Assembly: GCF_007991455.1 (NCBI RefSeq)
Contig: NZ_BJYJ01000018.1
Location: 1-64,000 of the forward strand
Direction: 5' to 3'
Source: Chryseobacterium hagamense
GTDB lineage: Bacteria; Bacteroidota; Bacteroidia; Flavobacteriales; Weeksellaceae
Length of the DNA: 64,000 nt
Part shown: in pieces, positions 1 to 64,000 of the stretch
Layout of the letters: every line of letters begins with the position of its first letter
How positions within the stretch are numbered: the first letter of the stretch is position 1
Position numbers and translations under genes: made by a program
The notes under the pieces: generated by a model
Told to the model about the DNA's origin: nothing
Databases searched by the model: none
The model's input: only the letters and a program-made list of their open reading frames with translations

Positions 1-96
1 TCCTTTAAAACTTACTGAAATTAAAGTTTTAGAATTGATTCCTTTTTGCATATGATCCTGAATGCATTCAATTTTAATCGGATTTATTCAAAAAGA

Positions 97-123
97 AAAC
101 CTCCGGTCAAAGACCGGAGGTTT
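97..123 (-). terminator. Rho-independent terminator of tRNA-Cys
   Basis: A perfect 12-bp stem (97-108 with 112-123) and 3-nt loop lie directly downstream of tRNA-Cys on the minus strand. A run of T with one C follows on that strand. Confidence 0.85.
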
Positions 124-126
124 CAG

Positions 127-197
127 AGGTACCTAGCGGATTCGAACCGCTGTAGATGGTGTTGCAGACCACTGCCTAGCCGCTCGGCCAAAGTACC
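127..197 (-). tRNA. tRNA-Cys (GCA)
   Basis: Read on the minus strand this 71-nt segment folds as a cloverleaf: 7-bp acceptor GGTACTT/AGGTACC, a D arm, a 5-bp anticodon stem with loop CTGCAAC (anticodon GCA, Cys), a 4-nt variable region and a T arm with loop TTCGAAT. The 3' CCA is not encoded. A strong terminator follows at 97-123, so it is probably the last or only gene of its transcript. Confidence 0.95.
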
Positions 198-253
198 ATT
201 TACCATTTTTGAGGTGTGCAAATATACTAAAATTTCGTTTTCAACAAAAGTTT

Positions 254-763
254 TTAAGCAAATTCTTTTGTGCCGATGTTTTCAATATCGCTTTTGGCCT
301 GTCTTTCAGCCTCATAATTTTTAATGTGAATAACGCGGGTATCACTCCAGCTGTCATGCCATCCGTTTTCACCCAGGAACGAAAGACCGTCGAAAGGGAT
401 AAGCCGATAGAGGTTGCGCAAAAAATAATCCTGAAGTGTGGGAGCCTGACCGTCGGTCATCACGACTTTGGTTCCTGTAATGTATTTTCCTACTGTTCTG
501 CCGCCGGTAAGATATTCCATCAGGAAGCAGTAAAGAAAATAGACAAAAGCCGTAAGAATAATATCTGCTAATCTTCCTATTTCACCAAGCCGGTCTACAA
601 ATTCCGAAAAATAATAGATCCCCAGAATTTCATCCGTAACTACGGCAATAATGCCTATCATGGCGAAGAAAATATTAATAATAATCTTATCAATAAAATA
701 GTTGGCAAATCTCTGCCACTTCGTAGCTTTATTATACTCTACGATCTTAAGAATTTTTCTCAT
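254..763 (-). CDS. RDD family membrane protein
   Basis: A 169-residue protein with the RDD-family layout. An N-terminal segment holds the conserved Arg and Asp (QRFANYFID, about residues 17-25), followed by a hydrophobic segment, a loop, and a second hydrophobic segment running into the typical GGRTVGKYITGTKVV block (about 87-101). This block is the most recognisable part of the family. The function of RDD proteins is poorly defined; some have been linked to ion transport. It lies 27 bp downstream of the DUF4403 gene on the same strand and may be co-transcribed with it. The charged C-terminal tail after the membrane region is probably cytoplasmic. Confidence 0.8.
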   Translation of the reverse strand: MRKILKIVEYNKATKWQRFANYFIDKIIINIFFAMIGIIAVVTDEILGIYYFSEFVDRLGEIGRLADIILTAFVYFLYCFLMEYLTGGRTVGKYITGTKVVMTDGQAPTLQDYFLRNLYRLIPFDGLSFLGENGWHDSWSDTRVIHIKNYEAERQAKSDIENIGTKEFA

Positions 764-790
764 GGTTATTTATATTTGTTTTTAATGAGT

Positions 791-2155
791 TCATATTCCG
801 CTTAGAACAAGCTTTAAGGATGCACTCGTATCAATAACGGCGGTAATGCCGTAAGGATTCATCAGAATTTGTCCCGGTTTAAGGTTGAACACTGTTCCCC
901 TCATCTTCAGTCCTTTGTAATAGTCCTTATTAAAAGCGTCTTCAATACTCTTTTTGGAGCTGTTTTCCAGTTCCTGGGTCGGAATTCCGTATTCGTTCTC
1001 AATCATCTTTACGATCCGGCTCCGGAAAAGCAAGGTGGCTGTTTTCTGTAAAATATTGGCAGTTCTGAGGTTGAATTTCGTATCCGACAGTACGATTTTC
1101 TTTTTAGACTCATCATAAATAGGGATTCCCGAAATAAAAGCTTTCCCGTTTACATAACCTTCCGTGTCCGCTTCGATCATAACCCTGTTGTCTACGCCAT
1201 ATACTTTAATGTCTTTAATTTTTACGGCGGACCCTCGGATCTCGTATTCTTTGTTTAAAAACAGATTCCGGGCGATCTCCGTTGCTTCCGTAAAAGGAAT
1301 ATTGGCTGTGGTCTGAAGCAGGAAACGATCGGATGCAGAAGGAACAAAGCTGAAGCTTGCAGCGGTTTTTACAGGCTGGGAAGAAGCCGGCTGATTTCCG
1401 GTGAAAGTTTCCGAATACACATCAATTCCCAGATTGGTATTGAGTTGATTGCCATAAAATTTCAGTGGAGTCATTTTCACGCTGATCGGGGTTACTTTCA
1501 GCCAGGTTTTATATTCCTCCGAAATGTTGAACGGATTGGAAAATACATTCCAGGCTATTACCGCATATTGCTGGAAATTGAGCTGGGCGGCCAATTGCTG
1601 ATCAATGGTCTTGCTGAACTTCTGCTGTTGTTCGATCAGGCTCTTTTCTACCAATCCGGTAATCGGGACCCGAATTCTGCCGAATTCAAGGACAGGCTTC
1701 ACCATCCATCTGAAACCGTTAGGTTCAGTAGCGGTCTTTACTGTCCAGTTGTTCTGGACGTGAAGGGTAGTGCTGAAAGACATTACCGTCTCAAAGGTGG
1801 TATTCTGGTAGGTATAAACGCCTAATGTCCCGATGCCTTTTTCTGCCCAGATTTTCAAAGGCACTTCAATCAGGATATTCTGCTCTGTACCTCCTACCAG
1901 CCGGATCGGCCTCGTTTTCCAGACTTTTACCTTAAACTGGTCATTGTTGTTATCCGTATAGGAATCGTCCTGGTAAATAAGGTCTTTTACCGAAGCGTTG
2001 ATCAGATTGCTGATTTCCGAAAGCGGGATGGTAACCGGCATCGTGATGCTCGACTTCACTTTCGGAAAATTGTAACCGGGAATCTGATTCTCAGGGATGC
2101 TCTGTGCAGAAGCATTGACAAAGACCATGAGAAATAATACTTTAATGATTTTCAA
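791..2155 (-). CDS. DUF4403-family secreted protein
   Basis: A 454-residue protein with an N-terminal signal peptide (hydrophobic stretch ending near ASAQ, residue 18), so exported. The pattern of an early 'tMPVTIPLSEISNLIN' block, long beta-rich repeats and a C-terminal region ending in a short hydrophobic tail fits DUF4403, whose function is unknown and whose fold resembles lipid-binding tubular (BPI/SMP-like) proteins. That last point is family-level recollection, not visible here. It is followed at 27 bp by the RDD gene. folB lies 36 bp upstream in the same direction. No catalytic motif is seen. Confidence 0.6.
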   Translation of the reverse strand: MKIIKVLFLMVFVNASAQSIPENQIPGYNFPKVKSSITMPVTIPLSEISNLINASVKDLIYQDDSYTDNNNDQFKVKVWKTRPIRLVGGTEQNILIEVPLKIWAEKGIGTLGVYTYQNTTFETVMSFSTTLHVQNNWTVKTATEPNGFRWMVKPVLEFGRIRVPITGLVEKSLIEQQQKFSKTIDQQLAAQLNFQQYAVIAWNVFSNPFNISEEYKTWLKVTPISVKMTPLKFYGNQLNTNLGIDVYSETFTGNQPASSQPVKTAASFSFVPSASDRFLLQTTANIPFTEATEIARNLFLNKEYEIRGSAVKIKDIKVYGVDNRVMIEADTEGYVNGKAFISGIPIYDESKKKIVLSDTKFNLRTANILQKTATLLFRSRIVKMIENEYGIPTQELENSSKKSIEDAFNKDYYKGLKMRGTVFNLKPGQILMNPYGITAVIDTSASLKLVLSGI

Positions 2156-2191
2156 AAGAATTTGATTTAAATAAATGAGAAGGCGGCCAGA

Positions 2192-2560
2192 TTAATTTTC
2201 AGGTTTAAAACTCCTTTCCAGTTCAATACTTGCCCCCTGCATTTCGCCTTTCATAGGAGGAGCGGTTTTGGTAATCTTTAATCTGATGTAATCGATCTGC
2301 GGAAAGGCCGTGTGCAGGCTGAAAATGATCCTTCCGGCCACATGTTCCAGCAATTTGGATTTAACCTCCATTTCTTTATGAATGATATCATTGATGGCCG
2401 CATAGCTGATGGTGTCGTCCAGATCATCGGATGCTGCTGCTTTCCATAAATCCGTATGGAGCTCTGCATTAAGAATATAATAGGTGCCGATGAGGTTTTC
2501 TTCCGGCAAAACCCCGTGGTAAGCGTAAATTTTCACATTTTCGAGAAATATTTTACTCAT
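2192..2560 (-). CDS. folB: Dihydroneopterin aldolase
   Basis: FolB converts 7,8-dihydroneopterin to 6-hydroxymethyl-dihydropterin and glycolaldehyde in folate synthesis. The 122-residue protein has the family's usual length. It shows the YAYHGVLPEE active-site block (about residues 9-18), an LEHVA helix, and the C-terminal ITKTAPP segment with the catalytic Lys. The start at MSKIF was chosen over an ORF start 14 codons upstream, because the extra residues are not family-like and would overlap the promoter. folK, the next enzyme of the pathway, is at 35605, not linked. The gene is divergent from the peptide cluster, about 60 bp away. Confidence 0.93.
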   Translation of the reverse strand: MSKIFLENVKIYAYHGVLPEENLIGTYYILNAELHTDLWKAAASDDLDDTISYAAINDIIHKEMEVKSKLLEHVAGRIIFSLHTAFPQIDYIRLKITKTAPPMKGEMQGASIELERSFKPEN

Positions 2561-2577
2561 AGCTTTGTTGTATATAA

Positions 2578-2585
2578 CAAAAGTA
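2578..2585 (-). promoter_or_regulatory. Candidate folB -7 box
   Basis: On the minus strand this reads TACTTTTG, matching the Bacteroidota -7 consensus TAnnTTTG. It lies 17 bp upstream of the folB ATG. No equally good box is seen for the divergent peptide genes; an AT-rich TATATTTA lies near 2587. Confidence 0.5.
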
Positions 2586-2620
2586 ATATATTTAAATGTC
2601 AAACAAAAAATTAAATTATT

Positions 2621-2806
2621 ATGAAAAACCTAAAGAAACTGAACAGAAAAAGTTTAAAAGCCATTGCCGGCGGGGCGGGAGATGAATGTAATATCGACCT
2701 CGATTGCGGACCAAAAGGCTGTGCATGGTGTACTGAAGTGCGTGGACGTAAACTATGTCTGCGTTCAGTCGACTATCCTTTCTGCCTTGATCCGAATCCT
2801 GAATAA
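2621..2806 (+). CDS. Six-Cys GG-leader peptide 1 (type A)
   Basis: A 61-residue precursor. The leader MKNLKKLNRKSLKAIAGG (residues 1-18) ends in a double glycine, the cleavage signature of C39-peptidase exporters for bacteriocins and other secreted peptides. The 43-residue core has six Cys (C-x5-C-x4-C-x2-C spacing at first, then two more) in a DLDCGPKGCAWC context. First of five tandem genes. It shares core architecture with peptide 3, so the two form subtype A. No exporter, radical-SAM enzyme or lanthipeptide synthetase is within the window, so export and any modification must be supplied elsewhere. RefSeq labels such Chryseobacterium proteins 'bacteriocin-like'; activity is not established. 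Confidence 0.8.
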   Translation: MKNLKKLNRKSLKAIAGGAGDECNIDLDCGPKGCAWCTEVRGRKLCLRSVDYPFCLDPNPE

Positions 2807-2840
2807 ATCCTGAATATATAAACCGAAACATTAATAAATT

Positions 2841-3047
2841 ATGAAAAATCTTAAAAAACTAAACAGAAAAGAGCTTTATCAGATCAACGGAGCGGCCAAT
2901 TGTGCCGGGTGCCCGACAGGAGGATACGAGCCGGGCGGAACATCCAACGGTTTCGACCATTCCTGCGAAGATTATCATGTGCTTCCAGGCCGTTGCAAAA
3001 GCTGTGTTTTCGTAAGCGTAGACTGTGTCAACTCCAATCCTCAGTAG
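2841..3047 (+). CDS. Six-Cys leader peptide 2 (type B)
   Basis: A 68-residue precursor with a leader nearly identical to peptide 1 (MKNLKKLNRKELYQINGA), but ending GA rather than GG; C39 peptidases can accept GA. The core has six Cys arranged as C-x2-C, then a Gly/Pro-rich stretch, then C-EDY-C, C-x2-C and a late C. The same plan is found in peptides 4 and 5 (subtype B). It starts 34 bp after peptide 1 stops, so the cluster is probably one transcript. It is the longest core of the five. Function unknown; a secreted disulfide-rich or modified peptide is the simplest reading. Confidence 0.78.
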   Translation: MKNLKKLNRKELYQINGAANCAGCPTGGYEPGGTSNGFDHSCEDYHVLPGRCKSCVFVSVDCVNSNPQ

Positions 3048-3085
3048 CCGTTAACTTTTAATTATTAACCTTAAAAACAAACTCA

Positions 3086-3277
3086 ATGAAAAACCTGAAA
3101 AAATTGGACAGGCAGAATTTAAAATCAATTACCGGAGGGATTGAAGACAATTGCGTCGTAGACCTGGATTGCGGTCCACTGGGATGTGCGGTATGTACCG
3201 ATCTGAAAGGGCACAGGGTGTGTCTTTACTTTTATAATCCTGCAAATCCAGGCAGCTGTCCGGATATTAATCCGTAA
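3086..3277 (+). CDS. Six-Cys GG-leader peptide 3 (type A)
   Basis: A 63-residue precursor with leader MKNLKKLDRQNLKSITGG and a 45-residue core. The core is clearly homologous to peptide 1: both share VDLDCGP-GC-VC followed by a polar segment and a late Cys, giving six Cys in corresponding places. Identity is moderate in the core and high in the leader, as expected for duplicated peptides with variable cargo. It lies 38 bp after peptide 2. No dedicated promoter or terminator separates it from its neighbours. Function unknown. Confidence 0.8.
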   Translation: MKNLKKLDRQNLKSITGGIEDNCVVDLDCGPLGCAVCTDLKGHRVCLYFYNPANPGSCPDINP

Positions 3278-3295
3278 TTAAACTTTGATCATCAC

Positions 3296-3481
3296 ATGAA
3301 AAATTTAAAAAGAATCAACAGAGAAACCTTAAAGGCAATTCATGGAGGCGCTACGTGTAACTACGTTTGTCCTCCCGGACCCTACGGACCCGGATTTCCG
3401 AAATCCTGTGCAGATTATGATGCGCTTCCGGCGTGCTGTAAATCTAAAGTATTGTTAAGCTACGAATGTTCTCTGGATTAA
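3296..3481 (+). CDS. Six-Cys GG-leader peptide 4 (type B)
   Basis: A 61-residue precursor with leader MKNLKRINRETLKAIHGG. The core begins ATCNYVCPPGPYGPG, rich in Gly and Pro, followed by KSCADYDALPACC and a final YEC near the end: six Cys. It follows the type B order seen in peptides 2 and 5, except that its Cys pair is adjacent (CC) where the others have C-x2-C. It starts 18 bp after peptide 3, the closest spacing so far. Function unknown. Confidence 0.8.
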   Translation: MKNLKRINRETLKAIHGGATCNYVCPPGPYGPGFPKSCADYDALPACCKSKVLLSYECSLD

Positions 3482-3494
3482 TAAAACTGATGTT

Positions 3495-3674
3495 ATGAAA
3501 AAACTATCCAGGTCAAAATTAAAATCAATCAAAGGTTCCTTGAGTTGTGCAGGCTGCCCTGTGAATAACAACTACGGAACAGGACCCGAATATTCCAATA
3601 CGTGCGCCCAATATTTTGCACTGTCTCAGAACTGCCAGAGATGTGTGGATGTAAGTGCGGATTGTATTGAATAA
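3495..3674 (+). CDS. Six-Cys leader peptide 5 (type B)
   Basis: A 59-residue precursor that short-ORF cutoffs would miss. The leader is the most diverged (MKKLSRSKLKSIKGS) and ends GS instead of GG. The core again has six Cys: SCAGCP, a late TCAQYFALSQNCQRC block and a final ADC. This matches the type B peptides 2 and 4 (compare CEDYHVLPGRCKSC in peptide 2). It begins 13 bp after peptide 4 stops and ends 12 bp before a strong hairpin terminator, so it closes the transcript. Confidence 0.75.
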   Translation: MKKLSRSKLKSIKGSLSCAGCPVNNNYGTGPEYSNTCAQYFALSQNCQRCVDVSADCIE

Positions 3675-3686
3675 TAAATAAAAAGA

Positions 3687-3710
3687 GCACTGCTTTAAGC
3701 AGTGCCTTTT
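3687..3710. terminator. Bidirectional terminator, peptide cluster / nadA
   Basis: A 7-bp stem GCACTGC/GCAGTGC with a 5-nt loop has T-rich sequence on its 3' side on both strands. It sits between the converging peptide operon and nadA. Confidence 0.8.
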
Positions 3711-3714
3711 ATAT

Positions 3715-4740
3715 TTATTTAATGCTTTTGGAAAGCTCAAGCATCGCTTCAATCGGCTTTAATGCTTTTAATCTCAAATCTTCATCCATCAGGATTTCCG
3801 GAAGCTCATATTTCATGCACAGATACAGCTTTTCCATCGTATTCCGTTTCATATAGAAACATTCGGAACAATTGCAGCTTTCATCGAAAACCAATGCCGG
3901 AATCAGTTCCTTGTGAGGGGCACGTTTTTTCATTTCATGAAGAATGCCTTCTTCCGTGGCAATGATGAATTTCTGGCAGTCGTCCTGTTCTACAAAGTTC
4001 AGCAGGGCAGAAGTGGAACCGATGAAATGCGCCAGTTTTAATACGGCTTCTTCGCTTTCCGGATGGGCAATCAGTTTGGCATCCGGATTATCAGCAAGCT
4101 GTTTGGCAATTCTCTCCATGGAAAAAGCTTCATGAACTATGCAGCTGCCATCCCACAGGATCATATCACGGCCTGTTTTCTGCGAAAGGTATCTCCCCAG
4201 GTTCTTATCCGGTGCGAAAATAATCGGCCGGTCTTTCGGCAGGGCTTCGATAACGGTTTCCGCATTGGAGCTGGTCACAATGATGTCGCTTTCTGCCTTT
4301 GTCTCCGCATTACAGTTGATGTAAGTCGCCACGAGTGCGTTGGAATGCTGTTCGCGCATTTTCCGCAGGCCTTCTCCTGAACAGCCGTCTGCCAAAGAAC
4401 ATCCTGCCATGGTATCGGGAAGGACTACTTTTTTGGTCGGATTTAAAATTTTTGCCGCTTCGGCCATGAAATGTACCCCACAGAATACGATCATATCAGC
4501 ATCGGTATCCTTTGCCTGTCTTGCCAGCTGAAGGGAATCTCCAAGGAAATCGGCAATATCCTGGATTTCTCCGGGTTGGTAATAATGCGCTAAAATCACT
4601 GCATTTTTTTCTTCTTTCAGCTTAAGAATTGCTTTTACAAGCTCCTCGCCTTCAGGGATAACAAGATCTTTGATATCTAAAAATCCCCTTACCGGAATTG
4701 CAGATTTGGCTTTTTCTAATGTTTCGGTACTCATATCCAC
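3715..4740 (-). CDS. nadA: Quinolinate synthase
   Basis: NadA condenses iminoaspartate with dihydroxyacetone phosphate to quinolinate, the first committed metabolite of de novo NAD synthesis, using an oxygen-sensitive [4Fe-4S] cluster. The 341-residue protein has family motifs: ILAHYYQPGEIQDIADF near residue 50, DTMAGCSLADGC, NCNAETKAESD, APDKNLGRY and DESCNCSECFYMKRNT. Conserved Cys residues available for the cluster are present. The start at MDMST is the first in-frame ATG; a second ATG two codons later is equally possible. nadB and nadC are not nearby. It shares the terminator at 3687 with the converging peptide cluster. Confidence 0.95.
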   Translation of the reverse strand: MDMSTETLEKAKSAIPVRGFLDIKDLVIPEGEELVKAILKLKEEKNAVILAHYYQPGEIQDIADFLGDSLQLARQAKDTDADMIVFCGVHFMAEAAKILNPTKKVVLPDTMAGCSLADGCSGEGLRKMREQHSNALVATYINCNAETKAESDIIVTSSNAETVIEALPKDRPIIFAPDKNLGRYLSQKTGRDMILWDGSCIVHEAFSMERIAKQLADNPDAKLIAHPESEEAVLKLAHFIGSTSALLNFVEQDDCQKFIIATEEGILHEMKKRAPHKELIPALVFDESCNCSECFYMKRNTMEKLYLCMKYELPEILMDEDLRLKALKPIEAMLELSKSIK

Positions 4741-4784
4741 CTTAATGTTTTGGTTTATCGGAAATCATAAGTCAAAAATTAAAC

Positions 4785-5351
4785 CTAGCTTCCGATGAAA
4801 TGTTGTATTAAACTTTCTATTTCTTTTTTTGCTTCGTTCAGATCGGAATTGATCACGATTTTATCAAATTCCCTTGCATAAGACATTTCTTCTTCTGCCT
4901 TGGCAACACGGATCCGGATGGTTTCTGTATCATCGGTTCCTCTGGAAATCAATCGCCGTTCCAGTTCTTCAATGGATGGCGGCTCTATAAAAATCGATAA
5001 AGCCTGTTCTCCGAAGTATTTTTTCAGGGAAATCCCGCCTTTCACATCCACGTCAAAGATGACTACTTTTCCCTGGCTCCAGATTTTTTCCACTTCGGAT
5101 TTCAGGGTTCCGTAATATTTATCGGTATATACCTCTTCAAACTCCACGAATGCCTCTTCCGAAATTTTCTGCCTGAATTCATCAGGGGTTAAAAAATGGT
5201 AATCCACCGCATGCACTTCACTGCCTCTCGGCTGCCTCGTAGTACAGGAAATCGAGAACTGCAGTTCACCGAATATATCCAGCGCATGCTTTACCAATGT
5301 TGTTTTTCCGCTTCCCGACGGTGCGGAAAATATGATTACTTTAGTGTTCAA
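4785..5351 (-). CDS. gmk: Guanylate kinase
   Basis: Gmk phosphorylates GMP to GDP with ATP. The 188-residue protein has the P-loop SAPSGSGKTTLVKH (residues 9-22), the GMP-binding SCTTRQPRGSEVHAVDYHFL block, EVYTDKYYGT, and the IFIEPPSIEELERRL lid region. The only start that fits is TTG at 5351-5349: no in-frame ATG lies upstream and the P-loop begins nine residues in. It is 92 bp downstream of the YicC gene, an arrangement (yicC/yloC beside gmk) seen in many bacteria. Confidence 0.94.
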   Translation of the reverse strand: MNTKVIIFSAPSGSGKTTLVKHALDIFGELQFSISCTTRQPRGSEVHAVDYHFLTPDEFRQKISEEAFVEFEEVYTDKYYGTLKSEVEKIWSQGKVVIFDVDVKGGISLKKYFGEQALSIFIEPPSIEELERRLISRGTDDTETIRIRVAKAEEEMSYAREFDKIVINSDLNEAKKEIESLIQHFIGS

Positions 5352-5443
5352 AGTTTTTAGTTTAAAAAGTTAAGTCCGTCATGTAGAGATCATTTGTTTT
5401 TCAAAGCCTGTTAACCTTGAGTTCTAAACATTGAACTTTGAAT

Positions 5444-6301
5444 TTAAAGAACGTTCAACGTCTGTTCTTTAATCTTTTCCAGATCATCTTTCATCATCAC
5501 CACCAGTTTCTGAATGGCTGCATGGTTGGCTTTTGAACCTAGTGTATTGATCTCACGGCCGATTTCCTGGGAGATGAAGCCAAGCTTCTTCCCGTTGAAA
5601 TCTTCATGGTCCATCACTTCCTTATAATATTTCAGGTGCTGCGAAAGCCTTACCTTCTCTTCCGAAATATCCAGCTTCTCTGTGAAATAAGCCATTTCCT
5701 GGTAGAAACGGGTTTCGTCCACATTTTCAAATTCCTTCAGTGATTTCTGGTAACGTTCTTTTACGGCAACAATCCGTTCTTCCTCAAAAGGAACCACTTC
5801 GGCAAGGTTTTTCTCAATATTCTTAAGGTTTCTTTCCAGCTCTTCATGCAGGATATTGCCTTCCGTTTTTCTGAACTCTTCGAAGCGGTCAACTGCTGCA
5901 TGGACGATTTTCGCCAGGGCTTCCCATTCGCCTTCAGACAGTTCATCAGGTCTTGAGGTGATCGCATCCGGGAACCGTACCGCCATTTTCAGGTACTCGA
6001 AATCCGGTCCGTCAGAGGCCACACTTTTAAGTTCGCTGATATAGGAATCAATAAGGCTTTTGTTGATTTTCACATCGGTAGACTCTTCCAGGTTCTCCAG
6101 GTTGAGGTAGCAGTCTACTTTCCCACGGATAATCCGGTCGTTGAGAATCTTCCGGATCTCGAATTCCTTCTCTTTGTACCGGAGCGGGATCTTGATATTC
6201 AAATCGAAGCTTTTACTGTTCAGCGATTTGATATCGATCGTGATCTTTTTCCCTTCAAAAACACCTTCGGCCCTACCAAAGCCGGTCATTGATAAAATCA
6301 T
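5444..6301 (-). CDS. yicC: YicC/YloC-family endoribonuclease
   Basis: A 285-residue protein matching the YicC family end to end. The N-terminus is MILSMTGFGRAEG and the C-terminus contains FISQEIGREINTLGSKAN followed by a MKDDLEKIKEQ helix, the family's two hallmark blocks. E. coli YicC is an endoribonuclease implicated in sRNA (RyhB) decay; the same RNase activity is inferred here. The central part is predicted helical and acidic. It is upstream of gmk, probably in the same transcript. A 540-bp intergenic stretch with an inverted-repeat element lies on its 5' side. Confidence 0.92.
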   Translation of the reverse strand: MILSMTGFGRAEGVFEGKKITIDIKSLNSKSFDLNIKIPLRYKEKEFEIRKILNDRIIRGKVDCYLNLENLEESTDVKINKSLIDSYISELKSVASDGPDFEYLKMAVRFPDAITSRPDELSEGEWEALAKIVHAAVDRFEEFRKTEGNILHEELERNLKNIEKNLAEVVPFEEERIVAVKERYQKSLKEFENVDETRFYQEMAYFTEKLDISEEKVRLSQHLKYYKEVMDHEDFNGKKLGFISQEIGREINTLGSKANHAAIQKLVVMMKDDLEKIKEQTLNVL

Positions 6302-6400
6302 AGTTTTTTATTGTAGTACAAAGATAAACATTTTAAGTCCATCCTTTACAAATGAAATTCAGCGGACTGTTTTATTCTATATTTACTTTTAACCATAAAA

Positions 6401-6774
6401 TAATTAACGTGAATTCGGTCATATCAATATCATATTCAGGTACTTAATTAATTAAAATAAAACCAAGGCTGATGCAATTAGGATTATGAACAGAATTCCT
6501 CTGAGTAAAATGAGTAAACGATTCATGCTTCTGACAGGATTTTATCCTACCCAGTAATAAGCCATCCCTTTGAGACTCTGAAAACAATATAAATCAGACC
6601 TTGGTTTAAGGCTGTTTATTGAGGATCAGATAAGAATTTCCTCTGATAGAATGCCAAAATGTTTTAGTTTGATTATGAAGACCTTCATGATATTTTTGAC
6701 AGGAGAGACTTCCTGCATCCCGCATCCCTCTTCCAGCCTCTTAACTCCGTTCTTCTTCGGGTTTACGTTAATTA
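6401..6774 (-). repeat. Intergenic TIR element, copy a
   Basis: This roughly 374-bp non-coding element fills most of the 6302-6844 gap. Its ends are inverted: left TAATTAACGTGAATTCG, right (reverse complement) TAATTAACGTAAACCCG. Read on the minus strand it shares, in order, a GGCTGGAAGAGG-type block (about 6708-6738), a CTCTCCTGTCA block and a GATAAAATCCT block (about 6531-6580) with elements at 50388-50855 and 51384-51750. No ORF of note is inside. It looks like a non-autonomous MITE-like repeat. Confidence 0.65.
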
Positions 6775-6832
6775 AGGAGAATCTTTTTGTCGAATGCTAT
6801 TTTTTGATAAAATTTAAATAATCCCATTTTCG

Positions 6833-6840
6833 TAAATTTG
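6833..6840 (+). promoter_or_regulatory. Candidate miaA -7 box
   Basis: TAAATTTG matches the Bacteroidota -7 consensus. It ends only 4 bp before the GTG start of miaA, so if used the transcript would be leaderless or nearly so. Confidence 0.45.
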
Positions 6841-6844
6841 CCCT

Positions 6845-7768
6845 GTGAAAAGTAAAAATTTAATTTCTGTGGTCGGACCTACCGGAATCGGGAAAACGAG
6901 GCTGGCCATTGATCTGGCGAAACATTTCAGTACGGAGATTGTTTCCTGCGATTCAAGGCAGTTTTTTAAAGAAATGAAAATCGGAACGGCCTCCCCTTCA
7001 TCCAAAGAACTGGCGGAAGCTCCGCATCATTTTATCGGGAACCTTTCGGTGCAGGATTATTACTCCATCGGGCAGTATGAAGAAGATGCTCTCAAAAAGC
7101 TTAACGGACTTTTTGAAGATTACGATACCGTAATTCTGGTCGGGGGAAGCATGATGTATGAAAAAGCAGTGATCGAAGGCCTGAACGACCTGCCGGAAGC
7201 GGATGAAGGCAACCAAAAGAAATTACAGGCTATTTTGGAGAAGGAAGGCATTGAAAAACTTCAGGAACTGTTGAAGGAACTCGACCCGGAATATTTTGCC
7301 GTCGTTGATTTTCACAACCACCGAAGGCTGCTGCGTGCCCTTGATGTCATCTGGCAGACCAATAAAAAGTATTCTGAGCAGATTGCCGTATCCCAGGATT
7401 CCCGGGATTTTAAAACCCTCCGCGTCGGAATCGAAGCACCGAGGGAAGAATTGTATGACCGGATCAACAGAAGGGTAGACCTGATGATGGAAAACGGATT
7501 GCTGGAGGAAGCCACAAGACTTGAACAATTCAGGCACCTGACGGCTTTGAACACCGTAGGCTATTCAGAATTATTCAAATATTTCGATGGCGAATGGGAC
7601 CTGGATTTTGCCGTTTCCGAAATCAAGAAAAACAGCCGCCGCTATGCCAAGCGCCAGCTGACCTGGTACCGGAAAGCGGATGATATTCATTATCTGCCGT
7701 TGGGGTATTCGCAGGAGGATTTTAATAGGCTATTGAATTACCTTAATGATAAGCTGACGTTTAAATAA
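6845..7768 (+). CDS. miaA: tRNA dimethylallyltransferase
   Basis: MiaA transfers a dimethylallyl group to A37 of tRNAs that read UNN codons. The 307-residue protein has the P-loop VVGPTGIGKTRLA (residues 9-21), the SCDSRQFFKEMKIGTA substrate block, HHFIG, GGSMMYEKAVI, and the C-terminal RRYAKRQLTWYRK segment typical of the family. The start codon is GTG; residue 1 lies the usual distance before the P-loop and no ATG upstream fits. It appears to be a single-gene unit. Confidence 0.95.
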   Translation: MKSKNLISVVGPTGIGKTRLAIDLAKHFSTEIVSCDSRQFFKEMKIGTASPSSKELAEAPHHFIGNLSVQDYYSIGQYEEDALKKLNGLFEDYDTVILVGGSMMYEKAVIEGLNDLPEADEGNQKKLQAILEKEGIEKLQELLKELDPEYFAVVDFHNHRRLLRALDVIWQTNKKYSEQIAVSQDSRDFKTLRVGIEAPREELYDRINRRVDLMMENGLLEEATRLEQFRHLTALNTVGYSELFKYFDGEWDLDFAVSEIKKNSRRYAKRQLTWYRKADDIHYLPLGYSQEDFNRLLNYLNDKLTFK

Positions 7769-7867
7769 TTGGTAATCTACGTCATTAGATGTTAGCATTG
7801 TTGTTTTATATCGAAAAAATATGTTATTTTGTTTATTAAGAATATTACTTAACTAAAAATAAAAACA

Positions 7868-8038
7868 ATGGAAAATGATCAGATTAAATTATTAAAAGCT
7901 TTGGCTAAAAATATTAAAACAGAGAAGAAAGATAGAGTAAAAGTAATAAAATCTTTACAGTCTGCCGGGATACTTACCAAAAATGAAAATTTCACTGCGG
8001 CTTACAGCAATTTGGGAAGAGTCGTAATTAATAAATAA
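7868..8038 (+). CDS. Small protein, candidate antitoxin of ART-like module
   Basis: A 56-residue, Lys-rich, mainly helical protein (pI clearly basic). Its C-terminal half, LQSAGILTKNENFTAAYSNLG, resembles a small-protein pattern often found directly upstream of toxin-like genes; this is recollection, not a search. It ends 9 bp before the ADP-ribosyltransferase-like gene at 8048, so the two are almost certainly co-transcribed. The A+T content of both is higher than in flanking miaA, in keeping with an accessory module. It could be an antitoxin or an accessory factor. No DNA-binding domain is evident. Confidence 0.55.
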   Translation: MENDQIKLLKALAKNIKTEKKDRVKVIKSLQSAGILTKNENFTAAYSNLGRVVINK

Positions 8039-8047
8039 AGATTTCGG

Positions 8048-8683
8048 ATGATCTACAGTAGCCGGCCAAATTTAATGATAGGGTTTCATGGGTGCGATGA
8101 ATCTGTCAGAAATGAGTTGATTAACAATCCCAATAAAATTAGAAAAAGCCAGGAGAAATTCGATTGGCTTGGCCATGGCTTTTATATTTGGGAAAATAAT
8201 TATGAGAGAGCTTTAAAATGGTCAGAAGACAAATTTAAACGCGGAACGATTATCAAACCATCAGTTGTTGGTGTTGTATACCAACTGGATTATTGTCTGG
8301 ATTTCACAGATTCTAAATTTATTGATATTTTAAGCGTATATCATCAGTTATTAAAAGATGATTTGGAAGTTGCAGGAAAAACACTTCCCAAAAACAAAGA
8401 TGTGGCTAGAGATGCACGTAAAGATTTGCTTTTGAGAGAGCTGGATTGCGCGGTTATCGAATATTTGCATCAAAAAATAGAAGACGGTATAAAAGATGAT
8501 GAGAAGATAAAAGGATTCAGTAAAATAAAAAGATTCGATACCACAAGGGGCATTTTTACAGAGGGTGGTCCCGCTTATGAAGGAGCAGGGATTCAGACCA
8601 AAAATCATATCCAGATCTGCATCAGAAATTTGAATTGTATCAAAGGATTTTTTATCCCACGTGATGAAATTAAATTTCCTTAA
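8048..8683 (+). CDS. DUF3990-like ADP-ribosyltransferase-fold protein (putative toxin)
   Basis: A 211-residue protein without a signal peptide. The N-terminal IGFHGCD (residues 11-17) followed by a DWLGHGFYIW block and ERALKWSE (about 40-61) mirrors the 'YHG ... FG-GFY-T ... A-WA' pattern of DUF3990 and related ADP-ribosyltransferase (ART) domains. There His and Tyr bind NAD. A conserved C-terminal IQICIRNLNCIKGFFIPR resembles the end of such domains. The third catalytic residue cannot be assigned by eye. The arrangement with a 56-aa gene 9 bp upstream suggests a toxin-antitoxin pair or a defence module. Its target is unknown. Sure of the ORF, moderately sure of the fold, unsure of the role. 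Confidence 0.55.
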   Translation: MIYSSRPNLMIGFHGCDESVRNELINNPNKIRKSQEKFDWLGHGFYIWENNYERALKWSEDKFKRGTIIKPSVVGVVYQLDYCLDFTDSKFIDILSVYHQLLKDDLEVAGKTLPKNKDVARDARKDLLLRELDCAVIEYLHQKIEDGIKDDEKIKGFSKIKRFDTTRGIFTEGGPAYEGAGIQTKNHIQICIRNLNCIKGFFIPRDEIKFP

Positions 8684-8689
8684 ACAAAA

Positions 8690-8713
8690 AATGCAGCCCC
8701 GAAAGGCCGCATT
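8690..8713 (-). terminator. Terminator between ART module and efflux operon
   Basis: A 9-bp stem with one mismatch (8690-8698 with 8705-8713) is followed on the minus strand by six T. It probably ends the efflux operon and may also act on the plus-strand transcript. Confidence 0.7.
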
Positions 8714-8737
8714 CAAAAACAAATATAATTTAATGTA

Positions 8738-10150
8738 CTACTTCCAGCCGCCGCCCAAGGCACGGTACAGGTCTACAATACTGCTGAGCCTTTGTCTTTT
8801 GACGGACGCCAGATTCAGCTCGGCCTGTAAGGAATTACCCTGGGCGGTTATTACTTCTAAATAATTGGCCATTCCGCCTTTGTACAGCATTTCGGCACTT
8901 TTGATTCCGTTTTTAAGGGTGGTTACCTGCTCGGAAGCTTTCTGTTCCTGGACTTTTAAGCTTTCATTGGAAACCAGGGCGTCCGAAACTTCACCCACGG
9001 CATTCAAAACAGACTGCCGGAAAGCCAGTACGTTTTTCTCCCGTTGGATTTTAGCCACATTCAGATCCGTTTTCAGTTGTCTTTTCTGGAAAACCGGCTG
9101 GGTAAGGCCTCCTAAAACGGAACCGAACAACGATGCCGGAATCTGGAACCAATTGTCGATCTTAAATGAATTCACCCCGCCGTTGGCTGTAATCCGTAAG
9201 GCAGGATACATATTGGCCTGGGCAATACCCACCAAAGCGTTCGATTCCAGCAAGACCAGCTCCTGCTGCCTTACATCCGGCCGGCGGCTTACCATGGCTG
9301 CCGGAAGTCCTGCCGAAATATTCTGTGGCAAAGAGGTTTCGGACATTTCAATCGTCCGGCTGATTTTCCCGGGATTTTCACCCACCAGAATGCTCAGTGC
9401 GTTTTCCTGAATGGCCATATTCTGCTCGAGTTGGGTGATCAGAAGCTCGGTAGACTGTTTCTGGGCGGTGGCCTGCTGTACGCCTAAAGAAGTCGTGTCG
9501 CCGCTCTGCCACATCTTTTCCGTGATGGAAAGGGTATTGGTGCTCAATTCCAGGTTCGACTTCGCAATCTGCAATTGTCTGTCCAGCATCAGCAGGTTGT
9601 AGTAGCCCTGGGCAATGGCTGCTACCACCTGGGTCTGGATGGCTTTTGTCGCTTCATAGGTCTGCAGGTACTGCATTCTCGAAACTTCCTGCTGGTTTTT
9701 GATTTTCCCCCAGATATCCGCTTCCCAGGATAAATTGAAGGCGGCGTTGTAATCCTCCACATGGCTTTGGCCTAAAAACAAATTTAAGCTCTGCCCGTTC
9801 ATGCTGTTTTTCGACGGCTTTGAAATCTGTGCGGAAACGCCGAAGCCGATATCAGGATACTGAAGGTATTTCGCCTGTTTCAGTCTTTCCTGTGAAGCGG
9901 CCACCTGCTTCAGGGCAATCTGCAGGTCATAATTGTTTTTAATCCCTTTTTCAATTAAACCCTGTAAAACCGGATCGCTGAAAAACTGTTTCCATTCCAG
10001 ATCCGCCACACTGGCAGTATCAGCAGTGGCGGTGTAGGCAAATGTTTCCGGCAGCTCAGGTTTCGGTTCCTGGTAAGCCAGCTTCGACACACAGGAAACC
10101 GAACCTAAGGCTACTGCAAAAGTGATGATGATATTTTTTATTTTTTTCAT
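8738..10150 (-). CDS. RND efflux outer-membrane lipoprotein (OprM/NodT family)
   Basis: This is the outer-membrane channel of a tripartite RND pump. The 470-residue protein starts with a lipoprotein signal (lipobox GSVSC, Cys20). It has two TolC-like repeats of long amphipathic helices: LEWKQFFSDPVLQGLIEKG opens the first, and the second ends with EVITAQ and a LYRALGGGWK C-terminus, typical of the NodT subfamily. It is the distal gene of the operon acrA-like, acrB-like, oprM-like, 178 bp after the pump gene. A dispersed repeat lies in the gap. Substrates cannot be predicted. Confidence 0.93.
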   Translation of the reverse strand: MKKIKNIIITFAVALGSVSCVSKLAYQEPKPELPETFAYTATADTASVADLEWKQFFSDPVLQGLIEKGIKNNYDLQIALKQVAASQERLKQAKYLQYPDIGFGVSAQISKPSKNSMNGQSLNLFLGQSHVEDYNAAFNLSWEADIWGKIKNQQEVSRMQYLQTYEATKAIQTQVVAAIAQGYYNLLMLDRQLQIAKSNLELSTNTLSITEKMWQSGDTTSLGVQQATAQKQSTELLITQLEQNMAIQENALSILVGENPGKISRTIEMSETSLPQNISAGLPAAMVSRRPDVRQQELVLLESNALVGIAQANMYPALRITANGGVNSFKIDNWFQIPASLFGSVLGGLTQPVFQKRQLKTDLNVAKIQREKNVLAFRQSVLNAVGEVSDALVSNESLKVQEQKASEQVTTLKNGIKSAEMLYKGGMANYLEVITAQGNSLQAELNLASVKRQRLSSIVDLYRALGGGWK

Positions 10151-10199
10151 AGTTTCTAAAATTTTATTGATAACAGAACTTTGAGGAATTTTTATTGAA

Positions 10200-10320
10200 G
10201 ATGAACAATGGAATACTTGATCTCCAAATTCCCACAGGTATCACGGATTTCCCGGATAATAGGGTTTATTCGTGAAAATATTTGTGTGATTTGTGGTTGA
10301 AATCCCCAAAGCTTGTTATC
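10200..10320. repeat. Dispersed repeat between pump and channel genes
   Basis: AT-rich non-coding DNA with a TATCACGGATTTCCCGG part and a TTTGTGTGATTTGTGGTTGA part. Close variants occur at about 13620-13845 and 42420-42480. No ORF. Confidence 0.45.
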
Positions 10321-10328
10321 CATTTTGA

Positions 10329-13300
10329 TTAATGCGCCGGTGTTAAAAGCTCCGCTTCAAGTTTTTGTTTCCGGAGTCTTTTCTTTTTCCGGCTTGGCAT
10401 TTTTTCATGCAGATACTGGAAAATCACGAACATTACCGGAATGATGAATATTCCGAATACAACCCCCGTCAGCATTCCTCCCACGGTACTGAAACCGATG
10501 GAATGATTTCCTTTTGCGGAAGCACCCTGGGTGAAGACAAGCGGCAGCATCCCGACAATAAAGGCAAAGGAAGTCATTAAGATCGGGCGCAGACGTAGTC
10601 TTGAAGCCTGAAGCGCAGATTCCAGCAGGGTCCTTCCTGCATTTCGCCGCTGTACGGCGAACTCCACAATCAGGATCGCATTCTTGGCCAGTAATCCGAC
10701 CAGCATGATGAGGCCGACCTGAACATAAATGTTGTTATCGATTCCGGCCAGTCCCGTGAAAGCGAATACTCCGAAAATCCCTGTCGGAATCGTGAGGATC
10801 ACCGCAAACGGAAGAATGTAGCTCTCATACTGTGCAGCCAGCAGGAAGTACACAAACAGGATACTCAGCATAAAGATGAAGGCGGTCTGCCCGCTGGTTT
10901 TAATTTCTTCCCGCGTAATTCCGGTCCATTCGTAACCGTAGCCTCTCGGCAGCGACTTCTGCGCAACTTCTTCCACGGCTTTGATGGCATCTCCGGTGCT
11001 GTAACCCGGCTTCGGGGTCCCGTTGATGGTAACGGCATTGAACAGGTTGTTTCTGGTTACCGTTTCAGGCCCGAAAGCTCTTTTTAAAGTCACCAGGGTT
11101 TTTACGGGCACCATTTCACCCGATTTGTTTTTCACAAAAATGCCTTCCAGGGAATTGGCATCGGTACGGTAGGGGATATCGGCCTGTGCCATTACCCGGT
11201 AATATTTTCCGAACCGGTTGAAATCCGATACGAAACTGCTTCCGTAATAGATCTGCATCGTCTGCATCAGTTCGGTAATGGAAACACCTAACTGATTGGC
11301 TTTATCATTATCCACCTCAATCGTGAACTGAGGATTTCCGGCAGCATATGTTGTGAACGCGAACGCAATTTCCGGACGTTTCATCAGCTCACCGATAAAA
11401 GCCTGCGTGGTTGTTCCCAGCTGTTCCAGGGAACCGTTGGTTTTATCCTGAAGCATAAACTCAAAGCCGGAAACATTTCCGAATCCCTGAACGGTAGGGA
11501 AGTTGAAGAAGAAGGCATTCGCATCTTTTACCTGGGATACTTTCCCCGTCAGTCCCGCTGCAATCTCATCCGGATCGGTCACGGCACCGCGCTGGTCATG
11601 GTCTTTTAATTTGATAAACCCGGCAGAATACGGGGATGCATTCGCATTGCTGATGAAGTTCAGACCGTCGGAAACCCAAAGGTGGTTCTTGGCTTTTTCA
11701 CCGTTGATGATTTTATCGATCTGCTCGGTGGCCCGGTGGGTTCTGTCCAGCGAACTGCCCGGAGGGGTATTTACCGCATACAGGATGAAGCCCTGGTCCT
11801 CGGTAGGAATAAATCCGGATGGTGCTTTTTTAATTAAGAAAACACTGGCGGCAATGAGAAGGGCCAATCCACCGACGGCAACCCATTTGTTTTTAATTAA
11901 AAATTTAAGGCTGTAAATGTATTTTTTGGTCAGGTTATTAAAGCTTGTATTAAAAGCATTAAAGAACCTTGCCCCGAAACCTGTTTTTTTGCCATGCTCG
12001 CCGTGTCCTCCCTGGGGATCGTTGAGAAGCAGCGCACATAAAGCCGGACTCAGCGTCAAAGCATTGACCGCTGAAATCAGGATGGCAATGGCAAGGGTAA
12101 AGGCAAACTGCCTGTAGAAAACACCTGCCGGACCCTGCATAAAACCTACCGGAATAAATACGGCGCACATTACCAGGGTAATGGAAATGATGGCTCCGGA
12201 GATTTCACTCATCGAATTCATGGTGGCCTGTTCCACCGGCATGCCCGTGTGTTCCATTTTGGAGTGGACGGCTTCCACCACCACGATCGCATCATCCACC
12301 ACAATACCGATGGCAAGGACCAGAGCGAACAGCGTGAGCATATTGATGCTGAATCCGAATAAATTCAGGAAAAAGAAAGTACCGATGATGGCCACCGGAA
12401 CCGCTATCGCCGGAATTAAAGTCGACCTGAAATCCTGAAGGAAAATGTAGACCACGATAAACACCAGGATAAAGGCAATCACCAGGGTTTCCACCACCTG
12501 ATGAATGGAAGCATCCAGGAAGTCCTTGGAATTGTACATGATAATCGGCTCCACACCCTGTGGAAGCGTAGTTTTCAGCTGATCGACCTGTTTTTCGATT
12601 TCCGTTAAAATTTCGTTGGCGTTGGAACCGGCGGTCTGCATGATAGCAAATCCGGCTACCGGTTTTCCATCCACCCGGTTGGCGGCAGTATAGGTATACG
12701 ATCCGAATTCTACCCGGGCCACATCCTTCAGTCTCAGGAAAGAACCGTCGCTGTTGGCTTTGATGGCAATGTTTTCATAATCTTCGTTCTTGTTCAGTTT
12801 TCCTTTGTACTTAAGGATATATTCATAGGTTTCTTTGCTTCCCTGTCCTAGACGTCCGGGGGCAGCTTCCAGATTATGGTCTTTTACCGCATTCAGGACT
12901 TCCTGAGGAGAGAGGTTGTTGGCCGCCAGCCGGTCCGGTTTCAGCCAGAGCCGCATGGAATAATCCCTTGTTCCGAACACCTGGGCCTGGGCAACGCCCG
13001 GAATCCGCTGGATCTGCGGGATGATGTTTATTTTTAAATAGTTCTGAAGGAACAACTCATCGTATTCCTTGGGATTATTACTCGTTAATCCCATAAACAT
13101 GATCATGCTGTTCTGTACCTTCTGGGTGGAGATCCCGGCCTGTACGACTTCCTGGGGAAGCTGGCTCATTGCTTTGGACACCCGGTTCTGAACATTCACG
13201 GCGGCATTGTCCGGATCGGAGCCCTGCTTGAAGAATACGCTTAAGGTCATTGTACCGTCATTGCTGGAATTGGAGGTCATATACGTCATGTTCTCCACAC

Positions 13301-13511
13301 CGTTCACGGCTTCCTCAATCGGCGTAGCGACCGAGCGGGCCACGACTTCCGCATTGGCACCCGGGTAGAAAGCGGTGACCTGTACACTTGGCGGTGCGAT
13401 ATCCGGAAAGAGGGCGATCGGTAAATTAAAGAGCGACAGGGCGCCCAGTAACAAAAGGATGATGGAAATGACCGTTGAAAGTACCGGCCTTTCTATAAAT
13501 TGTTTTAACAT
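10329..13511 (-). CDS. RND multidrug efflux permease (HAE1/AcrB family)
   Basis: The inner-membrane proton-driven pump, 1060 residues from the start MLKQFIERPVLSTVI. Sixteen extra residues before this in the ORF are not family-like. It has the expected 12 membrane helices with two large periplasmic loops. The TM4 proton-relay Asp pair is visible in LAIGIVVDDAIVVVEAV (about 400-416). The NNLSPQEV and ANAEVVA blocks of the porter domain are present, and GLLAKNAILIVEFA in TM10. The C-terminus is short and basic. It lies between the adaptor and channel genes and is probably controlled by the TetR upstream. Confidence 0.95.
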   Translation of the reverse strand: MLKQFIERPVLSTVISIILLLLGALSLFNLPIALFPDIAPPSVQVTAFYPGANAEVVARSVATPIEEAVNGVENMTYMTSNSSNDGTMTLSVFFKQGSDPDNAAVNVQNRVSKAMSQLPQEVVQAGISTQKVQNSMIMFMGLTSNNPKEYDELFLQNYLKINIIPQIQRIPGVAQAQVFGTRDYSMRLWLKPDRLAANNLSPQEVLNAVKDHNLEAAPGRLGQGSKETYEYILKYKGKLNKNEDYENIAIKANSDGSFLRLKDVARVEFGSYTYTAANRVDGKPVAGFAIMQTAGSNANEILTEIEKQVDQLKTTLPQGVEPIIMYNSKDFLDASIHQVVETLVIAFILVFIVVYIFLQDFRSTLIPAIAVPVAIIGTFFFLNLFGFSINMLTLFALVLAIGIVVDDAIVVVEAVHSKMEHTGMPVEQATMNSMSEISGAIISITLVMCAVFIPVGFMQGPAGVFYRQFAFTLAIAILISAVNALTLSPALCALLLNDPQGGHGEHGKKTGFGARFFNAFNTSFNNLTKKYIYSLKFLIKNKWVAVGGLALLIAASVFLIKKAPSGFIPTEDQGFILYAVNTPPGSSLDRTHRATEQIDKIINGEKAKNHLWVSDGLNFISNANASPYSAGFIKLKDHDQRGAVTDPDEIAAGLTGKVSQVKDANAFFFNFPTVQGFGNVSGFEFMLQDKTNGSLEQLGTTTQAFIGELMKRPEIAFAFTTYAAGNPQFTIEVDNDKANQLGVSITELMQTMQIYYGSSFVSDFNRFGKYYRVMAQADIPYRTDANSLEGIFVKNKSGEMVPVKTLVTLKRAFGPETVTRNNLFNAVTINGTPKPGYSTGDAIKAVEEVAQKSLPRGYGYEWTGITREEIKTSGQTAFIFMLSILFVYFLLAAQYESYILPFAVILTIPTGIFGVFAFTGLAGIDNNIYVQVGLIMLVGLLAKNAILIVEFAVQRRNAGRTLLESALQASRLRLRPILMTSFAFIVGMLPLVFTQGASAKGNHSIGFSTVGGMLTGVVFGIFIIPVMFVIFQYLHEKMPSRKKKRLRKQKLEAELLTPAH

Positions 13512-13609
13512 AAGAAGTTTATTTTTTAATGGAGCTTTTGTTTTTACAACAAAAGGCACAAAATATTTCGTCGGGTTTAGAGATGAATCGCTACTGTTTT
13601 AAAAGCTTT

Positions 13610-13846
13610 TGTAGTTATATTTCTCCCACTGATTTCACGGATTTACACAGATAATAGCGCTTAAATAATGCAGTTCATATCTTTTCAAGATGACAAACTG
13701 AGAATGTAGAGCAGGCATAACCTCATGAAAATATTTGATTTTTATTCTTCTGTGTTCTAAAGATATACGCAATATTATAAACTTAAAACCTCATGTAACC
13801 CATGTGTTTAAAAGCTTTGTGACTTTTGTGGTTAAAAAGTAAAAGT
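13610..13846. repeat. Dispersed repeat between adaptor and pump genes
   Basis: This intergenic stretch holds CTCCCACTGATTTCACGGAT near 13623 and a GCTTTGTGACTTTTGTGGTT segment near 13814, both matching blocks at 10200-10320 and 42420-42480. The rest is AT-rich with no gene. It breaks up the efflux operon, yet no terminator-like hairpin is obvious. Confidence 0.4.
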
Positions 13847-15007
13847 TTATAAAGGCCTTGCTCTGAGAAGGCTGTCGGAAGAAATGGCTTTCGGCTTGAT
13901 GGAAACCCCGTCTTTCAGGGTGCCCAATCCCGTGTATACAATCTTATCCCCGGCAGCAAGTCCTTCGGAAATAAAGTAATAGCTGTCGGTCTTCCCTGAA
14001 ATTTTCACAGGCTTTCCCGTTACTTTATTGTCTTTTCCGAGAACGTATACGTAGGTTTTATCCTGAATCTCATAAGTAGATTCCTGAGGGATTACCAGCG
14101 TTTTATCGAATAGCTGAGGCATACGGACCCTTCCCGTGTTTCCGGTCCTCAGGATTCCTGCGGTATTCGGGAAGACGGCACGGACGCTGATAGCTCCGGT
14201 GGTTTTGTCGAATTGCCCGTCAACAATGCTCATCTTTCCTTTTTCAGCGTAAATGCTGTTGTCGGCGATCACCAGTTCCACCATCGGCATATTTTTCAGC
14301 TTTTCATTTAAAGTAGCTCCCGGATATTTTTTCTGGAACGCAATGAAATCCAGTTCGCTTAAAGAAAAGTAGGCATAGATCTCGCTGATGTCTGATAACA
14401 GAGTCAATGGGCTTGGATCGGTTCTTGAAATCAGGCTTCCTTTTTTATGGGGAATCCTACCGATATATCCGCTTACCGGCGCGGTAATGGTGGTGAATCC
14501 GACATTGATTTTGGCACTTCCTACCGATGCTCTTGCCTGTGAAGCAGCAGCTACCGCAGCGGTGTAGTTAGCCTTAGCCGTTCTCAGCTGGACATCCGAA
14601 ACGACCTTTGCAGCAACCAGAGGTTCCAGCCGGTCAACTTCTACTTTCGCTTTCTGGATATTGGCATTGGCGGCCTGCAGATTAGCGCTTGCCATATTCA
14701 TCTGCTCGCCATAACTTCTGGAATCGATTTTAAACAGGGATTGTCCGGCTCTTACATAAGCCCCTTCTTCCACATAGATTTTATCCAGGTAGCCGTCAAC
14801 CTGTGACCGGATTTCCACGTTGTTTTTTCCTTCAAGGGCCGTTGGGAATTCCTGGTAAACTGTAGCAGGGGAGGTGATGACGGAATAGACGGGAAGTTCA
14901 GGAGCAGGCAGAGCAGCATTAGAGCTTTCTGCTGCCTGGGTACAATTCTGAAGTAAGATGATGCTGGAGATCAGGACGATAATCCTCGTTTTTCCAAATA
15001 TTTTCAT
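13847..15007 (-). CDS. RND efflux periplasmic adaptor (AcrA/MexA family)
   Basis: The 386-residue membrane-fusion subunit that links pump and channel. A lipoprotein signal ends at Cys22 (LLQNC). The order is beta-barrel edge, biotinyl-lipoyl half (EIRSQVDGYLDKIYVEEGAYVRAGQSLFKI, about 65-95, quoted in two halves by position), helical hairpin rich in Ala (about 105-160), the second lipoyl half (TITAPVSGYIG, about 172-182) and beta-barrel/MP domains. First gene of the pump operon. Three copies of the TetR-like operator lie in its 300-bp upstream region. Confidence 0.94.
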   Translation of the reverse strand: MKIFGKTRIIVLISSIILLQNCTQAAESSNAALPAPELPVYSVITSPATVYQEFPTALEGKNNVEIRSQVDGYLDKIYVEEGAYVRAGQSLFKIDSRSYGEQMNMASANLQAANANIQKAKVEVDRLEPLVAAKVVSDVQLRTAKANYTAAVAAASQARASVGSAKINVGFTTITAPVSGYIGRIPHKKGSLISRTDPSPLTLLSDISEIYAYFSLSELDFIAFQKKYPGATLNEKLKNMPMVELVIADNSIYAEKGKMSIVDGQFDKTTGAISVRAVFPNTAGILRTGNTGRVRMPQLFDKTLVIPQESTYEIQDKTYVYVLGKDNKVTGKPVKISGKTDSYYFISEGLAAGDKIVYTGLGTLKDGVSIKPKAISSDSLLRARPL

Positions 15008-15076
15008 GTTGAGTTTAAATTTTTAATGTAGGGTTAGATTTTAATGCAATTTTTTAATTTGAACCTGTTATATTTG

Positions 15077-15089
15077 CTAACACTGTTAA
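15077..15089. promoter_or_regulatory. Putative TetR operator O1 (pump operon)
   Basis: CTAACACTGTTAA, a 6-1-6 palindrome with one mismatch, 70 bp upstream of the adaptor start. It matches the perfect site at 15922-15934 upstream of tetR. Confidence 0.65.
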
Positions 15090-15200
15090 CATACAAGGCA
15101 AAAATAGACAGGAAGATTACGGATTTCAGTCAGCTGTTTTCATGATGGAAATTTTTAAAGATTAAATAGTATGAAAATAGAATATGGTGTGTTATGTTTT

Positions 15201-15213
15201 CTAACGGTGTTAA
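15201..15213. promoter_or_regulatory. Putative TetR operator O2
   Basis: CTAACGGTGTTAA, a variant of the same palindrome in the tetR-adaptor gap. It is identical to the copy at 15278-15290, 77 bp away. Confidence 0.55.
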
Positions 15214-15277
15214 TCATAAGGTAAAAAATAATCTTATTCTTCAGATTATATTTAAAAGATACGTGGTGTTAATATTC

Positions 15278-15290
15278 CTAACGGTGTTAA
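15278..15290. promoter_or_regulatory. Putative TetR operator O3
   Basis: CTAACGGTGTTAA again, about 20 bp downstream of the tetR stop codon. A half-site GGTGTTAAT precedes it at about 15265. Confidence 0.5.
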
Positions 15291-15309
15291 TTTTCAGTTC
15301 AAAAAAAAT

Positions 15310-15906
15310 TTAGACAGATTTAATAAAAGCCGAGACCGTTTCGTCTAAAGTGGTTTTATTCATCGTGGAAGGGATATCGTCATTACGCATCATCATGATG
15401 GAAATCAACCCGTGTACTGCTGAAAAAAGAGCGTGCGATGAATGGCAGGCATTATCAGGATTTGAACCTTTTTTCTTGATGATTTCCAGTGTTCCTTCAT
15501 AAAGCATATCCTGAAATGAAGAAAACTCCTGTTTCATCATTCCTTTTCCGCTGCACTGCATTCCCAGTCCGAACATCAGCTGGTAATATTCCTTGTTTCT
15601 GAAAGCGAACTGCCAGTAAGCATCCACAATCGCCTTCAGTTTGTCTTCAGGTGTATCATGGGCCTGCTGTGCTTTCAGAAGCTCAATGTGCAAACAGTGA
15701 AAACCGTTCAGTGAAATTTCATAAAGAATAGCTTCCTTGTTTTCAAAATGATCATATACTACCGGCGCACTGTATTCGATGGCATCGGCGATTTTCCTCA
15801 TGGAAAGTGAAGCCCACCCTTCGGTTTTAGCCAGGGAAAATGCCGCGTCCAGAATACTGGTGCGGATATTTTCTTTCTCTCTCTGACGGCGTTCATGTAA
15901 ACCCAT
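15310..15906 (-). CDS. TetR/AcrR-family regulator of the efflux operon
   Basis: A 198-residue regulator. The N-terminal helix-turn-helix (ILDAAFSLAKTEGWASLSMR, then KIADAIEYSAPVVYDHFENKEAI) spans about residues 17-65. The C-terminal ligand domain is helical (LKAIVDAYWQFAFRNKEYYQLMFGLG), consistent with TetR_C subfamilies found beside RND pumps. It lies directly upstream of the pump operon on the same strand. The perfect palindrome CTAACAGTGTTAG sits 16 bp upstream of its start and variants lie before the adaptor gene. Autorepression plus repression of the pump is the likely circuit. Inducer unknown. Confidence 0.92.
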   Translation of the reverse strand: MGLHERRQREKENIRTSILDAAFSLAKTEGWASLSMRKIADAIEYSAPVVYDHFENKEAILYEISLNGFHCLHIELLKAQQAHDTPEDKLKAIVDAYWQFAFRNKEYYQLMFGLGMQCSGKGMMKQEFSSFQDMLYEGTLEIIKKKGSNPDNACHSSHALFSAVHGLISIMMMRNDDIPSTMNKTTLDETVSAFIKSV

Positions 15907-15921
15907 GATTTTTTTATTTAT

Positions 15922-15934
15922 CTAACAGTGTTAG
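15922..15934. promoter_or_regulatory. Putative TetR operator O4 (tetR autoregulation)
   Basis: CTAACAGTGTTAG is a perfect 6-1-6 palindrome 16 bp upstream of the tetR start. It is the best of four related sites around this regulator. Confidence 0.7.
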
Positions 15935-15999
15935 CAAAACTACAAACTTTTGAATATAAGTTCCAAATAAAATGTAAAGTTTAACTTTTATGCAGATTG

Positions 16000-16160
16000 T
16001 AAACAGGCTGGAAGCCGGGAGAATGGGTGACGGAAGTTTTGTCAGATCTTTCGTTTTTAATAAAGGTCAAGTAAAAACTTACGGTCATATTTAATTTGAA
16101 CCGGGTTCTATTCAATTATCCTTCACCCATCTTCCCGCATCCGGCTTCCATCTTCCTGCC
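16000..16160. repeat. Imperfect inverted repeat upstream of the redoxin gene
   Basis: The left arm (about 16005-16038, with GGCTGGAAGCCGGGAG) and the right arm (about 16122-16158, with CCGCATCCGGCTTCCATC) are inverted versions of each other. They resemble the GGCTGGAAG-type core of the TIR elements at 6401, 50388 and 51384, but no matching termini are seen. It fills much of the 15907-16205 gap. Confidence 0.4.
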
Positions 16161-16190
16161 TATATAATCAAAGAAATCTCTATCTTTGTG

Positions 16191-16198
16191 CTTAAATA
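16191..16198 (+). promoter_or_regulatory. -7 box of the redoxin gene
   Basis: TATCTTTG, a full match to TAnnTTTG, 7 bp upstream of the ATG at 16206. The leader would be very short. Confidence 0.5.
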
Positions 16199-16205
16199 AA
16201 AAGTT

Positions 16206-16760
16206 ATGAATACGCCTTCAAATATGATTGAACTGGGGACCAAAGCTCCTTTTTTTGAGCTGCCGAACCCGTCTAAAAGCAATGAGATTCAGTCATTGGA
16301 TGATCTGAAAGGAGAAAAAGGGACTTTGGTGATTTTTATGTGCAACCATTGTCCGTTTGTTCTGCATGTTATCGATAAGCTGAATGAGCTGTACGAAGAT
16401 TATAACGAAAGAGGAATCGAGTTTATCGCCATCAATGCGAATGATGTAGAAAAGTATCCTGCCGATGCTCCGGAAAAAATGATTGAATTCCAGATCGAAA
16501 GAAACTTCGATTTTCCTTACCTTTATGATGAAAGCCAGGCCATTGCGAAAGCATACGATGCAGCCTGCACGCCGGATTTCTTTTTCTTCGATGAGAAGCT
16601 GGATCTGATTTATAGAGGGCAGATGGATGATTCGAGACCCGGAAACCATAAGGAAGTAACCGGTGAGGACCTGATTATCGCTTTTGAAAATCTTTTGCTG
16701 GGTGAGCCGCAGGAGGATATCCAGAAGCCAAGCATGGGCTGTAATATCAAATGGAAATAA
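16206..16760 (+). CDS. Thioredoxin-like AhpC/TSA-family protein
   Basis: A 184-residue cytoplasmic redoxin. It contains the peroxiredoxin/thioredoxin-fold opening GTKAPFFELPN and the active-site block FMCNHCPFV (about residues 44-52), with a C-x2-C pair. A TPDFFFFDEKLDLIYRGQ strand pair carries the cis-Pro. The CNHCPF form is typical of a stand-alone family in environmental bacteria whose substrate is not known. The single promoter and terminator suggest a monocistronic gene. Confidence 0.87.
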   Translation: MNTPSNMIELGTKAPFFELPNPSKSNEIQSLDDLKGEKGTLVIFMCNHCPFVLHVIDKLNELYEDYNERGIEFIAINANDVEKYPADAPEKMIEFQIERNFDFPYLYDESQAIAKAYDAACTPDFFFFDEKLDLIYRGQMDDSRPGNHKEVTGEDLIIAFENLLLGEPQEDIQKPSMGCNIKWK

Positions 16761-16797
16761 TTGTCTGGATCTTTATAATCCTGCGATTTTAAATATG

Positions 16798-16828
16798 AAA
16801 AGCTGTTCTTTGATTTGAACAGCTTTTT
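16798..16828 (+). terminator. Terminator of the redoxin gene
   Basis: An 11-bp perfect stem AAAAGCTGTTC/GAACAGCTTTT with an 8-nt loop, followed by a T run, 38 bp after the stop codon. Confidence 0.85.
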
Positions 16829-16893
16829 CTAATTTTAAATTGAGATGATCCGTTTACATACAGGAAATGCCGGCAATCACAATAAAATCCGGA

Positions 16894-17532
16894 TTACTTA
16901 AAAAACGGATTGTTTTCCTTCTCAAGACCAATCGTCGTAGGGTTTCCGTGGCCCGATAAAACCTGCGTGTCGCCGTCGAGAATAAACAGTTTTGTTTTTA
17001 TACCGTCGGTCAGCTGTTCGTAGTTTCCTTTGTAAAGATCGGTTCTGCCGATGCTGCCTTCAAACAGGACGTCGCCGGAGATCATGAATTTCCGGTTTTC
17101 ACTGTGGTAAACCACACTTCCCGGAGAATGCCCCGGAACATGGTAAATTTTAAATTTCTCACCATCAAAATCCAGTTCGTCCCCTTCGCTTATGTAATCA
17201 ATTTCTACGTCAATATGCTCGAGTTGCATCCCGAATCTCATCCCGCTGATCTGAAACATATCCAGCACTTCCTTATCTTCCTGATGCATGGTTACAGGGA
17301 CCTGATATGTGTCGTAAGCCCATTGCAGCCCGAGGACATGATCGATGTGGGCATGCGTCAAAAGGATTTTCTCGACGGCCAGTTCTTTTTCCCGGATGAA
17401 ATTTTCAAGAGATTTTGTTTCCTGCTCATTCCGGTTTCCCGGATCGAAGAGCCACGCTTTTTTATTTTCATTATAAAGAACATAGGTGTTTTCGCTTGCA
17501 AAATTGAATACGAAACCTTGGATCTGAAGCAT
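16894..17532 (-). CDS. MBL-fold metallohydrolase (glyoxalase II-like)
   Basis: A 212-residue metallo-beta-lactamase-fold hydrolase. Metal ligands are visible: THAHIDH (about 60-66), VPGHSPG with His (about 135), SGDVLF with Asp (about 154) and LSGHGNPT with His (about 197). This is the glyoxalase II-like subfamily (thioester or sulfur-carrier hydrolases). The start at MLQIQGFVF was preferred to an ATG 12 codons upstream, because the family begins near this strand. Physiological substrate unknown. Confidence 0.88.
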   Translation of the reverse strand: MLQIQGFVFNFASENTYVLYNENKKAWLFDPGNRNEQETKSLENFIREKELAVEKILLTHAHIDHVLGLQWAYDTYQVPVTMHQEDKEVLDMFQISGMRFGMQLEHIDVEIDYISEGDELDFDGEKFKIYHVPGHSPGSVVYHSENRKFMISGDVLFEGSIGRTDLYKGNYEQLTDGIKTKLFILDGDTQVLSGHGNPTTIGLEKENNPFFK

Positions 17533-17661
17533 ACGCTGAATATTTTTAATAGGAACAAAGGTAAGCACAAAAGTCCGGATGGGAAATTTTAATAAACTTT
17601 TAATGAATAAAGACCTCCTGCTTTTACCGTTTAAAAATGATTTTTATTTATCTTCGTCATA

Positions 17662-18873
17662 ATGAAAACATTGCGACTTTTTTTACTTTCGTTAAGCGGG
17701 TTGGTCTTCGGGCAGAACATCCAGAGCATTCAGCTGTTTAATCCTCAGACCAATGATGAAACGCCGGTCATTAATTTCGGCCAGCAGCTGGTACTGAGCT
17801 TTGATGATCTTACCAATGCAAGTGAAATTTACCGCTATACGATCAAGCATTATAACCGCAACTGGGAAGATGACAATCTGTTTTTTACGGAAATAGCAAC
17901 CGGAAGCATGAACGGCCTGCTGGATAAATTCCAGTATTCCTTCAACACCCTGCAGGCTTATACCCATTATACCCTGACATTTCCGAATGACAAAATCCAG
18001 CCGAAAATCTCCGGAAATTTCGAATTGATTGTCTATAAAGATTCTGCAGAGAAGCCGCTGTTTACTAAAAGGTTTTATCTTGTGGAGAACGGAGCTACCC
18101 TGGCTGTAGGTGTCTCCCGTTTTGCTGATGCGCGGAACCCGGAAGCCCAGCAGCGGGTAGAAGTAAAAGCTGTCCCGGCAGGCGGGGATTTATCGTCCAA
18201 TGTCAATTCTATGACGCTGAAAGTGATGCAGAACAACAACCCGAATATAACGGTAAATAATCTGAGGCCAAGCACTACCCTTGGAAACCAACTGCTTTTC
18301 CAGCAGATGTCGCTGGTATTCCCGGGAAATAACGAATTCTACTATTTCGACAATAAAAACATGAATATGGCGGCTGATATGGTCCGTGCTGCCGAGCAGA
18401 TCGACGGGGTAAACCAGACCTACCTTCATCCGGTCTGGGCATTTCCGCTGAATTACCAGTATCAGCCGGACGTAAACGGAGCCTGGTATTACCGTAGGAA
18501 CGATCTGGGCCGTGAAAGGGATGCTTCCAGGGAAGCCGATTATTCATGGGTGCATTTCTCCCTGGATTCCGAGCCGGTGGATAAAGAAATTTATGTGCTG
18601 GGCGGCTTTAATAATTTTCTGCCGACCAAAGAAAACCGGATGCAGTATGACGAGGCCACCAAGAAATATGTTGCCCGGATTTATCTGAAACAGGGATTTT
18701 ATAACTATATTTTAGCGACTAAAAATCCAGGCGGAACCCTGAACTTCGGGGAAGTCAACGGAAATTTCTGGCAGACGGAAAACCTTTACCAGGCCTTTTT
18801 GTATTATGCACCGTTCGGCAGGAATTACGACGGGCTGATGGGCTATGGGGAATTCAGAACCCCGGTTAGATAA
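17662..18873 (+). CDS. T9SS Plug protein (DUF5103)
   Basis: A 403-residue secreted protein with a signal peptide (cleavage near FGQ, residue 18). It matches DUF5103: N-terminal beta-sandwich with IQLFNPQTNDETPVINFG, repeated immunoglobulin-like strands, and a C-terminal carbohydrate-binding-like stretch (DKEIYVLGGFNNF, then RIYLKQGFYNYILAT, ending FGRNYDGLMGYGEF). In the Flavobacterium T9SS structures this family is the 'Plug' that closes the periplasmic end of the SprA channel. The role here is inferred from that. No other T9SS gene is adjacent; a cargo protein is at 46589. Confidence 0.75.
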   Translation: MKTLRLFLLSLSGLVFGQNIQSIQLFNPQTNDETPVINFGQQLVLSFDDLTNASEIYRYTIKHYNRNWEDDNLFFTEIATGSMNGLLDKFQYSFNTLQAYTHYTLTFPNDKIQPKISGNFELIVYKDSAEKPLFTKRFYLVENGATLAVGVSRFADARNPEAQQRVEVKAVPAGGDLSSNVNSMTLKVMQNNNPNITVNNLRPSTTLGNQLLFQQMSLVFPGNNEFYYFDNKNMNMAADMVRAAEQIDGVNQTYLHPVWAFPLNYQYQPDVNGAWYYRRNDLGRERDASREADYSWVHFSLDSEPVDKEIYVLGGFNNFLPTKENRMQYDEATKKYVARIYLKQGFYNYILATKNPGGTLNFGEVNGNFWQTENLYQAFLYYAPFGRNYDGLMGYGEFRTPVR

Positions 18874-18876
18874 TGT

Positions 18877-18960
18877 AAACCTCATAGATTCAAAAACGTA
18901 TGAGGTTTAGTTCACGGCATCCTACCAATAAAAAACCTCACAGGAAAATTCCTGCGAGGT
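18877..18960. terminator. Two hairpins between convergent genes
   Basis: A 10-bp stem (18877-18886 with 18899-18908) follows the Plug gene. A second stem (18935-18944 with 18951-18960, one mismatch) has a T run on the minus strand and so terminates the toxin-like gene at 18986. Confidence 0.65.
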
Positions 18961-18985
18961 CCAATATAATAATAGTAGAACCGAT

Positions 18986-19237
18986 TTAAATTTTAAAGAC
19001 TGCTGTAATCAGCAGGGTTTCTCCATCCTCAAAAACGTAATGGATGTTTACCGGGAATTCCTGCATGGGCATTACCGAAATTTCACTGCCTTTTGCCTGA
19101 TCATGTTGAAGAATCCCGTCAATAGATTCTTTCAGGTTTTCCAGGAACTGGTTTCCCCTTTTTTCCTCTTCCGCATTAAAAACCCTCATCAGCAGCCTGA
19201 TGTCGTTCTTGGCAATGGAAGAGAGCAGTACGTTCAT
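18986..19237 (-). CDS. ParE/RelE-like toxin
   Basis: An 83-residue protein with the ParE/RelE pattern: an N-terminal strand and helix (MNVLLSSIAKNDIRLLMRVF), a central long helix (FLENLKESIDGILQ), and C-terminal strands with IHYVFEDGETLLITAVF. Typical length for the superfamily. The ATG start at 19237 lies 1 nt after the stop of the upstream gene, the tight linkage of toxin-antitoxin pairs. The classical RelE catalytic residues are not clear, so ParE-like (gyrase-directed) or an inactive form are both possible. Confidence 0.55.
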   Translation of the reverse strand: MNVLLSSIAKNDIRLLMRVFNAEEEKRGNQFLENLKESIDGILQHDQAKGSEISVMPMQEFPVNIHYVFEDGETLLITAVFKI

Positions 19238-19238
19238 A

Positions 19239-19469
19239 CTAAGCACAATATTTTTTCAGCTCCGTGATGTTTTTGTAGAAATCCAGTTTGGTAGCAGGAT
19301 TTTCACGATGAAACTGAATACGGTATAGAATTTCATCCAGGTGAAACCGGGAAATGGCCGTTGATGTTTCTGTTTCAAAGCTTTCGATCATTCGTGCAAA
19401 GGCTTCAAGGGTTTCAGGATTGAAATTTTCAATTTTACTTTTCAGGATTTCGGCAGTTGCATTCATCAT
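19239..19469 (-). CDS. Antitoxin-like partner of the ParE/RelE-like protein
   Basis: A 76-residue, acidic and helical protein (AEILKSKIENFNPETLEAFARMIESF), with Lys/Tyr/Cys at the end. It is immediately upstream of, and 1 nt from, the toxin-like gene, as antitoxins usually are. The start codon is ambiguous: two consecutive ATG codons (19469, 19466) follow an in-frame TTG; the first ATG is used here. It ends before a very AT-rich 160-bp gap that may hold the promoter. Confidence 0.5.
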   Translation of the reverse strand: MMNATAEILKSKIENFNPETLEAFARMIESFETETSTAISRFHLDEILYRIQFHRENPATKLDFYKNITELKKYCA

Positions 19470-19635
19470 TTTCAATTTTTAAAGGGTGATGATTTCATTT
19501 TGATGGGGTAAAGGTAATAAAAATATTTAATTTTTATAAATTTAATTGAAAATAATAGGGGTGTATTTAAAATTTAATTTATTTTAAATTAAAATGATTT
19601 GAATTTAAGGGGGTGTTGTTTGAAATTGAAAAAAA

Positions 19636-19659
19636 ATAACCTCCAAGGTAGGAGGTTAT
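19636..19659 (-). terminator. Terminator of hemH
   Basis: A 9-bp perfect stem ATAACCTCC/GGAGGTTAT with a 6-nt loop. On the minus strand it is followed by a run of T, starting 3 bp beyond the hemH stop. Confidence 0.85.
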
Positions 19660-19662
19660 GGT

Positions 19663-20685
19663 TTATACTAAATAAAATTCATTAAGTTTTTCTTCACAGA
19701 GGGTCTTTACTACCTGGATCCAACGGTCTTCATCGTTCAGGCAAGGAATATAATGGAAGGTTTCTCCCCCGGCATGGGTAAACTGATGCTTTCCTTCCAC
19801 AGAAATCTCTTCCAGTGTTTCCAGGCAGTCCGATACGAAAGCCGGACAAACAATGGCTAAGTTTTTTACCCCTTTTCCCGGAATGGTTTCCAGGGTCTCG
19901 TCAGTATAAGGTTCGATCCATTTATCTTTCCCTAACCTCGACTGAAACGAAACGATGGTTTTCTCCTTCGGAATATTGAGTTTTTCAATCACCTTATTGG
20001 TGGTTGTAAAACACTGGTGGCGGTAACAGAACTTGTGGCTGGGATTGCTCTCTCTCGAACAGCAGTCGTTCAGGTTACAGGTTTTTGTAGGATCGGTTTT
20101 ATAGATATGCCTTTCCGGAACCCCGTGGTATGAAAACTGTAAAGCGTCGAAATTTTCAGGAAGTTTTTCCTTAATGCTTTCCGAAAGACAATTGATGTAA
20201 ATCTCCCGGTCGTAGAAAGGCTGGATGTAATTGATCTTTACTTTCGGGAATTTCTCTTTCCGTACTTCCTCCGCTTTTTCAATAACCGTTTCCGTCGTAC
20301 TCATCGCATACTGCGGATACAAAGGAAAAAGGACGATTTCCGACACGCCCTGGTCTACCAGCTTCCGGATTCCCGCTTCAATGCTGGGCTGCGCATACCT
20401 CATCCCGATTTCCACCGGTACATCAACGATCTGCTGCAGCTTCTTTTGGATTTTCTGGGTAATCACGATCAGGGGCGAACCTTCATCCGTCCATACCGTT
20501 TTATAGGCCTCCGCCGATTTTTTGGGTCTTGTTTTCAGAATAATCCCCTGTACCAGCAGGGCACGGAAGAACCAGCGGTAGTCGATTACCCGCTCATCCA
20601 TCAGGAATTCGTCCAGATACTCTTTTACATCTTCTACTGCCGTTGACCTTGGTGATCCCAGGTTTACTAATAAAATTCCTTTCAT
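19663..20685 (-). CDS. hemH: Ferrochelatase
   Basis: HemH inserts Fe2+ into protoporphyrin IX (or coproporphyrin III in some lineages). The 340-residue protein has LLVNLGSPRS at the N-terminus, the catalytic SYHGVPERH (His187) and GGETFHY (Glu near 306), plus FPLYPQYAMSTTETV. Unusually, a Cys-rich stretch lies just after SYHG: Cys203, 208, 209, 220 and 225. E. coli HemH has no such run; Fe-S ferrochelatases of some bacteria do have an internal Cys cluster. Apparently monocistronic, with its own terminator. Confidence 0.95.
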   Translation of the reverse strand: MKGILLVNLGSPRSTAVEDVKEYLDEFLMDERVIDYRWFFRALLVQGIILKTRPKKSAEAYKTVWTDEGSPLIVITQKIQKKLQQIVDVPVEIGMRYAQPSIEAGIRKLVDQGVSEIVLFPLYPQYAMSTTETVIEKAEEVRKEKFPKVKINYIQPFYDREIYINCLSESIKEKLPENFDALQFSYHGVPERHIYKTDPTKTCNLNDCCSRESNPSHKFCYRHQCFTTTNKVIEKLNIPKEKTIVSFQSRLGKDKWIEPYTDETLETIPGKGVKNLAIVCPAFVSDCLETLEEISVEGKHQFTHAGGETFHYIPCLNDEDRWIQVVKTLCEEKLNEFYLV

Positions 20686-20745
20686 AATAATAAGTAATGG
20701 GCAATGGGTAATAAGCTATAAACATATTACCCATCGTCTGTGTTT

Positions 20746-21624
20746 TTATCCGTTTACGGCTTCCACTCTTTCTACAAGATCGGGTACGAACTGCTTTAAA
20801 ATGTTTTCAATTCCCCCCTTCAGTGTAGCTGTTGAGCTGGGGCATCCTGAGCAGGCGCCCTGTAAAAGCATTTTTGCAGTTTTGTTTTCTTTGTCGTATT
20901 CCATCAGGGAAATTTTTCCGCCGTCATTTTCCACCGCCGGAGCCACATATTCATTTAAAATATCGGAAATTTTCTGCTCATCGTCGGTGTAATCCCTGTT
21001 GATGATTTTCTCCACCGGGTTTTCATGCTTCTGGGCTTCGATGTTCGAAATTTCGCCACCATTCTGCAGATACTCTGCGATCAGTGCACGGACGGCCATC
21101 ATCACCTCATGCCACTCCACGGAATTATCCCTCGTTACAGCCACAAAATTATCGGAGATGAAAACTTCCTTGGCAAAATCAAATTCTTTGAAAATGGCCA
21201 GGGCCAATGGGATGCCTTCCGCACCTTCCCTTGATTTTACTTCTACAAAACCTTCAAGCAGCAATTTATTGGAAACAAACTTCATCACATTCGGATTCGG
21301 GGTCATTTCCGCATAGATCTGATACAGCTCTTTTTTCTTCTGAAGATAGATTCTCGGGTTGGCCAGCAGTTCGTCTTCAATAACGTTTTTCAGGCTTTCC
21401 GCTACATGTTCCCATTCGATGGTATCCTGTTTGGCCACAGCCACAAAATTGGCGGTGATAAATATCTTTTCAACAAAAGGATAATTGAAAAGCTCCTGTG
21501 CCAGGGGAATTTCTGAAACATCTGAAGTCCGGTCGAGCTCCAAAGATCCGGGGATCAGGTTATAATCCGCCACAAATTTCATCACTTTCGGGTTTTCGGT
21601 AGGCTCTATAAGTATAGTACGCAT
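20746..21624 (-). CDS. NifU-family Fe-S scaffold with duplicated N-terminal domain
   Basis: A 292-residue protein with two tandem Nfu-N-type domains (each begins EPTENPKVMKF-like: about residues 6-90 and 103-190) and one C-terminal NifU domain (about 215-292). The last has the cluster-binding C-x2-C in GACSGCPSSTATLKGG. It likely carries and delivers Fe-S clusters. The start MRTILIEPTENP was chosen because the eight residues before it extend into the divergent promoter region. It is divergent from the gamma-carbonic anhydrase gene. hemH lies 60 bp downstream. Confidence 0.9.
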   Translation of the reverse strand: MRTILIEPTENPKVMKFVADYNLIPGSLELDRTSDVSEIPLAQELFNYPFVEKIFITANFVAVAKQDTIEWEHVAESLKNVIEDELLANPRIYLQKKKELYQIYAEMTPNPNVMKFVSNKLLLEGFVEVKSREGAEGIPLALAIFKEFDFAKEVFISDNFVAVTRDNSVEWHEVMMAVRALIAEYLQNGGEISNIEAQKHENPVEKIINRDYTDDEQKISDILNEYVAPAVENDGGKISLMEYDKENKTAKMLLQGACSGCPSSTATLKGGIENILKQFVPDLVERVEAVNG

Positions 21625-21781
21625 TTTTTCTTTAAATTTGAGATACAAAAATACGCAATTAGAAATTAGAAGGCAGGTATCGGAAGTTAGATTTTTGCTA
21701 TCGGCATCATTTAAAAGGCCAGGTCGCAGGAGAAAACTAATTTCCGAATTAATACATTTATCAAATTTTCAAATTAAACAT

Positions 21782-22324
21782 ATGGCACTGATCAAAGAAC
21801 TTTTAGGAAAATCACCGCAGATAGGAGAGAATACATTTTTAGCAGAAACGGCTACCATTATCGGTGATGTTACGATGGGAAGCGACTGCAGCATCTGGTA
21901 CAATGCGGTCATCCGCGGCGATGTGCATTACATCAGAATGGGAAACAAAGTGAATGTTCAGGATAACGCTATGCTGCACTGTACCTACCAGAAGCATCCG
22001 CTGAATATCGGGAATAACGTTTCCATCGGCCACAATGCCATTGTTCACGGCTGTACCATCAAAGACAACGTTCTGATCGGAATGGGTTCCATCGTCATGG
22101 ACGATTGCCTGGTGGAGGAAAATTCAATCGTAGGCGCCGGTTCCGTAGTAACCCAGGGAACGCATATCAAATCCGGGGAAGTCTGGGGCGGCGTTCCGGC
22201 ACGGAAAATCAAAGACATCAACTCCCAGCTGCTGGAAGGGGAAGTCAACCGGATTGCAGACAATTACGTAAAATATTCTTCCTGGTATAAGGAAAACGTG
22301 AAAGAAATGAATGGTAAATGGTGA
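21782..22324 (+). CDS. Gamma-carbonic anhydrase family protein
   Basis: A 180-residue left-handed beta-helix protein with hexapeptide repeats throughout (IIGDVTMGSDCSIW, NVQDNAMLHC, NVSIGHNAIVHGC). The three zinc ligands of gamma-carbonic anhydrases map to His in MLHC, IGHN and VHGC. The RGD (VIRGDVHYIR) site is also kept. This YrdA/PaaY-like family may hydrate CO2 or have other roles. The ATG at 21782 is used; 48 extra upstream codons in frame are non-coding. Confidence 0.9.
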   Translation: MALIKELLGKSPQIGENTFLAETATIIGDVTMGSDCSIWYNAVIRGDVHYIRMGNKVNVQDNAMLHCTYQKHPLNIGNNVSIGHNAIVHGCTIKDNVLIGMGSIVMDDCLVEENSIVGAGSVVTQGTHIKSGEVWGGVPARKIKDINSQLLEGEVNRIADNYVKYSSWYKENVKEMNGKW

Positions 22325-22640
22325 ATGGTGAATGGTGAATTTTGCTTCGCAAATGAACCTTCGTTGAACCCTGAGATTAACTACTGCAAAATATTCCGTA
22401 GGCATATGATCTGTGTAGTAGCCGAAAATCGAATAATTTCTTAGCGCGCCGTAGGTGTGCTGTCTGTAGTACTGAAGATAAAACTCCTACGGAGTTCTGG
22501 TATTGGTTTATACATTAATACTACACAGATATTGCTCCTCCGGAGCAAATGAATGTGGCGGTTAACGGTAATTTTATATAAATTGAAATTGACTATTGAT
22601 GGTAAGATGTGAATAGTGATTAGTCAATTTTGTCTTGCAA
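22325..22640. repeat. Intergenic repeat tract with inverted-repeat element
   Basis: The 449-bp gap begins with GAATGGT repeats right after the carbonic anhydrase stop. It then holds an element (about 22392-22547) whose outer ends are inverted: ATCTGTGTAGTA at 22409-22420 against TACTACACAGAT at 22519-22530, each flanked outside by a CCT(A/C)CGGA-like box. A third copy of that box (CTCCTACGGAGTT) lies inside. No gene is seen. Confidence 0.6.
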
Positions 22641-22696
22641 GTAAATTGTTAAACATAATCAATTGACCATTGATCCTGAAGGAACCGACCGTTCAC

Positions 22697-22730
22697 AAAA
22701 AAGCATTGCTCTATCCGGCAATGCTTTTTT
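22697..22730. terminator. Bidirectional terminator
   Basis: A 13-bp perfect stem AAAAAAGCATTGC/GCAATGCTTTTTT with an 8-nt loop and T runs on both sides. It closes the lipoprotein gene at 22774 and any plus-strand read-through. Confidence 0.8.
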
Positions 22731-22773
22731 CCTTAGCGAAAAAATCCTGTAGGAATTTATATAAATTAGTGTG

Positions 22774-23214
22774 TTACGGGTTGATCAGTTCGGCTTTTCC
22801 GTTGATGCACTTGATTCCGGTAGGTTCATTCACCATCATGCAATCAGAGATAACTCCGTATTTCTGGTTGAATGCTTTTACTTTTTCCGTATAATCCTTG
22901 ATCCTTTCCAGAATACTGGTTTCCATTTTTTTCGGATAGGCAATATAAAGCTGAGGGCCGCCGCATGCTTTGGCTCCCATCGGTGCAAAGGCCCATTCTC
23001 CGGCGCTCGTACATTTTTCTCTGGTCACTTCCGATTCGATGGAGGCTCTCAATTGGTCCAGCTGTGCCTGTTCATATTTCTGGCTGCTTTCATCCTTCGG
23101 CCGTTCCGAAATGTCTTTCGGAAGATGGGCATCCACCTCTCTTGCAGAGCCACAGGAAACAAATAGAGCAAAACCCAGGAGAACAGCGGAAACGCACGGG
23201 ATCGTTTTTAACAT
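22774..23214 (-). CDS. Hypothetical lipoprotein
   Basis: A 146-residue lipoprotein with lipobox LFVSC (Cys21), a charged linker and a compact C-terminal domain with Cys in REKCTSA, AKACGG, ISDCMM and GIKCING. These may form two disulfides in the periplasm. The EWAFAPMGAKACGGPQLYIAY stretch (in part) is the most distinctive block. I do not recognise the family. It sits alone between an intergenic repeat tract and the divergent helicase gene. Function unknown. Confidence 0.65.
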   Translation of the reverse strand: MLKTIPCVSAVLLGFALFVSCGSAREVDAHLPKDISERPKDESSQKYEQAQLDQLRASIESEVTREKCTSAGEWAFAPMGAKACGGPQLYIAYPKKMETSILERIKDYTEKVKAFNQKYGVISDCMMVNEPTGIKCINGKAELINP

Positions 23215-23295
23215 AATAACTTAATCTGGTTCAAAATTTTCAAAACTTATGCCAAGGTAAGGTTTTTAGGATTCATTTCCGTAATTTTGACGGCG

Positions 23296-25422
23296 ATGAA
23301 CAATCATTTTTTTGACTTAATAGAGCACACCAACCGAAGCGTATTTTTAACCGGAAAAGCAGGAACGGGAAAAACAACTTTCCTTAATGATTTTGTAAAA
23401 CGCACCCGGAAAAAACACATTGTCGTTGCCCCGACCGGGATCGCCGCGATCAATGCAGGCGGCGTTACCATCCATTCGATGTTCGGGCTTCCGCTGAGAA
23501 CCTTTTTGCCGACCACCGAACGGATCGACACCAGTATGGCCAACAACATTGCCGACCTGATGCCGCATTTCAAGTACCGGAAAGATAAACTGAAGCTTCT
23601 CCGCGAAGTGGAAATCATCATCATCGATGAGGTTTCGATGCTGAGGGCCGATGTCCTGGACATGATGGATTTCTCCCTGAGGTTCATCCGCAGGAACAAC
23701 CAGCGTTTCGGTGGGGTACAGATGCTCTTTATCGGCGATCTGTATCAGCTTCCGCCGGTGGTGCGGGATGAGCATATCTTAAAAATGTATTACCAGTCCC
23801 CGTTCTTTTTTGACAGCCACGCCATCAAGGAAATTCCGCTGGTTACCATTGAGCTGACGAAGGTTTACCGGCAGTCCGACGAGGATTTCCTGGCGATCTT
23901 AAATGCGATCCGGGACGGTGACGTAGCCAATATCGATTTTGAAAAGCTGAACGAAAGATACGATCCCGGTTTCAGCTCAGAAGATGAACCTTACGTTTAC
24001 CTGTGTTCACACAATAAAATGGCGGATGATATCAACCAGGAGAAGCTGGAAGAAATCAAAGTAACGGCCAAGACCTATGAAGCCAAGCTGTTCGGGGAAT
24101 TCAGGGAAAACCAGTTTCCAAACGAGCAGTTCCTCGACCTCAAGATCGGTGCCCAGATCATGTTTATCCGGAACGATATTTCCGGGGAAAAGCGGTATTT
24201 CAACGGCAAGCTGGGTGAAATTTCCGCGCTGGATGAAAATGAAATCAAAGTCATCCTCGACGGAAGCGAAAGGGAAATTACCGTAAAACGGGAAGTCTGG
24301 GAACAGAAAAAATACTTCCTGGATACCGATAAAAATATCAAGGAAGAAGTATTGGGAAGCTTCGAGCAGTTTCCGATCAAGCTGGCCTGGGCGGTAACTA
24401 TCCATAAAAGCCAGGGGCTTACGTTCGACCGGGTGATCATTGATGCCGGAAAAAGCTTTACCGCCGGACAGGTGTATGTTGCCCTTTCGCGCTGCCGGAC
24501 CCTGGAAGGGATTGTCCTAAAATCCAGAATTACGCCGGAAGTTATTTTTAAAGATAACCGGATCCTGTCGTTCCACAGCGATACGGTGGCCAATGATAAA
24601 GTGGAAGCCATCCTCAATAACGAAAAATACGACTACAGCATCAAAAAAGTCCTTCGTACACTGGATTGCCTGTGGTTTTTAAATGAAGTGGAGGAGTGGA
24701 ATAAGCTATCGGTGGCTACCAAGAGCATCGATCAGGTAAAAGCCAACCAGCTTTATCTTCAGCTGAAGCATGAAATTGTAAACCTGGGAAAAATCTACGA
24801 AAAGCTGCAACGGGTGATTTCCCAGAAGGTTAACAATTTTATTGAACAGAAAGAAGAATGGTCGGAGATTGAAAGCAAGACCAAAGGTGCCGTTAATTTC
24901 TTTTTTACCGGGATCCGGGATAAAGTCTTTAGTCCGCTGAAGGATTTTTATGCGGAGATCAAAGGAACCAAAGGACTGAAGCAGTACAATGAAGAATTCC
25001 GGGTGTGGCTGGAAGATATCGAGGAATACCTGAACAGCCTGAAGGATATCCATTTGCTGGAGACCAAATTGCTGGATGAAAAGAATAACCAGGAAGTAAG
25101 CATGAAGATTGCCAAAGTTCCGTCCCAGGTTCTTACGTTCCAGCTGTTTGAGCAGGGAAAAACCATTGCGGAAATCGCTCTGGAAAGAGGCCTGGTAAAA
25201 GAAACGGTAATCGGGCACCTGGCCAAATTTGCCGAACAGGGCCTGCTGGATATTTCAAGGGTGATCACCTCGGATAAGATCAAAGCTTTTGAAGAAGTTT
25301 TCTACAAAGATCCGAAAGAAACTTTAACGGAATGGAAAAATGCGCTCCCAAGCCATTTTGAGTTTAATGAAATCAGGATTCTGATTAATCACTTTACATA
25401 TCTGAAGGAGAAGAATCAATAA
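23296..25422 (+). CDS. PIF1/RRM3-like SF1 helicase with C-terminal HTH
   Basis: A 708-residue superfamily 1 helicase. Motif I GKAGTGKTTFL (about 20-30), DEVSML (motif II, about 115), GDLYQLPPV (motif III), TIHKSQGLTFDRV (motif V) and YVALSRCRTLEG (motif VI) are all present. This is the PIF1/Dda/RecD2-like set. The last 200 residues hold a coiled-coil-like region and a helix-turn-helix (KTIAEIALERGLVKETVIGH, about 617-636), a domain known from Bacteroidota helicases. The ATG at 23296 is chosen over an in-frame TTG 9 bp earlier. The role is probably in DNA replication or repair. Confidence 0.9.
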   Translation: MNNHFFDLIEHTNRSVFLTGKAGTGKTTFLNDFVKRTRKKHIVVAPTGIAAINAGGVTIHSMFGLPLRTFLPTTERIDTSMANNIADLMPHFKYRKDKLKLLREVEIIIIDEVSMLRADVLDMMDFSLRFIRRNNQRFGGVQMLFIGDLYQLPPVVRDEHILKMYYQSPFFFDSHAIKEIPLVTIELTKVYRQSDEDFLAILNAIRDGDVANIDFEKLNERYDPGFSSEDEPYVYLCSHNKMADDINQEKLEEIKVTAKTYEAKLFGEFRENQFPNEQFLDLKIGAQIMFIRNDISGEKRYFNGKLGEISALDENEIKVILDGSEREITVKREVWEQKKYFLDTDKNIKEEVLGSFEQFPIKLAWAVTIHKSQGLTFDRVIIDAGKSFTAGQVYVALSRCRTLEGIVLKSRITPEVIFKDNRILSFHSDTVANDKVEAILNNEKYDYSIKKVLRTLDCLWFLNEVEEWNKLSVATKSIDQVKANQLYLQLKHEIVNLGKIYEKLQRVISQKVNNFIEQKEEWSEIESKTKGAVNFFFTGIRDKVFSPLKDFYAEIKGTKGLKQYNEEFRVWLEDIEEYLNSLKDIHLLETKLLDEKNNQEVSMKIAKVPSQVLTFQLFEQGKTIAEIALERGLVKETVIGHLAKFAEQGLLDISRVITSDKIKAFEEVFYKDPKETLTEWKNALPSHFEFNEIRILINHFTYLKEKNQ

Positions 25423-25485
25423 AACATTTCTGCTTCTTTTATTGACTCATTGAATTTTAAACGATTATTTCCGGACTCGTAAAGG

Positions 25486-26232
25486 TTAATAATCCAGGAT
25501 CACCACCCTGTTCTGCCGGGTGATTTTTTGATGCATCATAATGGATGTTGAAAAAAAGGTTGAGGCATAATAAATCGTCTGTGCATCCGGCCCGCTGTTA
25601 TCGTTTATGAAACTTTTTTTAAGATATAGGAACTCTTCTTCGACAATGTTTTGAAATTTTTCATCTTCTGAAAATTTCAGGCGGATCTCTTCATATATTT
25701 TTCTTTCGGAATCCGTAAAATCATTCTCTGTATATGCATCACCGTCAATTCCGCTGTCTACTATTTTCCGGGTAAGCAGGATCATATAGGCATTAAACCC
25801 TGAAAAGTCTTCTGCAGAGATATTGACTCCGCAATCTGACTCGCCGAGGTCTTCAACCGGATAATGATGGGTATAATTTCCATACTGGAACATGTAGCCC
25901 GCACATACGGTGGTCGTAGGAAGCTCATACAGCAGTGTTATTCCGTAATCTTCAATATCCTTTCCCGGAACAGGAGTGGGGTAAATAATTTCGTTACTGA
26001 GAAAAAGCATGAGCTCCAGGAAATTATCAGGGTTGACGTAATTGATGTCTTCAGAAATAACAAGGGCAAGCTGATCTGCTGAAGTGTTCAATACTGATCC
26101 ATATTCTTTTTCTCTTTCATTTAAAAACTGAATAAAGGATTGTTCCGTTAAAACCTGATTACTGATAAAAGGAAGTAAATTTTGCTTTGCTTTTTCCTTG
26201 TTAAAAATATAAATTTCAGTATTTCGTCCCAT
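25486..26232 (-). CDS. Unknown protein of a three-gene cluster
   Basis: A 248-residue soluble protein, acidic, without signal peptide or membrane segments. I do not recognise it. Notable segments are ELPTTTVCAGYMFQYGNYTHHYP (split by position about 106-128) and a C-terminal TIYYASTFFSTSIMMHQK. It begins 11 bp after the EEP-nuclease-like gene and ends the cluster 26944-26244-25486 on the minus strand. Its A+T content resembles its neighbours. Context offers no clear function. Confidence 0.6.
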   Translation of the reverse strand: MGRNTEIYIFNKEKAKQNLLPFISNQVLTEQSFIQFLNEREKEYGSVLNTSADQLALVISEDINYVNPDNFLELMLFLSNEIIYPTPVPGKDIEDYGITLLYELPTTTVCAGYMFQYGNYTHHYPVEDLGESDCGVNISAEDFSGFNAYMILLTRKIVDSGIDGDAYTENDFTDSERKIYEEIRLKFSEDEKFQNIVEEEFLYLKKSFINDNSGPDAQTIYYASTFFSTSIMMHQKITRQNRVVILDY

Positions 26233-26243
26233 TGATTTTGTGA

Positions 26244-26933
26244 TTATAAAATGGAAATAAAAATCCCCTGATGATCGCTGATCATGTTTTTCTCCGCAAA
26301 AATTCCGGTTTCAACCGTATAGCCTGTAAAACTTTCAGGAACTACAATGTGATCAATGTTTTGCTCGATTTCTAAAGTTATAGTTTTTAATTTTAAATCC
26401 AGAAAAAGATTCTTCAGGGATTCCGATATTCCGGAACTGATGGATAATCTTTCTTCCCCTGTTTTAAAGGAAGTATTGAAATCACCGACAAGAAAGAGGT
26501 TGGGGTTCTCTGCGTAAATCCGTTTGCAATCCGAGATGGTATTGCGCAATTCATTATCCGCAAAAGGCTGGCGCTTAAACCAGGTTCCGATAATGGTGCA
26601 GTAAAAAACGATATTCCCAAATGCCGTTTCAAACTCCAAAGCAAGATTGGTTTTGTCATCCGTCACCGGATATTTTTTCGAGCAGGGAATTTTAGAATAG
26701 AGTATCGTTCGGAAAGCTTTTTCACCTTTCAGGTATTCCGTATAGTTGAGGTTTTCATAGACCGTGTTTTCCGGGATGGGCGAGCAGGGATATTTATAGG
26801 GAAACGTGCAGAGATCCAGATCGATGGCTTCGGTCAGAATAAGGAAATCGAAATCAAACCCATTCAGGAATGCTGGGGTTTTCTGGGGATTCTTTTTCCT
26901 GGCCCAGTCGATGTTCAAGGTGGCGATTTTCAA
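26244..26933 (-). CDS. Endonuclease/exonuclease/phosphatase (EEP)-fold protein
   Basis: A 229-residue protein with the EEP (DNase I-like) set: ATLNIDWA (Asn, metal site, residues 3-10), ILTEAIDL (Glu, about 32-39), VGDFNTS (catalytic Asp and Asn, about 149-155), IDHIVVP (about 195-201) and SDHQGIF (Asp-His, about 219-225). The set appears complete, so the enzyme is likely active on DNA, RNA or a phosphoester. It has no signal peptide. It lies between a secreted protein (10 bp upstream) and an unknown protein (11 bp downstream), so all three are probably one operon. Confidence 0.75.
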   Translation of the reverse strand: MKIATLNIDWARKKNPQKTPAFLNGFDFDFLILTEAIDLDLCTFPYKYPCSPIPENTVYENLNYTEYLKGEKAFRTILYSKIPCSKKYPVTDDKTNLALEFETAFGNIVFYCTIIGTWFKRQPFADNELRNTISDCKRIYAENPNLFLVGDFNTSFKTGEERLSISSGISESLKNLFLDLKLKTITLEIEQNIDHIVVPESFTGYTVETGIFAEKNMISDHQGIFISIL

Positions 26934-26943
26934 GCAGGGTAGT

Positions 26944-27450
26944 TTATTTCTTTAGTTTCTCAAAGTCATATAAAGTAATGAAATCAATTTTATGACCCCA
27001 TATTTCATTTATTTTTGCATTGGGGAAAATCCCGGAAATTGAAGTGTTTTCAAATTCATTTTTGAAATAATATTTTATATCTGCCTTGTAGATTAAAGGT
27101 GTTTTTACATTGCTTTTTAATGATAAAAGAGATTTCCATTCTTTATCTTCTTTTCCATCGTTGTAGTAAGCACCTGTAAAAAAAATCTCAATCGTATTTT
27201 CTTTTATATCTTTTGAAAAAATATTTTTCTTTTTACTTAATGGATAATAGTCTTTGTAAGGTTCCATACTTAAAACACGATATTCGTATGTATTGCCATT
27301 TTCTTTTAGTTCCAAAACTACTTTGGAACCTAATGGAAACGTGAATGTTCCGTATTGAGTTGGAAATTTAGCAGGAATATTGAAATTTTTCTGGGAAAGA
27401 ATTTTCCCTGCAAAAATTAAAAATATAAGTAAAAGGAATCTTTTTTTCAT
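26944..27450 (-). CDS. Secreted hypothetical protein
   Basis: A 168-residue protein with an N-terminal signal sequence (MKKRFLLLIFLIFAGKILS) and no other membrane segment. The mature part is Lys-rich, and a beta-strand pattern (VVLELKENGNTYEYRVLSM) suggests a small beta-sandwich. I do not recognise it. First gene of the three-gene cluster, ending 10 bp before the EEP gene. Whether it works with the two cytoplasmic proteins is unclear. Confidence 0.6.
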   Translation of the reverse strand: MKKRFLLLIFLIFAGKILSQKNFNIPAKFPTQYGTFTFPLGSKVVLELKENGNTYEYRVLSMEPYKDYYPLSKKKNIFSKDIKENTIEIFFTGAYYNDGKEDKEWKSLLSLKSNVKTPLIYKADIKYYFKNEFENTSISGIFPNAKINEIWGHKIDFITLYDFEKLKK

Positions 27451-27604
27451 GGTTATATTCTAAGTCGAAATACACATCAAATATACAATAATGAAATTAC
27501 TACAGAAAGAGATTATAGATTGCCGAATTAGCTAATAGCTTTTCCCTTTCCATCACCATTAATCCTATCAATTACAAAAAGTAACTAATGCGTTTTATTA
27601 GCCT

Positions 27605-27612
27605 TATCTTTG
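27605..27612 (+). promoter_or_regulatory. -7 box of the LLM oxidoreductase gene
   Basis: TATCTTTG, a full match to the Bacteroidota consensus, 28 bp upstream of the ATG at 27641. Confidence 0.55.
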
Positions 27613-27640
27613 TTCAGTTTTTGAAACTAAAATAGATCGT

Positions 27641-28645
27641 ATGAAAAATTTTGAAATATCAGTATTGGATCTTGCGCCGGTAAAACAGGGGAAAACGGTT
27701 CATGATACGTTTCAGGACAGCCTGTCTCTGGCCAGCCATGCTGAAAGTTTGGATTATAAAAGGTTCTGGCTTGCCGAACACCACAATATGGAAAGTATTG
27801 CCAGTTCGGCCACTTCGGTACTGATCGGCTTTATTGCCAACGGAACCAAAAAAATAAGAGTCGGATCGGGAGGGATCATGCTTCCGAATCACAGCTCCTT
27901 AGTTATTGCGGAACAGTTCGGAACCTTGGAATCCCTTTTCCCGGGAAGGATTGATCTCGGTTTGGGCAGAGCTCCCGGAACGGACGGTCTGACGGCCCAG
28001 GCACTGGGAAGAAATCCCGCGAATATCAATGAAAAGTTTCCGAGGCAGATCCTGGAATTACAGAAATACTTCTCCAAAGAAAATTCAAATGCTTTGGTGC
28101 GTGCCATTCCCGGAGAGGGGCTGGATATTCCGCTGTATATTCTCGGGTCGAGTACCGACAGTGCTTTTCTGGCAGCAGAATTAGGACTTCCGTATGCTTT
28201 TGCGGGACACTTTGCACCGGAACAGATGGACATGGCATTCAATATTTACAGGGAACATTTCGAGCCGTCCAAATACCTGGATCAGCCTTATATTATGGCC
28301 TGCATCAACGGGGTAGCCGCAGAGACTTCTGAAGAAGCGCATAAAATGTCCACAACATTATTCCAGGCGTTCATCAATATCATCCGGAACGACAGAAAGC
28401 CGTTTGCCCCGCCGGTGGATAATATGGACGACATCTGGTCGCCGATGGAAAGATCAATGGTGCTGCAGAAGCTGCGGTATACCCTGATCGGGGATCAGTC
28501 TGAAATTGAAGAGCAGCTGAAAAGCTTCCAGGAAAAGTTCAGTGTGGATGAGCTGATAATCAATTCCCATATCTACGACCATCAGAAAAGGCTGGCATCT
28601 TATCATATTTTCAGAAAAGCAAAAAACGCTGTATCCGGCGAATAA
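27641..28645 (+). CDS. LLM-class flavin-dependent oxidoreductase
   Basis: A 334-residue bacterial luciferase-like monooxygenase of the MsnO8/alkanal-monooxygenase-like subgroup. Typical blocks: VLDLAPV near the N-terminus, RFWLAEHHNM (about 44-53), VGSGGIMLPNHSSLVIAEQF (about 77-96) and DLGLGRAPGTD. It probably uses FMN supplied by a partner reductase; substrate unknown. It is a single unit, followed by the RibB-like gene 69 bp further on. That gene has its own promoter box, so flavin linkage is suggestive only. Confidence 0.9.
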   Translation: MKNFEISVLDLAPVKQGKTVHDTFQDSLSLASHAESLDYKRFWLAEHHNMESIASSATSVLIGFIANGTKKIRVGSGGIMLPNHSSLVIAEQFGTLESLFPGRIDLGLGRAPGTDGLTAQALGRNPANINEKFPRQILELQKYFSKENSNALVRAIPGEGLDIPLYILGSSTDSAFLAAELGLPYAFAGHFAPEQMDMAFNIYREHFEPSKYLDQPYIMACINGVAAETSEEAHKMSTTLFQAFINIIRNDRKPFAPPVDNMDDIWSPMERSMVLQKLRYTLIGDQSEIEEQLKSFQEKFSVDELIINSHIYDHQKRLASYHIFRKAKNAVSGE

Positions 28646-28686
28646 TAAAGAGTTTATATTAATTGGAAGATGCCTGTTTTTATAAG

Positions 28687-28694
28687 TATCTTTG
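28687..28694 (+). promoter_or_regulatory. -7 box of ribB-like gene
   Basis: TATCTTTG, 20 bp upstream of the ATG at 28715, with an ATTG 21 bp further upstream as a possible -33 element. No FMN riboswitch fits in the short leader. Confidence 0.5.
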
Positions 28695-28714
28695 TGAAAA
28701 TTTAAAAAGTAAAA

Positions 28715-29836
28715 ATGTCTGATATTAAGTTAAATACTATTCCTGAGGCCATCGAAGACCTTAAAAATGGTAAGATAATCATAGTAGTAGATGATGAGGA
28801 CAGAGAAAACGAAGGTGATTTTCTTTGTGCTGCCGAACTGACGACTCCGGAAATTATCAATTTCATGGCACTTCACGGAAGAGGGCTGATCTGTATGCCG
28901 CTTCCTGAAAAACGATGTGATGAACTGGGCCTTGAAGTGATGGTAAGCCGAAGCAGCGATCCGAAGGAAACCGCTTTTACGGTTTCGGTTGACTTGCTGG
29001 GCAACGGAACCTCTACCGGAATTTCAGCAGCCGACCGGGCGAAAACTATTCTTGCTTTAATGGATGAAAATTCCAAACCGACCGATTTTATGAGACCGGG
29101 ACATATTTTCCCGCTTCGCGCAAGAAAGGGAGGTGTTCTCAAAAGAGCAGGACATACCGAAGCAGCCATCGATTTAACGTGTCTGGCCGGTCTTAAAGAG
29201 GGCGGCGTGATCTGTGAGATTATGAACGAAGACGGATCCATGTCGCGTCTTCCGGAACTCTATGCTCTGGCGCAGAAACATGATATGAAGATCGTTTCCA
29301 TCGAAGACCTGATCCATTATCAGCTTAAAAAAGGAAACCTGATTGACAGGCTGGAAGAAAGAAAGGTAAAAACGGCTTACGGCGATTTCGATTTCTATGC
29401 GTTCAGGGAAACTTCCAACGATCAGATCCATTTTGCTTTAACAAAAGGAAGCTGGACGGTAAACGAACCGGTATTGGTAAGGGTACAGTCTTCTGATTCC
29501 TATTTTGATGTACTGACCAGACTGAATAACGGTGAAAAGCCTTTGCTTGAAAAAGTAACCGGTATGGTGAATGAAGCAGGAAAAGGGGCTATTATTTTTA
29601 TCAACAACGTTTCCAATTCTGAAAATACGCTGAAAAAATTACAGCAGTTCCTGAACTATCAGGACGGACAGCAACAGCATCCGACCCTTGCGTTTAATTA
29701 CAGGGACTACGGAATCGGTACACAGATCCTGAAGAATCTAGGAATCAATAAATTTAAAGTCATCACCCAGAATCCGAATATTAAACCTCAGGTTGGAGGA
29801 TATGATGTTGAGGTAACGGAAATGGTGCAGCTATAA
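28715..29836 (+). CDS. ribB: 3,4-Dihydroxy-2-butanone-4-phosphate synthase with degenerate RibA-like domain
   Basis: The N-terminal half (residues 1 to about 205) is a full DHBP synthase: [43 protein letters not shown] and GHTEAAIDL. It makes the four-carbon precursor of riboflavin. The C-terminal half (about 210-373) aligns with GTP cyclohydrolase II by [21 protein letters not shown] and VITQNPN. However, it lacks the zinc Cys triad (C-x10-C-x-C) and the EGRGIGL catalytic block, so it cannot be an active RibA. This resembles the RibBX variant. A functional ribA must lie elsewhere. Confidence 0.9.
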
Positions 29837-29938
29837 AGTGAATGGTGAATAGTGAATTCGCAATGCTTGTCAATTTTTCTATTGATTTTAAAATTGACCA
29901 TTCACTTGCGGAGCAAAATTGACCATTGACTTACAAAT
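29837..29938. repeat. Intergenic GAATGGT/ATTGACCATT repeats
   Basis: Right after the ribB stop the sequence reads GTGAATGGTGAATAGTGAAT and later AAATTGACCATTCACTTGC, then AAAATTGACCATTGACTT. These are inverted variants of one short motif. Related tracts occur at 22318, 22655 and 42505. Confidence 0.45.
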
Positions 29939-29968
29939 AAAATGGCTTGATGAAGATCAAGCCATTTT
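29939..29968. terminator. Bidirectional terminator overlapping the fmt stop
   Basis: A 13-bp perfect stem AAAATGGCTTGAT/ATCAAGCCATTTT with GAAG loop and T-rich tails on both strands. The fmt stop codon (29957-29959) lies in the stem. Confidence 0.8.
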
Positions 29969-30904
29969 TATTTGTTCAAAGCTCCTGAAGCCGTTCAGGA
30001 AATCTTTGATGTTCATTCTTTTTTTGCCTTCCAACTGCAGCTCTTCAGGAAAATAGATTCCGTCTGCAGTATAGATTTTAAACTCATTCTTTGAAATCTC
30101 AAGGATTCCGGCCGGTTTCCCATGTTCTGAAATTTCAAATCTGCCTCCGAAAATTTTCAGCCCTTTTTCTTCCTCTCCAATTTTTAATGTCGTAAAGGCA
30201 GCCGGATAAGGCGACATTCCCAGGATAAACTGATGGATTTCTTTTGAAGGTCTTGTCCAGTCGATTCTGGTATCTTCCTTAAAGATTTTAAAGGCATTTT
30301 TTGGATGCTCTACCTGCGGCTGAGGTTGTTCAACGATTGAATTTTCTGCAAGTCCGTTCAGGGTTTTTACCACCAGCCTCGCTCCCATTTCCATAAGCCG
30401 GTCATGAAGGCTTCCTGCATTTTCATCAGGTAAAATGGTGAGTTCTTCCTGCAGCAGGATATTTCCTTCATCAATTTTTTCATTGATAAAAAACGTCGTG
30501 GCTCCGGATTTTTCTTCACCGTTGATAATGGCATAATTAATCGGTGCTGCACCCCTGTAATCAGGAAGAAGGGAGGCATGAAGGTTGAAGGTTCCCATTT
30601 TAGGCATCTCAAACAAAACCTTCGGCATCATCCGGAAGGCAACAACTACGAATACATCAGCATCCAGCTTTCTCAACGCTTCCAGAAATTCAGGATTTCT
30701 CAGTTTTTCAGGCTGAAAAACCGGAAGATTGTTTTCTACGGCAAAAACTTTTACCGGCGACTGGTTGATCTTCTGTCCGCGTCCGCTTGCTTTATCCGCA
30801 ACCGTTACGACACCGACAACTTTATGATGCGACTGATGAATGGCTTCCAGAGACGTTTTCGCAAACTCCGGAGTTCCTAAAAATACGACTTTCAATGATT
30901 TCAT
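29957..30904 (-). CDS. fmt: Methionyl-tRNA formyltransferase
   Basis: Fmt formylates the initiator Met-tRNA. The 315-residue protein has FLGTPEFAKTSLEAI at the N-terminus, the catalytic formyltransferase block FNLHASLLPDYRGAAPINYAI (about 107-127, Asn, His and later Asp in INEKIDEGNIL), and a C-terminal OB-like domain. It lies 87 bp downstream of recQ on the same strand. The ATG start is unambiguous. Usual length. Confidence 0.95.
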   Translation of the reverse strand: MKSLKVVFLGTPEFAKTSLEAIHQSHHKVVGVVTVADKASGRGQKINQSPVKVFAVENNLPVFQPEKLRNPEFLEALRKLDADVFVVVAFRMMPKVLFEMPKMGTFNLHASLLPDYRGAAPINYAIINGEEKSGATTFFINEKIDEGNILLQEELTILPDENAGSLHDRLMEMGARLVVKTLNGLAENSIVEQPQPQVEHPKNAFKIFKEDTRIDWTRPSKEIHQFILGMSPYPAAFTTLKIGEEEKGLKIFGGRFEISEHGKPAGILEISKNEFKIYTADGIYFPEELQLEGKKRMNIKDFLNGFRSFEQIKMA

Positions 30905-30991
30905 GCTGCAAAGATAAGCTCTTTACGAAAAGTTTAAAAATTTAAAAAATATTGTTAACAATTACACATTGCCCATTGCTCATTTCATAAT

Positions 30992-32893
30992 TTATGCAAT
31001 TGCGTACGTTCTGAAGTTCAGCATCTTTATTTTCCCGGTATCCAGAAGGAAAATCAGGTTTTCAAGAATATTTTCCTTTGAATGAAAGCTCAGCTGGATG
31101 GAAAGTTCCTCGATGGTTGCCGGTCTTTTAACCAAAAGATTCAGGATCTGATTGGAAATATTTTTTCCGAAAATGGATTGTTTGTTTTTTTCACAAACCG
31201 AACACTGGCCGCAATTTCTGGCATTCTTCTCACCGAAGTAGCTCAGGATCAGCTTCATTTTACAGTACTGGCTGTCTTCCAGGAAAAACTTCATTTCTTC
31301 CCACTTCTGGATCTTATTTTTTTGAATGTGCTCAAAAAGCTTCCAGTAGACCGAGCTGTTCAATCTTTCGTCCCTCGGCTTTAAAAATTTAACACTCGAT
31401 AATGCCCCGTCAATATATTCTACATAACCTTTCTGCTGAAGTTCTTTCAGCCGCTCTTTAATGAGTTCGGTGCTTACCCCGATTTTCCCGCTCACCTGTT
31501 GTTCGCTGAACATCACTTTATGGGTCGTTACTCCGGAAATGGAACGGAGCATCAATTCCAGGAAATAAGCATCTTTCTTCGGGATCTGGTCGATTTCATC
31601 CGCTTCCATCATGAGCTGTAAAGAAGAGAGGCTTTTATGATCGTTAAAATAAATAATTTCCTGATTATGGAGAAAACCCAGCACATTCCTGATTTTTGCA
31701 TTCGACAGCCGGGTGAAATTCTGGATACCGTTGATGTTTAAAGGAAAAACCCTTTCCGGAAGCTCAAATTCAGCCACCTGAAAAACAGAATAAAGATAAC
31801 TGATGATTTTCAGGAATTCCGCTTTATTCGGGATCTGGTTTTTCAGGATCTGGTCAAAGTTCAGAAGTTCCTGCTTATTCCACAGCAGAAAAGCAAAACT
31901 TTCTTTCCCGTCTCTTCCGGATCTCCCGATTTCCTGGTAATAGTTTTCAATAGATGGAGCAGGGGAGTAGTGGATCACAAAACGGACATTGTCCTTATCG
32001 ATTCCCATCCCGAAAGCATTGGTGGAAATAAGTACATGATTATCGCTGGTGTTCCAGACATGCTGGCGGGTATTTTTTTCTTTTGTAGTAAGGCCCGCAT
32101 GAAAGAAATCAACATGGGTTAACTGATTTTTACGCAGAAATTCGCTCAGTTGCTCAGCTTCCCGCCTCGTTCTTACATAAACGATTCCGGATTCATTGGT
32201 AAACTTCAGAATGTCGTAAACCTTCTGGAATTTGTCTGAAATCTCTTCCGTAAAAATTTTTATATTGTCTCTTTTAAAACTTTTCTGAAAAACCTTGGGG
32301 TCTTCCAGTCCGAGTTTCAGCTTTATTTCGTCAAGTACCTTCGGGGTTGCTGTTGCCGTTAGTGCCAGACAATGGATTTCAGGATTGTTTTTCCTGAATT
32401 CTTTTATATTCTGATAGCTGGGCCGGAAATCCTGTCCCCATTCCGAAATACAGTGGGCTTCATCTACGGCGATAAAAGAGAGGGTAATTTCTTCAATATG
32501 CTGGATAAACTGTTTGTTCGTAATCCGCTCCGGAGAAATATAGAGTATTTTCGTCAGGCCTTCCTTACAACGCTCGTAAATGGTTTCCGCATCGTATTCA
32601 TCAAGTTCCGAAGATAAATATTCTGCTTCTATTCCACGGGCCTTCAGTTGATTTACCTGGTCTTTCATCAGGGCCAGCAGCGGTGAAATCACGAGGCAGG
32701 TCCCTTCCCTGAGCAGGGCAGGAAGCTGATAGCATAAAGACTTTCCGGCACCTGTCGGCAGCAGCACCAACGTATCTTTTGCATTGATTACCGAATCAAT
32801 GATAGCTTCCTGGGCGTCACGGAAATGATCATAACCCCAAAAATGCTTTAGTGTCTTAAACTTCAGCTCCTGAAAATCTTGCTGGGAAATCAT
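30992..32893 (-). CDS. recQ: ATP-dependent DNA helicase RecQ
   Basis: A 633-residue superfamily 2 helicase. Motif I LLPTGAGKSLCYQLP (about 43-57), DEAHCISEWGQDFRPSY (motif II and aromatic loop, about 138-154), ALTATAT (motif III) and QEIGRSGRDGK (motif VI) are present. The RecQ zinc site is visible as CKMK, then CGQCSVC near residues 540-565. After the winged-helix region the protein ends without a recognisable HRDC domain, as in some short RecQ proteins. Role: unwinding in recombination and repair. Confidence 0.94.
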   Translation of the reverse strand: MISQQDFQELKFKTLKHFWGYDHFRDAQEAIIDSVINAKDTLVLLPTGAGKSLCYQLPALLREGTCLVISPLLALMKDQVNQLKARGIEAEYLSSELDEYDAETIYERCKEGLTKILYISPERITNKQFIQHIEEITLSFIAVDEAHCISEWGQDFRPSYQNIKEFRKNNPEIHCLALTATATPKVLDEIKLKLGLEDPKVFQKSFKRDNIKIFTEEISDKFQKVYDILKFTNESGIVYVRTRREAEQLSEFLRKNQLTHVDFFHAGLTTKEKNTRQHVWNTSDNHVLISTNAFGMGIDKDNVRFVIHYSPAPSIENYYQEIGRSGRDGKESFAFLLWNKQELLNFDQILKNQIPNKAEFLKIISYLYSVFQVAEFELPERVFPLNINGIQNFTRLSNAKIRNVLGFLHNQEIIYFNDHKSLSSLQLMMEADEIDQIPKKDAYFLELMLRSISGVTTHKVMFSEQQVSGKIGVSTELIKERLKELQQKGYVEYIDGALSSVKFLKPRDERLNSSVYWKLFEHIQKNKIQKWEEMKFFLEDSQYCKMKLILSYFGEKNARNCGQCSVCEKNKQSIFGKNISNQILNLLVKRPATIEELSIQLSFHSKENILENLIFLLDTGKIKMLNFRTYAIA

Positions 32894-32925
32894 GGGATAA
32901 AAATACTAAAAGTAATATAATAAAA

Positions 32926-32948
32926 AAAGCCACGCATTGCATGGCTTT
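32926..32948 (-). terminator. Terminator of the OmpA gene
   Basis: A 10-bp stem (32926-32935 with 32939-32948, one G-U pair) followed by seven T on the minus strand, 24 bp past the stop of the gene at 32972. Confidence 0.8.
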
Positions 32949-32971
32949 ATTATAATTTAAAGATAAAATTA

Positions 32972-34432
32972 TTATTTAGCTTCGAAGTAAACCCTTCTGT
33001 TTGCTCTGTTTTTCCATTCAGGACATTTAGTAGCAGGGTCACACTCAGGGTATTTAAGGTCTTTTTTACCTCTACCGATGGCATCAAGTTTACCGGATTG
33101 AACTCCGTTTTTAATCAGATAATCTTTAACGTTGTTTGCTCTTCTTTCAGATAATCTCTGATTGTATGCTTCAGAGGCTCTTGTATCGGTAGCACCGATT
33201 ACGGTATAAGTACCGGTTGAAGAGTTAATGTAGTTAACAGCATTGTTAAGGATAGGAGTATTCGAAGGTAAGATCCGGTCTGAATTCAGATCAAATTCAA
33301 TACCGTCTAATTTTGTTTCCTGCTCATTAACCAATCCTGGAGTTGCAGGAGCAGTTGTAGGACAACCTTGGTTTTCAACAGGTCCCGGAACCGTTACACA
33401 CTTATCGTAAAGGTCGATTACACCATCAAGATCCGTGTCAAGAGCTACACCGGCACCATCAACTCTTGCACCTGCAGGCGTATCAAGCTGTCTGTCCCAA
33501 TCGTCGCAAACACCGTCATTATCAAGATCTCCTTTCTTACAAACTTCGATATCCTGGTTTTTGTTAGCCAATACATCAAGTTTATAATAGATTTCCTGAA
33601 GTGGATCATGCCACATTAAGTGAGATTCGTGTTTTCCAAGTTTTAATGAGATACCCAGAGTTGCGTTGACGAAGTTATCGGAAACCTGCTCTTCACGTTG
33701 GTTGATGGCGCTGTATTTGGCACCTCCACCGTCGAATTGATCGTCACCGGTTACTACATACATTACTCTACCTTCTATATCAAGTCTTCTGTTTACTTTG
33801 AATTTAAGACCGGCACCAGCCTGAGCAAACATAGATCCCAATTCAAACGGCTTAATTTCCGTTACCAATCTCTGTCCCATTTCATCTTTCTGGTATGCTC
33901 TGTAAGCTAAAACTCCCACACCTGCATATCCGTGAAGCGCCCATCTGAAAGGGGAGTGGTTATCCACCCTTCTCAAAAGGTTTGAAAAGTTGATGTCTCC
34001 CAATAAAGAGATCGCATCATACTGTGTTCTTGCTCCTACCTGTTGTGTTACGGATGCATTCGCAGGGGCAGCATCTTTCGTATAGAAAAATCCTTGTCTG
34101 GTTTCACCTCTGTCATATTGTAGGTTTAAGCCGAAAGCATGGGTAATTGCTTTATCGATACTTACATAAGCAGAATATCCGAAAAGATTGTTACCGTTAC
34201 CGTTCTTAATAGACGTTAAGTCTGCAGACTGTACCAACGGTACACCCGCACCGATTGAAATTGCCCAGTCGTTAAATCTCTTTGATTTATTGGTAAACGG
34301 GGAAACATTTGCAGAACCCGAAGAAAATGTATTCGGATACTGTCCTGATGAAGCCACTGCAGTTGAGTCTTGTGCAAAAGCAACCGTAGGTACGGTTAAA
34401 GCCAATGCAACAATTGCTAAACTTAATTTCAT
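32972..34432 (-). CDS. OmpA-family outer-membrane protein with peptidoglycan-binding domain
   Basis: A 486-residue protein with a signal peptide (ending AFAQ, residue 21), an N-terminal beta-barrel-like half (about 50-270) and a thrombospondin type 3-like Ca-binding stretch (DLDNDGVCDDWD, DTDLDGVIDLYDKC). The C-terminal OmpA domain (about 365-486) has IGATDTRASEAYNQRLSERRANNVKDYL (by position 418-445) and ends NRANRRVYFEAK. It anchors the outer membrane to peptidoglycan. A shorter paralogue lies 34 bp upstream on the same strand and shares nearly the whole TSP3 block. Confidence 0.9.
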   Translation of the reverse strand: MKLSLAIVALALTVPTVAFAQDSTAVASSGQYPNTFSSGSANVSPFTNKSKRFNDWAISIGAGVPLVQSADLTSIKNGNGNNLFGYSAYVSIDKAITHAFGLNLQYDRGETRQGFFYTKDAAPANASVTQQVGARTQYDAISLLGDINFSNLLRRVDNHSPFRWALHGYAGVGVLAYRAYQKDEMGQRLVTEIKPFELGSMFAQAGAGLKFKVNRRLDIEGRVMYVVTGDDQFDGGGAKYSAINQREEQVSDNFVNATLGISLKLGKHESHLMWHDPLQEIYYKLDVLANKNQDIEVCKKGDLDNDGVCDDWDRQLDTPAGARVDGAGVALDTDLDGVIDLYDKCVTVPGPVENQGCPTTAPATPGLVNEQETKLDGIEFDLNSDRILPSNTPILNNAVNYINSSTGTYTVIGATDTRASEAYNQRLSERRANNVKDYLIKNGVQSGKLDAIGRGKKDLKYPECDPATKCPEWKNRANRRVYFEAK

Positions 34433-34466
34433 AGTGTATTTTTTATTTAGTTAATTAAATGATTTA

Positions 34467-35582
34467 TTATTTTGTTGTGGTAGGGCAACCTTGGTTTTCT
34501 ACCGGCCCCGGAACCGTCACACACTTATCGTATAAGTCGATCACTCCGTCCAGGTCCATATCCAATGCAATTCCCGCGCCATCTACTCTTGCCCCGGCAG
34601 GAGTATCCAGCTGTCTGTCCCAATCATCACATACGCCGTCATTATCCAGGTCACCTTTTTCACATACAACAAGCTCGGTACTTTGGTTTTCCAGAACGTT
34701 AGCACGGTAATAAGCTTCCTGTAAAGGATCATGCCAAGCCAGGTGGCTTTCGTGTTTTCCAAGTTTGAAAGAAACCCCTAAGTTCACCGTCCATGCATTA
34801 TCAGATCTTCCTTTGTTGATCATGTTGTACTTCGATACTTTCGAAGACGGGTCATAATCGCCGGGACCTGCATATCCGCCACCGTCAAATTCATCATCAC
34901 CGCTCATGATATACATGGTTCTGGCTTCGATGTCGATCAGTTTCGAAACGTTGTACTTGATTCCTGCACCAAACTGGTAATACAGAGAGTTGATGGCCAG
35001 TTTTTGCTCCATAAACAATGGAATTCTTTTAGGATCGTTGCTCCATCTGAATTCATTGTTGTCATACAAAGACGTCTTGTAATTCATGAAACCGGCACCG
35101 GCATAACCGTGTAATGCCCATCTGTACGGAGAATGGTTGTCAACTCTTCGTAAAAGATTTGATAAATTAATGTCTCCGATCAAACCGACCTGGTTATACT
35201 TTGTGTTTGCTGTCGCAACTCCGGCAGCGATACCGGCAGCACCTTCCAACTGAGCCTTTTGGGTGGTTTCACCTCTCTGGTAGATAAGGCTTAATCCAAA
35301 AACGTGCGTAATCTGCTTGTCTAAACTTGCATACGCATTGTACCCCCAATTGATCTTTTTATCATAGATGGACTTTAGGTCGGAATGTACCATAAAGGCA
35401 GCTCCACCCCCCACTGATACAGACCAGTCGTTGAATCTTTTGGCTTTGTTGTTAAAAGGTTGAACATTGGCAGAACCTGATGAGAAGGTATTCGGGTACT
35501 TATCATTTGAAGTAACAGCTATACTATCCTGTGCATAAGTAGCAATAGGCAATGTGGCCAATAATAATAAACCTAATTTCAT
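34467..35582 (-). CDS. OmpA-like paralogue lacking the C-terminal domain
   Basis: A 371-residue paralogue of the gene at 32972. It keeps the signal peptide (ending TYAQ), the barrel half (SSDKYPNTFSSGSANVQPF-like start) and the thrombospondin type 3-like block (DLDNDGVCDDWDRQLDTPAG), then stops at GCPTTTK. The residue run GPVENQGCPTT is where the longer paralogue continues into its OmpA domain. Here the whole peptidoglycan-binding domain is absent and no remnant remains in the 34-bp gap. It may form a barrel without cell-wall anchoring. A tandem duplication followed by loss of the 3' end is the simplest explanation. Confidence 0.85.
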   Translation of the reverse strand: MKLGLLLLATLPIATYAQDSIAVTSNDKYPNTFSSGSANVQPFNNKAKRFNDWSVSVGGGAAFMVHSDLKSIYDKKINWGYNAYASLDKQITHVFGLSLIYQRGETTQKAQLEGAAGIAAGVATANTKYNQVGLIGDINLSNLLRRVDNHSPYRWALHGYAGAGFMNYKTSLYDNNEFRWSNDPKRIPLFMEQKLAINSLYYQFGAGIKYNVSKLIDIEARTMYIMSGDDEFDGGGYAGPGDYDPSSKVSKYNMINKGRSDNAWTVNLGVSFKLGKHESHLAWHDPLQEAYYRANVLENQSTELVVCEKGDLDNDGVCDDWDRQLDTPAGARVDGAGIALDMDLDGVIDLYDKCVTVPGPVENQGCPTTTK

Positions 35583-35604
35583 ACAATATGTTTTATGTTT
35601 TATG

Positions 35605-36021
35605 TCAGATAAAATCTTTTAATAATATTCTGGAAAATTCTCTGTCAAAAAGATGCTTTCGATGAGGGATTTCCAATCTTTCCGAGCTGAAATTCAAACC
35701 GTTGAAGGTTACGATATCGATGTCGATTATCCGGTCAGTATATCCGCCTGATGCCATAGAATCGTTTACTCTTCCCATTTCCTTTTCAATGCGCTTAATG
35801 TCGTTCAGCAGCTGAACAGGCGAATGGCCGGTAAATATTATCAATGCAATATTACAAAAAATATTGGAACTGGCAAATTCTACGGGCTCCGATGTTAAAA
35901 ATTCACTAATTTTTAATACTTCATTTCCGCTTTCCTCCAGTTTTTTTATTGCGGTTTCCAGATTTTTTTTTTGGTCTCCGAGGTTACTTCCCAGTAACAA
36001 AACGACTCTATGTTGCGACAT
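35605..36021 (-). CDS. folK: 2-amino-4-hydroxy-6-hydroxymethyldihydropteridine diphosphokinase
   Basis: FolK adds pyrophosphate from ATP to hydroxymethyl-dihydropterin. The 138-residue protein starts MSQHRVVLLLGSNLGDQKKNL and has the DRIIDIDIVTF metal-binding block (about 95-105) and PHRKHLFDREF (about 118-128). A longer in-frame ORF start 64 codons upstream is rejected: it would run through the divergent sppA promoter and its residues are not family-like. It is divergent from sppA with only 19 bp between the starts. Confidence 0.92.
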   Translation of the reverse strand: MSQHRVVLLLGSNLGDQKKNLETAIKKLEESGNEVLKISEFLTSEPVEFASSNIFCNIALIIFTGHSPVQLLNDIKRIEKEMGRVNDSMASGGYTDRIIDIDIVTFNGLNFSSERLEIPHRKHLFDREFSRILLKDFI

Positions 36022-36040
36022 ATTGAAAAATGATTGATAT

Positions 36041-37798
36041 ATGAAAAGTTTTTTTAAAAGTGTACTGGCAAATATAGTGGCTATTGTCATTTTATGCGTC
36101 GTGTTTTTCTTCTTTTTTATCATAATGCTTGTGTTCAGTGCAATGGGGAGCGAGAAGTCGGTGGTGGTAAAAAAGAACTCCGTTCTTACCATTAATTTAA
36201 AGACCAATATCATGGACAGCCCAACGGAAGAGCGGAAAGGGCTGTTTGATATCGGCGATCAGGATAAAAACGTTTTGATTTATGATGCAATCGAAGCCAT
36301 CAATAAAGCGAAAACTGATAACAACATCAAAGGCATCAGCATCGAGACTGATTTTATGAATGCAGGAATTACCCAGATCGACGACCTGAGGAATGCCATC
36401 CAGGATTTTAAGAAAAGCGGAAAATTCGTGTACGCCTATGGGAACGCCGTTTCCCAGTCTGCTTATTATTTAGGATCCGTAGCAGACCAGTATTACCTGA
36501 ATCCGGCGGGCATGATCGAGCTGAAAGGTCTGGCTACAGAAGTTGCTTTTTACAAGGATTTTGCAGATAAATACGGAATCGGCATCGAAGTGATCCGTCA
36601 CGGAAAGTTCAAATCTGCAGTGGAGCCTTTCCTGAGAAATGATATTTCTCCTGAAAACAAAGAGCAGCTGAGTACTTTGTTGAATGATATCTGGAAAAAT
36701 ACATCTTCCAGAATAGCTGCTTCCCGGAAGATTGATACGGTGCAGTTCAGAACGGTAGTGGACAGCCTTTACGGGATGATTCCGGATTTAGGACTGAAAT
36801 ATAAACTGGCGGATAAATTAATCCAGAAAACGGAATATGACAAAATCATCCGTTCGAAACTGAATATAAAGGAAGATGATAAACTGAATAAAATTTCGTT
36901 AGGGAAATATATCGCTTCATATTCAGATGATGAAGGTTCGGGAGATCGGGTAGCGGTTCTGTATGCTTCCGGTTCGATCAACGGAGGAAATGATTATAAT
37001 GATATCCACTCGGAAAAATATATCAAATATATCAGAGACCTTCAGGAGAATGATAAAGTAAAAGCCGTTGTTTTCAGAATCAATTCTCCGGGAGGAAGTG
37101 CCAATGCTTCCGATGAGATTCTATTTGAGCTGCAGCAGCTGAAGAAGAAAAAGCCACTGGTTATTTCCTTTGGAGATTATGCGGCTTCCGGAGGGTATTA
37201 TATTGCAATGGCTGCAGATAAAATCTATTCTGAGCCCAATACCCTGACGGGATCCATCGGTGTTTTCGGAGTGATTCCTTATTTTAAGGATGTTGCAAAT
37301 AAAAACGGAATCCGGTCAGACATTGTCGCCACCAACGCCAATTCCCAATATTACTCTTCATTAAACGGAGTAACGCCCTATGGTGTGAGCATGATTACCA
37401 AAAGCGTGGAAGGAACCTACAAAAGATTCGTACACTTCGTAACCCAGAACAGGAAAAAAAGCTTTGAGCAGATCGACAGTGTGGGTGGTGGAAGAGTATG
37501 GAGCGGAACAAGGGCAAAACAGATCGGCCTGGTAGATGAACTGGGAACTTTAAATGATGCGGTGAAATTTGCCGCTCAGAAAGCCGGTATGAAATCCTAT
37601 AACGTGGTTTCATATCCGAAAAGGATGACTCCGTTTGAGCAGATCTTTAAAGACCTCAATGAGGATGATATTTCGGCAAGGGTCGTACAGAATAAGATCG
37701 GAAAAGCGAATTACCAGCTGTTGCAACAGATTGTGGAGGAAAGAAAACTGCAGTCTGAAGTAAAGATGGAAATGCCTTATCAGATTAAGATCAACTAA
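36041..37798 (+). CDS. sppA: Signal peptide peptidase SppA, 67K type
   Basis: A 585-residue membrane-bound serine protease that degrades cleaved signal peptides. One N-terminal membrane helix (about residues 7-32) is followed by two homologous ClpP-like domains. The catalytic Lys is in VIRHGKFKSAVEPF (about 187-200) and the Ser in SFGDYAASGGYYIAMAAD (about 375-392), with FRINSPGGSANASDEI just before. This is the long double-domain form. The start overlaps no other gene but lies 19 bp from folK. Confidence 0.93.
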   Translation: MKSFFKSVLANIVAIVILCVVFFFFFIIMLVFSAMGSEKSVVVKKNSVLTINLKTNIMDSPTEERKGLFDIGDQDKNVLIYDAIEAINKAKTDNNIKGISIETDFMNAGITQIDDLRNAIQDFKKSGKFVYAYGNAVSQSAYYLGSVADQYYLNPAGMIELKGLATEVAFYKDFADKYGIGIEVIRHGKFKSAVEPFLRNDISPENKEQLSTLLNDIWKNTSSRIAASRKIDTVQFRTVVDSLYGMIPDLGLKYKLADKLIQKTEYDKIIRSKLNIKEDDKLNKISLGKYIASYSDDEGSGDRVAVLYASGSINGGNDYNDIHSEKYIKYIRDLQENDKVKAVVFRINSPGGSANASDEILFELQQLKKKKPLVISFGDYAASGGYYIAMAADKIYSEPNTLTGSIGVFGVIPYFKDVANKNGIRSDIVATNANSQYYSSLNGVTPYGVSMITKSVEGTYKRFVHFVTQNRKKSFEQIDSVGGGRVWSGTRAKQIGLVDELGTLNDAVKFAAQKAGMKSYNVVSYPKRMTPFEQIFKDLNEDDISARVVQNKIGKANYQLLQQIVEERKLQSEVKMEMPYQIKIN

Positions 37799-37814
37799 AC
37801 TAAATTATATTGCA

Positions 37815-37849
37815 AAAACGGCGGATTTGAAATTCAAATCCGCCGTTTT
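37815..37849. terminator. Bidirectional terminator, sppA / GlsB-YeaQ
   Basis: A near-continuous palindrome (37815-37831 with 37833-37849), GC-rich in the centre with AAAA and TTTT ends. It lies between the convergent sppA and 37869 genes. Confidence 0.9.
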
Positions 37850-37868
37850 AATTTTTTATTGTACCGGG

Positions 37869-38129
37869 TTAAGCCCTCCTGGTCATCATTCCATAGATCC
37901 ACAGAACGATTAAAGCACCTCCGATGGCCAGAATCCAGCTTCTGAAGTTCCAGAAAGAATCTACATCTCCCCAGTGAAGTAAGTAAACGCCGATTGATCC
38001 TCCGATAAAGGCTCCGATGATTCCCAAAATCATCGTAATAAGCATTCCTCCTCCCTGTTTTCCTGGCATGATTGCTTTAGCAATGGCACCGGCTAATAGT
38101 CCGAAAATAATCCATGTAATAAATCCCAT
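37869..38129 (-). CDS. GlsB/YeaQ/YmgE family stress-response membrane protein
   Basis: An 86-residue protein with three hydrophobic segments and Gly-rich turns. The pattern GLLAGAIAKAIMPGKQGGG (about 10-28) and MILGIIGAFIGGSIG (about 33-47) is the family signature ('transglycosylase-associated' proteins). Cell-envelope stress role inferred from the family; the molecular function is unknown. It is monocistronic, downstream of ftsY on the same strand with a 59-bp gap. Confidence 0.85.
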   Translation of the reverse strand: MGFITWIIFGLLAGAIAKAIMPGKQGGGMLITMILGIIGAFIGGSIGVYLLHWGDVDSFWNFRSWILAIGGALIVLWIYGMMTRRA

Positions 38130-38188
38130 AGTTGCATTTTTTAATGTTAATATTAATTTGGTTCATTATTGGGAAAACATGATAGACA

Positions 38189-39142
38189 TCATCTTTTCTT
38201 GAAAAATGAATCTACAAACTCTGTACCATTAAACAACTGCAGGTCCTGCATCTTTTCTCCGACCCCGATATATTTTACCGGAATCTGGAACTGATCTGAG
38301 ATGCCGATGACCACTCCTCCTTTCGCCGTTCCGTCGAGTTTTGTAACAGCCAGGGCGTTCACTTCCGTAGCTGCAGTAAACTGCTTGGCCTGCTCAAATG
38401 CATTCTGCCCGGTAGATCCGTCAAGAACCAGTAAAATCTCATGAGGCGCATCAGGAATTACTTTCTGCATCACCCTTTTGATTTTTGAAAGCTCGTTCAT
38501 CAGGTTCACTTTATTATGAAGCCTTCCGGCCGTATCGATAATCACAACATCGGCATTCTGTGCAACGGCACTCTGTACCGTGTCAAAAGCTACGGACGCC
38601 GGATCGGAGCCCATTTCCTGTTTTACGATCGGTACACCTACCCGCTGGCTCCAGATGACCAATTGGTCTACGGCTGCCGCTCTGAAAGTATCGGCTGCTC
38701 CCAGAAAGACTTTTTTTCCTTCTGTATTGAACTGATGGGCCAGCTTACCAATGGTAGTGGTTTTTCCCACGCCGTTTACGCCGACCACCATGATAACGTA
38801 AGGCTTTTTGGAAGTATCGATATTTCCGGTTCCGGCATGCGGATTTTCAAGGAGCAATCCCGAAATTTCCTCTCGGAGGATTTTATCCAGTTCATTTACA
38901 CCTACGTATTTATCCCGGGCAACGCGTTCTTCAATTCTTTCGATGATTTTGATGGTGGTGGAGGCACCGACGTCGGAGGCGATAAGTATTTCTTCCAGAT
39001 TATCCAGTACTTCATCGTCTACTTTGCTTTTACCGACTACGGCTTTCGTCATTTTTTCAAAGAAACCCTGGCTGGATTTTTCCAATCCCTTGTCTAACGT
39101 TTCTTTTTCTTCTTTTTTAAAAATATTTTTAAACCAACTCAT
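38189..39142 (-). CDS. ftsY: Signal recognition particle receptor FtsY
   Basis: The 317-residue SRP-receptor GTPase that docks ribosome-SRP complexes at the membrane. An N domain rich in charged helices (to about residue 100) precedes the G domain: VGVNGVGKTTTIGKLA (G1, about 118-133), DTFRAAAVDQL (about 157-167), DTAGR (G3) and TKLDGTAKGG (G4/G5 region). The N-terminal acidic A domain is short, as in many non-enteric bacteria. Only the first ATG fits. Confidence 0.95.
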   Translation of the reverse strand: MSWFKNIFKKEEKETLDKGLEKSSQGFFEKMTKAVVGKSKVDDEVLDNLEEILIASDVGASTTIKIIERIEERVARDKYVGVNELDKILREEISGLLLENPHAGTGNIDTSKKPYVIMVVGVNGVGKTTTIGKLAHQFNTEGKKVFLGAADTFRAAAVDQLVIWSQRVGVPIVKQEMGSDPASVAFDTVQSAVAQNADVVIIDTAGRLHNKVNLMNELSKIKRVMQKVIPDAPHEILLVLDGSTGQNAFEQAKQFTAATEVNALAVTKLDGTAKGGVVIGISDQFQIPVKYIGVGEKMQDLQLFNGTEFVDSFFKKR

Positions 39143-39262
39143 CTTATGAATTATGGAATTTAATTAATGAAGGAAGACGGGAAAAGGCCTGAAGCGCACA
39201 ATCGGCATGGTCTTCAAGCTTCCGGTCCCGGACTTCCGGCGAGATTAAAAGCAAAGATAACA

Positions 39263-39293
39263 AAAAAACTACCCAAAAGATGAGTAGTTTTTT
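39263..39293 (-). terminator. Terminator of the rpmB-rpmG-DUF4295 operon
   Basis: A 10-bp stem (39263-39272 with 39284-39293), A/T-rich at its base. It is followed by T on the minus strand, 22 bp beyond the DUF4295 stop. Confidence 0.65.
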
Positions 39294-39314
39294 ATATTGT
39301 AAATAAAGCGGAGA

Positions 39315-39467
39315 TTATTTCTTCAAATAACCGTCTACTTCGTCTGCATTCATTACTTTTTCTTCGAAAACGTAAGCTCCTGATTTAGAAGACTTCACCA
39401 TTTTCACCACTTTAGTCATTTTTTTAGACTGTCCGCTCTGTAGGGTTGCTACTACTTTCTTTGCCAT
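39315..39467 (-). CDS. DUF4295 small protein
   Basis: A 50-residue Lys-rich basic protein: MAKKVVATLQSGQSKKMTKV at the N-terminus and ADEVDGYLKK-like end. It is a Bacteroidota-specific family nearly always found beside rpmG and rpmB, where it starts 20 bp after the rpmG stop. A ribosome-associated role is inferred from context and charge. It is shorter than 60 residues, so it is missed by length cutoffs. Confidence 0.85.
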   Translation of the reverse strand: MAKKVVATLQSGQSKKMTKVVKMVKSSKSGAYVFEEKVMNADEVDGYLKK

Positions 39468-39487
39468 GGTAAATTATATTTTATAAA

Positions 39488-39670
39488 TTACTTGATTTCT
39501 TTGTGTACGGTTACCTTTTTAAGAACAGAGTTGTATTTTTTCAATTCCAATCTCTCTGTCGTGTTCTTTTTATTTTTTGTAGAAATGTATCTGGACATTC
39601 CCGGCATACCACTTTCTTTATGCTCTGTACATTCAAGGATTACTTGAACTCTGTTTCCTTTTTTTGCCAT
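39488..39670 (-). CDS. rpmG: Ribosomal protein bL33
   Basis: The 60-residue bL33 of the large subunit: [39 protein letters not shown] and a VTVHKEIK C-terminus. It has only one Cys, not the four that bind zinc in C+ paralogues, so this is a zinc-free form. It follows rpmB by 3 bp. Confidence 0.95.
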
Positions 39671-39673
39671 GAT

Positions 39674-39916
39674 TTAGTTCTTTTTAATCAATCCGTTTCT
39701 AGTCGCTCTTTCAATAGCTTCCTCGATTCCAATCTTGTTAATCACTCTCAATCCATGAGCTGATACTTTCAGTGTTACGTGCTTATCCTGCTCCGGAAGG
39801 TAAAATTTCTTCTCTAATAAGTTAATTTCAAAACGACGCTTCGTTTTGTTATTAGCGTGAGAAACGTTGTTACCAACCATTGCACGCTTTCCTGTTATTT
39901 GGCAAATTCTTGACAT
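39674..39916 (-). CDS. rpmB: Ribosomal protein bL28
   Basis: The 80-residue bL28: [32 protein letters not shown] and [14 protein letters not shown] are typical. First gene of the rpmB-rpmG-DUF4295 operon; all three are within 25 bp of each other. Confidence 0.96.
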
Positions 39917-40129
39917 ATCTCGATGTTCTTATTTGTACTATAATATTTGAGAGTGCAAAATAACGAAGAATTTTTCAGATAGACAAATCTTTTACAAAAT
40001 TATTTATAAATAACTTACCGGTCATCATCCTGATTTTAGGATTCATGCCGCCGCCGGAAGTATGGGATTTAATATAGGTAAGTGCCTCAGGTATTGAATA
40101 CTTTTCCTTTGGCCGCTGAATTTACATGC

Positions 40130-41764
40130 TCAGGATTTCTTCGTTTTTTCCTGAAACCTTTTAATTAAAAAATAAAACAGCAGGAACCCAAAAGCAAAAA
40201 TGGAAAACCTGGAAAGAAGATCGCCGGCTTTTGTATAAAAAGTCATCCCATCATAAAGGTTTACTTTGGCATACAATGCTGTTTTATCCCCGTAAAAAGT
40301 ATCTTCCATCATTTCACCTTTTGCATCGATATGCGCTGAAATACCGCTGTTGGCTGCACGGGCGATTTCCCTTCTTGTTTCAATGGCTCTCAGCCGTGCG
40401 TATGATAAAAGCTGTTTGTGGCCTTCCGTAACGCCCCACCAGGAATCGTTGGTCATAATCGCCAGGAAATTAGCTCCTTTTTTTACATACTCGCCCGTAA
40501 ATTCACCGTAAATGCTTTCGTAGCAGATAATCGGGGCTACTTTGCCTTTGTTGAACGGGTTGGAAAATGCAGTCCGTTCTTTATCGGTTCCCAGGGAGGC
40601 TACAGTTCCGCCCAGGTTGATCATGGCATCGCCAAGAAGCGGTTTCAGATAGCTCATATACGGAAATATTTCAACGCCCGGAACCAGTTTTCCTTTGTGG
40701 TAAACATCCACTTTCTGATTCGGAGTCACCTGGATGGCCGAGTTAAAACGCTCTACCCAAAGTCCCGGATTGATCTGATAGGCCTCCTGCGGGAGGTTGT
40801 TTTCCGAAGTATAGAAATGATGGGAAGAAATCCCTGTCGTGAAAACAGAGCCGGGATGTTTTGAAAGAAATCCTCTGACGTTATTGATGATGACACTCTT
40901 TTCAAAAGCGGTTTCCGAAATGGATCCGTTTCCCGGCAGTGCGGTCTCAGGAGCAATGTAGTAATCTATTTTTCCTTTTGAGCTTCTTTCGGCCAGGCTG
41001 AGCAGATCGTTCTCAATCGTCAGGCTGTCCTGCGAATATTTTTCGGCATAAGGATCGAGGTCCGGCTGAAGCATTAAAACATTCACGTTACCGATGGGCT
41101 TTTCGTCGAAGCTGTTATATTTCACCACCGAAATGATCATCGGCAGAATAATCAGTGCCGCTACGATGGAGGTGTTCTTAATTAAATCTTTTCTCTTTCT
41201 TCCGGCCTGCCAGATTCTTACCGTATAGAAAATCAGGACGTTTATCAGCAGGATCCAAAAGCTTCCGCCGGTAGCACCCAAGGTATCGTACCATTGGATC
41301 AGCTTGGGATAATCCGAAAATACATTTCCCAGATTCAGCCACGGCCAGGTAAGTTCCCAACCCAGGTGGAATTTCTCGAAGCTCATCCAGATGGCCACTA
41401 GAAAAGCCAGTCCCCAATAGGTTCCCTGTGCATTTTTGTACCAGTGATAGCATTGGAAAACCAAAGCATATAGTAAAGAATTGATGAGAACAGGAAAAAG
41501 CACCGCCATCATCGAGTGGCTGCCGTCAGGGTTTCTGGAACCGTACAGCCAGCCGGTCGTTACGGCATTCCAGATAACAAAACACAGGTAGGAGAGTCCG
41601 AAAACCACCCAGCTTTTCCTTTTGTAATCTGAAAATTTGGATACGCCGTGTTCCATCAACAGAAGAGGGACCAGTGCAAAAAATATAAAAAACGGAACCC
41701 CGTAGGTGGGCCAGGAAACGGAGAGCAGCATCGCCGAAATGAGCGTAAGCAAAACGTATTTCAT
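40130..41764 (-). CDS. lnt: Apolipoprotein N-acyltransferase
   Basis: Lnt adds the third acyl chain to lipoproteins at the periplasmic face of the inner membrane. The 544-residue protein has about six N-terminal membrane helices and a nitrilase-like domain. The catalytic Glu is in YYIAPETALPG, Lys in VYHKGKLVPGVE and Cys in PIICYESIYGEF, all in the expected order. A C-terminal helix follows. Many lipoproteins in this window would be its substrates. It is divergent from the vanZ-like gene with 55 bp between the starts. Confidence 0.94.
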   Translation of the reverse strand: MKYVLLTLISAMLLSVSWPTYGVPFFIFFALVPLLLMEHGVSKFSDYKRKSWVVFGLSYLCFVIWNAVTTGWLYGSRNPDGSHSMMAVLFPVLINSLLYALVFQCYHWYKNAQGTYWGLAFLVAIWMSFEKFHLGWELTWPWLNLGNVFSDYPKLIQWYDTLGATGGSFWILLINVLIFYTVRIWQAGRKRKDLIKNTSIVAALIILPMIISVVKYNSFDEKPIGNVNVLMLQPDLDPYAEKYSQDSLTIENDLLSLAERSSKGKIDYYIAPETALPGNGSISETAFEKSVIINNVRGFLSKHPGSVFTTGISSHHFYTSENNLPQEAYQINPGLWVERFNSAIQVTPNQKVDVYHKGKLVPGVEIFPYMSYLKPLLGDAMINLGGTVASLGTDKERTAFSNPFNKGKVAPIICYESIYGEFTGEYVKKGANFLAIMTNDSWWGVTEGHKQLLSYARLRAIETRREIARAANSGISAHIDAKGEMMEDTFYGDKTALYAKVNLYDGMTFYTKAGDLLSRFSIFAFGFLLFYFLIKRFQEKTKKS

Positions 41765-41781
41765 GAATTTGTTTTAATATA

Positions 41782-41813
41782 CAAATTTAATGTTTTTGAA
41801 ATGAATACATTTG
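41782..41813. promoter_or_regulatory. Divergent promoters of lnt and the vanZ-like gene
   Basis: On the minus strand TAAATTTG (41782-41789) lies 17 bp from the lnt ATG. On the plus strand TACATTTG (41806-41813) lies 6 bp from the ATG at 41820. Both match TAnnTTTG. Confidence 0.5.
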
Positions 41814-41819
41814 TAAACG

Positions 41820-42242
41820 ATGTTAAAGAAATTTTATAAGATTATTATTGTTCCTTATACCCTGTTTCTGCTATACCTTATGTTCTTCGGGATGGGCCGC
41901 AGGCAGATGGATGACCATCTGCTCACGGTGGCGCCTATTGTTTCTACCGTCAACTTCATCAAAGGCTGTATTTCGTGGAAAGATGCTTTCATGATCGTTG
42001 CAGGAAATATTGTGATGTTCATGCCTTTCGGTTTTCTGGGATGGCTGTTTCCAAAGCTGAATAATCTTCAGGACCTGCTGTTTGCCTTTGTTTCGGCCAT
42101 TACCATTGTAGAAGCCCTGCAGTATTTTTCGAGGATGGGGATTTTTGAAGTGGATGATGTGATCCTGAATACGTTTGGGGTCTTTTTAGGATTCTTAATT
42201 AAAAAAAATATTGAAAAGAGGTTTGGGTATTTTGTGAAGTGA
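41820..42242 (+). CDS. VanZ-family membrane protein
   Basis: A 140-residue protein with four hydrophobic segments and the VanZ pattern: RRQMDDHLLTVAPIVSTVNF after the first helix, then a GNIVMFMPFGFLGWLFP helix, ALQYFSRMGIFEVDDVILNT and a basic tail. VanZ is a teicoplanin-resistance accessory factor in enterococci; stand-alone homologues are common and their role is not known. It is followed by 277 bp of intergenic DNA before proC. Confidence 0.85.
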   Translation: MLKKFYKIIIVPYTLFLLYLMFFGMGRRQMDDHLLTVAPIVSTVNFIKGCISWKDAFMIVAGNIVMFMPFGFLGWLFPKLNNLQDLLFAFVSAITIVEALQYFSRMGIFEVDDVILNTFGVFLGFLIKKNIEKRFGYFVK

Positions 42243-42519
42243 ATTGCTGTAAAAGGCAAATGGATCTTCTACGGATCTCAAGGAGAACAATGCCTTATTT
42301 TAGCACATCAGGCACAAAGAGTTTTCATGGTTTGCCTATATTTTAGAGCATACAGATAAAAATCAAAGATTTTTAAACTTTTAAGTGCTTTTTTAATCAT
42401 GAAGTATTCAACTTTTATACAGCATTAAGATCTTTTGTGGCTTTTGTGGTGAAATTCTCCCGCAGATGGCACGGATTTTAAAGATGGTAATGTGGCTTCA
42501 GGTTCCCGTTTACCATTGA
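42243..42519. repeat. Intergenic region with dispersed repeat
   Basis: Downstream of the vanZ-like gene there is no ORF. Around 42430-42475 it reads CTTTTGTGGCTTTTGTGGTG then TTCTCCCGCAGATGGCACGG. This matches the repeat blocks found in both gaps of the efflux operon (10200 and 13610). Confidence 0.4.
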
Positions 42520-43323
42520 CTATCCATTCAATTCCTTTGCCCTTTTTTCCGCATTCAGAATTCCGTTTTTGAGAAGTTCTTTCAGTCGGCTGTCATTAAA
42601 TGTTTTCAGGGCTGCTTCGGTGGTTCCTCCTTTTGAAGCAACATCTTGAATCAGTTCCTCAAGGCTTTTTTCCGAATTGTTGATCAGGTGATAGGCGCCC
42701 AGCATCGTCTGCTGAACGAAAAGCCGAGATAAATTTTCCTCGATTCCCATTTCAGTTCCTGCTTTGATCATGGCATCAACGATGTAATAAAAGTAGGCCG
42801 GTCCGCTTCCGGAGAGGGCGGTTACACTGTCCAGCAAATTTTCATCTTCCAGATAGACGGATCTTCCTGTTGAATTCAGCAGCCTTTCGATATGGATGAG
42901 CTGGCTGAAGGAAATTCCTTCCGCTGCAGTATATCCGGTAATTCCCATTCCGAGCAGGGTAGGAGAATTGGGCATGGCCCTTACAACCAACGGATGGCCA
43001 AGCAGTTTCTGGATTTTTCCGATTTTAATTCCCGCCATAATCGATAAGACCATCTGTTTTTCTTTCAGCTGAAACCTGAAATTTTCCGCGGCATGGGCAA
43101 AATCCTGCGGCTTTACTGCAATGATGATCAGGTCAGCATCCAGCTCCGGCACGTCTTCAAAAGCGGAAATTCTGGATTTAGGAAATTCTTCCGCAATTTT
43201 AGGGAATTTAGATTCGTTTCTTGTAATCAGGTGGAGATTTTCCGGTTTGATCAGTTCATACTTCAAAAATGATTTTGAAAAAGACAGGCCCATATTTCCG
43301 GCACCGAGGATAGCGATTTTCAT
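42520..43323 (-). CDS. proC: Pyrroline-5-carboxylate reductase
   Basis: The last enzyme of proline synthesis, reducing P5C with NAD(P)H. The 267-residue protein has the Rossmann motif ILGAGNMGLSF (residues 4-14), the MPNSPTLLGMGITGY block (about 117-131) and the ALSGSGPAYFYYIVDAM-IKAGTEMG block (about 170-195). Usual length for the family. The flanking 260-bp gap toward murB holds no gene. Not linked to other proline genes. Confidence 0.94.
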   Translation of the reverse strand: MKIAILGAGNMGLSFSKSFLKYELIKPENLHLITRNESKFPKIAEEFPKSRISAFEDVPELDADLIIIAVKPQDFAHAAENFRFQLKEKQMVLSIMAGIKIGKIQKLLGHPLVVRAMPNSPTLLGMGITGYTAAEGISFSQLIHIERLLNSTGRSVYLEDENLLDSVTALSGSGPAYFYYIVDAMIKAGTEMGIEENLSRLFVQQTMLGAYHLINNSEKSLEELIQDVASKGGTTEAALKTFNDSRLKELLKNGILNAEKRAKELNG

Positions 43324-43587
43324 ATTTTGTATTTTAAGTTGATACTGCTTGACAAAGTTCTGAACTTCGACGAATTTTTTATCAGAGCATCTCTAAATTA
43401 GGCCTTTGTTTTTTAACATTAAGGAATTAAGGTCTTTTTAGCAGATGGAAATCAAGGATTAGCTGTCCGGCTGCATTTACTTAATTCACTGAAATCATTA
43501 TATTAAAGAAGAACAAACAAAGTTTATTTTAATTCAGAAAATTAAGAGTGATGACAGAATTTTCTGAGTTAAAATTTAAACATACTC

Positions 43588-44601
43588 TCAAATGATATTG
43601 ACCTCTCTTTCCAACTCGATCCCGAATTTTTCTTTTACGGAATTGATGACTTGGGTTGAAAAATTAAAGATTTCCTCTCCGGAAGCTTCGCCTGTGGCAT
43701 TGACAATCACCAGCGCCTGCAATTTATGGGAAGCAACGTTGCCGATCTGTTTGCCTTTCCATCCGCATTGCTCGATCAGCCATCCGGCCGGAACCTTTAC
43801 AGAATCACCGTTCGGATAACCCGGTATTGTTTCAAATTGCAGCTTCAGAGATTCAAACTGTGTAAGAGGAATCGTCGGGTTCTTGAAAAAGCTTCCTGCA
43901 TTTCCGGTTTCTTTCGGATCGGGGAGTTTGCTCCGCCTGATGCTGATGACAGCCTGAGAGACTTCCTGAATCGTCGGGTTTTCAATCCCTGATTTTTCCA
44001 GTTCGGTTTTGATGGCACCATATTCTGTGCTGATGCGGTGAATTCGGGTGGTAAGCCGGAAAGTAACGTCCAGAATGATGTATTTTCCTTTGCCTTCCTG
44101 TTTAAATATGGAATCCCTGTAGCCGAAACTGCATTTTTCGAGATCAAAAACTTCGGTTTCCAGTGTTTTGAGATTCAGTACGGTGCAGCTGTCGAAAATA
44201 TCCTTGATTTCGGTGCCGTAAGCACCAATGTTCTGCATTGGGGATGTTCCTACGTTACCGGGAATCAGCGAAAGATTTTCCAGTCCGCCCAGATTTTTAT
44301 CCAGACAGGACATGACGAATTCATGCCAGTTTTCTCCTGATTTTGCAGTAACCAGCACTTCATTCTCATTCAAAGGCTGCAGAGAGATTCCTTTCAGGTT
44401 CAATTGGATCACCAGACCATCGAAATCCCGGGTAAACAGGATGTTGCTTCCGCCTCCGAGGAATAGAAGAGGAAGGCCTTTGGTACCTGAAAAATTCAGG
44501 GCTTCTTTTAATTCTTCAACGGTATGTATTTCGGTAAAGTATCTTGCTTTTGCATCTACCCCGAATGTATTGTAGGACTGTAGTGAAAAATTTTCGTGCA
44601 T
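43588..44601 (-). CDS. murB: UDP-N-acetylenolpyruvoylglucosamine reductase
   Basis: The FAD enzyme that reduces UDP-GlcNAc-enolpyruvate to UDP-MurNAc. The 337-residue length and the SFGYRDSIFK block mark the E. coli-like type I. The FAD-binding domain has LPLLFLGGGSNILF (about 41-54) and ENLSLIPGNVGTSPMQNIGAYG (about 107-128). The catalytic Ser lies in GNAGSFFKNP. It is the last of three genes (aminotransferase, lipoprotein, murB), starting 3 bp after the lipoprotein stop. The preceding enzyme MurA is at 51795, not linked. Confidence 0.93.
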   Translation of the reverse strand: MHENFSLQSYNTFGVDAKARYFTEIHTVEELKEALNFSGTKGLPLLFLGGGSNILFTRDFDGLVIQLNLKGISLQPLNENEVLVTAKSGENWHEFVMSCLDKNLGGLENLSLIPGNVGTSPMQNIGAYGTEIKDIFDSCTVLNLKTLETEVFDLEKCSFGYRDSIFKQEGKGKYIILDVTFRLTTRIHRISTEYGAIKTELEKSGIENPTIQEVSQAVISIRRSKLPDPKETGNAGSFFKNPTIPLTQFESLKLQFETIPGYPNGDSVKVPAGWLIEQCGWKGKQIGNVASHKLQALVIVNATGEASGEEIFNFSTQVINSVKEKFGIELEREVNII

Positions 44602-44604
44602 GAT

Positions 44605-45084
44605 TTAATTGTATTCTGTTGGCAGAAGGGCGCGGATCTGGTCTTTCAGTTTTTTCAGCTGTCCGTAGTGGGCCGTGTCTACAAAAGCATTCACATACGC
44701 ATGGTATTTTTTCGGCGTCCGGATCTGGAATGTCTCATCAATTCCATCGACGGACTGTTGGCTGGGAGAGCTTTTTATCCTGTCAAGAGTTTTGACGTCA
44801 ATATTTGAGGTCAGTCTTTTCCAGGTCTGCAGACTGATGGCCGACTTCCACTCTTTGTGGGTCCTGTTCCTGGTAACTCCCTGTTCCGCATAGATGGAAT
44901 CTTGGGTTACTTTTACCATGCTGTAGTTTCCCAGAGGTCCACCGATTTCCGAATAGCTGATCGAAATGATTCCGTTGGGATCTCCGTTTGCAGATGAGGA
45001 TTCTTTTGGGTTGCAGGAAATAAAAATCAGCAATAAAATAAGGCATGAGAAAATTTTCAGACCGTGATATTTTATTGCTGACAT
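44605..45084 (-). CDS. Hypothetical lipoprotein
   Basis: A 159-residue lipoprotein (lipobox IFISC, Cys24) with a Ser/Asn-rich linker and one globular domain. Notable strands: GIISISYSEIGGPLGNYSMVK (about 38-58) and FQIRTPKKYHAYVNAFVDT near the end. I do not recognise it as a named family. It sits between the aminotransferase (16 bp upstream) and murB (3 bp downstream). Operon membership suggests a cell-envelope role but proves nothing. Confidence 0.65.
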   Translation of the reverse strand: MSAIKYHGLKIFSCLILLLIFISCNPKESSSANGDPNGIISISYSEIGGPLGNYSMVKVTQDSIYAEQGVTRNRTHKEWKSAISLQTWKRLTSNIDVKTLDRIKSSPSQQSVDGIDETFQIRTPKKYHAYVNAFVDTAHYGQLKKLKDQIRALLPTEYN

Positions 45085-45100
45085 CTATCGTTTTTTTATA

Positions 45101-46306
45101 TTAAAGGCTGAATTCCGCTTTGTATTTTTCGAGTGCATCTTTAAGAATGGCTGCGCTTCTCTTTAGATCCTGTTCTTTTAAAACATAAGCAATCCGTACC
45201 TGCTTTTTACCCAGTTCGGGATCACTGTAGAAACCTCCGGCAGGAGCTACCATGATCGTTTCATTGTTATTGGAATAACTTTCCAGAAGCCACTGGGCAA
45301 ACTTTTCGGTATCATCTACCGGAAGTTCCGCTACGCAGTAAAAGGCACCTTTGGGCTTCGGGCAGATAACCCCCGGGATCGCATTCAGTGAATCGACCAG
45401 GACGTTTCTCCGGTGGGTATATTCTTCCCTCACAGAACGGATGTATGCACCGTCATTTTTATGGGCTGCCGTTGCCGCAATCTGCCCCAATAAAACAGGG
45501 CTTAATCTTGCCTGTGCAAAAAGCATCGCCGCATCATGGATCTTTTTGGAACGGGTAATCATACAGCCGATCCTCACGCCGCACATCGAATATCTTTTGG
45601 ACTCGGAATCAATGATGATGCAGTTTTCCGCCAGCTCAGGGAAAGCCAGCATGGAGATCTGCTGTTTTCCGTCATATACGTATTCTCGGTATACTTCATC
45701 GGAAATCACAACAATGTCGTACTTCAGAGCAATTTCCGCCAATTGATGAAGTTCCTCCCGGGTATAAAGATAACCGGTAGGGTTTCCGGGATTACAGATG
45801 ACGATGGCTCTGGTTTTAGCCGTTATTTTTTTCTCGAATTCTTCGATCGGAGGAAGGGCAAAGCCGGTATCTATAGTTGAAGGCACTGCCACTACATTTA
45901 CATTAAAAGTACTGGTAAACCCGTTGTAATTGGCATAATACGGTTCAGGAATAATTACCTCATCACCATCGTCACATAAAGTGGAGATGGCAAAATTCAA
46001 AGCTTCCGACCCTCCGTTGGTGACGATGAAATGATCCGGTGTAAGATCCGTAAAATCCAGAGAATGGTAATATTCCGTAAGGGCTCTTCTGTATTCGATG
46101 TTTCCTTCGGAAAGCGCATATTCCAATACTTTCAGATCGATATTCTTTAAAGCATTCAGTGCCGTTTCCGGGGTTTCAATATCGGGTTGCCCGATGTTGA
46201 GGTGATAGACTTTGGTTCCTCTCTGTTTGGCCTTTAGGGCAAAAGGGACCAGTTTTCTTACCGGCGACGGCGGCATGTGTAGTGCTCTGTTTGAAATATT
46301 CGGCAT
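45101..46306 (-). CDS. Class I/II PLP-dependent aminotransferase
   Basis: A 401-residue fold-type I aminotransferase. Motifs: HLNIGQPDIETPE (substrate loop, about 35-47), VTNGGSEALNFAI (about 91-103), VICNPGNPTGY (Asn, about 168-178), ISDEVYREYVYDG (Asp, about 199-211) and the PLP-Lys in SESKRYSMCGVRIG (about 230-243). Aspartate or aromatic aminotransferase of the AAT subgroup; the substrate cannot be fixed by eye. First gene of the murB cluster. Confidence 0.9.
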   Translation of the reverse strand: MPNISNRALHMPPSPVRKLVPFALKAKQRGTKVYHLNIGQPDIETPETALNALKNIDLKVLEYALSEGNIEYRRALTEYYHSLDFTDLTPDHFIVTNGGSEALNFAISTLCDDGDEVIIPEPYYANYNGFTSTFNVNVVAVPSTIDTGFALPPIEEFEKKITAKTRAIVICNPGNPTGYLYTREELHQLAEIALKYDIVVISDEVYREYVYDGKQQISMLAFPELAENCIIIDSESKRYSMCGVRIGCMITRSKKIHDAAMLFAQARLSPVLLGQIAATAAHKNDGAYIRSVREEYTHRRNVLVDSLNAIPGVICPKPKGAFYCVAELPVDDTEKFAQWLLESYSNNNETIMVAPAGGFYSDPELGKKQVRIAYVLKEQDLKRSAAILKDALEKYKAEFSL

Positions 46307-46565
46307 TGTTCAAAAAATTTGTATGGCAAAAATAAGATTTAATTTTTCAATATTAAAATAAAGCTTTCAAAGAAAGATTGAAGTCCTTTTTTCCGGATAG
46401 GCAATCGGTAAGCATTATTGATGAATATATAGATGGTATAAGAGTTTTATTATATGGAATTACTATTTCAAAAAAAAGTGACTAAATATTTAATTTTTAA
46501 TGTTTTTAAAATTTAAATATAAAAATTTAGTTAAATTAGTTTTTGTATTGGTTTTTTTATAAATT

Positions 46566-46573
46566 TACATTTG
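46566..46573 (+). promoter_or_regulatory. -7 box of the T9SS cargo gene
   Basis: TACATTTG, matching TAnnTTTG, 15 bp upstream of the ATG at 46589, in a very A+T-rich 280-bp region that otherwise holds no gene. Confidence 0.5.
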
Positions 46574-46588
46574 TAATACTTAGTAAAT

Positions 46589-49093
46589 ATGAAATTAAAA
46601 TTACTTTTTGGAGCTGTCAATACGATGGCTCTGTTCGCAGCCTGTTCCGTGGCTGCACAAAATTATCAGCAGATGCCTGTTTCTTCAGGTTTTAATGCAG
46701 ATGTGATTGCTAATGGCATAGGATCCTCGGCACTTTCTACCAATAATGACGTAGACGGTGTTTCGTACGCATTTGTTGCCCGTGATTTTCAGCTGACTTC
46801 TTCCAGTACTGCTCTTACATACGGGATTCCTACAAATGGACTTATCAGTTCTGCAGTAGCTGCTACTCCGGGCCTGAGTTATCAGCTGGCAAGTTTAAGC
46901 GCTAACAACTCGTTGAGGCTGGCTGCTGTAAATGATGCGGGAACTTTAGCCTTTACAACACCAAAAGCAGCTACCAAGCTGTATATGCTTGCCGTTAGCG
47001 GAAGCGGTGCTTCAACGGTAAGTGTGGTAGTGAACTTTACGGACGGTACATCACAAACATTCACGGGCGTCAGTGTTTCAGACTGGTATGGTGGAACCAA
47101 CTACGCTATTCAGGGCATTGGCCGGATTAAAAAGCCCGGAGCAACACCTGCTACCGGCGATGATTCCCCTTCACCGGAAGGCGGTACGAATCCAAGGCTG
47201 TATCAGTTCGAGATGGCCATTGATGCTGCCAATCAGACAAAAGCGATACAGAGCGCGACGGTTACAAAGACTGCCGGTTCCGGTCTCCCGAATATTTTTG
47301 CCTTCTCAGCCGATGCCTATTCAACCTGTGCACCTCCGGTTCTGCAGGCACCCGCCAGCATCACGGCCACTTCCGCACTGGTATCCTGGACGGCGCCTAC
47401 CAGCAGTGTCGTAAGCTATGATGTTTATCACAGTACCTCCAATACAACACCTACAAACACAACAACGCCTACTTATGCAGGAGTTACCGGTACCAATACG
47501 ACCATCGGAGGTCTTACTTCCAACACCAACTACTATTACTGGGTAAGAACCAATTGCAGTACTGCGACAAGCCAGAGCGTATGGTCTTTCGGGGGAACCT
47601 TCAAGACGGCATGTTCAACCTTCACGGTTCCTTATACGGAGAATTTCGATGCCACCACTACAGGCTCTTCAACAAATAATAACGCACCGAGCTGCTGGTC
47701 TTATCTGGAAAGTGCTTCGTTTGCAGGATACGGATATGTGAGTGCATCAACGCCATATTCTTCACCTAACAGTTATTATTTATATAACTCGAGCGGTGTT
47801 ACAGGTGGCCAGATGCTGGTTTCTCCTCCTACCGTGAGCCTTTCAGACGGTACCAAGCGGGTGAGATTTTATGCCAGGGCATCATCGGGAACCACTACTA
47901 CTTTATCGGTAGGTACTTTGTCAAACCCTACGGATCCTGCTTCATTCACACCGATCGGATCTCCTTTGGCTCTGACCGCTACTTACGGAATGTATACCGT
48001 AAATATTCCTGCAGGTTCAGATCTTCAGCTTGCTTTCAAACATGGGATGGCTGCTATCAATCAGGGGATGTATATCGATAATATTACCGTGCAAAGCATC
48101 CCTTCATGTCTTGAGCCGACCGCTGTTACCACCTCCACTGTAACGACAACCTCAGCAACAGTAAACTGGACGGCTCCTAATCCGGCCCCTGCCAATGGAT
48201 ATAATGTCTATTACAGCACAAGCAGTACACCTCCAACATCTGCGACTGTTTTAGATGCCACCAATTCCGTATCGGCTACAGGTACTTCTGCAACACTGAT
48301 GAATTTAACGCCTGATACCAATTACTACATATTTGTCAGATCAAAATGCATCGGCAGCGATACCAGTATATGGACCGATCCTTTGACGATAAGAACAGGA
48401 TATTGTTTGCCTTCGTCTTCCAACCAGAATTCCTGGGTATCGGCTTTCAGTTCTACAGGGGCTGTTACCAATATGGCATACACATCAACTGCGGGCGCAG
48501 CCGGCGGATACCAGAATTTAACCTCAACAAATAACAAAATATCCAACGCTGCGGGATCAAGTACTGCGGTATCTTTTACGGCAGGAGGTCCTACGTGCGG
48601 ATTTGCAGTCTGGGTAGACTGGAACAATAATCTTACCTTTGAAACAACAGAAAGAGTGTTTGTTACTACCGGTTATGTAACCTCTACTTCAGGATCCATT
48701 GCGGTACCGGCCGGAACGGCACCGGGAGTTTACAGAATGAGAGTACTAACCGACTTCAATACTTCAGCACCTTCCAATTCATGCGGAGCGATAACAAGAG
48801 GAGAGTTTATTGATTTTAAATTTGAAGTAACCGGTGCCTTGGCAACCGCTGAAACCGCTGTAAAGAAAAATGAAATCAAAGTCTATCCGAATCCGTTTAC
48901 AGATGTTCTTTATATCTCCGATACAAAGGAAATCAAATCGGTTTCTGTAGCAGACGTTTCAGGAAGAGTGGTGAAGACGCTTGAAAATCCTGGAAACGAA
49001 TTGCATTTAACCGAACTGAATGCAGGCGTATACCTGGTATCGGTAACTTATAAAGACGGTTCCCGGTCAACGGCAAAAGCCATCAAGAAATAA
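46589..49093 (+). CDS. T9SS-secreted multidomain protein with FN3, GEVED and sorting domain
   Basis: An 834-residue secreted protein rich in Ser/Thr. The order is: signal peptide (ends near AAQ, residue 24), an N-terminal beta-domain (about 25-245), a fibronectin type III repeat (CAPPVLQAPASITATSALVSW, about 250-340), a MAM/lectin-like domain with YTENFDATTTG (about 345-510), a second FN3 (about 515-605), a GEVED domain (FAVWVDWNNNLTFE, about 675-690), and the type IX C-terminal sorting domain (EIKVYPNPFTDVLYIS near 770-785, ending STAKAIKK). It should be exported by the T9SS and attached to or released from the cell surface. Function unknown, probably adhesive. Confidence 0.88.
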   Translation: MKLKLLFGAVNTMALFAACSVAAQNYQQMPVSSGFNADVIANGIGSSALSTNNDVDGVSYAFVARDFQLTSSSTALTYGIPTNGLISSAVAATPGLSYQLASLSANNSLRLAAVNDAGTLAFTTPKAATKLYMLAVSGSGASTVSVVVNFTDGTSQTFTGVSVSDWYGGTNYAIQGIGRIKKPGATPATGDDSPSPEGGTNPRLYQFEMAIDAANQTKAIQSATVTKTAGSGLPNIFAFSADAYSTCAPPVLQAPASITATSALVSWTAPTSSVVSYDVYHSTSNTTPTNTTTPTYAGVTGTNTTIGGLTSNTNYYYWVRTNCSTATSQSVWSFGGTFKTACSTFTVPYTENFDATTTGSSTNNNAPSCWSYLESASFAGYGYVSASTPYSSPNSYYLYNSSGVTGGQMLVSPPTVSLSDGTKRVRFYARASSGTTTTLSVGTLSNPTDPASFTPIGSPLALTATYGMYTVNIPAGSDLQLAFKHGMAAINQGMYIDNITVQSIPSCLEPTAVTTSTVTTTSATVNWTAPNPAPANGYNVYYSTSSTPPTSATVLDATNSVSATGTSATLMNLTPDTNYYIFVRSKCIGSDTSIWTDPLTIRTGYCLPSSSNQNSWVSAFSSTGAVTNMAYTSTAGAAGGYQNLTSTNNKISNAAGSSTAVSFTAGGPTCGFAVWVDWNNNLTFETTERVFVTTGYVTSTSGSIAVPAGTAPGVYRMRVLTDFNTSAPSNSCGAITRGEFIDFKFEVTGALATAETAVKKNEIKVYPNPFTDVLYISDTKEIKSVSVADVSGRVVKTLENPGNELHLTELNAGVYLVSVTYKDGSRSTAKAIKK

Positions 49094-49115
49094 TTCAGAT
49101 TCCTATAGATCTGAT

Positions 49116-49149
49116 AAACAGCTGGACCACAAGTTCAGCTGTTTTTTTT
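49116..49149 (+). terminator. Terminator of the T9SS cargo gene
   Basis: An 11-bp stem with one mismatch (49116-49126 with 49134-49144) ending in eight T, 23 bp after the stop codon. Confidence 0.85.
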
Positions 49150-49213
49150 GCCTGAATAAAATCAGGTTTCATTTAAATTTTGTTAATTTGGACAATGATT
49201 AAAAACTACGATA

Positions 49214-49672
49214 ATGCAGATAACATCCGCTTCCATTGATGACTACCTCTCACGGATTCCCGGAAACCGGCAGGAGATTTTCAGGAAAATTTTTGACGCG
49301 ATTAACGATAATCTTCCCGACGGGTTTTGCCAGGGTATGAGTTATGGAATGATCGGTTGGGCGGTTCCTCTGGAAACCTATCCTGCAGGCTATCATTGTA
49401 CACCGGGCTTACCTTTGCCTTTCATCAGTCTTGCTTCCCAGAAAAACTTTATTGCGCTTTATCATATGGGAATGTATGCGAAGCCCGAATTGCTGGACTG
49501 GTTTGTGACAGCCTATCCGAAATATTCAAAAAGAAAGCCGGATATGGGGAAATCCTGCATCCGCTTCAAAAAGATGGATGATATTCCGCTGGAACTGTTA
49601 GCGGAACTGAGTAAAAAAATGACTGTTGAAGAGTGGATTGATATTTATGAAACGAATCTTAAAAAGAAATGA
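49214..49672 (+). CDS. DUF1801-family protein
   Basis: A 152-residue soluble protein matching DUF1801 (YdhG-like fold): LPDGFCQGMSYGMIGW near residues 34-49, FISLASQKNFIALYHMGM, and a KSCIRFKKMDDIPLELL C-terminal block. Function unknown; the fold is found in iron-chaperone-like proteins such as frataxin-type YdhG, a weak hint. The last 26 bp overlap the start of the YiiX-like gene, so the two are likely translationally coupled. Confidence 0.8.
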   Translation: MQITSASIDDYLSRIPGNRQEIFRKIFDAINDNLPDGFCQGMSYGMIGWAVPLETYPAGYHCTPGLPLPFISLASQKNFIALYHMGMYAKPELLDWFVTAYPKYSKRKPDMGKSCIRFKKMDDIPLELLAELSKKMTVEEWIDIYETNLKKK

Positions 49673-50306
49673 TTTTCTGCGGCACCTGGCTGTTGCTGTT
49701 CTCTTGTTCAATCTGATGACCAGCTGCAGAAGCACACCGGTTTCCGGGCTCGAAAACGGCGATCTGTTGTTTGTAACCGCTAAAGAAACCGGGCTTTCCG
49801 GAGCCATCAATAATGTGACCCGCAAACAGGAAAATGCTTCTTTTGACCACATCGGGATGCTGGAAAAAAACAGGGCCGGTAACTTCGTGCTTCATGCCGC
49901 ACCAAAAAGGGGTTCGCAGAAACAGAGCCTGAAGGATTTTCTGAAAGACCGGAAGAATGACGGACAGCGGGTAATGGTTTACCGCCTGAAACCTCAGTAT
50001 AAGAAGGCTGTTCCTGCTGCTGTACGTAAAGCCAATTCCATGCTGGGGAAACCCTACAATTTTAATTATATCCTGGATGAAAATTCGTATTACTGCTCAG
50101 ATTTTGTTGAAAGGGCATTTAGGGATAACCGTATTTTCAAATTGGAACCCATGACTTTCATCGATCCGAAAACCGGAAAAACCAATGCCTTCTGGGAAGA
50201 ATTTTATCAGAAAAAAAACCTGAAAGTCCCGGAAGGAGAACCCGGCTGCAATCCCAACGGTCTGGCAGCCTCCGATAAACTGGACCGGATCATGGAACTG
50301 AAATGA
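49647..50306 (+). CDS. YiiX/YebB-like NlpC/P60-type lipoprotein
   Basis: A 219-residue lipoprotein (lipobox LMTSC, Cys27) with the YiiX/YebB papain-like fold, circularly related to NlpC/P60. The pattern LENGDLLFVTA, then FDHIGML with the catalytic His, and later YYCSDFVERAF with the Cys (about 157-167) is complete. Family members act as amidases or peptidases at the envelope. The ATG at 49647 was chosen because it opens with a lipoprotein signal; an in-frame TTG lies 21 bp before. It overlaps the DUF1801 gene by 26 bp. Confidence 0.85.
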   Translation: MKRILKRNDFLRHLAVAVLLFNLMTSCRSTPVSGLENGDLLFVTAKETGLSGAINNVTRKQENASFDHIGMLEKNRAGNFVLHAAPKRGSQKQSLKDFLKDRKNDGQRVMVYRLKPQYKKAVPAAVRKANSMLGKPYNFNYILDENSYYCSDFVERAFRDNRIFKLEPMTFIDPKTGKTNAFWEEFYQKKNLKVPEGEPGCNPNGLAASDKLDRIMELK

Positions 50307-50387
50307 TGGGTAGGGCAATTAATAATTAGTAATATTATATGCTTCCTGTTTACCGACGATATGTTCTAATGTAAATTCGGGAGTACT

Positions 50388-50855
50388 ATTTTAACGTGAA
50401 TTCGAGGTACAAACCGTAAATAAAGGCTTGAAGAGGGAAGCCGGATGCCGGAAGTTTCTCTTGTCAGACATAGGATCAAAGGTCCTGATCATCAAACTGA
50501 ATAGGTTATCGCTTTTATCAGAGGAGTTCTTATTCAATCCTGAATAACCGGCTTTTTTTTCAATCAGGAACTAGTTTCTCTTATTTTTAAAGTCCTGAGA
50601 GGACGGCTTAGTACAGAATAGGATAAAATCCTATCAGAAGCATAAACCGTGTATTTGTTCCGGCAAAATGAGTATTATTTAAAATCCCAACTGAATCACT
50701 TTCATTTTTATTTTTGAATTAAATAATCGGCTGAATATGATGATGATACGGTCGGACTCACATTATTTAAAGCAACCGACAGAAAGAGCTTCCGGCATCC
50801 ATCATCACTCCTCCGGCTGTTTCATCCGAATTCTACTACGGTTCACGCTATTTTT
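50388..50855. repeat. Intergenic TIR element, copy b with an inverted second end
   Basis: Opens with ATTTTAACGTGAATTCGA and a GCTTGAAGAGGGAAG block on the plus strand. It shares AGGATAAAATCCTATCAGAAG (50618-50640 region) with copies a and c. The far end (about 50770-50855), read in reverse, is a second left end: AGCGTGAACCGTAGTAGAATTCGG (by position) with its own GCCGGAGGAG block. So this 468-bp unit is bounded by inverted left ends, unlike the others. Fills most of the 682-bp gap 50307-50988; no gene in it. Confidence 0.55.
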
Positions 50856-50912
50856 AGATCTTCCTGAATTTCTATTCTTAAAATTAAAATGTTAAAATTG
50901 AAAATTATTACC

Positions 50913-50927
50913 CTACTAATTTTGTAG
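50913..50927 (+). promoter_or_regulatory. Candidate -7 box within palindrome, NIL gene
   Basis: CTAC-TAATTTT-GTAG is an inverted repeat that contains TAATTTTG, a -7-like box. A second box, TATTTTTG, lies at 50943-50950, 38 bp before the ATG at 50989. Which is used is unknown. Confidence 0.35.
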
Positions 50928-50988
50928 ACTAATAATTTTTTATATTTTTGTCATAGCTAAGCGTTGAAGAAACGGAATCTCTTAATGT

Positions 50989-51324
50989 ATGTCCAACTTT
51001 AAAATGTTAAATATGATAATCCCTGCTCCCGGAATTCAGGTTTTGCAGAATACGCTAAACCTTTCTAAGAAAGAACTGGTACTGGAAATAGAACTGAACG
51101 GAAAAATAAAGTTCGAACAGCTGATGAATGCGATTTACCATCAGTTCGGGATCTGTCATAAAGTGTTGTCGGCAAATGTAGAATATGTGAACGGAAGGAA
51201 TTTCGGAACGGTTCAGTTGTACATCAATGTCTATCCGGATGATTTTGAACAGCTGGAATTTTACCTGAATAAAAATAAGCTTTTGAATACCACGGTGGCC
51301 TATACCTGCCGGAAATATTTTTAA
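50989..51324 (+). CDS. Stand-alone NIL-domain protein
   Basis: A 111-residue protein of which residues about 25-105 fit the NIL domain (ferredoxin-like fold): LVLEIELNGKIKFEQLMNAI, then VLSANVEYVNGRNFGTVQLY and a closing strand. NIL domains usually form the C-terminal methionine-sensing part of MetN, the ATPase of methionine import. Here there is no ATPase: the N-terminal 24 residues carry MIIPAPGIQVLQ only. It could be a regulator that binds methionine or a similar ligand, or a remnant. Bordered by TIR elements on both sides. Confidence 0.6.
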   Translation: MSNFKMLNMIIPAPGIQVLQNTLNLSKKELVLEIELNGKIKFEQLMNAIYHQFGICHKVLSANVEYVNGRNFGTVQLYINVYPDDFEQLEFYLNKNKLLNTTVAYTCRKYF

Positions 51325-51355
51325 GTGAGTTCATATTGGTTTTAATTACAGAAAG

Positions 51356-51387
51356 CGGCCGTCGGTTCATGACGGCCGTTTTATTTT
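51356..51387 (+). terminator. Terminator of the NIL gene
   Basis: An 8-bp perfect stem CGGCCGTC/GACGGCCG with a 7-nt loop followed by a T-rich run. The neighbouring TIR element begins in that run at 51384. Confidence 0.8.
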
Positions 51388-51750
51388 AACGTAAACGCGA
51401 AGTAGAATTCGGATAAAAAGGCTGGAAGAGGAATGCCGGATGCCGGAAGTTTCTTCTGTCAAAAAAAGGATCAAAGTTGATCAAACCGCATATTTATTAG
51501 TCTATCAAAAAGTCATTCTGTCTAAAATCCTGAATAAAACCGCCTTAATTTTATTTTAATTAAATAAGAGACTGGATATAAATTGAAAGCAATCAAATTG
51601 GTATGGTCTTAAAGTCCTGAAAGAAGGGCTTATTACAGGATACGATAAAATCCTAACGGAAATTTGACTGGTTAATTTATCCTACGAAGAATTTTTTGAA
51701 TTGATTAAATATCTGACTGTAAGTTGAATAAATTCGAATTCACGTAAAAT
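51384..51750 (+). repeat. Intergenic TIR element, copy c
   Basis: A 367-bp non-coding element with inverted ends: left ATTTTAACGTAAACGCGAA, right (reverse complement) ATTTTACGTGAATTCGAA. It shares the GGCTGGAAGAGGAATGCCGG block and a CTTATTACAGGATACGATAA-type block with copies a and b. It sits exactly between the NIL-gene terminator and the murA terminator. Its left end merges with the T-run of one and its right end with that of the other. Confidence 0.7.
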
Positions 51751-51753
51751 AAA

Positions 51754-51776
51754 AAAACCGCCTTAAAGGCGGTTTT
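51754..51776 (-). terminator. Terminator of murA operon
   Basis: An 11-bp stem AAAACCGCCTT/AAGGCGGTTTT around a single central base (effective loop about TTAAA). On the minus strand it is followed by seven T. Confidence 0.85.
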
Positions 51777-51794
51777 AAGTATAATCAGATATCA

Positions 51795-53102
51795 TCAGAT
51801 TCTTTCAATATCGGCACCGATGGCTTTCAGTCGGCCATCAATATTTTCATATCCTCTGTCGATCTGTTCGATGTTGTGGATAATGGATTTTCCTTCGGCG
51901 GAAAGGGCGGCGATCAGAAGGGCATTTCCTGCTCTGATGTCCGGGGAAACCATCGTGGTACCTCTTAGCGGGGTTTCCTGGTTTAATCCGATTACGGTTG
52001 CCCGGTGCGGGTCGCAAAGAATGATCTGTGCCCCCATATCAATCAGTTTATCTACAAAGAACAGTCTTGACTCAAACATTTTCTGATGAATGAGAAGGCT
52101 GCCTCTGGCCTGGGTAGCAACAACCAGGATGATCGACAGCAGGTCCGGTGTAAATCCCGGCCACGGGGCATCAGAGATCGTGAGGATAGATCCGTCAATA
52201 AACTTCTGGATTTTATAATGTTCCTGGGCAGGAATAAAAATGTCATCATTACTTTGTTCAAGCTCAATTCCAAGTTTTCTGAAAGTATTCGGAATAACAC
52301 CCAGCTGGTTCCAGTTCACATTTTTAATGGTGATTTCAGATTTGGTCATGGCGGCAAGACCGATCCACGATCCGATCTCCACCATGTCAGGAAGCATGGT
52401 ATGTTCGGTTCCGTGCAGGTAGTCTACTCCTTCAACGGTCAGCAGATTAGATCCGATCCCGGTGATGTTGGCTCCCATACGGTTCAGCATTTTACAAAGC
52501 TGCTGAAGATAAGGTTCGCATGCGGCGTTGTAAATCCTTGTTTTTCCTTTGGCCAGGGCAGCTGCCATTACAATATTGGCCGTTCCCGTTACGGAAGCTT
52601 CTTCCAGAAGAATGAATTTCCCGTTCAGCTCTTTGGCCTTTAACGAATAAAAATATTCTTCTTCATCATAATGAAATTCCGCACCAAGCTCTACAAGGCC
52701 CTGGAAATGGGTATCCAGTCGTCGCCTTCCGATTTTGTCACCTCCCGGAGTCGGCATATAGGCTTCGCCGTATCTTGCCAGCATCGGGCCCATCAGCATG
52801 ATAGATCCTCTCAGTTTGGCTCCGTCTTTTTTAAATTCGCTGGATTTGATGTAATCAAAATTTACCTTGTCGGCTTTGAAAGTATAATCGCCGTGCGCAT
52901 TCTTCGTAACCTTTACTCCGAAGTCGCCCAAAATCTCAATTAATCGATTAACGTCGTGGATATCGGGAATATTTTTAATCCTTACTTCCTCATCAGTCAA
53001 TAAAACGGCACACAGAATCTGGAGGGCTTCATTTTTTGCCCCTTGTGGAGTAATTTCACCTTGCAGTCTTTTTCCTCCTCGTATCTGAAATGTTCCACTC
53101 AT
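51795..53102 (-). CDS. murA: UDP-N-acetylglucosamine 1-carboxyvinyltransferase (Asp variant)
   Basis: MurA transfers enolpyruvate from PEP to UDP-GlcNAc, the first committed step of peptidoglycan synthesis. The 435-residue protein has GAKNEAL (catalytic Lys, residue 23), PGGDKIG in the mobile loop (about 119-125), and PGFTPDL (Asp, about 300). In most MurA the loop reads PGGC, with Cys115 (E. coli) as the fosfomycin target. Here residue 122 is Asp (codon GAC at 52737-52739), a form found in naturally fosfomycin-resistant lineages. Second gene after DUF4290, 2 bp apart. Confidence 0.95.
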   Translation of the reverse strand: MSGTFQIRGGKRLQGEITPQGAKNEALQILCAVLLTDEEVRIKNIPDIHDVNRLIEILGDFGVKVTKNAHGDYTFKADKVNFDYIKSSEFKKDGAKLRGSIMLMGPMLARYGEAYMPTPGGDKIGRRRLDTHFQGLVELGAEFHYDEEEYFYSLKAKELNGKFILLEEASVTGTANIVMAAALAKGKTRIYNAACEPYLQQLCKMLNRMGANITGIGSNLLTVEGVDYLHGTEHTMLPDMVEIGSWIGLAAMTKSEITIKNVNWNQLGVIPNTFRKLGIELEQSNDDIFIPAQEHYKIQKFIDGSILTISDAPWPGFTPDLLSIILVVATQARGSLLIHQKMFESRLFFVDKLIDMGAQIILCDPHRATVIGLNQETPLRGTTMVSPDIRAGNALLIAALSAEGKSIIHNIEQIDRGYENIDGRLKAIGADIERI

Positions 53103-53104
53103 GC

Positions 53105-53782
53105 TTACTTTCTGTTTTTATTATGATTGTTATTGTTGTTATTGTGTCGTCTCTTGTTGTTCTGGTTGTTCCGGTTGTTGTTCTGGTTGTTCCGGTTGTT
53201 GTTTTGGTTATTCCGGTTGTTGTTATTCGTGGTATAGTAGATCTTACTTTTTTCAAGCGTATCGATTCCGGTAAGGTCCAGCCTGTTTTCCGAAAGTTCC
53301 TTCAGATGGCGGAAAATCACATCATCCGTTACATGTTCCTTATTATATACATTATAGGATTTCTTCATATTGTTGGCAATTACCTCGATCAGGGCTTCTT
53401 TTTCATCTCCCTGCTCAAGTTCGATTGCTTTTTCAATCAGTTGAAGAATACTTTTTCCGTAAAATTTAAAATCACCCTGCAGTTTGGGATATTCCATTTT
53501 TTTCGGCTTTTCCTCAAGCTCTTCCTTGGTAGGAAAAGGGTAGGGAGCATCCACATCAAGGTTATGATCGGCTAAAATATACAGATGGTCCCAAAGTTTA
53601 TGTTTATAATTTTCTTCGTCTCGCAGCTGAGGGTTTCTCTGACCCATAAAATCAATGATTGCCATTGCCATTTCGTTTCTTTCCTCTCTTGAAGGAATCT
53701 CTTTGCAACGTTCAACCAACTGTTGTATAATTCTGCCATATTCCGGCAAATGAAGCTGAGTTTTTTGGGTATTGTATTCCAT
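53105..53782 (-). CDS. DUF4290 protein with C-terminal Asn-rich repeats
   Basis: A 225-residue Bacteroidota protein. The first 190 residues are the conserved DUF4290 region (MEYNTQKTQLHLPEYGRIIQ start, EIPSREERNEMAMAI). The last 35 are an Asn/Arg/Gln-rich low-complexity tail with a seven-residue NRNNQNN unit in about three copies. Start at MEYNTQ is preferred over an ATG three codons earlier. It precedes murA by 2 bp, so it is co-transcribed with it, an arrangement that recurs in Bacteroidota. Function unknown. Confidence 0.85.
   Translation of the reverse strand: MEYNTQKTQLHLPEYGRIIQQLVERCKEIPSREERNEMAMAIIDFMGQRNPQLRDEENYKHKLWDHLYILADHNLDVDAPYPFPTKEELEEKPKKMEYPKLQGDFKFYGKSILQLIEKAIELEQGDEKEALIEVIANNMKKSYNVYNKEHVTDDVIFRHLKELSENRLDLTGIDTLEKSKIYYTTNNNNRNNQNNNRNNQNNNRNNQNNKRRHNNNNNNHNKNRK
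53154..53225. repeat. 21-bp tandem repeats in the DUF4290 gene
   Basis: About three to four copies of a 21-bp unit (TGTTGTTCTGGTTGTTCCGG and one more base), in frame with the gene and encoding NRNNQNN on the minus strand. The last copy is diverged. Copy number may vary between strains. Confidence 0.7.
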
Positions 53783-53974
53783 AGTCTGCAAATATATGGA
53801 TTAATAGAAAAATTGTGCTGAAAATCTTAAAAGTTTATGATTTTTTAATGAATCTTTTCCGGTGGCATTTACCATGGGTTTCATAGCAATACCAAAAAAT
53901 ATTTCTCTGATGATGGAATTTATATCAATAAAAATGTAAATTAGTTAACACATTAATAATTAAAATTTTATCCT

Positions 53975-55408
53975 ATGAAAAAAATACCTTACCTGCTTTC
54001 AGTACTTGGGCTGGTGCTGATTCATTCCTGCCGGACCAGTGACGAGATGGTTGCCGGGGATCAAAAAGACCCGGGTGTTCATGATCAGATTGTAAATGTT
54101 ACCCATCACGACGGGCGTCCTTTCAGTACAGGATCTTCTTCCTCTACAGGAAAATTCGTTGCGGGGCAGGGCGGGAGCGTGCTGATGCAGGGTTTCTACT
54201 GGGATGTTCCGGATGGCGGCAACTGGTGGAATACCGTTAAAGGAAAACTCACCGACTGGTCGAACGCGGGAATCGGTGCCGTCTGGCTTCCTCCGGCTTC
54301 CAAAGCACAGAACGGTGCCTATTCCATGGGATATGACCCGACGGACTATTACGATTTCGGAAATTATAACCAGAACGGAAGTATCGAGACCCGTTTCGGA
54401 TCCAGAGCAGAACTTGAGGCGCTGATTACCAAGGCCCATGCGGAAAATATGCAGGTGTATGCCGATATCGTGATTAACCACAACAGCGGCGGACAGTCGG
54501 AATACAATCCGTACGTCGGTTCCAATACCTGGACCAATTTTTCAGGAGTCGCTTCAGGGAAATTTCAGAGAAGCTACAATGATTTCTATAAAAATGCTTA
54601 CGGGAATAATGACGAAGGGGCCTTCGGAGGCTTTCCCGATTTATGCCACGCCAACCCGTATGTGCAGGACTGGCTGTGGGGCAGGGACGATTCTGTAGGC
54701 AAGTATTATAAGAACGTAATGAAATTTGACGGCTGGCGGTTCGATTATGTTAAAGGCTTCGGCGCCTGGGTCGTCAACAGCTGGAATTCCGGTGTCGGCG
54801 GCTTTTCAGTCGGAGAATTATGGGATTCCAACGTCAATACCCTGGAATCCTGGGCAAACAACGCCAACAGTTCGGTATTCGATTTTGCAGCCTATTATAA
54901 AATGGATGAAGCCTTTGATAACGGAAACCTTAATGTCCTGAACGATGATATGATGTGGAAAAGAAACCCTTTTAAAGCGGTAACTTTTGTTGCCAACCAT
55001 GATACGGATATCATTTATAACAAAATGCCGGCGTATGCTTACATTCTGACCCACGAAGGGTATCCTACCATTTTCTACAGGGATTATGAAGAATGGCTGA
55101 ATAAAGAAAGGCTGAACAACCTCATCTGGATTCACAACAACAAAGCTACGGGAACGACTTCGATTTTATACACCGATAATGATGAATACATTGCCCGGAG
55201 AAACGGCTATAACGGGAATCCGGGTCTGATAGTCTACATCAACAGCTCTTCCAGCTGGCAGGAACGATGGATTCAGACCAACTGGACCAGCCAGCAGATC
55301 AAAGATTTTACCGGAAATTCCTCGTGGTATCCAACGACGCAGGGCGACAAATGGGTGAAAATCCAATGCCCGCCCAATTCCTATTCGATCTGGTCTTTAA
55401 ACCAGTAA
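53975..55408 (+). CDS. Alpha-amylase lipoprotein (GH13)
   Basis: A 477-residue glycoside hydrolase. A lipoprotein signal (lipobox LIHSC, Cys19) is followed by a charged CRTSDE start, which suits outer-membrane surface lipoproteins in this phylum (inference). The (beta/alpha)8 motifs are intact: YADIVINHN (region I, about 163-171), GWRFDYVKG with the nucleophile Asp (region II, about 250-258), VGELWD with acid/base Glu (region III, about 279-284) and FVANHDTD (region IV, about 337-344). It probably cleaves alpha-1,4-glucans. There is no SusC/SusD neighbour, so it is not in a polysaccharide utilisation locus here. Confidence 0.93.
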   Translation: MKKIPYLLSVLGLVLIHSCRTSDEMVAGDQKDPGVHDQIVNVTHHDGRPFSTGSSSSTGKFVAGQGGSVLMQGFYWDVPDGGNWWNTVKGKLTDWSNAGIGAVWLPPASKAQNGAYSMGYDPTDYYDFGNYNQNGSIETRFGSRAELEALITKAHAENMQVYADIVINHNSGGQSEYNPYVGSNTWTNFSGVASGKFQRSYNDFYKNAYGNNDEGAFGGFPDLCHANPYVQDWLWGRDDSVGKYYKNVMKFDGWRFDYVKGFGAWVVNSWNSGVGGFSVGELWDSNVNTLESWANNANSSVFDFAAYYKMDEAFDNGNLNVLNDDMMWKRNPFKAVTFVANHDTDIIYNKMPAYAYILTHEGYPTIFYRDYEEWLNKERLNNLIWIHNNKATGTTSILYTDNDEYIARRNGYNGNPGLIVYINSSSSWQERWIQTNWTSQQIKDFTGNSSWYPTTQGDKWVKIQCPPNSYSIWSLNQ

Positions 55409-55425
55409 TTGGTATCCAATCATAA

Positions 55426-55462
55426 AAACAGAAGACTGCTTTCAAAGAGCAGTCTTCTGTTT
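55426..55462 (+). terminator. Hairpin after the amylase gene
   Basis: A 15-bp perfect stem AAACAGAAGACTGCT/AGCAGTCTTCTGTTT with a 7-nt loop. The tail has only three T, so it may work as a terminator or protect the 3' end. Confidence 0.75.
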
Positions 55463-55547
55463 ACTTGATAATATATTGTCTGATTTTTAAAATGATAAGC
55501 CATAATATTGGAAAAGCTTCCTGTTGTTATCTTCCCGCTTCCCACCA

Positions 55548-55961
55548 TTAAACCTGTATAAACTTTTTCCGTTCTTCAGGAGTCGGCAGGTAGCATTTCT
55601 GGTTTGCCAGTTTCATCCTGTTTTCCGAAACTTTATCATAAATCTTATCACTGAGAAATTTCGGAATGATTTTTCCAATGGCTGAAAGCTTGTAAATTCC
55701 GCCTAAAAGATTGGCTATTTTCAGAACGGCCGCGGATTTTTCCAGATAATATTGGTTCGGTTTCCAGAGATACATGGTGTTGAAAACCTTCGTATCCAGA
55801 CCTCTCTCAGATAAAAATTCCTGTCCGAAATCCGACTGAAGGGAAGCAAACCTGAACTGGTCTTTCTTATCCCTTTCCAGAATCCACTGTACCCAGAAAT
55901 TGCAGACTCCACAGTCTCCGTCGAAAAATACAATATGCTTATCCTGCCAGTTCCCTTCCAT
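55548..55961 (-). CDS. DCC-family thiol-disulfide oxidoreductase-like protein
   Basis: A 137-residue DUF393 protein named for its DCC motif, here FFDGDCGVCNFWVQWI (about residues 13-28), with the C-x2-C redox-like pair. The family is thought to be a divergent thioredoxin-like fold; activity unproven. It follows the haem-binding protein gene by 10 bp on the same strand, so the two probably form an operon with redox or stress roles. Confidence 0.87.
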   Translation of the reverse strand: MEGNWQDKHIVFFDGDCGVCNFWVQWILERDKKDQFRFASLQSDFGQEFLSERGLDTKVFNTMYLWKPNQYYLEKSAAVLKIANLLGGIYKLSAIGKIIPKFLSDKIYDKVSENRMKLANQKCYLPTPEERKKFIQV

Positions 55962-55971
55962 ATCTTTATTT

Positions 55972-56433
55972 TTAAAGCGCCATTTTTCGCTCTGTTTCCT
56001 GTTTTTCCCGTTTAAAATAATCCGTCAGGATCTTTCTTTGTTCATCAGTCAGCTTGGCATCCTGATGGCCGATAAAATAAGATGGCAGAGGCATTTCTTT
56101 TTTCTCCACCATTTCTATACATTCCTGCAATTTATGTGCCTGTCTTTTTGGTTCATAGACAGCAAAAGTGGAGAAATTGAGTTCTTTACGTCCTTCATCA
56201 ATATGGTTTTTTAAGATCCACGAAGAAGGAGCGATGTTGGAATACCATGGATAACGCGTTTCGTTGGAGTGGCAGTCGTAGCAGGAACGGTTCAGGATTG
56301 AAGCAACTTCGGGCGGGGTATTTTTAATTTTAATAAAATCCATCCCCGGAGTAGGGGCAGGATTGGTTTTATCGATCGGAAAAAACTGGATGATAATAAA
56401 TGCTACAAGAATAACGAGTAATACTTTTTTCAT
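55972..56433 (-). CDS. Haem-binding domain protein (c-type)
   Basis: A 153-residue exported protein with an N-terminal membrane anchor (about residues 3-17) and a single CYDCH haem-attachment motif (C-x2-C-H, about 52-56). The sequence RYPWYSNIAPSSW follows it, the signature of the small haem-binding domain in Bacteroidota. It most likely carries one covalently bound haem at the periplasmic face and may bind oxygen or act as an electron carrier. First gene of a two-gene operon with the DCC protein. Confidence 0.85.
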   Translation of the reverse strand: MKKVLLVILVAFIIIQFFPIDKTNPAPTPGMDFIKIKNTPPEVASILNRSCYDCHSNETRYPWYSNIAPSSWILKNHIDEGRKELNFSTFAVYEPKRQAHKLQECIEMVEKKEMPLPSYFIGHQDAKLTDEQRKILTDYFKREKQETERKMAL

Positions 56434-59158
<2,725 letters not shown>

Positions 59159-59184
59159 TTTTATAAATAGTGTTTTAAGTGATG

Positions 59185-59211
59185 AAGGCAGCCTTTGGGT
59201 TGCCTTTTTTT
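59185..59211 (+). terminator. katG terminator
   Basis: A 9-bp stem with one G-U pair (59185-59193 with 59198-59206) followed by seven T, 27 bp after the stop. Confidence 0.8.
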
Positions 59212-59289
59212 GTTTTCCTTATGGCTTTCCGTATTTTTCAGAACTATTTCCGTTCTAGTTTTGCCGTCTCATTAATATAAAATTTGATT

Positions 59290-59493
59290 ATGAAAAAATT
59301 AGTTTGGTTTGCTTTAGCAGCATTGACTGTTAATTCCTGTAAAGAAACAGGAGGTGGGGACGACAACAGTCCGGAATATTGTAAGTATAATGGACATCAG
59401 CTTTATGTAGGTGAAAAAGGAGGCTGCTATTATTTATCTTCCGGAGGCAATAAAGAATATGTAGATAAAAAATATTGTGCAAGCTGTAATTAA
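59290..59493 (+). CDS. Small Cys-rich lipoprotein
   Basis: A 67-residue protein with a lipoprotein signal (lipobox TVNSC, Cys17), an acidic linker (GGGDDN) and a compact 40-residue domain with four more Cys: PEYC, KGGCYY and YCASC. They could make two disulfides. The ATG at 59290 is used, since an in-frame TTG two codons earlier adds nothing. A -7-like box TAGTTTTG lies at 59256-59263. Function unknown. The gene is convergent with tRNA-Gln, with a shared hairpin between. Confidence 0.65.
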   Translation: MKKLVWFALAALTVNSCKETGGGDDNSPEYCKYNGHQLYVGEKGGCYYLSSGGNKEYVDKKYCASCN

Positions 59494-59494
59494 A

Positions 59495-59520
59495 AAAGCC
59501 ATCCTTTTCAGGATGGCTTT
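59495..59520 (-). terminator. Terminator of tRNA-Gln
   Basis: A 10-bp perfect stem AAAGCCATCC/GGATGGCTTT with a 6-nt loop. On the minus strand T follows it, so it mainly serves tRNA-Gln; on the plus strand it lies at the stop of the lipoprotein gene. Confidence 0.8.
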
Positions 59521-59522
59521 CG

Positions 59523-59593
59523 TAGACCCACAGGGATTCGAACCCCAGATGACTGAACCAAAATCAGTAGTGTTACCGCTACACCATGGGTCT
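59523..59593 (-). tRNA. tRNA-Gln (UUG)
   Basis: On the minus strand a 71-nt cloverleaf: acceptor AGACCCA/TGGGTCT, D arm, anticodon stem ACTGA/TCAGT with loop TTTTGGT (anticodon UUG, Gln), T arm with TTCGAAT. CCA is not encoded. Followed by a terminator at 59495-59520. Confidence 0.94.
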
Positions 59594-59904
59594 GTGTTTC
59601 TGTACCGCGAAATTAGAAAAATTATTTCAAAAATAAAAACGATACACCAAGATTAATTGATGAAAAATTACACGTAAAGCTTTTATTTATTGATAGTCAA
59701 AGAATTAATTTTGTGATATTTTACCGATGCAAATTTCCAGGGGCTTGAAATTTGAATTGGTCTCCGAAAGGCAGGTTTGCCGGCAGGATCATTTGAATGA
59801 AATAAAAATCCTATCTTTGCAAAAAAAATTGGGCTCCAAAAGTTGGAGTAACCCATTGATAATCTTGTCCTGAGCTTTGTCGAAGGATTATTAAACATTT
59901 TTTT
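59594..59904. other. Gap upstream of der: promoter, leader hairpin and short repeat
   Basis: It holds TATCTTTG (59812-59819, der -7 box), a hairpin in the der leader (about 59830-59856: CTCCAA-AAG-TTGGAG with outer GGG/CCC), and a 20-bp imperfect palindrome TCCTGAGCTTTGTCGAAGGA (59868-59887), a short repeat found in many genomes. No gene is seen. Confidence 0.55.
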
Positions 59905-61215
59905 ATGTCGAATATTGTTGCAATCGTTGGGCGTCCCAACGTAGGAAAATCCACTTTGTTTAACCGTCTGCTGGAGAGGAGAGAAGCCATCGTCGATTCT
60001 ACGGCAGGGGTAACCCGTGACCGTCACTACGGGAAATCCGACTGGAACGGGGTTGATTTTACGGTTATCGATACCGGAGGATATGATGTGAACAATGATG
60101 ATGTGTTCCAGGGGGAAATTTCAAAACAGGTGCAGCTGGCAGTGGATGAAGCAACGTCCATTATCTTCATGCTGAATGTGGAAGAAGGCCTAACCGATAC
60201 CGATTACGAAATCTATGAGATGCTCAGAAGATCGAACAAGCCGGTTTACATCGTAGTAAACAAGGTGGATTCATCCAAAGAAGAACTTGCTGCTACCGAA
60301 TTCTACCAGCTGGGCATTGAGAAATACTATACTTTATCTTCCGCTACCGGTTCGGGAACTGGTGATCTGTTGGATGACATTGTAAAAGATTTTCCGACTA
60401 CGGAATACAAAGATCCGTTTGAAGGATTACCGAAAATTACCATCGCCGGACGTCCGAACGTAGGGAAGTCTACCATGACCAATGCCTTACTTGATGCCGA
60501 CCGGAATATCGTAACCGATGTGGCAGGAACCACCCGGGACAGTATCCAGACGCTATACAACAAATTCGGACACGAATTCGTACTGGTAGATACTGCCGGA
60601 ATGAGAAGAAAATCAAAAGTTTCCGAGGATCTGGAATTTTATTCCGTGATGCGTTCCATCCGTTCCATCGAATTTTCCGATGTGGTCGTTATTATGGTGG
60701 ATGCTACTTTAGGCTGGGAATCCCAGGATATGAATATTTTCGGACTGGCACAGAAAAACAGAAAAGGGATCGTTATTGTGGTCAACAAATGGGATCTGGT
60801 AGAAAACAAGCAGACCAACACCACCCGGGATTTTGAAAAATCCATCAGGGATAAAATCGGACAGTTCAGTGATATTCCGATTCTCTTTGTATCGGCACTG
60901 ACGAAGCAGAGAATTTTAAAAGTGGTGGAAACCGCCATGGTCGTATACGAAGACCGTAAAAAGAAAATCAAGACTTCAAAACTGAATGAAGTCATGCTGC
61001 CGATCTTTGAAGGAACGCCGCCGCCGGCCAATAAAGGAAAGTATATCAAAGTTAAATATTGTGTACAGCTTCCGACGCCGTCGCCGCAGTTCGTGTTCTT
61101 CTGTAACCTGCCGCAGTATGTGAAAGAACCGTACAAAAGATTTACCGAAAATCAGCTCAGAAAAGAATTCGGATTTACCGGAGTTCCGATCGAAGTGTAT
61201 TTCAGACAGAAATAA
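59905..61215 (+). CDS. der: Ribosome biogenesis GTPase Der
   Basis: A 436-residue double GTPase needed for 50S assembly. First G domain: GRPNVGKSTLFNRL (residues 9-22) with DTGG and NKVD; second: GRPNVGKSTMTNALL (about 183-197) with DTAGMRRKS and NKWDLV. A KH-like C-terminal domain follows (KVKYCVQLPTPSPQFVFFC, about 378-396). Start at MSNIVAI is unambiguous. The next gene, a phosphopantetheinyl transferase, begins 8 bp downstream, so they share a transcript. Confidence 0.96.
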   Translation: MSNIVAIVGRPNVGKSTLFNRLLERREAIVDSTAGVTRDRHYGKSDWNGVDFTVIDTGGYDVNNDDVFQGEISKQVQLAVDEATSIIFMLNVEEGLTDTDYEIYEMLRRSNKPVYIVVNKVDSSKEELAATEFYQLGIEKYYTLSSATGSGTGDLLDDIVKDFPTTEYKDPFEGLPKITIAGRPNVGKSTMTNALLDADRNIVTDVAGTTRDSIQTLYNKFGHEFVLVDTAGMRRKSKVSEDLEFYSVMRSIRSIEFSDVVVIMVDATLGWESQDMNIFGLAQKNRKGIVIVVNKWDLVENKQTNTTRDFEKSIRDKIGQFSDIPILFVSALTKQRILKVVETAMVVYEDRKKKIKTSKLNEVMLPIFEGTPPPANKGKYIKVKYCVQLPTPSPQFVFFCNLPQYVKEPYKRFTENQLRKEFGFTGVPIEVYFRQK

Positions 61216-61223
61216 AAACCGTT

Positions 61224-61865
61224 ATGGAAGTTTGGGCAGGCTACAGTTTTCTTCATCAGACCGACGAACAACAACTGGAAAAACAGTTTGCCCGGCTTCC
61301 CGCCCACATCACAGAGCCGGTTTACAGATACAAAATTCCTGTTGACCGGACAGGGAGGATGATCTCCAGAATGTTATTAGAGACCCTGATAAAGAAATAT
61401 TTTCCTTATCAGGGTTTTTCATGGGATGATTACCGCAAAGAAGCTTCATCAAAGCCTTATTTTGAAGGATCGGATATTCGCTTCAGCAGCGCGCATCATG
61501 AAGAAATGAGTATTGTTTGTATAACTGCCGGAAAAACCTGCGGAATCGATTCTGAGGTTTTAAAACCCATTGATCCGTATCTGTATTCCGACTTTCTGCA
61601 TGCAGAAGAAAAAGGTTTCATTACCGGCCGGAAAGATCCTGTACAATCGTTCTACGACATCTGGACCCGCAAAGAAGCGGTACTGAAAGCTTCAGGCCTG
61701 GGAATACGATGTGAACTGAACTCGATCGATGCCCATGCTGATACGGTTACCGTTAATAATCATTCATATTATACAAAACCGGTCTTTTTACCGGGAAAGA
61801 TGGTCACGCATATAGCTGCTCCTGAAATTATTGACCAATTGTACCTTGAAGAAATCCGGTTCTGA
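61224..61865 (+). CDS. 4'-Phosphopantetheinyl transferase (Sfp-type)
   Basis: A 213-residue enzyme that moves the phosphopantetheine arm of CoA onto carrier proteins. Family blocks: RMISRMLLETLIKKY, KPYFEGSDIRFSSAHHEE (about 74-91), CGIDSEVLKPI (magnesium Asp and Glu, about 109-119) and YDIWTRKEAVLKASGLGI (about 142-159). The Sfp class usually serves peptide or polyketide synthetases. A Pls-type synthetase gene begins about 500 bp further on, on the other strand, and is a plausible client. Acyl carrier protein from fatty-acid synthesis is the alternative. Confidence 0.88.
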   Translation: MEVWAGYSFLHQTDEQQLEKQFARLPAHITEPVYRYKIPVDRTGRMISRMLLETLIKKYFPYQGFSWDDYRKEASSKPYFEGSDIRFSSAHHEEMSIVCITAGKTCGIDSEVLKPIDPYLYSDFLHAEEKGFITGRKDPVQSFYDIWTRKEAVLKASGLGIRCELNSIDAHADTVTVNNHSYYTKPVFLPGKMVTHIAAPEIIDQLYLEEIRF

Positions 61866-61866
61866 T

Positions 61867-62349
61867 TCAGAGCCACTTTTCATACATCAGCCGGACCGGG
61901 GCATATCCCTGTTTCGCAAGCCAGCTTTGCATTGGATGATTGTTGCATAAGGTAAAACGGTAAATCCGCCGGATGTTATCATCTTTATAAGCAGCTTCAA
62001 AAGTTTCGTTCAGAGCCGCATAAATTCCCTTTTTACGGTATTCCGGCTTTACATAACCTTCGGAAATATAGAGATCATCGGCGTCACCCAGCTCAAAATT
62101 GCTGTCGTCCTTTTCATCGATATATCCGAAAATAAAACCGATGGCCCGGCCTTCCGTCTCTGCAATCAGGAAAGTACCCTTATTTTCTTCCTCGCATTCA
62201 ATCATAAAGCGGAGGTAATTTTCGCGGATCACCGGCCAGTCGGCGGTATGCTTATTCATTTTCTTTTCCGACAGGTGCAATTCACCCGCCAGCTCATCCG
62301 CAACAAGAAGGTTTTCTTTAATGCTGATCTTCCGGATCGTATATTCCAT
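61867..62349 (-). CDS. GNAT-family N-acetyltransferase
   Basis: A 160-residue GCN5-like acetyltransferase. The acetyl-CoA motif A is in DLYISEGYVKPEYRKKGIYAAL (about 111-132, by position) with R-x2-G-x-Y in place of the usual R-x2-G-x-G. The C-terminal HPMQSWLAKQGYAPVRLMYEK is typical. Substrate unknown. It is convergent with the phosphopantetheinyl transferase (1 bp between stops) and 53 bp downstream of the Pls-type gene on the same strand, so it may be part of that transcript. Confidence 0.85.
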   Translation of the reverse strand: MEYTIRKISIKENLLVADELAGELHLSEKKMNKHTADWPVIRENYLRFMIECEEENKGTFLIAETEGRAIGFIFGYIDEKDDSNFELGDADDLYISEGYVKPEYRKKGIYAALNETFEAAYKDDNIRRIYRFTLCNNHPMQSWLAKQGYAPVRLMYEKWL

Positions 62350-62402
62350 CAGTTATATTTAAATTGTTAAACCATTAATTATTATTTATAACTCATTATA
62401 AC

Positions 62403-64000
62403 TCACTTCCCCCTCACCGGGCTTCCGTGCCATGAAGTATCGTCCGATAATACTTCTCCCTTCATCACCAGCGACAGGGCATCTACCGTAACGTGGTCTC
62501 CGATTTCAGTATCGTATAAAATGATACTTCTTGTATTGATCGTCGTCTGCCTGCCGATTTTTACCGGTCCGATCTTCATGATCCTGTCTTCAAAAAGATG
62601 GGTCTGCGGGCCGCAGTCTTCATTCAGCATGGTTTCATCACCAATGGAAACCATATCGTATTCGGTAATGTCGGTGGTATTCAGCCATACCCTTTTACCG
62701 ATTTTTACGCCAAGGAATCTCAGGAAGAACGGCAGCCATAAGGTTCCCCGGAGAAAATCGAGAAAAAACTGTACCGGCAGGGCTTCGTACAATGTGGTAA
62801 CCCCTTCGCTCAGCCATACTTTGAGGCTGTACATCGGCATTTCCGATTTCTTGTATTTTCCTACAAAAATCCATTTGAGCAATGCGGTAAAAAAGAAACA
62901 GGGCAGCGCCACAATGCCAAGGTAATAAAAAGGGGAGAATAGCAGCAGGTGATGAATCCGGCCTTCCATAAATTTACTGGTGTAGGCAACATACAATACA
63001 CTGCAGATAATGACTATCGTCTGCGGAAGAATGATCCTGATGCCTTCGACCAACGCCCTGGCTATTTTCAGCTTTAAAGGCGGATGATAGGTAAGGCCGT
63101 CATTGAATCCTTCTGATTTCTGTCTGGACGGCAGCCCGATCGGCGGAGATCCGAACCAGTCTTTTTCCTGTGAACTTTTCAGCTGCTCTTCCGAAGGGGC
63201 CTTGCTCAGCACCCCGATCAGCATATGGTCTCCCAGCTCATATCCCTGTGGAACAAGTCCGCTGTTTCCAACGAAGCTATTGTTCCCGATTTTCGTTCTT
63301 TCCAGGATGAGCTTTTCATTTCTTACATCGTGTTCCCCCAGGATTACGGCATCGGCAATAAACGAGCCTTCACCGATTTCCAGCAAATGATGGGACACGT
63401 CGCTGGCGGTGGATATTTCTGAATTTTTCCCGATTTTCGAACCCATCATCCTGTAAAACCTGCTGATGTATATCGAGGCGAAAAGAGGATGGATCACCAC
63501 GAGGGACAGATTGAAAATCTGGTCTTTTACCCATTTCCGGTAATACATAAAGCTGTACACCGGATAGATGCCGGGCTTCATTTTATATTGCAGCGCCCTG
63601 GTCACTAAACTCACAATCAGTATAAACAACAGGATATAGACGGTAGAAAGAATCGGAGCCTGCCATAAATAGTAGAAGCTGTAATCCGGCGACTGCTCAT
63701 CGAGATAATACAGGGTGTACAGTGTAGGGGCCAGCGGTAGTACAATGAGCAGCGGAAAGAAAAATAATGAGCAGGCATACAATAAAGCAAACCGGTTCCT
63801 TTTTGTTGCAGAAGAAAGTACGGGGGGGGCCAGTTCTTCTCCGGATTTCATTCCTGATTTTTCGGCAGGGCTGCCGTTCCATATTTCACCGTAGCCGATT
63901 CTTTTTCCTTCATTCAGGCAGCTCAGGTCCTTCAGTTCCCCGAATTCTTCAATTACCGTATTGCCGCAGACAATGGCGGAAGACCCCAGATAGGCATGCG
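62403..64000 (-). CDS. Pls/PosA-type synthetase, C-terminal part (partial)
   Basis: The reading frame is open from 62403 to the right edge, so the gene continues past position 64000 and its start is not in the window. The 482 residues downstream of the first Met (at 63851) and a further 49 or so upstream are visible. They show about six membrane helices and three stretches of left-handed beta-helix hexapeptides (ELKDLSCLNEGK near the edge; EISTASDVSHHLLEIGEG; KIGPVKIGRQTTINTRS). This matches the C-terminal membrane domain of Pls (epsilon-poly-lysine synthetase) and related NRPS-like enzymes. The adenylation and carrier domains expected at the N-terminus are outside. The product is unknown. 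Confidence 0.75.
   Translation of the reverse strand, partial: HAYLGSSAIVCGNTVIEEFGELKDLSCLNEGKRIGYGEIWNGSPAEKSGMKSGEELAPPVLSSATKRNRFALLYACSLFFFPLLIVLPLAPTLYTLYYLDEQSPDYSFYYLWQAPILSTVYILLFILIVSLVTRALQYKMKPGIYPVYSFMYYRKWVKDQIFNLSLVVIHPLFASIYISRFYRMMGSKIGKNSEISTASDVSHHLLEIGEGSFIADAVILGEHDVRNEKLILERTKIGNNSFVGNSGLVPQGYELGDHMLIGVLSKAPSEEQLKSSQEKDWFGSPPIGLPSRQKSEGFNDGLTYHPPLKLKIARALVEGIRIILPQTIVIICSVLYVAYTSKFMEGRIHHLLLFSPFYYLGIVALPCFFFTALLKWIFVGKYKKSEMPMYSLKVWLSEGVTTLYEALPVQFFLDFLRGTLWLPFFLRFLGVKIGKRVWLNTTDITEYDMVSIGDETMLNEDCGPQTHLFEDRIMKIGPVKIGRQTTINTRSIILYDTEIGDHVTVDALSLVMKGEVLSDDTSWHGSPVRGK

What the first reader, a model, noticed from the sequence alone, without database searches (positions are those of the whole stretch)
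2621..3674. Tandem cluster of five secreted-type peptides, each with six core cysteines
Five consecutive small genes share a near-identical 14-18-residue leader ending in GG, GA or GS, and each core has exactly six Cys. Gene spacing is 13-38 bp and the set ends at one strong terminator. Conserved Cys number with divergent core sequence suggests three disulfides or enzyme-made crosslinks, and diversification of a secreted peptide family. No exporter, protease or tailoring enzyme lies in the window, so maturation must act in trans.
Basis: partly seen in the sequence, partly recalled or inferred. Interest (0 to 1): 0.75.

Follow-up and report, generated by a model that had tools for sequence, protein, structure and literature searches.

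The report
Five secreted three-disulfide peptides, matured elsewhere
Five neighbouring Chryseobacterium genes make small secreted proteins that are probably each held together by three disulfide bonds; the export and bond-forming enzymes lie elsewhere in the genome and appear to serve about 25 such peptides, whose job, perhaps fighting other bacteria, is still unproven.

Summary
In detail: five tandem ORFs (2621-3674, +), each with a GG/GA/GS leader and exactly six core cysteines, one upstream promoter-like site and one terminator. They are two peptide types in the order A-B-A-B-B, not five unrelated cores. Cys positions are conserved across dozens of Chryseobacterium species, and all 19 informative loci sit beside nadA. 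The leader is already catalogued by NCBI (NF047798, 'bacteriocin-like protein').

New here is the link to a maturation machine outside the window. The genome has one C39-peptidase ABC exporter, with an HlyD partner and a six-Cys leader peptide between them, and a VKOR-thioredoxin fusion that forms an operon with the exporter in relatives. The fusion occurs in every leader-bearing genome tested (136/136 in the genus, 13/13 in other genera) and is absent from nearly all without leaders. Across 52 core families sharing only the leader, Cys counts are even in 44 and odd in 7 (p=6e-8), as disulfides predict. A median of 24 precursors per genome points to one exporter serving many orphans. Selection is purifying, cores are acidic, no immunity gene is present. 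Disulfide maturation in trans is well supported; function is open.

The parts
2564..2594 (+). promoter-like site of Bacteroidetes type: TTTG (2564-2567), 19 bp, TATATTTA (2587-2594)
   Evidence: a TTTG...TATATTTA-like pair recurs upstream of the first cluster gene in many relatives; read against the -33/-7 consensus from general knowledge; not tested experimentally
2621..2806 (+). gene 1, type A precursor: leader MKNLKKLNRKSLKAIAGG, core C-x5-C-GPKG-C-x2-C-x8-C-x8-C
   Evidence: orthologues at 58-83% identity in about 40 species
2675..2803 (+). predicted mature core of gene 1 (43 aa, average mass 4760.4; 4754.3 with three disulfides; net charge -3)
   Evidence: predicted beta-hairpin, pLDDT 74.6
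2841..3047 (+). gene 2, type B precursor (CxxCP...C...CxxC...C)
   Evidence: predicted core pLDDT 78
3086..3277 (+). gene 3, type A precursor
3296..3481 (+). gene 4, type B precursor, subtype with CxxxC and CC (one Cys shifted, total still six)
3495..3674 (+). gene 5, type B precursor with a shorter leader (MKKLSRSKLKSIKGS)
   Evidence: leader model match below cut-off
3687..3705 (+). intrinsic terminator, 8-9 bp stem, shared with convergent nadA
2192..2602 (-). folB (dihydroneopterin aldolase), flank
   Evidence: PF02152; the start is probably the ATG at 2560, which leaves about 60 bp between the divergent genes
3715..4740 (-). nadA (quinolinate synthase), conserved flank beside the cluster
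   Evidence: PF02445; beside the cluster in all 19 informative related loci

Best explanation
The five genes encode precursors of small secreted proteins with three disulfide bonds. The shared 14-18-residue leader directs each precursor to a machine encoded elsewhere in the genome. The exporter is a C39-peptidase ABC transporter that cuts after GG/GA/GS and exports the core, with an HlyD-type adaptor and presumably a TolC-type outer-membrane channel. A membrane VKOR-thioredoxin fusion makes the disulfides during or after export; its N-terminal part looks like a degenerate C39 domain that may read the same leader. One exporter serves about 25 scattered orphan precursors, of which this cluster (two type A, three type B) is one unit. 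Shown by sequence: leader, six invariant Cys, even-Cys rule, operon linkage and co-occurrence of leader, exporter and oxidase. Inferred: actual cleavage, actual disulfides, recognition of these five by this exporter, transcription as one operon. Function is a guess: competition with other bacteria, as for bacteroidetocins, is put at about 0.45.
For: (1) The own genome has one C39-ABC gene, followed by a six-Cys leader peptide and an HlyD gene on contig C68, and a VKOR-Trx gene on C40; in close relatives with 99% identical C39-ABC these form one contiguous operon (L109, L120, L127). (2) The VKOR-Trx orthologue is in all 136 leader-bearing genomes of the genus and in 2 of 12 leader-less ones (Fisher 6e-14); in six other genera it is in 13/13 with leaders, and in 0/18 family genomes without, including contrasts inside two genera. 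(3) All VKOR/Trx catalytic-type Cys are invariant in eight fusions (C174, C186, CxxC 253-256, CxxC 365-368). (4) In 52 core families sharing only the leader, the modal Cys number is even in 44 and odd in 7, p=6e-8. (5) Cys columns are invariant in types A and B; subtype B2 moves one Cys yet keeps six. (6) The oxidase N-terminus matches Pfam C39 weakly in 8/8 members (best E 0.004, below cut-off). (7) Precedent: bacteroidetocin activity depends on a neighbouring thiol oxidoreductase gene and the operon has a C39-type exporter (PMC6671954).
Against: No expression, mass or activity data exist. C40 and C68 are separate contigs, so the operon in this very genome is inferred from relatives. Two genomes (G029, G089) have the whole machine but no detected leader peptide. 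Co-occurrence is partly clade-structured. The C39-like reading of the oxidase N-terminus is below threshold and hhalign gives only probability 1.8%. For the antibacterial part: cores are acidic (median family charge -1; the five are -1 to -4), no immunity gene is linked, and selection is purifying.
Confidence: 0.78

Rival explanations
1. Same maturation (three disulfides, C39 export) but not antibacterial: knottin-like inhibitors, ligands or stabilising mini-proteins that act on proteins in the environment or at the cell surface.
For: Cores are acidic; purifying selection and stable chromosomal position beside nadA; no immunity gene; the type A model is a disulfide-rich beta-hairpin whose weak best structural neighbours include knottin and defensin-like peptides (Z <= 3.1).
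Against: Structural matches are not significant; bacteroidetocins also lack an immunity gene (PMC6671954); the number of paralogues per genome resembles competition repertoires.
Confidence: 0.4
2. RiPP precursors whose Cys are crosslinked by enzymes (SPASM thioethers or graspetide lactones) of the grasp-with-spasm system that lies just upstream of the oxidase in this genome.
For: TIGR04192 and TIGR04193 genes lie directly upstream of VKOR-Trx on C40; SPASM enzymes can make thioethers (discussed in PMC8939145).
Against: TIGR04193 is absent from at least 15 leader-bearing genomes, among them G013, G028, G065, G077 and G080, which carry both A and B peptides; VKOR-Trx is present in all of them. 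Thioether linkage does not require an even Cys number, yet even numbers dominate. Separate, Cys-poor graspetide-type precursors sit beside the grasp genes.
Confidence: 0.07
3. Cys-rich metal-binding peptides (thiolate ligands) rather than disulfide proteins.
For: High Cys content and CxxC pairs.
Against: Linkage to an oxidase and to an exporter; cores are poor in His (1.2% of residues); conserved spacing with Gly/Pro turns.
Confidence: 0.06
4. Types A and B act as a two-component pair (compatible with the best explanation).
For: All 39 genomes with type A also have type B, p=7e-7 by chance; the two types alternate in the window.
Against: Type B occurs without A in 70 genomes; shared locus and ancestry could give the same nesting.
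Confidence: 0.2

Closest known systems
NCBIfam NF047798 leader_Chryseo ('bacteriocin-like protein')
   Same: Same 18-residue leader; four of five genes pass the curated cut-off.
   Different: The model covers only the leader and says nothing of core types, cysteine rule, exporter or oxidase.
Bacteroidetocins (Coyne et al. 2019, PMC6671954)
   Same: 15-16-residue GG leader, Cys-bearing cores of about 42 residues, C39-type ABC exporter, thiol oxidoreductase, no immunity gene.
   Different: Bacteroidetocins A and B have four Cys, the Bo/Bt peptide has net charge +2, and the precursor lies in the exporter operon; here six Cys, acidic cores, a VKOR-Trx fusion oxidase, and many orphan precursors far from the exporter.
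Chryseoviridin and other graspetide loci of Chryseobacterium (PMC8939145)
   Same: Several tandem precursors, GG leaders, C39-ABC and HlyD exporter.
   Different: Graspetides are crosslinked by ATP-grasp enzymes through Thr/Ser/Asp/Glu/Lys; the paper's main text does not mention a disulfide oxidase; the peptides here do not need those enzymes.
NF047792 CCPGW family putative bacteriocin
   Same: Shares the leader region (matches within residues 1-32 only).
   Different: Cores unrelated; scores 15-24 bits against a cut-off of 80.

Membership tests
leader_Chryseo peptides (NF047798) | 18-residue leader above curated score | tested here: met
   genes 1-4 at 28-37 bits against 23.5; gene 5 at 18.9, below
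Bacteroidetocins | GG-type leader of 15-16 residues cut by a C39-ABC exporter | tested here: inconclusive
   leader of 14-18 residues and an exporter in the genome; cutting itself not tested
Bacteroidetocins | peptide gene in one region with TM protein, thiol oxidoreductase and exporter | tested here: not met
   no exporter or oxidase beside the cluster; they lie on other contigs
Bacteroidetocins | sequence similarity of the core to bacteroidetocin A or B | not tested
   reference peptides were not fetched
Bacteroidetocins | killing of Bacteroidales | not testable with these tools
   needs an assay
Class II bacteriocin (Pfam Bacteriocin_IIc, PF10439) | match to the family model above cut-off | tested here: not met
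   best 18.5 bits against 27.1, mostly leader
Graspetides (grasp-with-spasm) | dependence on ATP-grasp and SPASM maturases | tested here: not met
   TIGR04193 absent from genomes that carry both peptide types
Knottins / inhibitor cystine knot | three interlocked disulfides in a beta-hairpin core | tested here: inconclusive
   type A model is a beta-hairpin with weak knottin-like neighbours, Z <= 3.1; pairing not readable

The most novel reading that the evidence does not exclude
Chryseobacterium and some relatives run a genome-wide secretome of disulfide mini-proteins: one C39 exporter coupled to a leader-reading VKOR-thioredoxin oxidase matures some 25 unrelated Cys-rich cores encoded at scattered loci. 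It would be a bacterial counterpart of venom or defensin-like peptide repertoires, with functions beyond bacteriocins.
Probability: 0.45. Interest if true: 0.75.

Novelty: new variant of a known kind. Interest (0 to 1): 0.55.

Why it matters
NCBI's model names such genes 'bacteriocin-like' on the leader alone. The data here tie that leader to a specific exporter and a dedicated disulfide oxidase, give a testable chemistry (an even number of Cys, all paired), and name the two genes whose deletion should silence the whole set. If confirmed, one exporter and one oxidase would serve a ready-made library of natural disulfide mini-protein scaffolds, and the oxidase could be a useful tool for making disulfide-rich peptides in bacteria.

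Tried and rejected
Sequence search of both core profiles against the PDB: no relative. Foldseek for the type B model: no match; for type A only E >= 0.7. Positive selection rejected: pairwise dN/dS of cores is about 0.2-0.4 and no core pair exceeds 1 (pairs with saturated synonymous sites left out). hhalign of the oxidase N-terminus with the C39 domain: same register, P 0.028, but probability only 1.8%, kept as a hint. Literature: no paper in the library joins Chryseobacterium with 'bacteriocin-like protein', or VKOR with bacteriocin and 'disulfide bond formation'; most subscription journals are not covered.

Full report
OBSERVATION. The window carries five consecutive ORFs on the + strand at 2621-2806, 2841-3047, 3086-3277, 3296-3481 and 3495-3674, between folB and nadA. 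Gaps are 13-38 bp. Each has a leader ending in GG, GA or GS, and each core has exactly six Cys. A terminator-like hairpin at 3687-3705 closes the set. A TTTG / TATATTTA pair 19 bp apart, of the Bacteroidetes promoter type, lies at 2564-2594, and similar pairs recur upstream of the first gene in related loci. The Cys content cannot be chance (joint probability about 1e-28.6).

TWO TYPES. Genes 1 and 3 are type A (CxxDxDCGPxGCAxCT...G..xC...C). Genes 2, 4 and 5 are type B (CxxCP...GPG...C..Y..L...C...C). In gene 4 and its orthologues the C4-C5 pair reads CC instead of CxxC and the first pair CxxxC, so a Cys has moved while the total stayed at six. Type A is found in 39 of 148 genomes of the genus and type B in 109; every genome with A has B (hypergeometric p=7e-7). 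A scan of one genome per species (GTDB 220) found type A only in Chryseobacterium (limited by its patterns). Of 20 related loci fetched, 19 are informative (one is cut by a contig end) and all have nadA beside the cluster; the other flank is folB in some and an aspartokinase/homoserine-dehydrogenase-like gene (named from its sequence) in others. The Cys columns are invariant. For types A and B that is partly so by my selection pattern, but of 107 unrestricted leader peptides in 29 loci, 102 have six Cys. Selection is purifying: median dN/dS of the cores is 0.21 (A) and 0.37 (B), and no core pair exceeds 1.

THE LEADER FAMILY. NCBIfam NF047798 (leader_Chryseo, 'bacteriocin-like protein') matches genes 1-4 above cut-off. 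The own genome has 39 matches at E <= 1, 23 above cut-off, on many contigs. Across the genus 136 of 148 genomes have matches, median 24 per genome, range 1-48. In the wider family, 13 genomes of six other genera also have them.

THE MACHINE. The own genome has two C39 matches. One is a full C39-ABC transporter on contig C68, followed by a six-Cys leader peptide and an HlyD-type gene; the other is not an ABC transporter by its sequence. In 20 related neighbourhoods the order is VKOR-Trx, leader peptides, C39-ABC, leader peptides, HlyD (peptides in one or both positions). These 20 were partly chosen because a leader match lay close, so the count itself is not an unbiased estimate. The VKOR-Trx protein has Pfam VKOR (E 1e-9) and Thioredoxin_4 (E 1.5e-8) domains. 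Its four VKOR-type Cys and the thioredoxin CxxC are invariant in eight proteins. The own genome has it at C40:25326-26825, a second diverged copy at C4:6753-8234 next to another six-Cys leader peptide, and remnants on C64. Contig C40 ends, and C68 begins, inside what is one operon in relatives with 99% identical exporters; their adjacency here is inferred.

CO-OCCURRENCE. All 136 leader-bearing genomes of the genus have the VKOR-Trx orthologue; 10 of the 12 leader-less genomes lack it (one of these has only a distant homologue), Fisher p=6e-14. The independent test outside the genus gave 13 of 13 with leaders and 0 of 18 without, and two of the genera contain both states. By contrast the SPASM maturase of the graspetide system is missing from at least 15 leader-bearing genomes, including five that carry both A and B. 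The three genomes without any C39 match also lack leaders.

PARITY. Disulfides need cysteines in pairs; most other crosslinks do not. I grouped 294 unique leader peptides from all fetched loci into 52 core families by core sequence. The commonest Cys number of a family is even (and above zero) in 44, odd in 7 and zero in 1 (p=6e-8 against one half). Several of the odd ones are Cys-poor graspetide-type precursors or dubious ORFs. Together with the oxidase this favours disulfides over enzyme-made crosslinks.

A POSSIBLE LEADER READER. The first 120 residues of the VKOR-Trx fusion match Pfam Peptidase_C39 in all eight members scanned, always below the cut-off (best E 0.004), in the member shown over the part of the profile after position 36, which by general knowledge of the family follows the catalytic Cys. 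The profile comparison with the exporter's C39 domain agrees in register but is not significant. A degenerate C39 domain would explain how the oxidase recognises the same leaders; this is a hint only.

STRUCTURE AND FUNCTION. AlphaFold models of the cores have moderate confidence: A pLDDT 74.6, a beta-hairpin; B 78.0. A has only weak structural neighbours, among them knottin and defensin-like peptides (Z <= 3.1); B has none. The five cores are acidic, net charge -1 to -4, and 78% of the Cys-bearing core families have charge at or below zero, unlike typical cationic antimicrobial peptides. The best precedent is the bacteroidetocins, whose activity depends on a neighbouring thiol oxidoreductase gene and which also lack immunity genes (PMC6671954). 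Antibacterial competition is therefore a fair guess (about 0.45), with secreted inhibitors or ligands a close rival (about 0.4).

VERDICT. It belongs to an NCBI-named leader family, so it is not a new kind. The dedicated exporter-oxidase pair, the even-Cys rule and the one-machine-many-orphans layout make it a variant worth testing.

Noticed in passing
L214:3692-7390, L035:1998-3195, L153:1402-4038, L152:13204-14022: Leader peptides are repeatedly paired with secreted GLPGLI-family proteins (TIGR01200 tested for L152 only; the L035 and L153 ones by their GLPGL motif; the three in L214 by similar size and N-terminus); in G066 three peptides alternate with three such genes. They could be cognate partners.
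   Followed up: partly
L152:7556-11218 (own genome C40): A grasp-with-spasm graspetide system (TIGR04192, TIGR04193) with two Cys-poor GG precursors lies directly upstream of the VKOR-Trx gene, so graspetides may share the exporter.
   Followed up: partly
L153:2245-4038 and 5629-6003 (own genome C4): A second diverged VKOR-Trx gene with its own six-Cys leader peptide, near a gene matching TIGR03891 (thiopeptide-type bacteriocin biosynthesis).
   Followed up: partly
L152:about 12930-13136 (own genome C40:26930 onward): A leader peptide copy right after VKOR-Trx is broken by an in-frame stop next to a run of A.
   Followed up: no
L035:119-1959 (own genome C64): Two remnants of VKOR-Trx genes flank a helix-turn-helix (transposase-like) gene, near a four-Cys leader peptide.
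   Followed up: no
L037:2141-2901 (own genome C1:653140-653900): A second tandem array: four leader peptides with 6, 6, 4 and 4 Cys and a variant leader (MKNQN...KQLRSI.GG).
   Followed up: no
L159:4503, L167:4496, L173:4510 (- strand): A third six-Cys leader peptide family (CNLNCEIHETCG...) lies antisense between the cluster and nadA in many species.
   Followed up: no
window 8048-8683: A 211-aa ORF on the + strand without any Pfam match.
   Followed up: no
window 8741-10150: An outer-membrane efflux protein (PF02321) on the - strand; a TolC-type channel is needed for C39-ABC/HlyD export, but no link to this cluster is shown.
   Followed up: no
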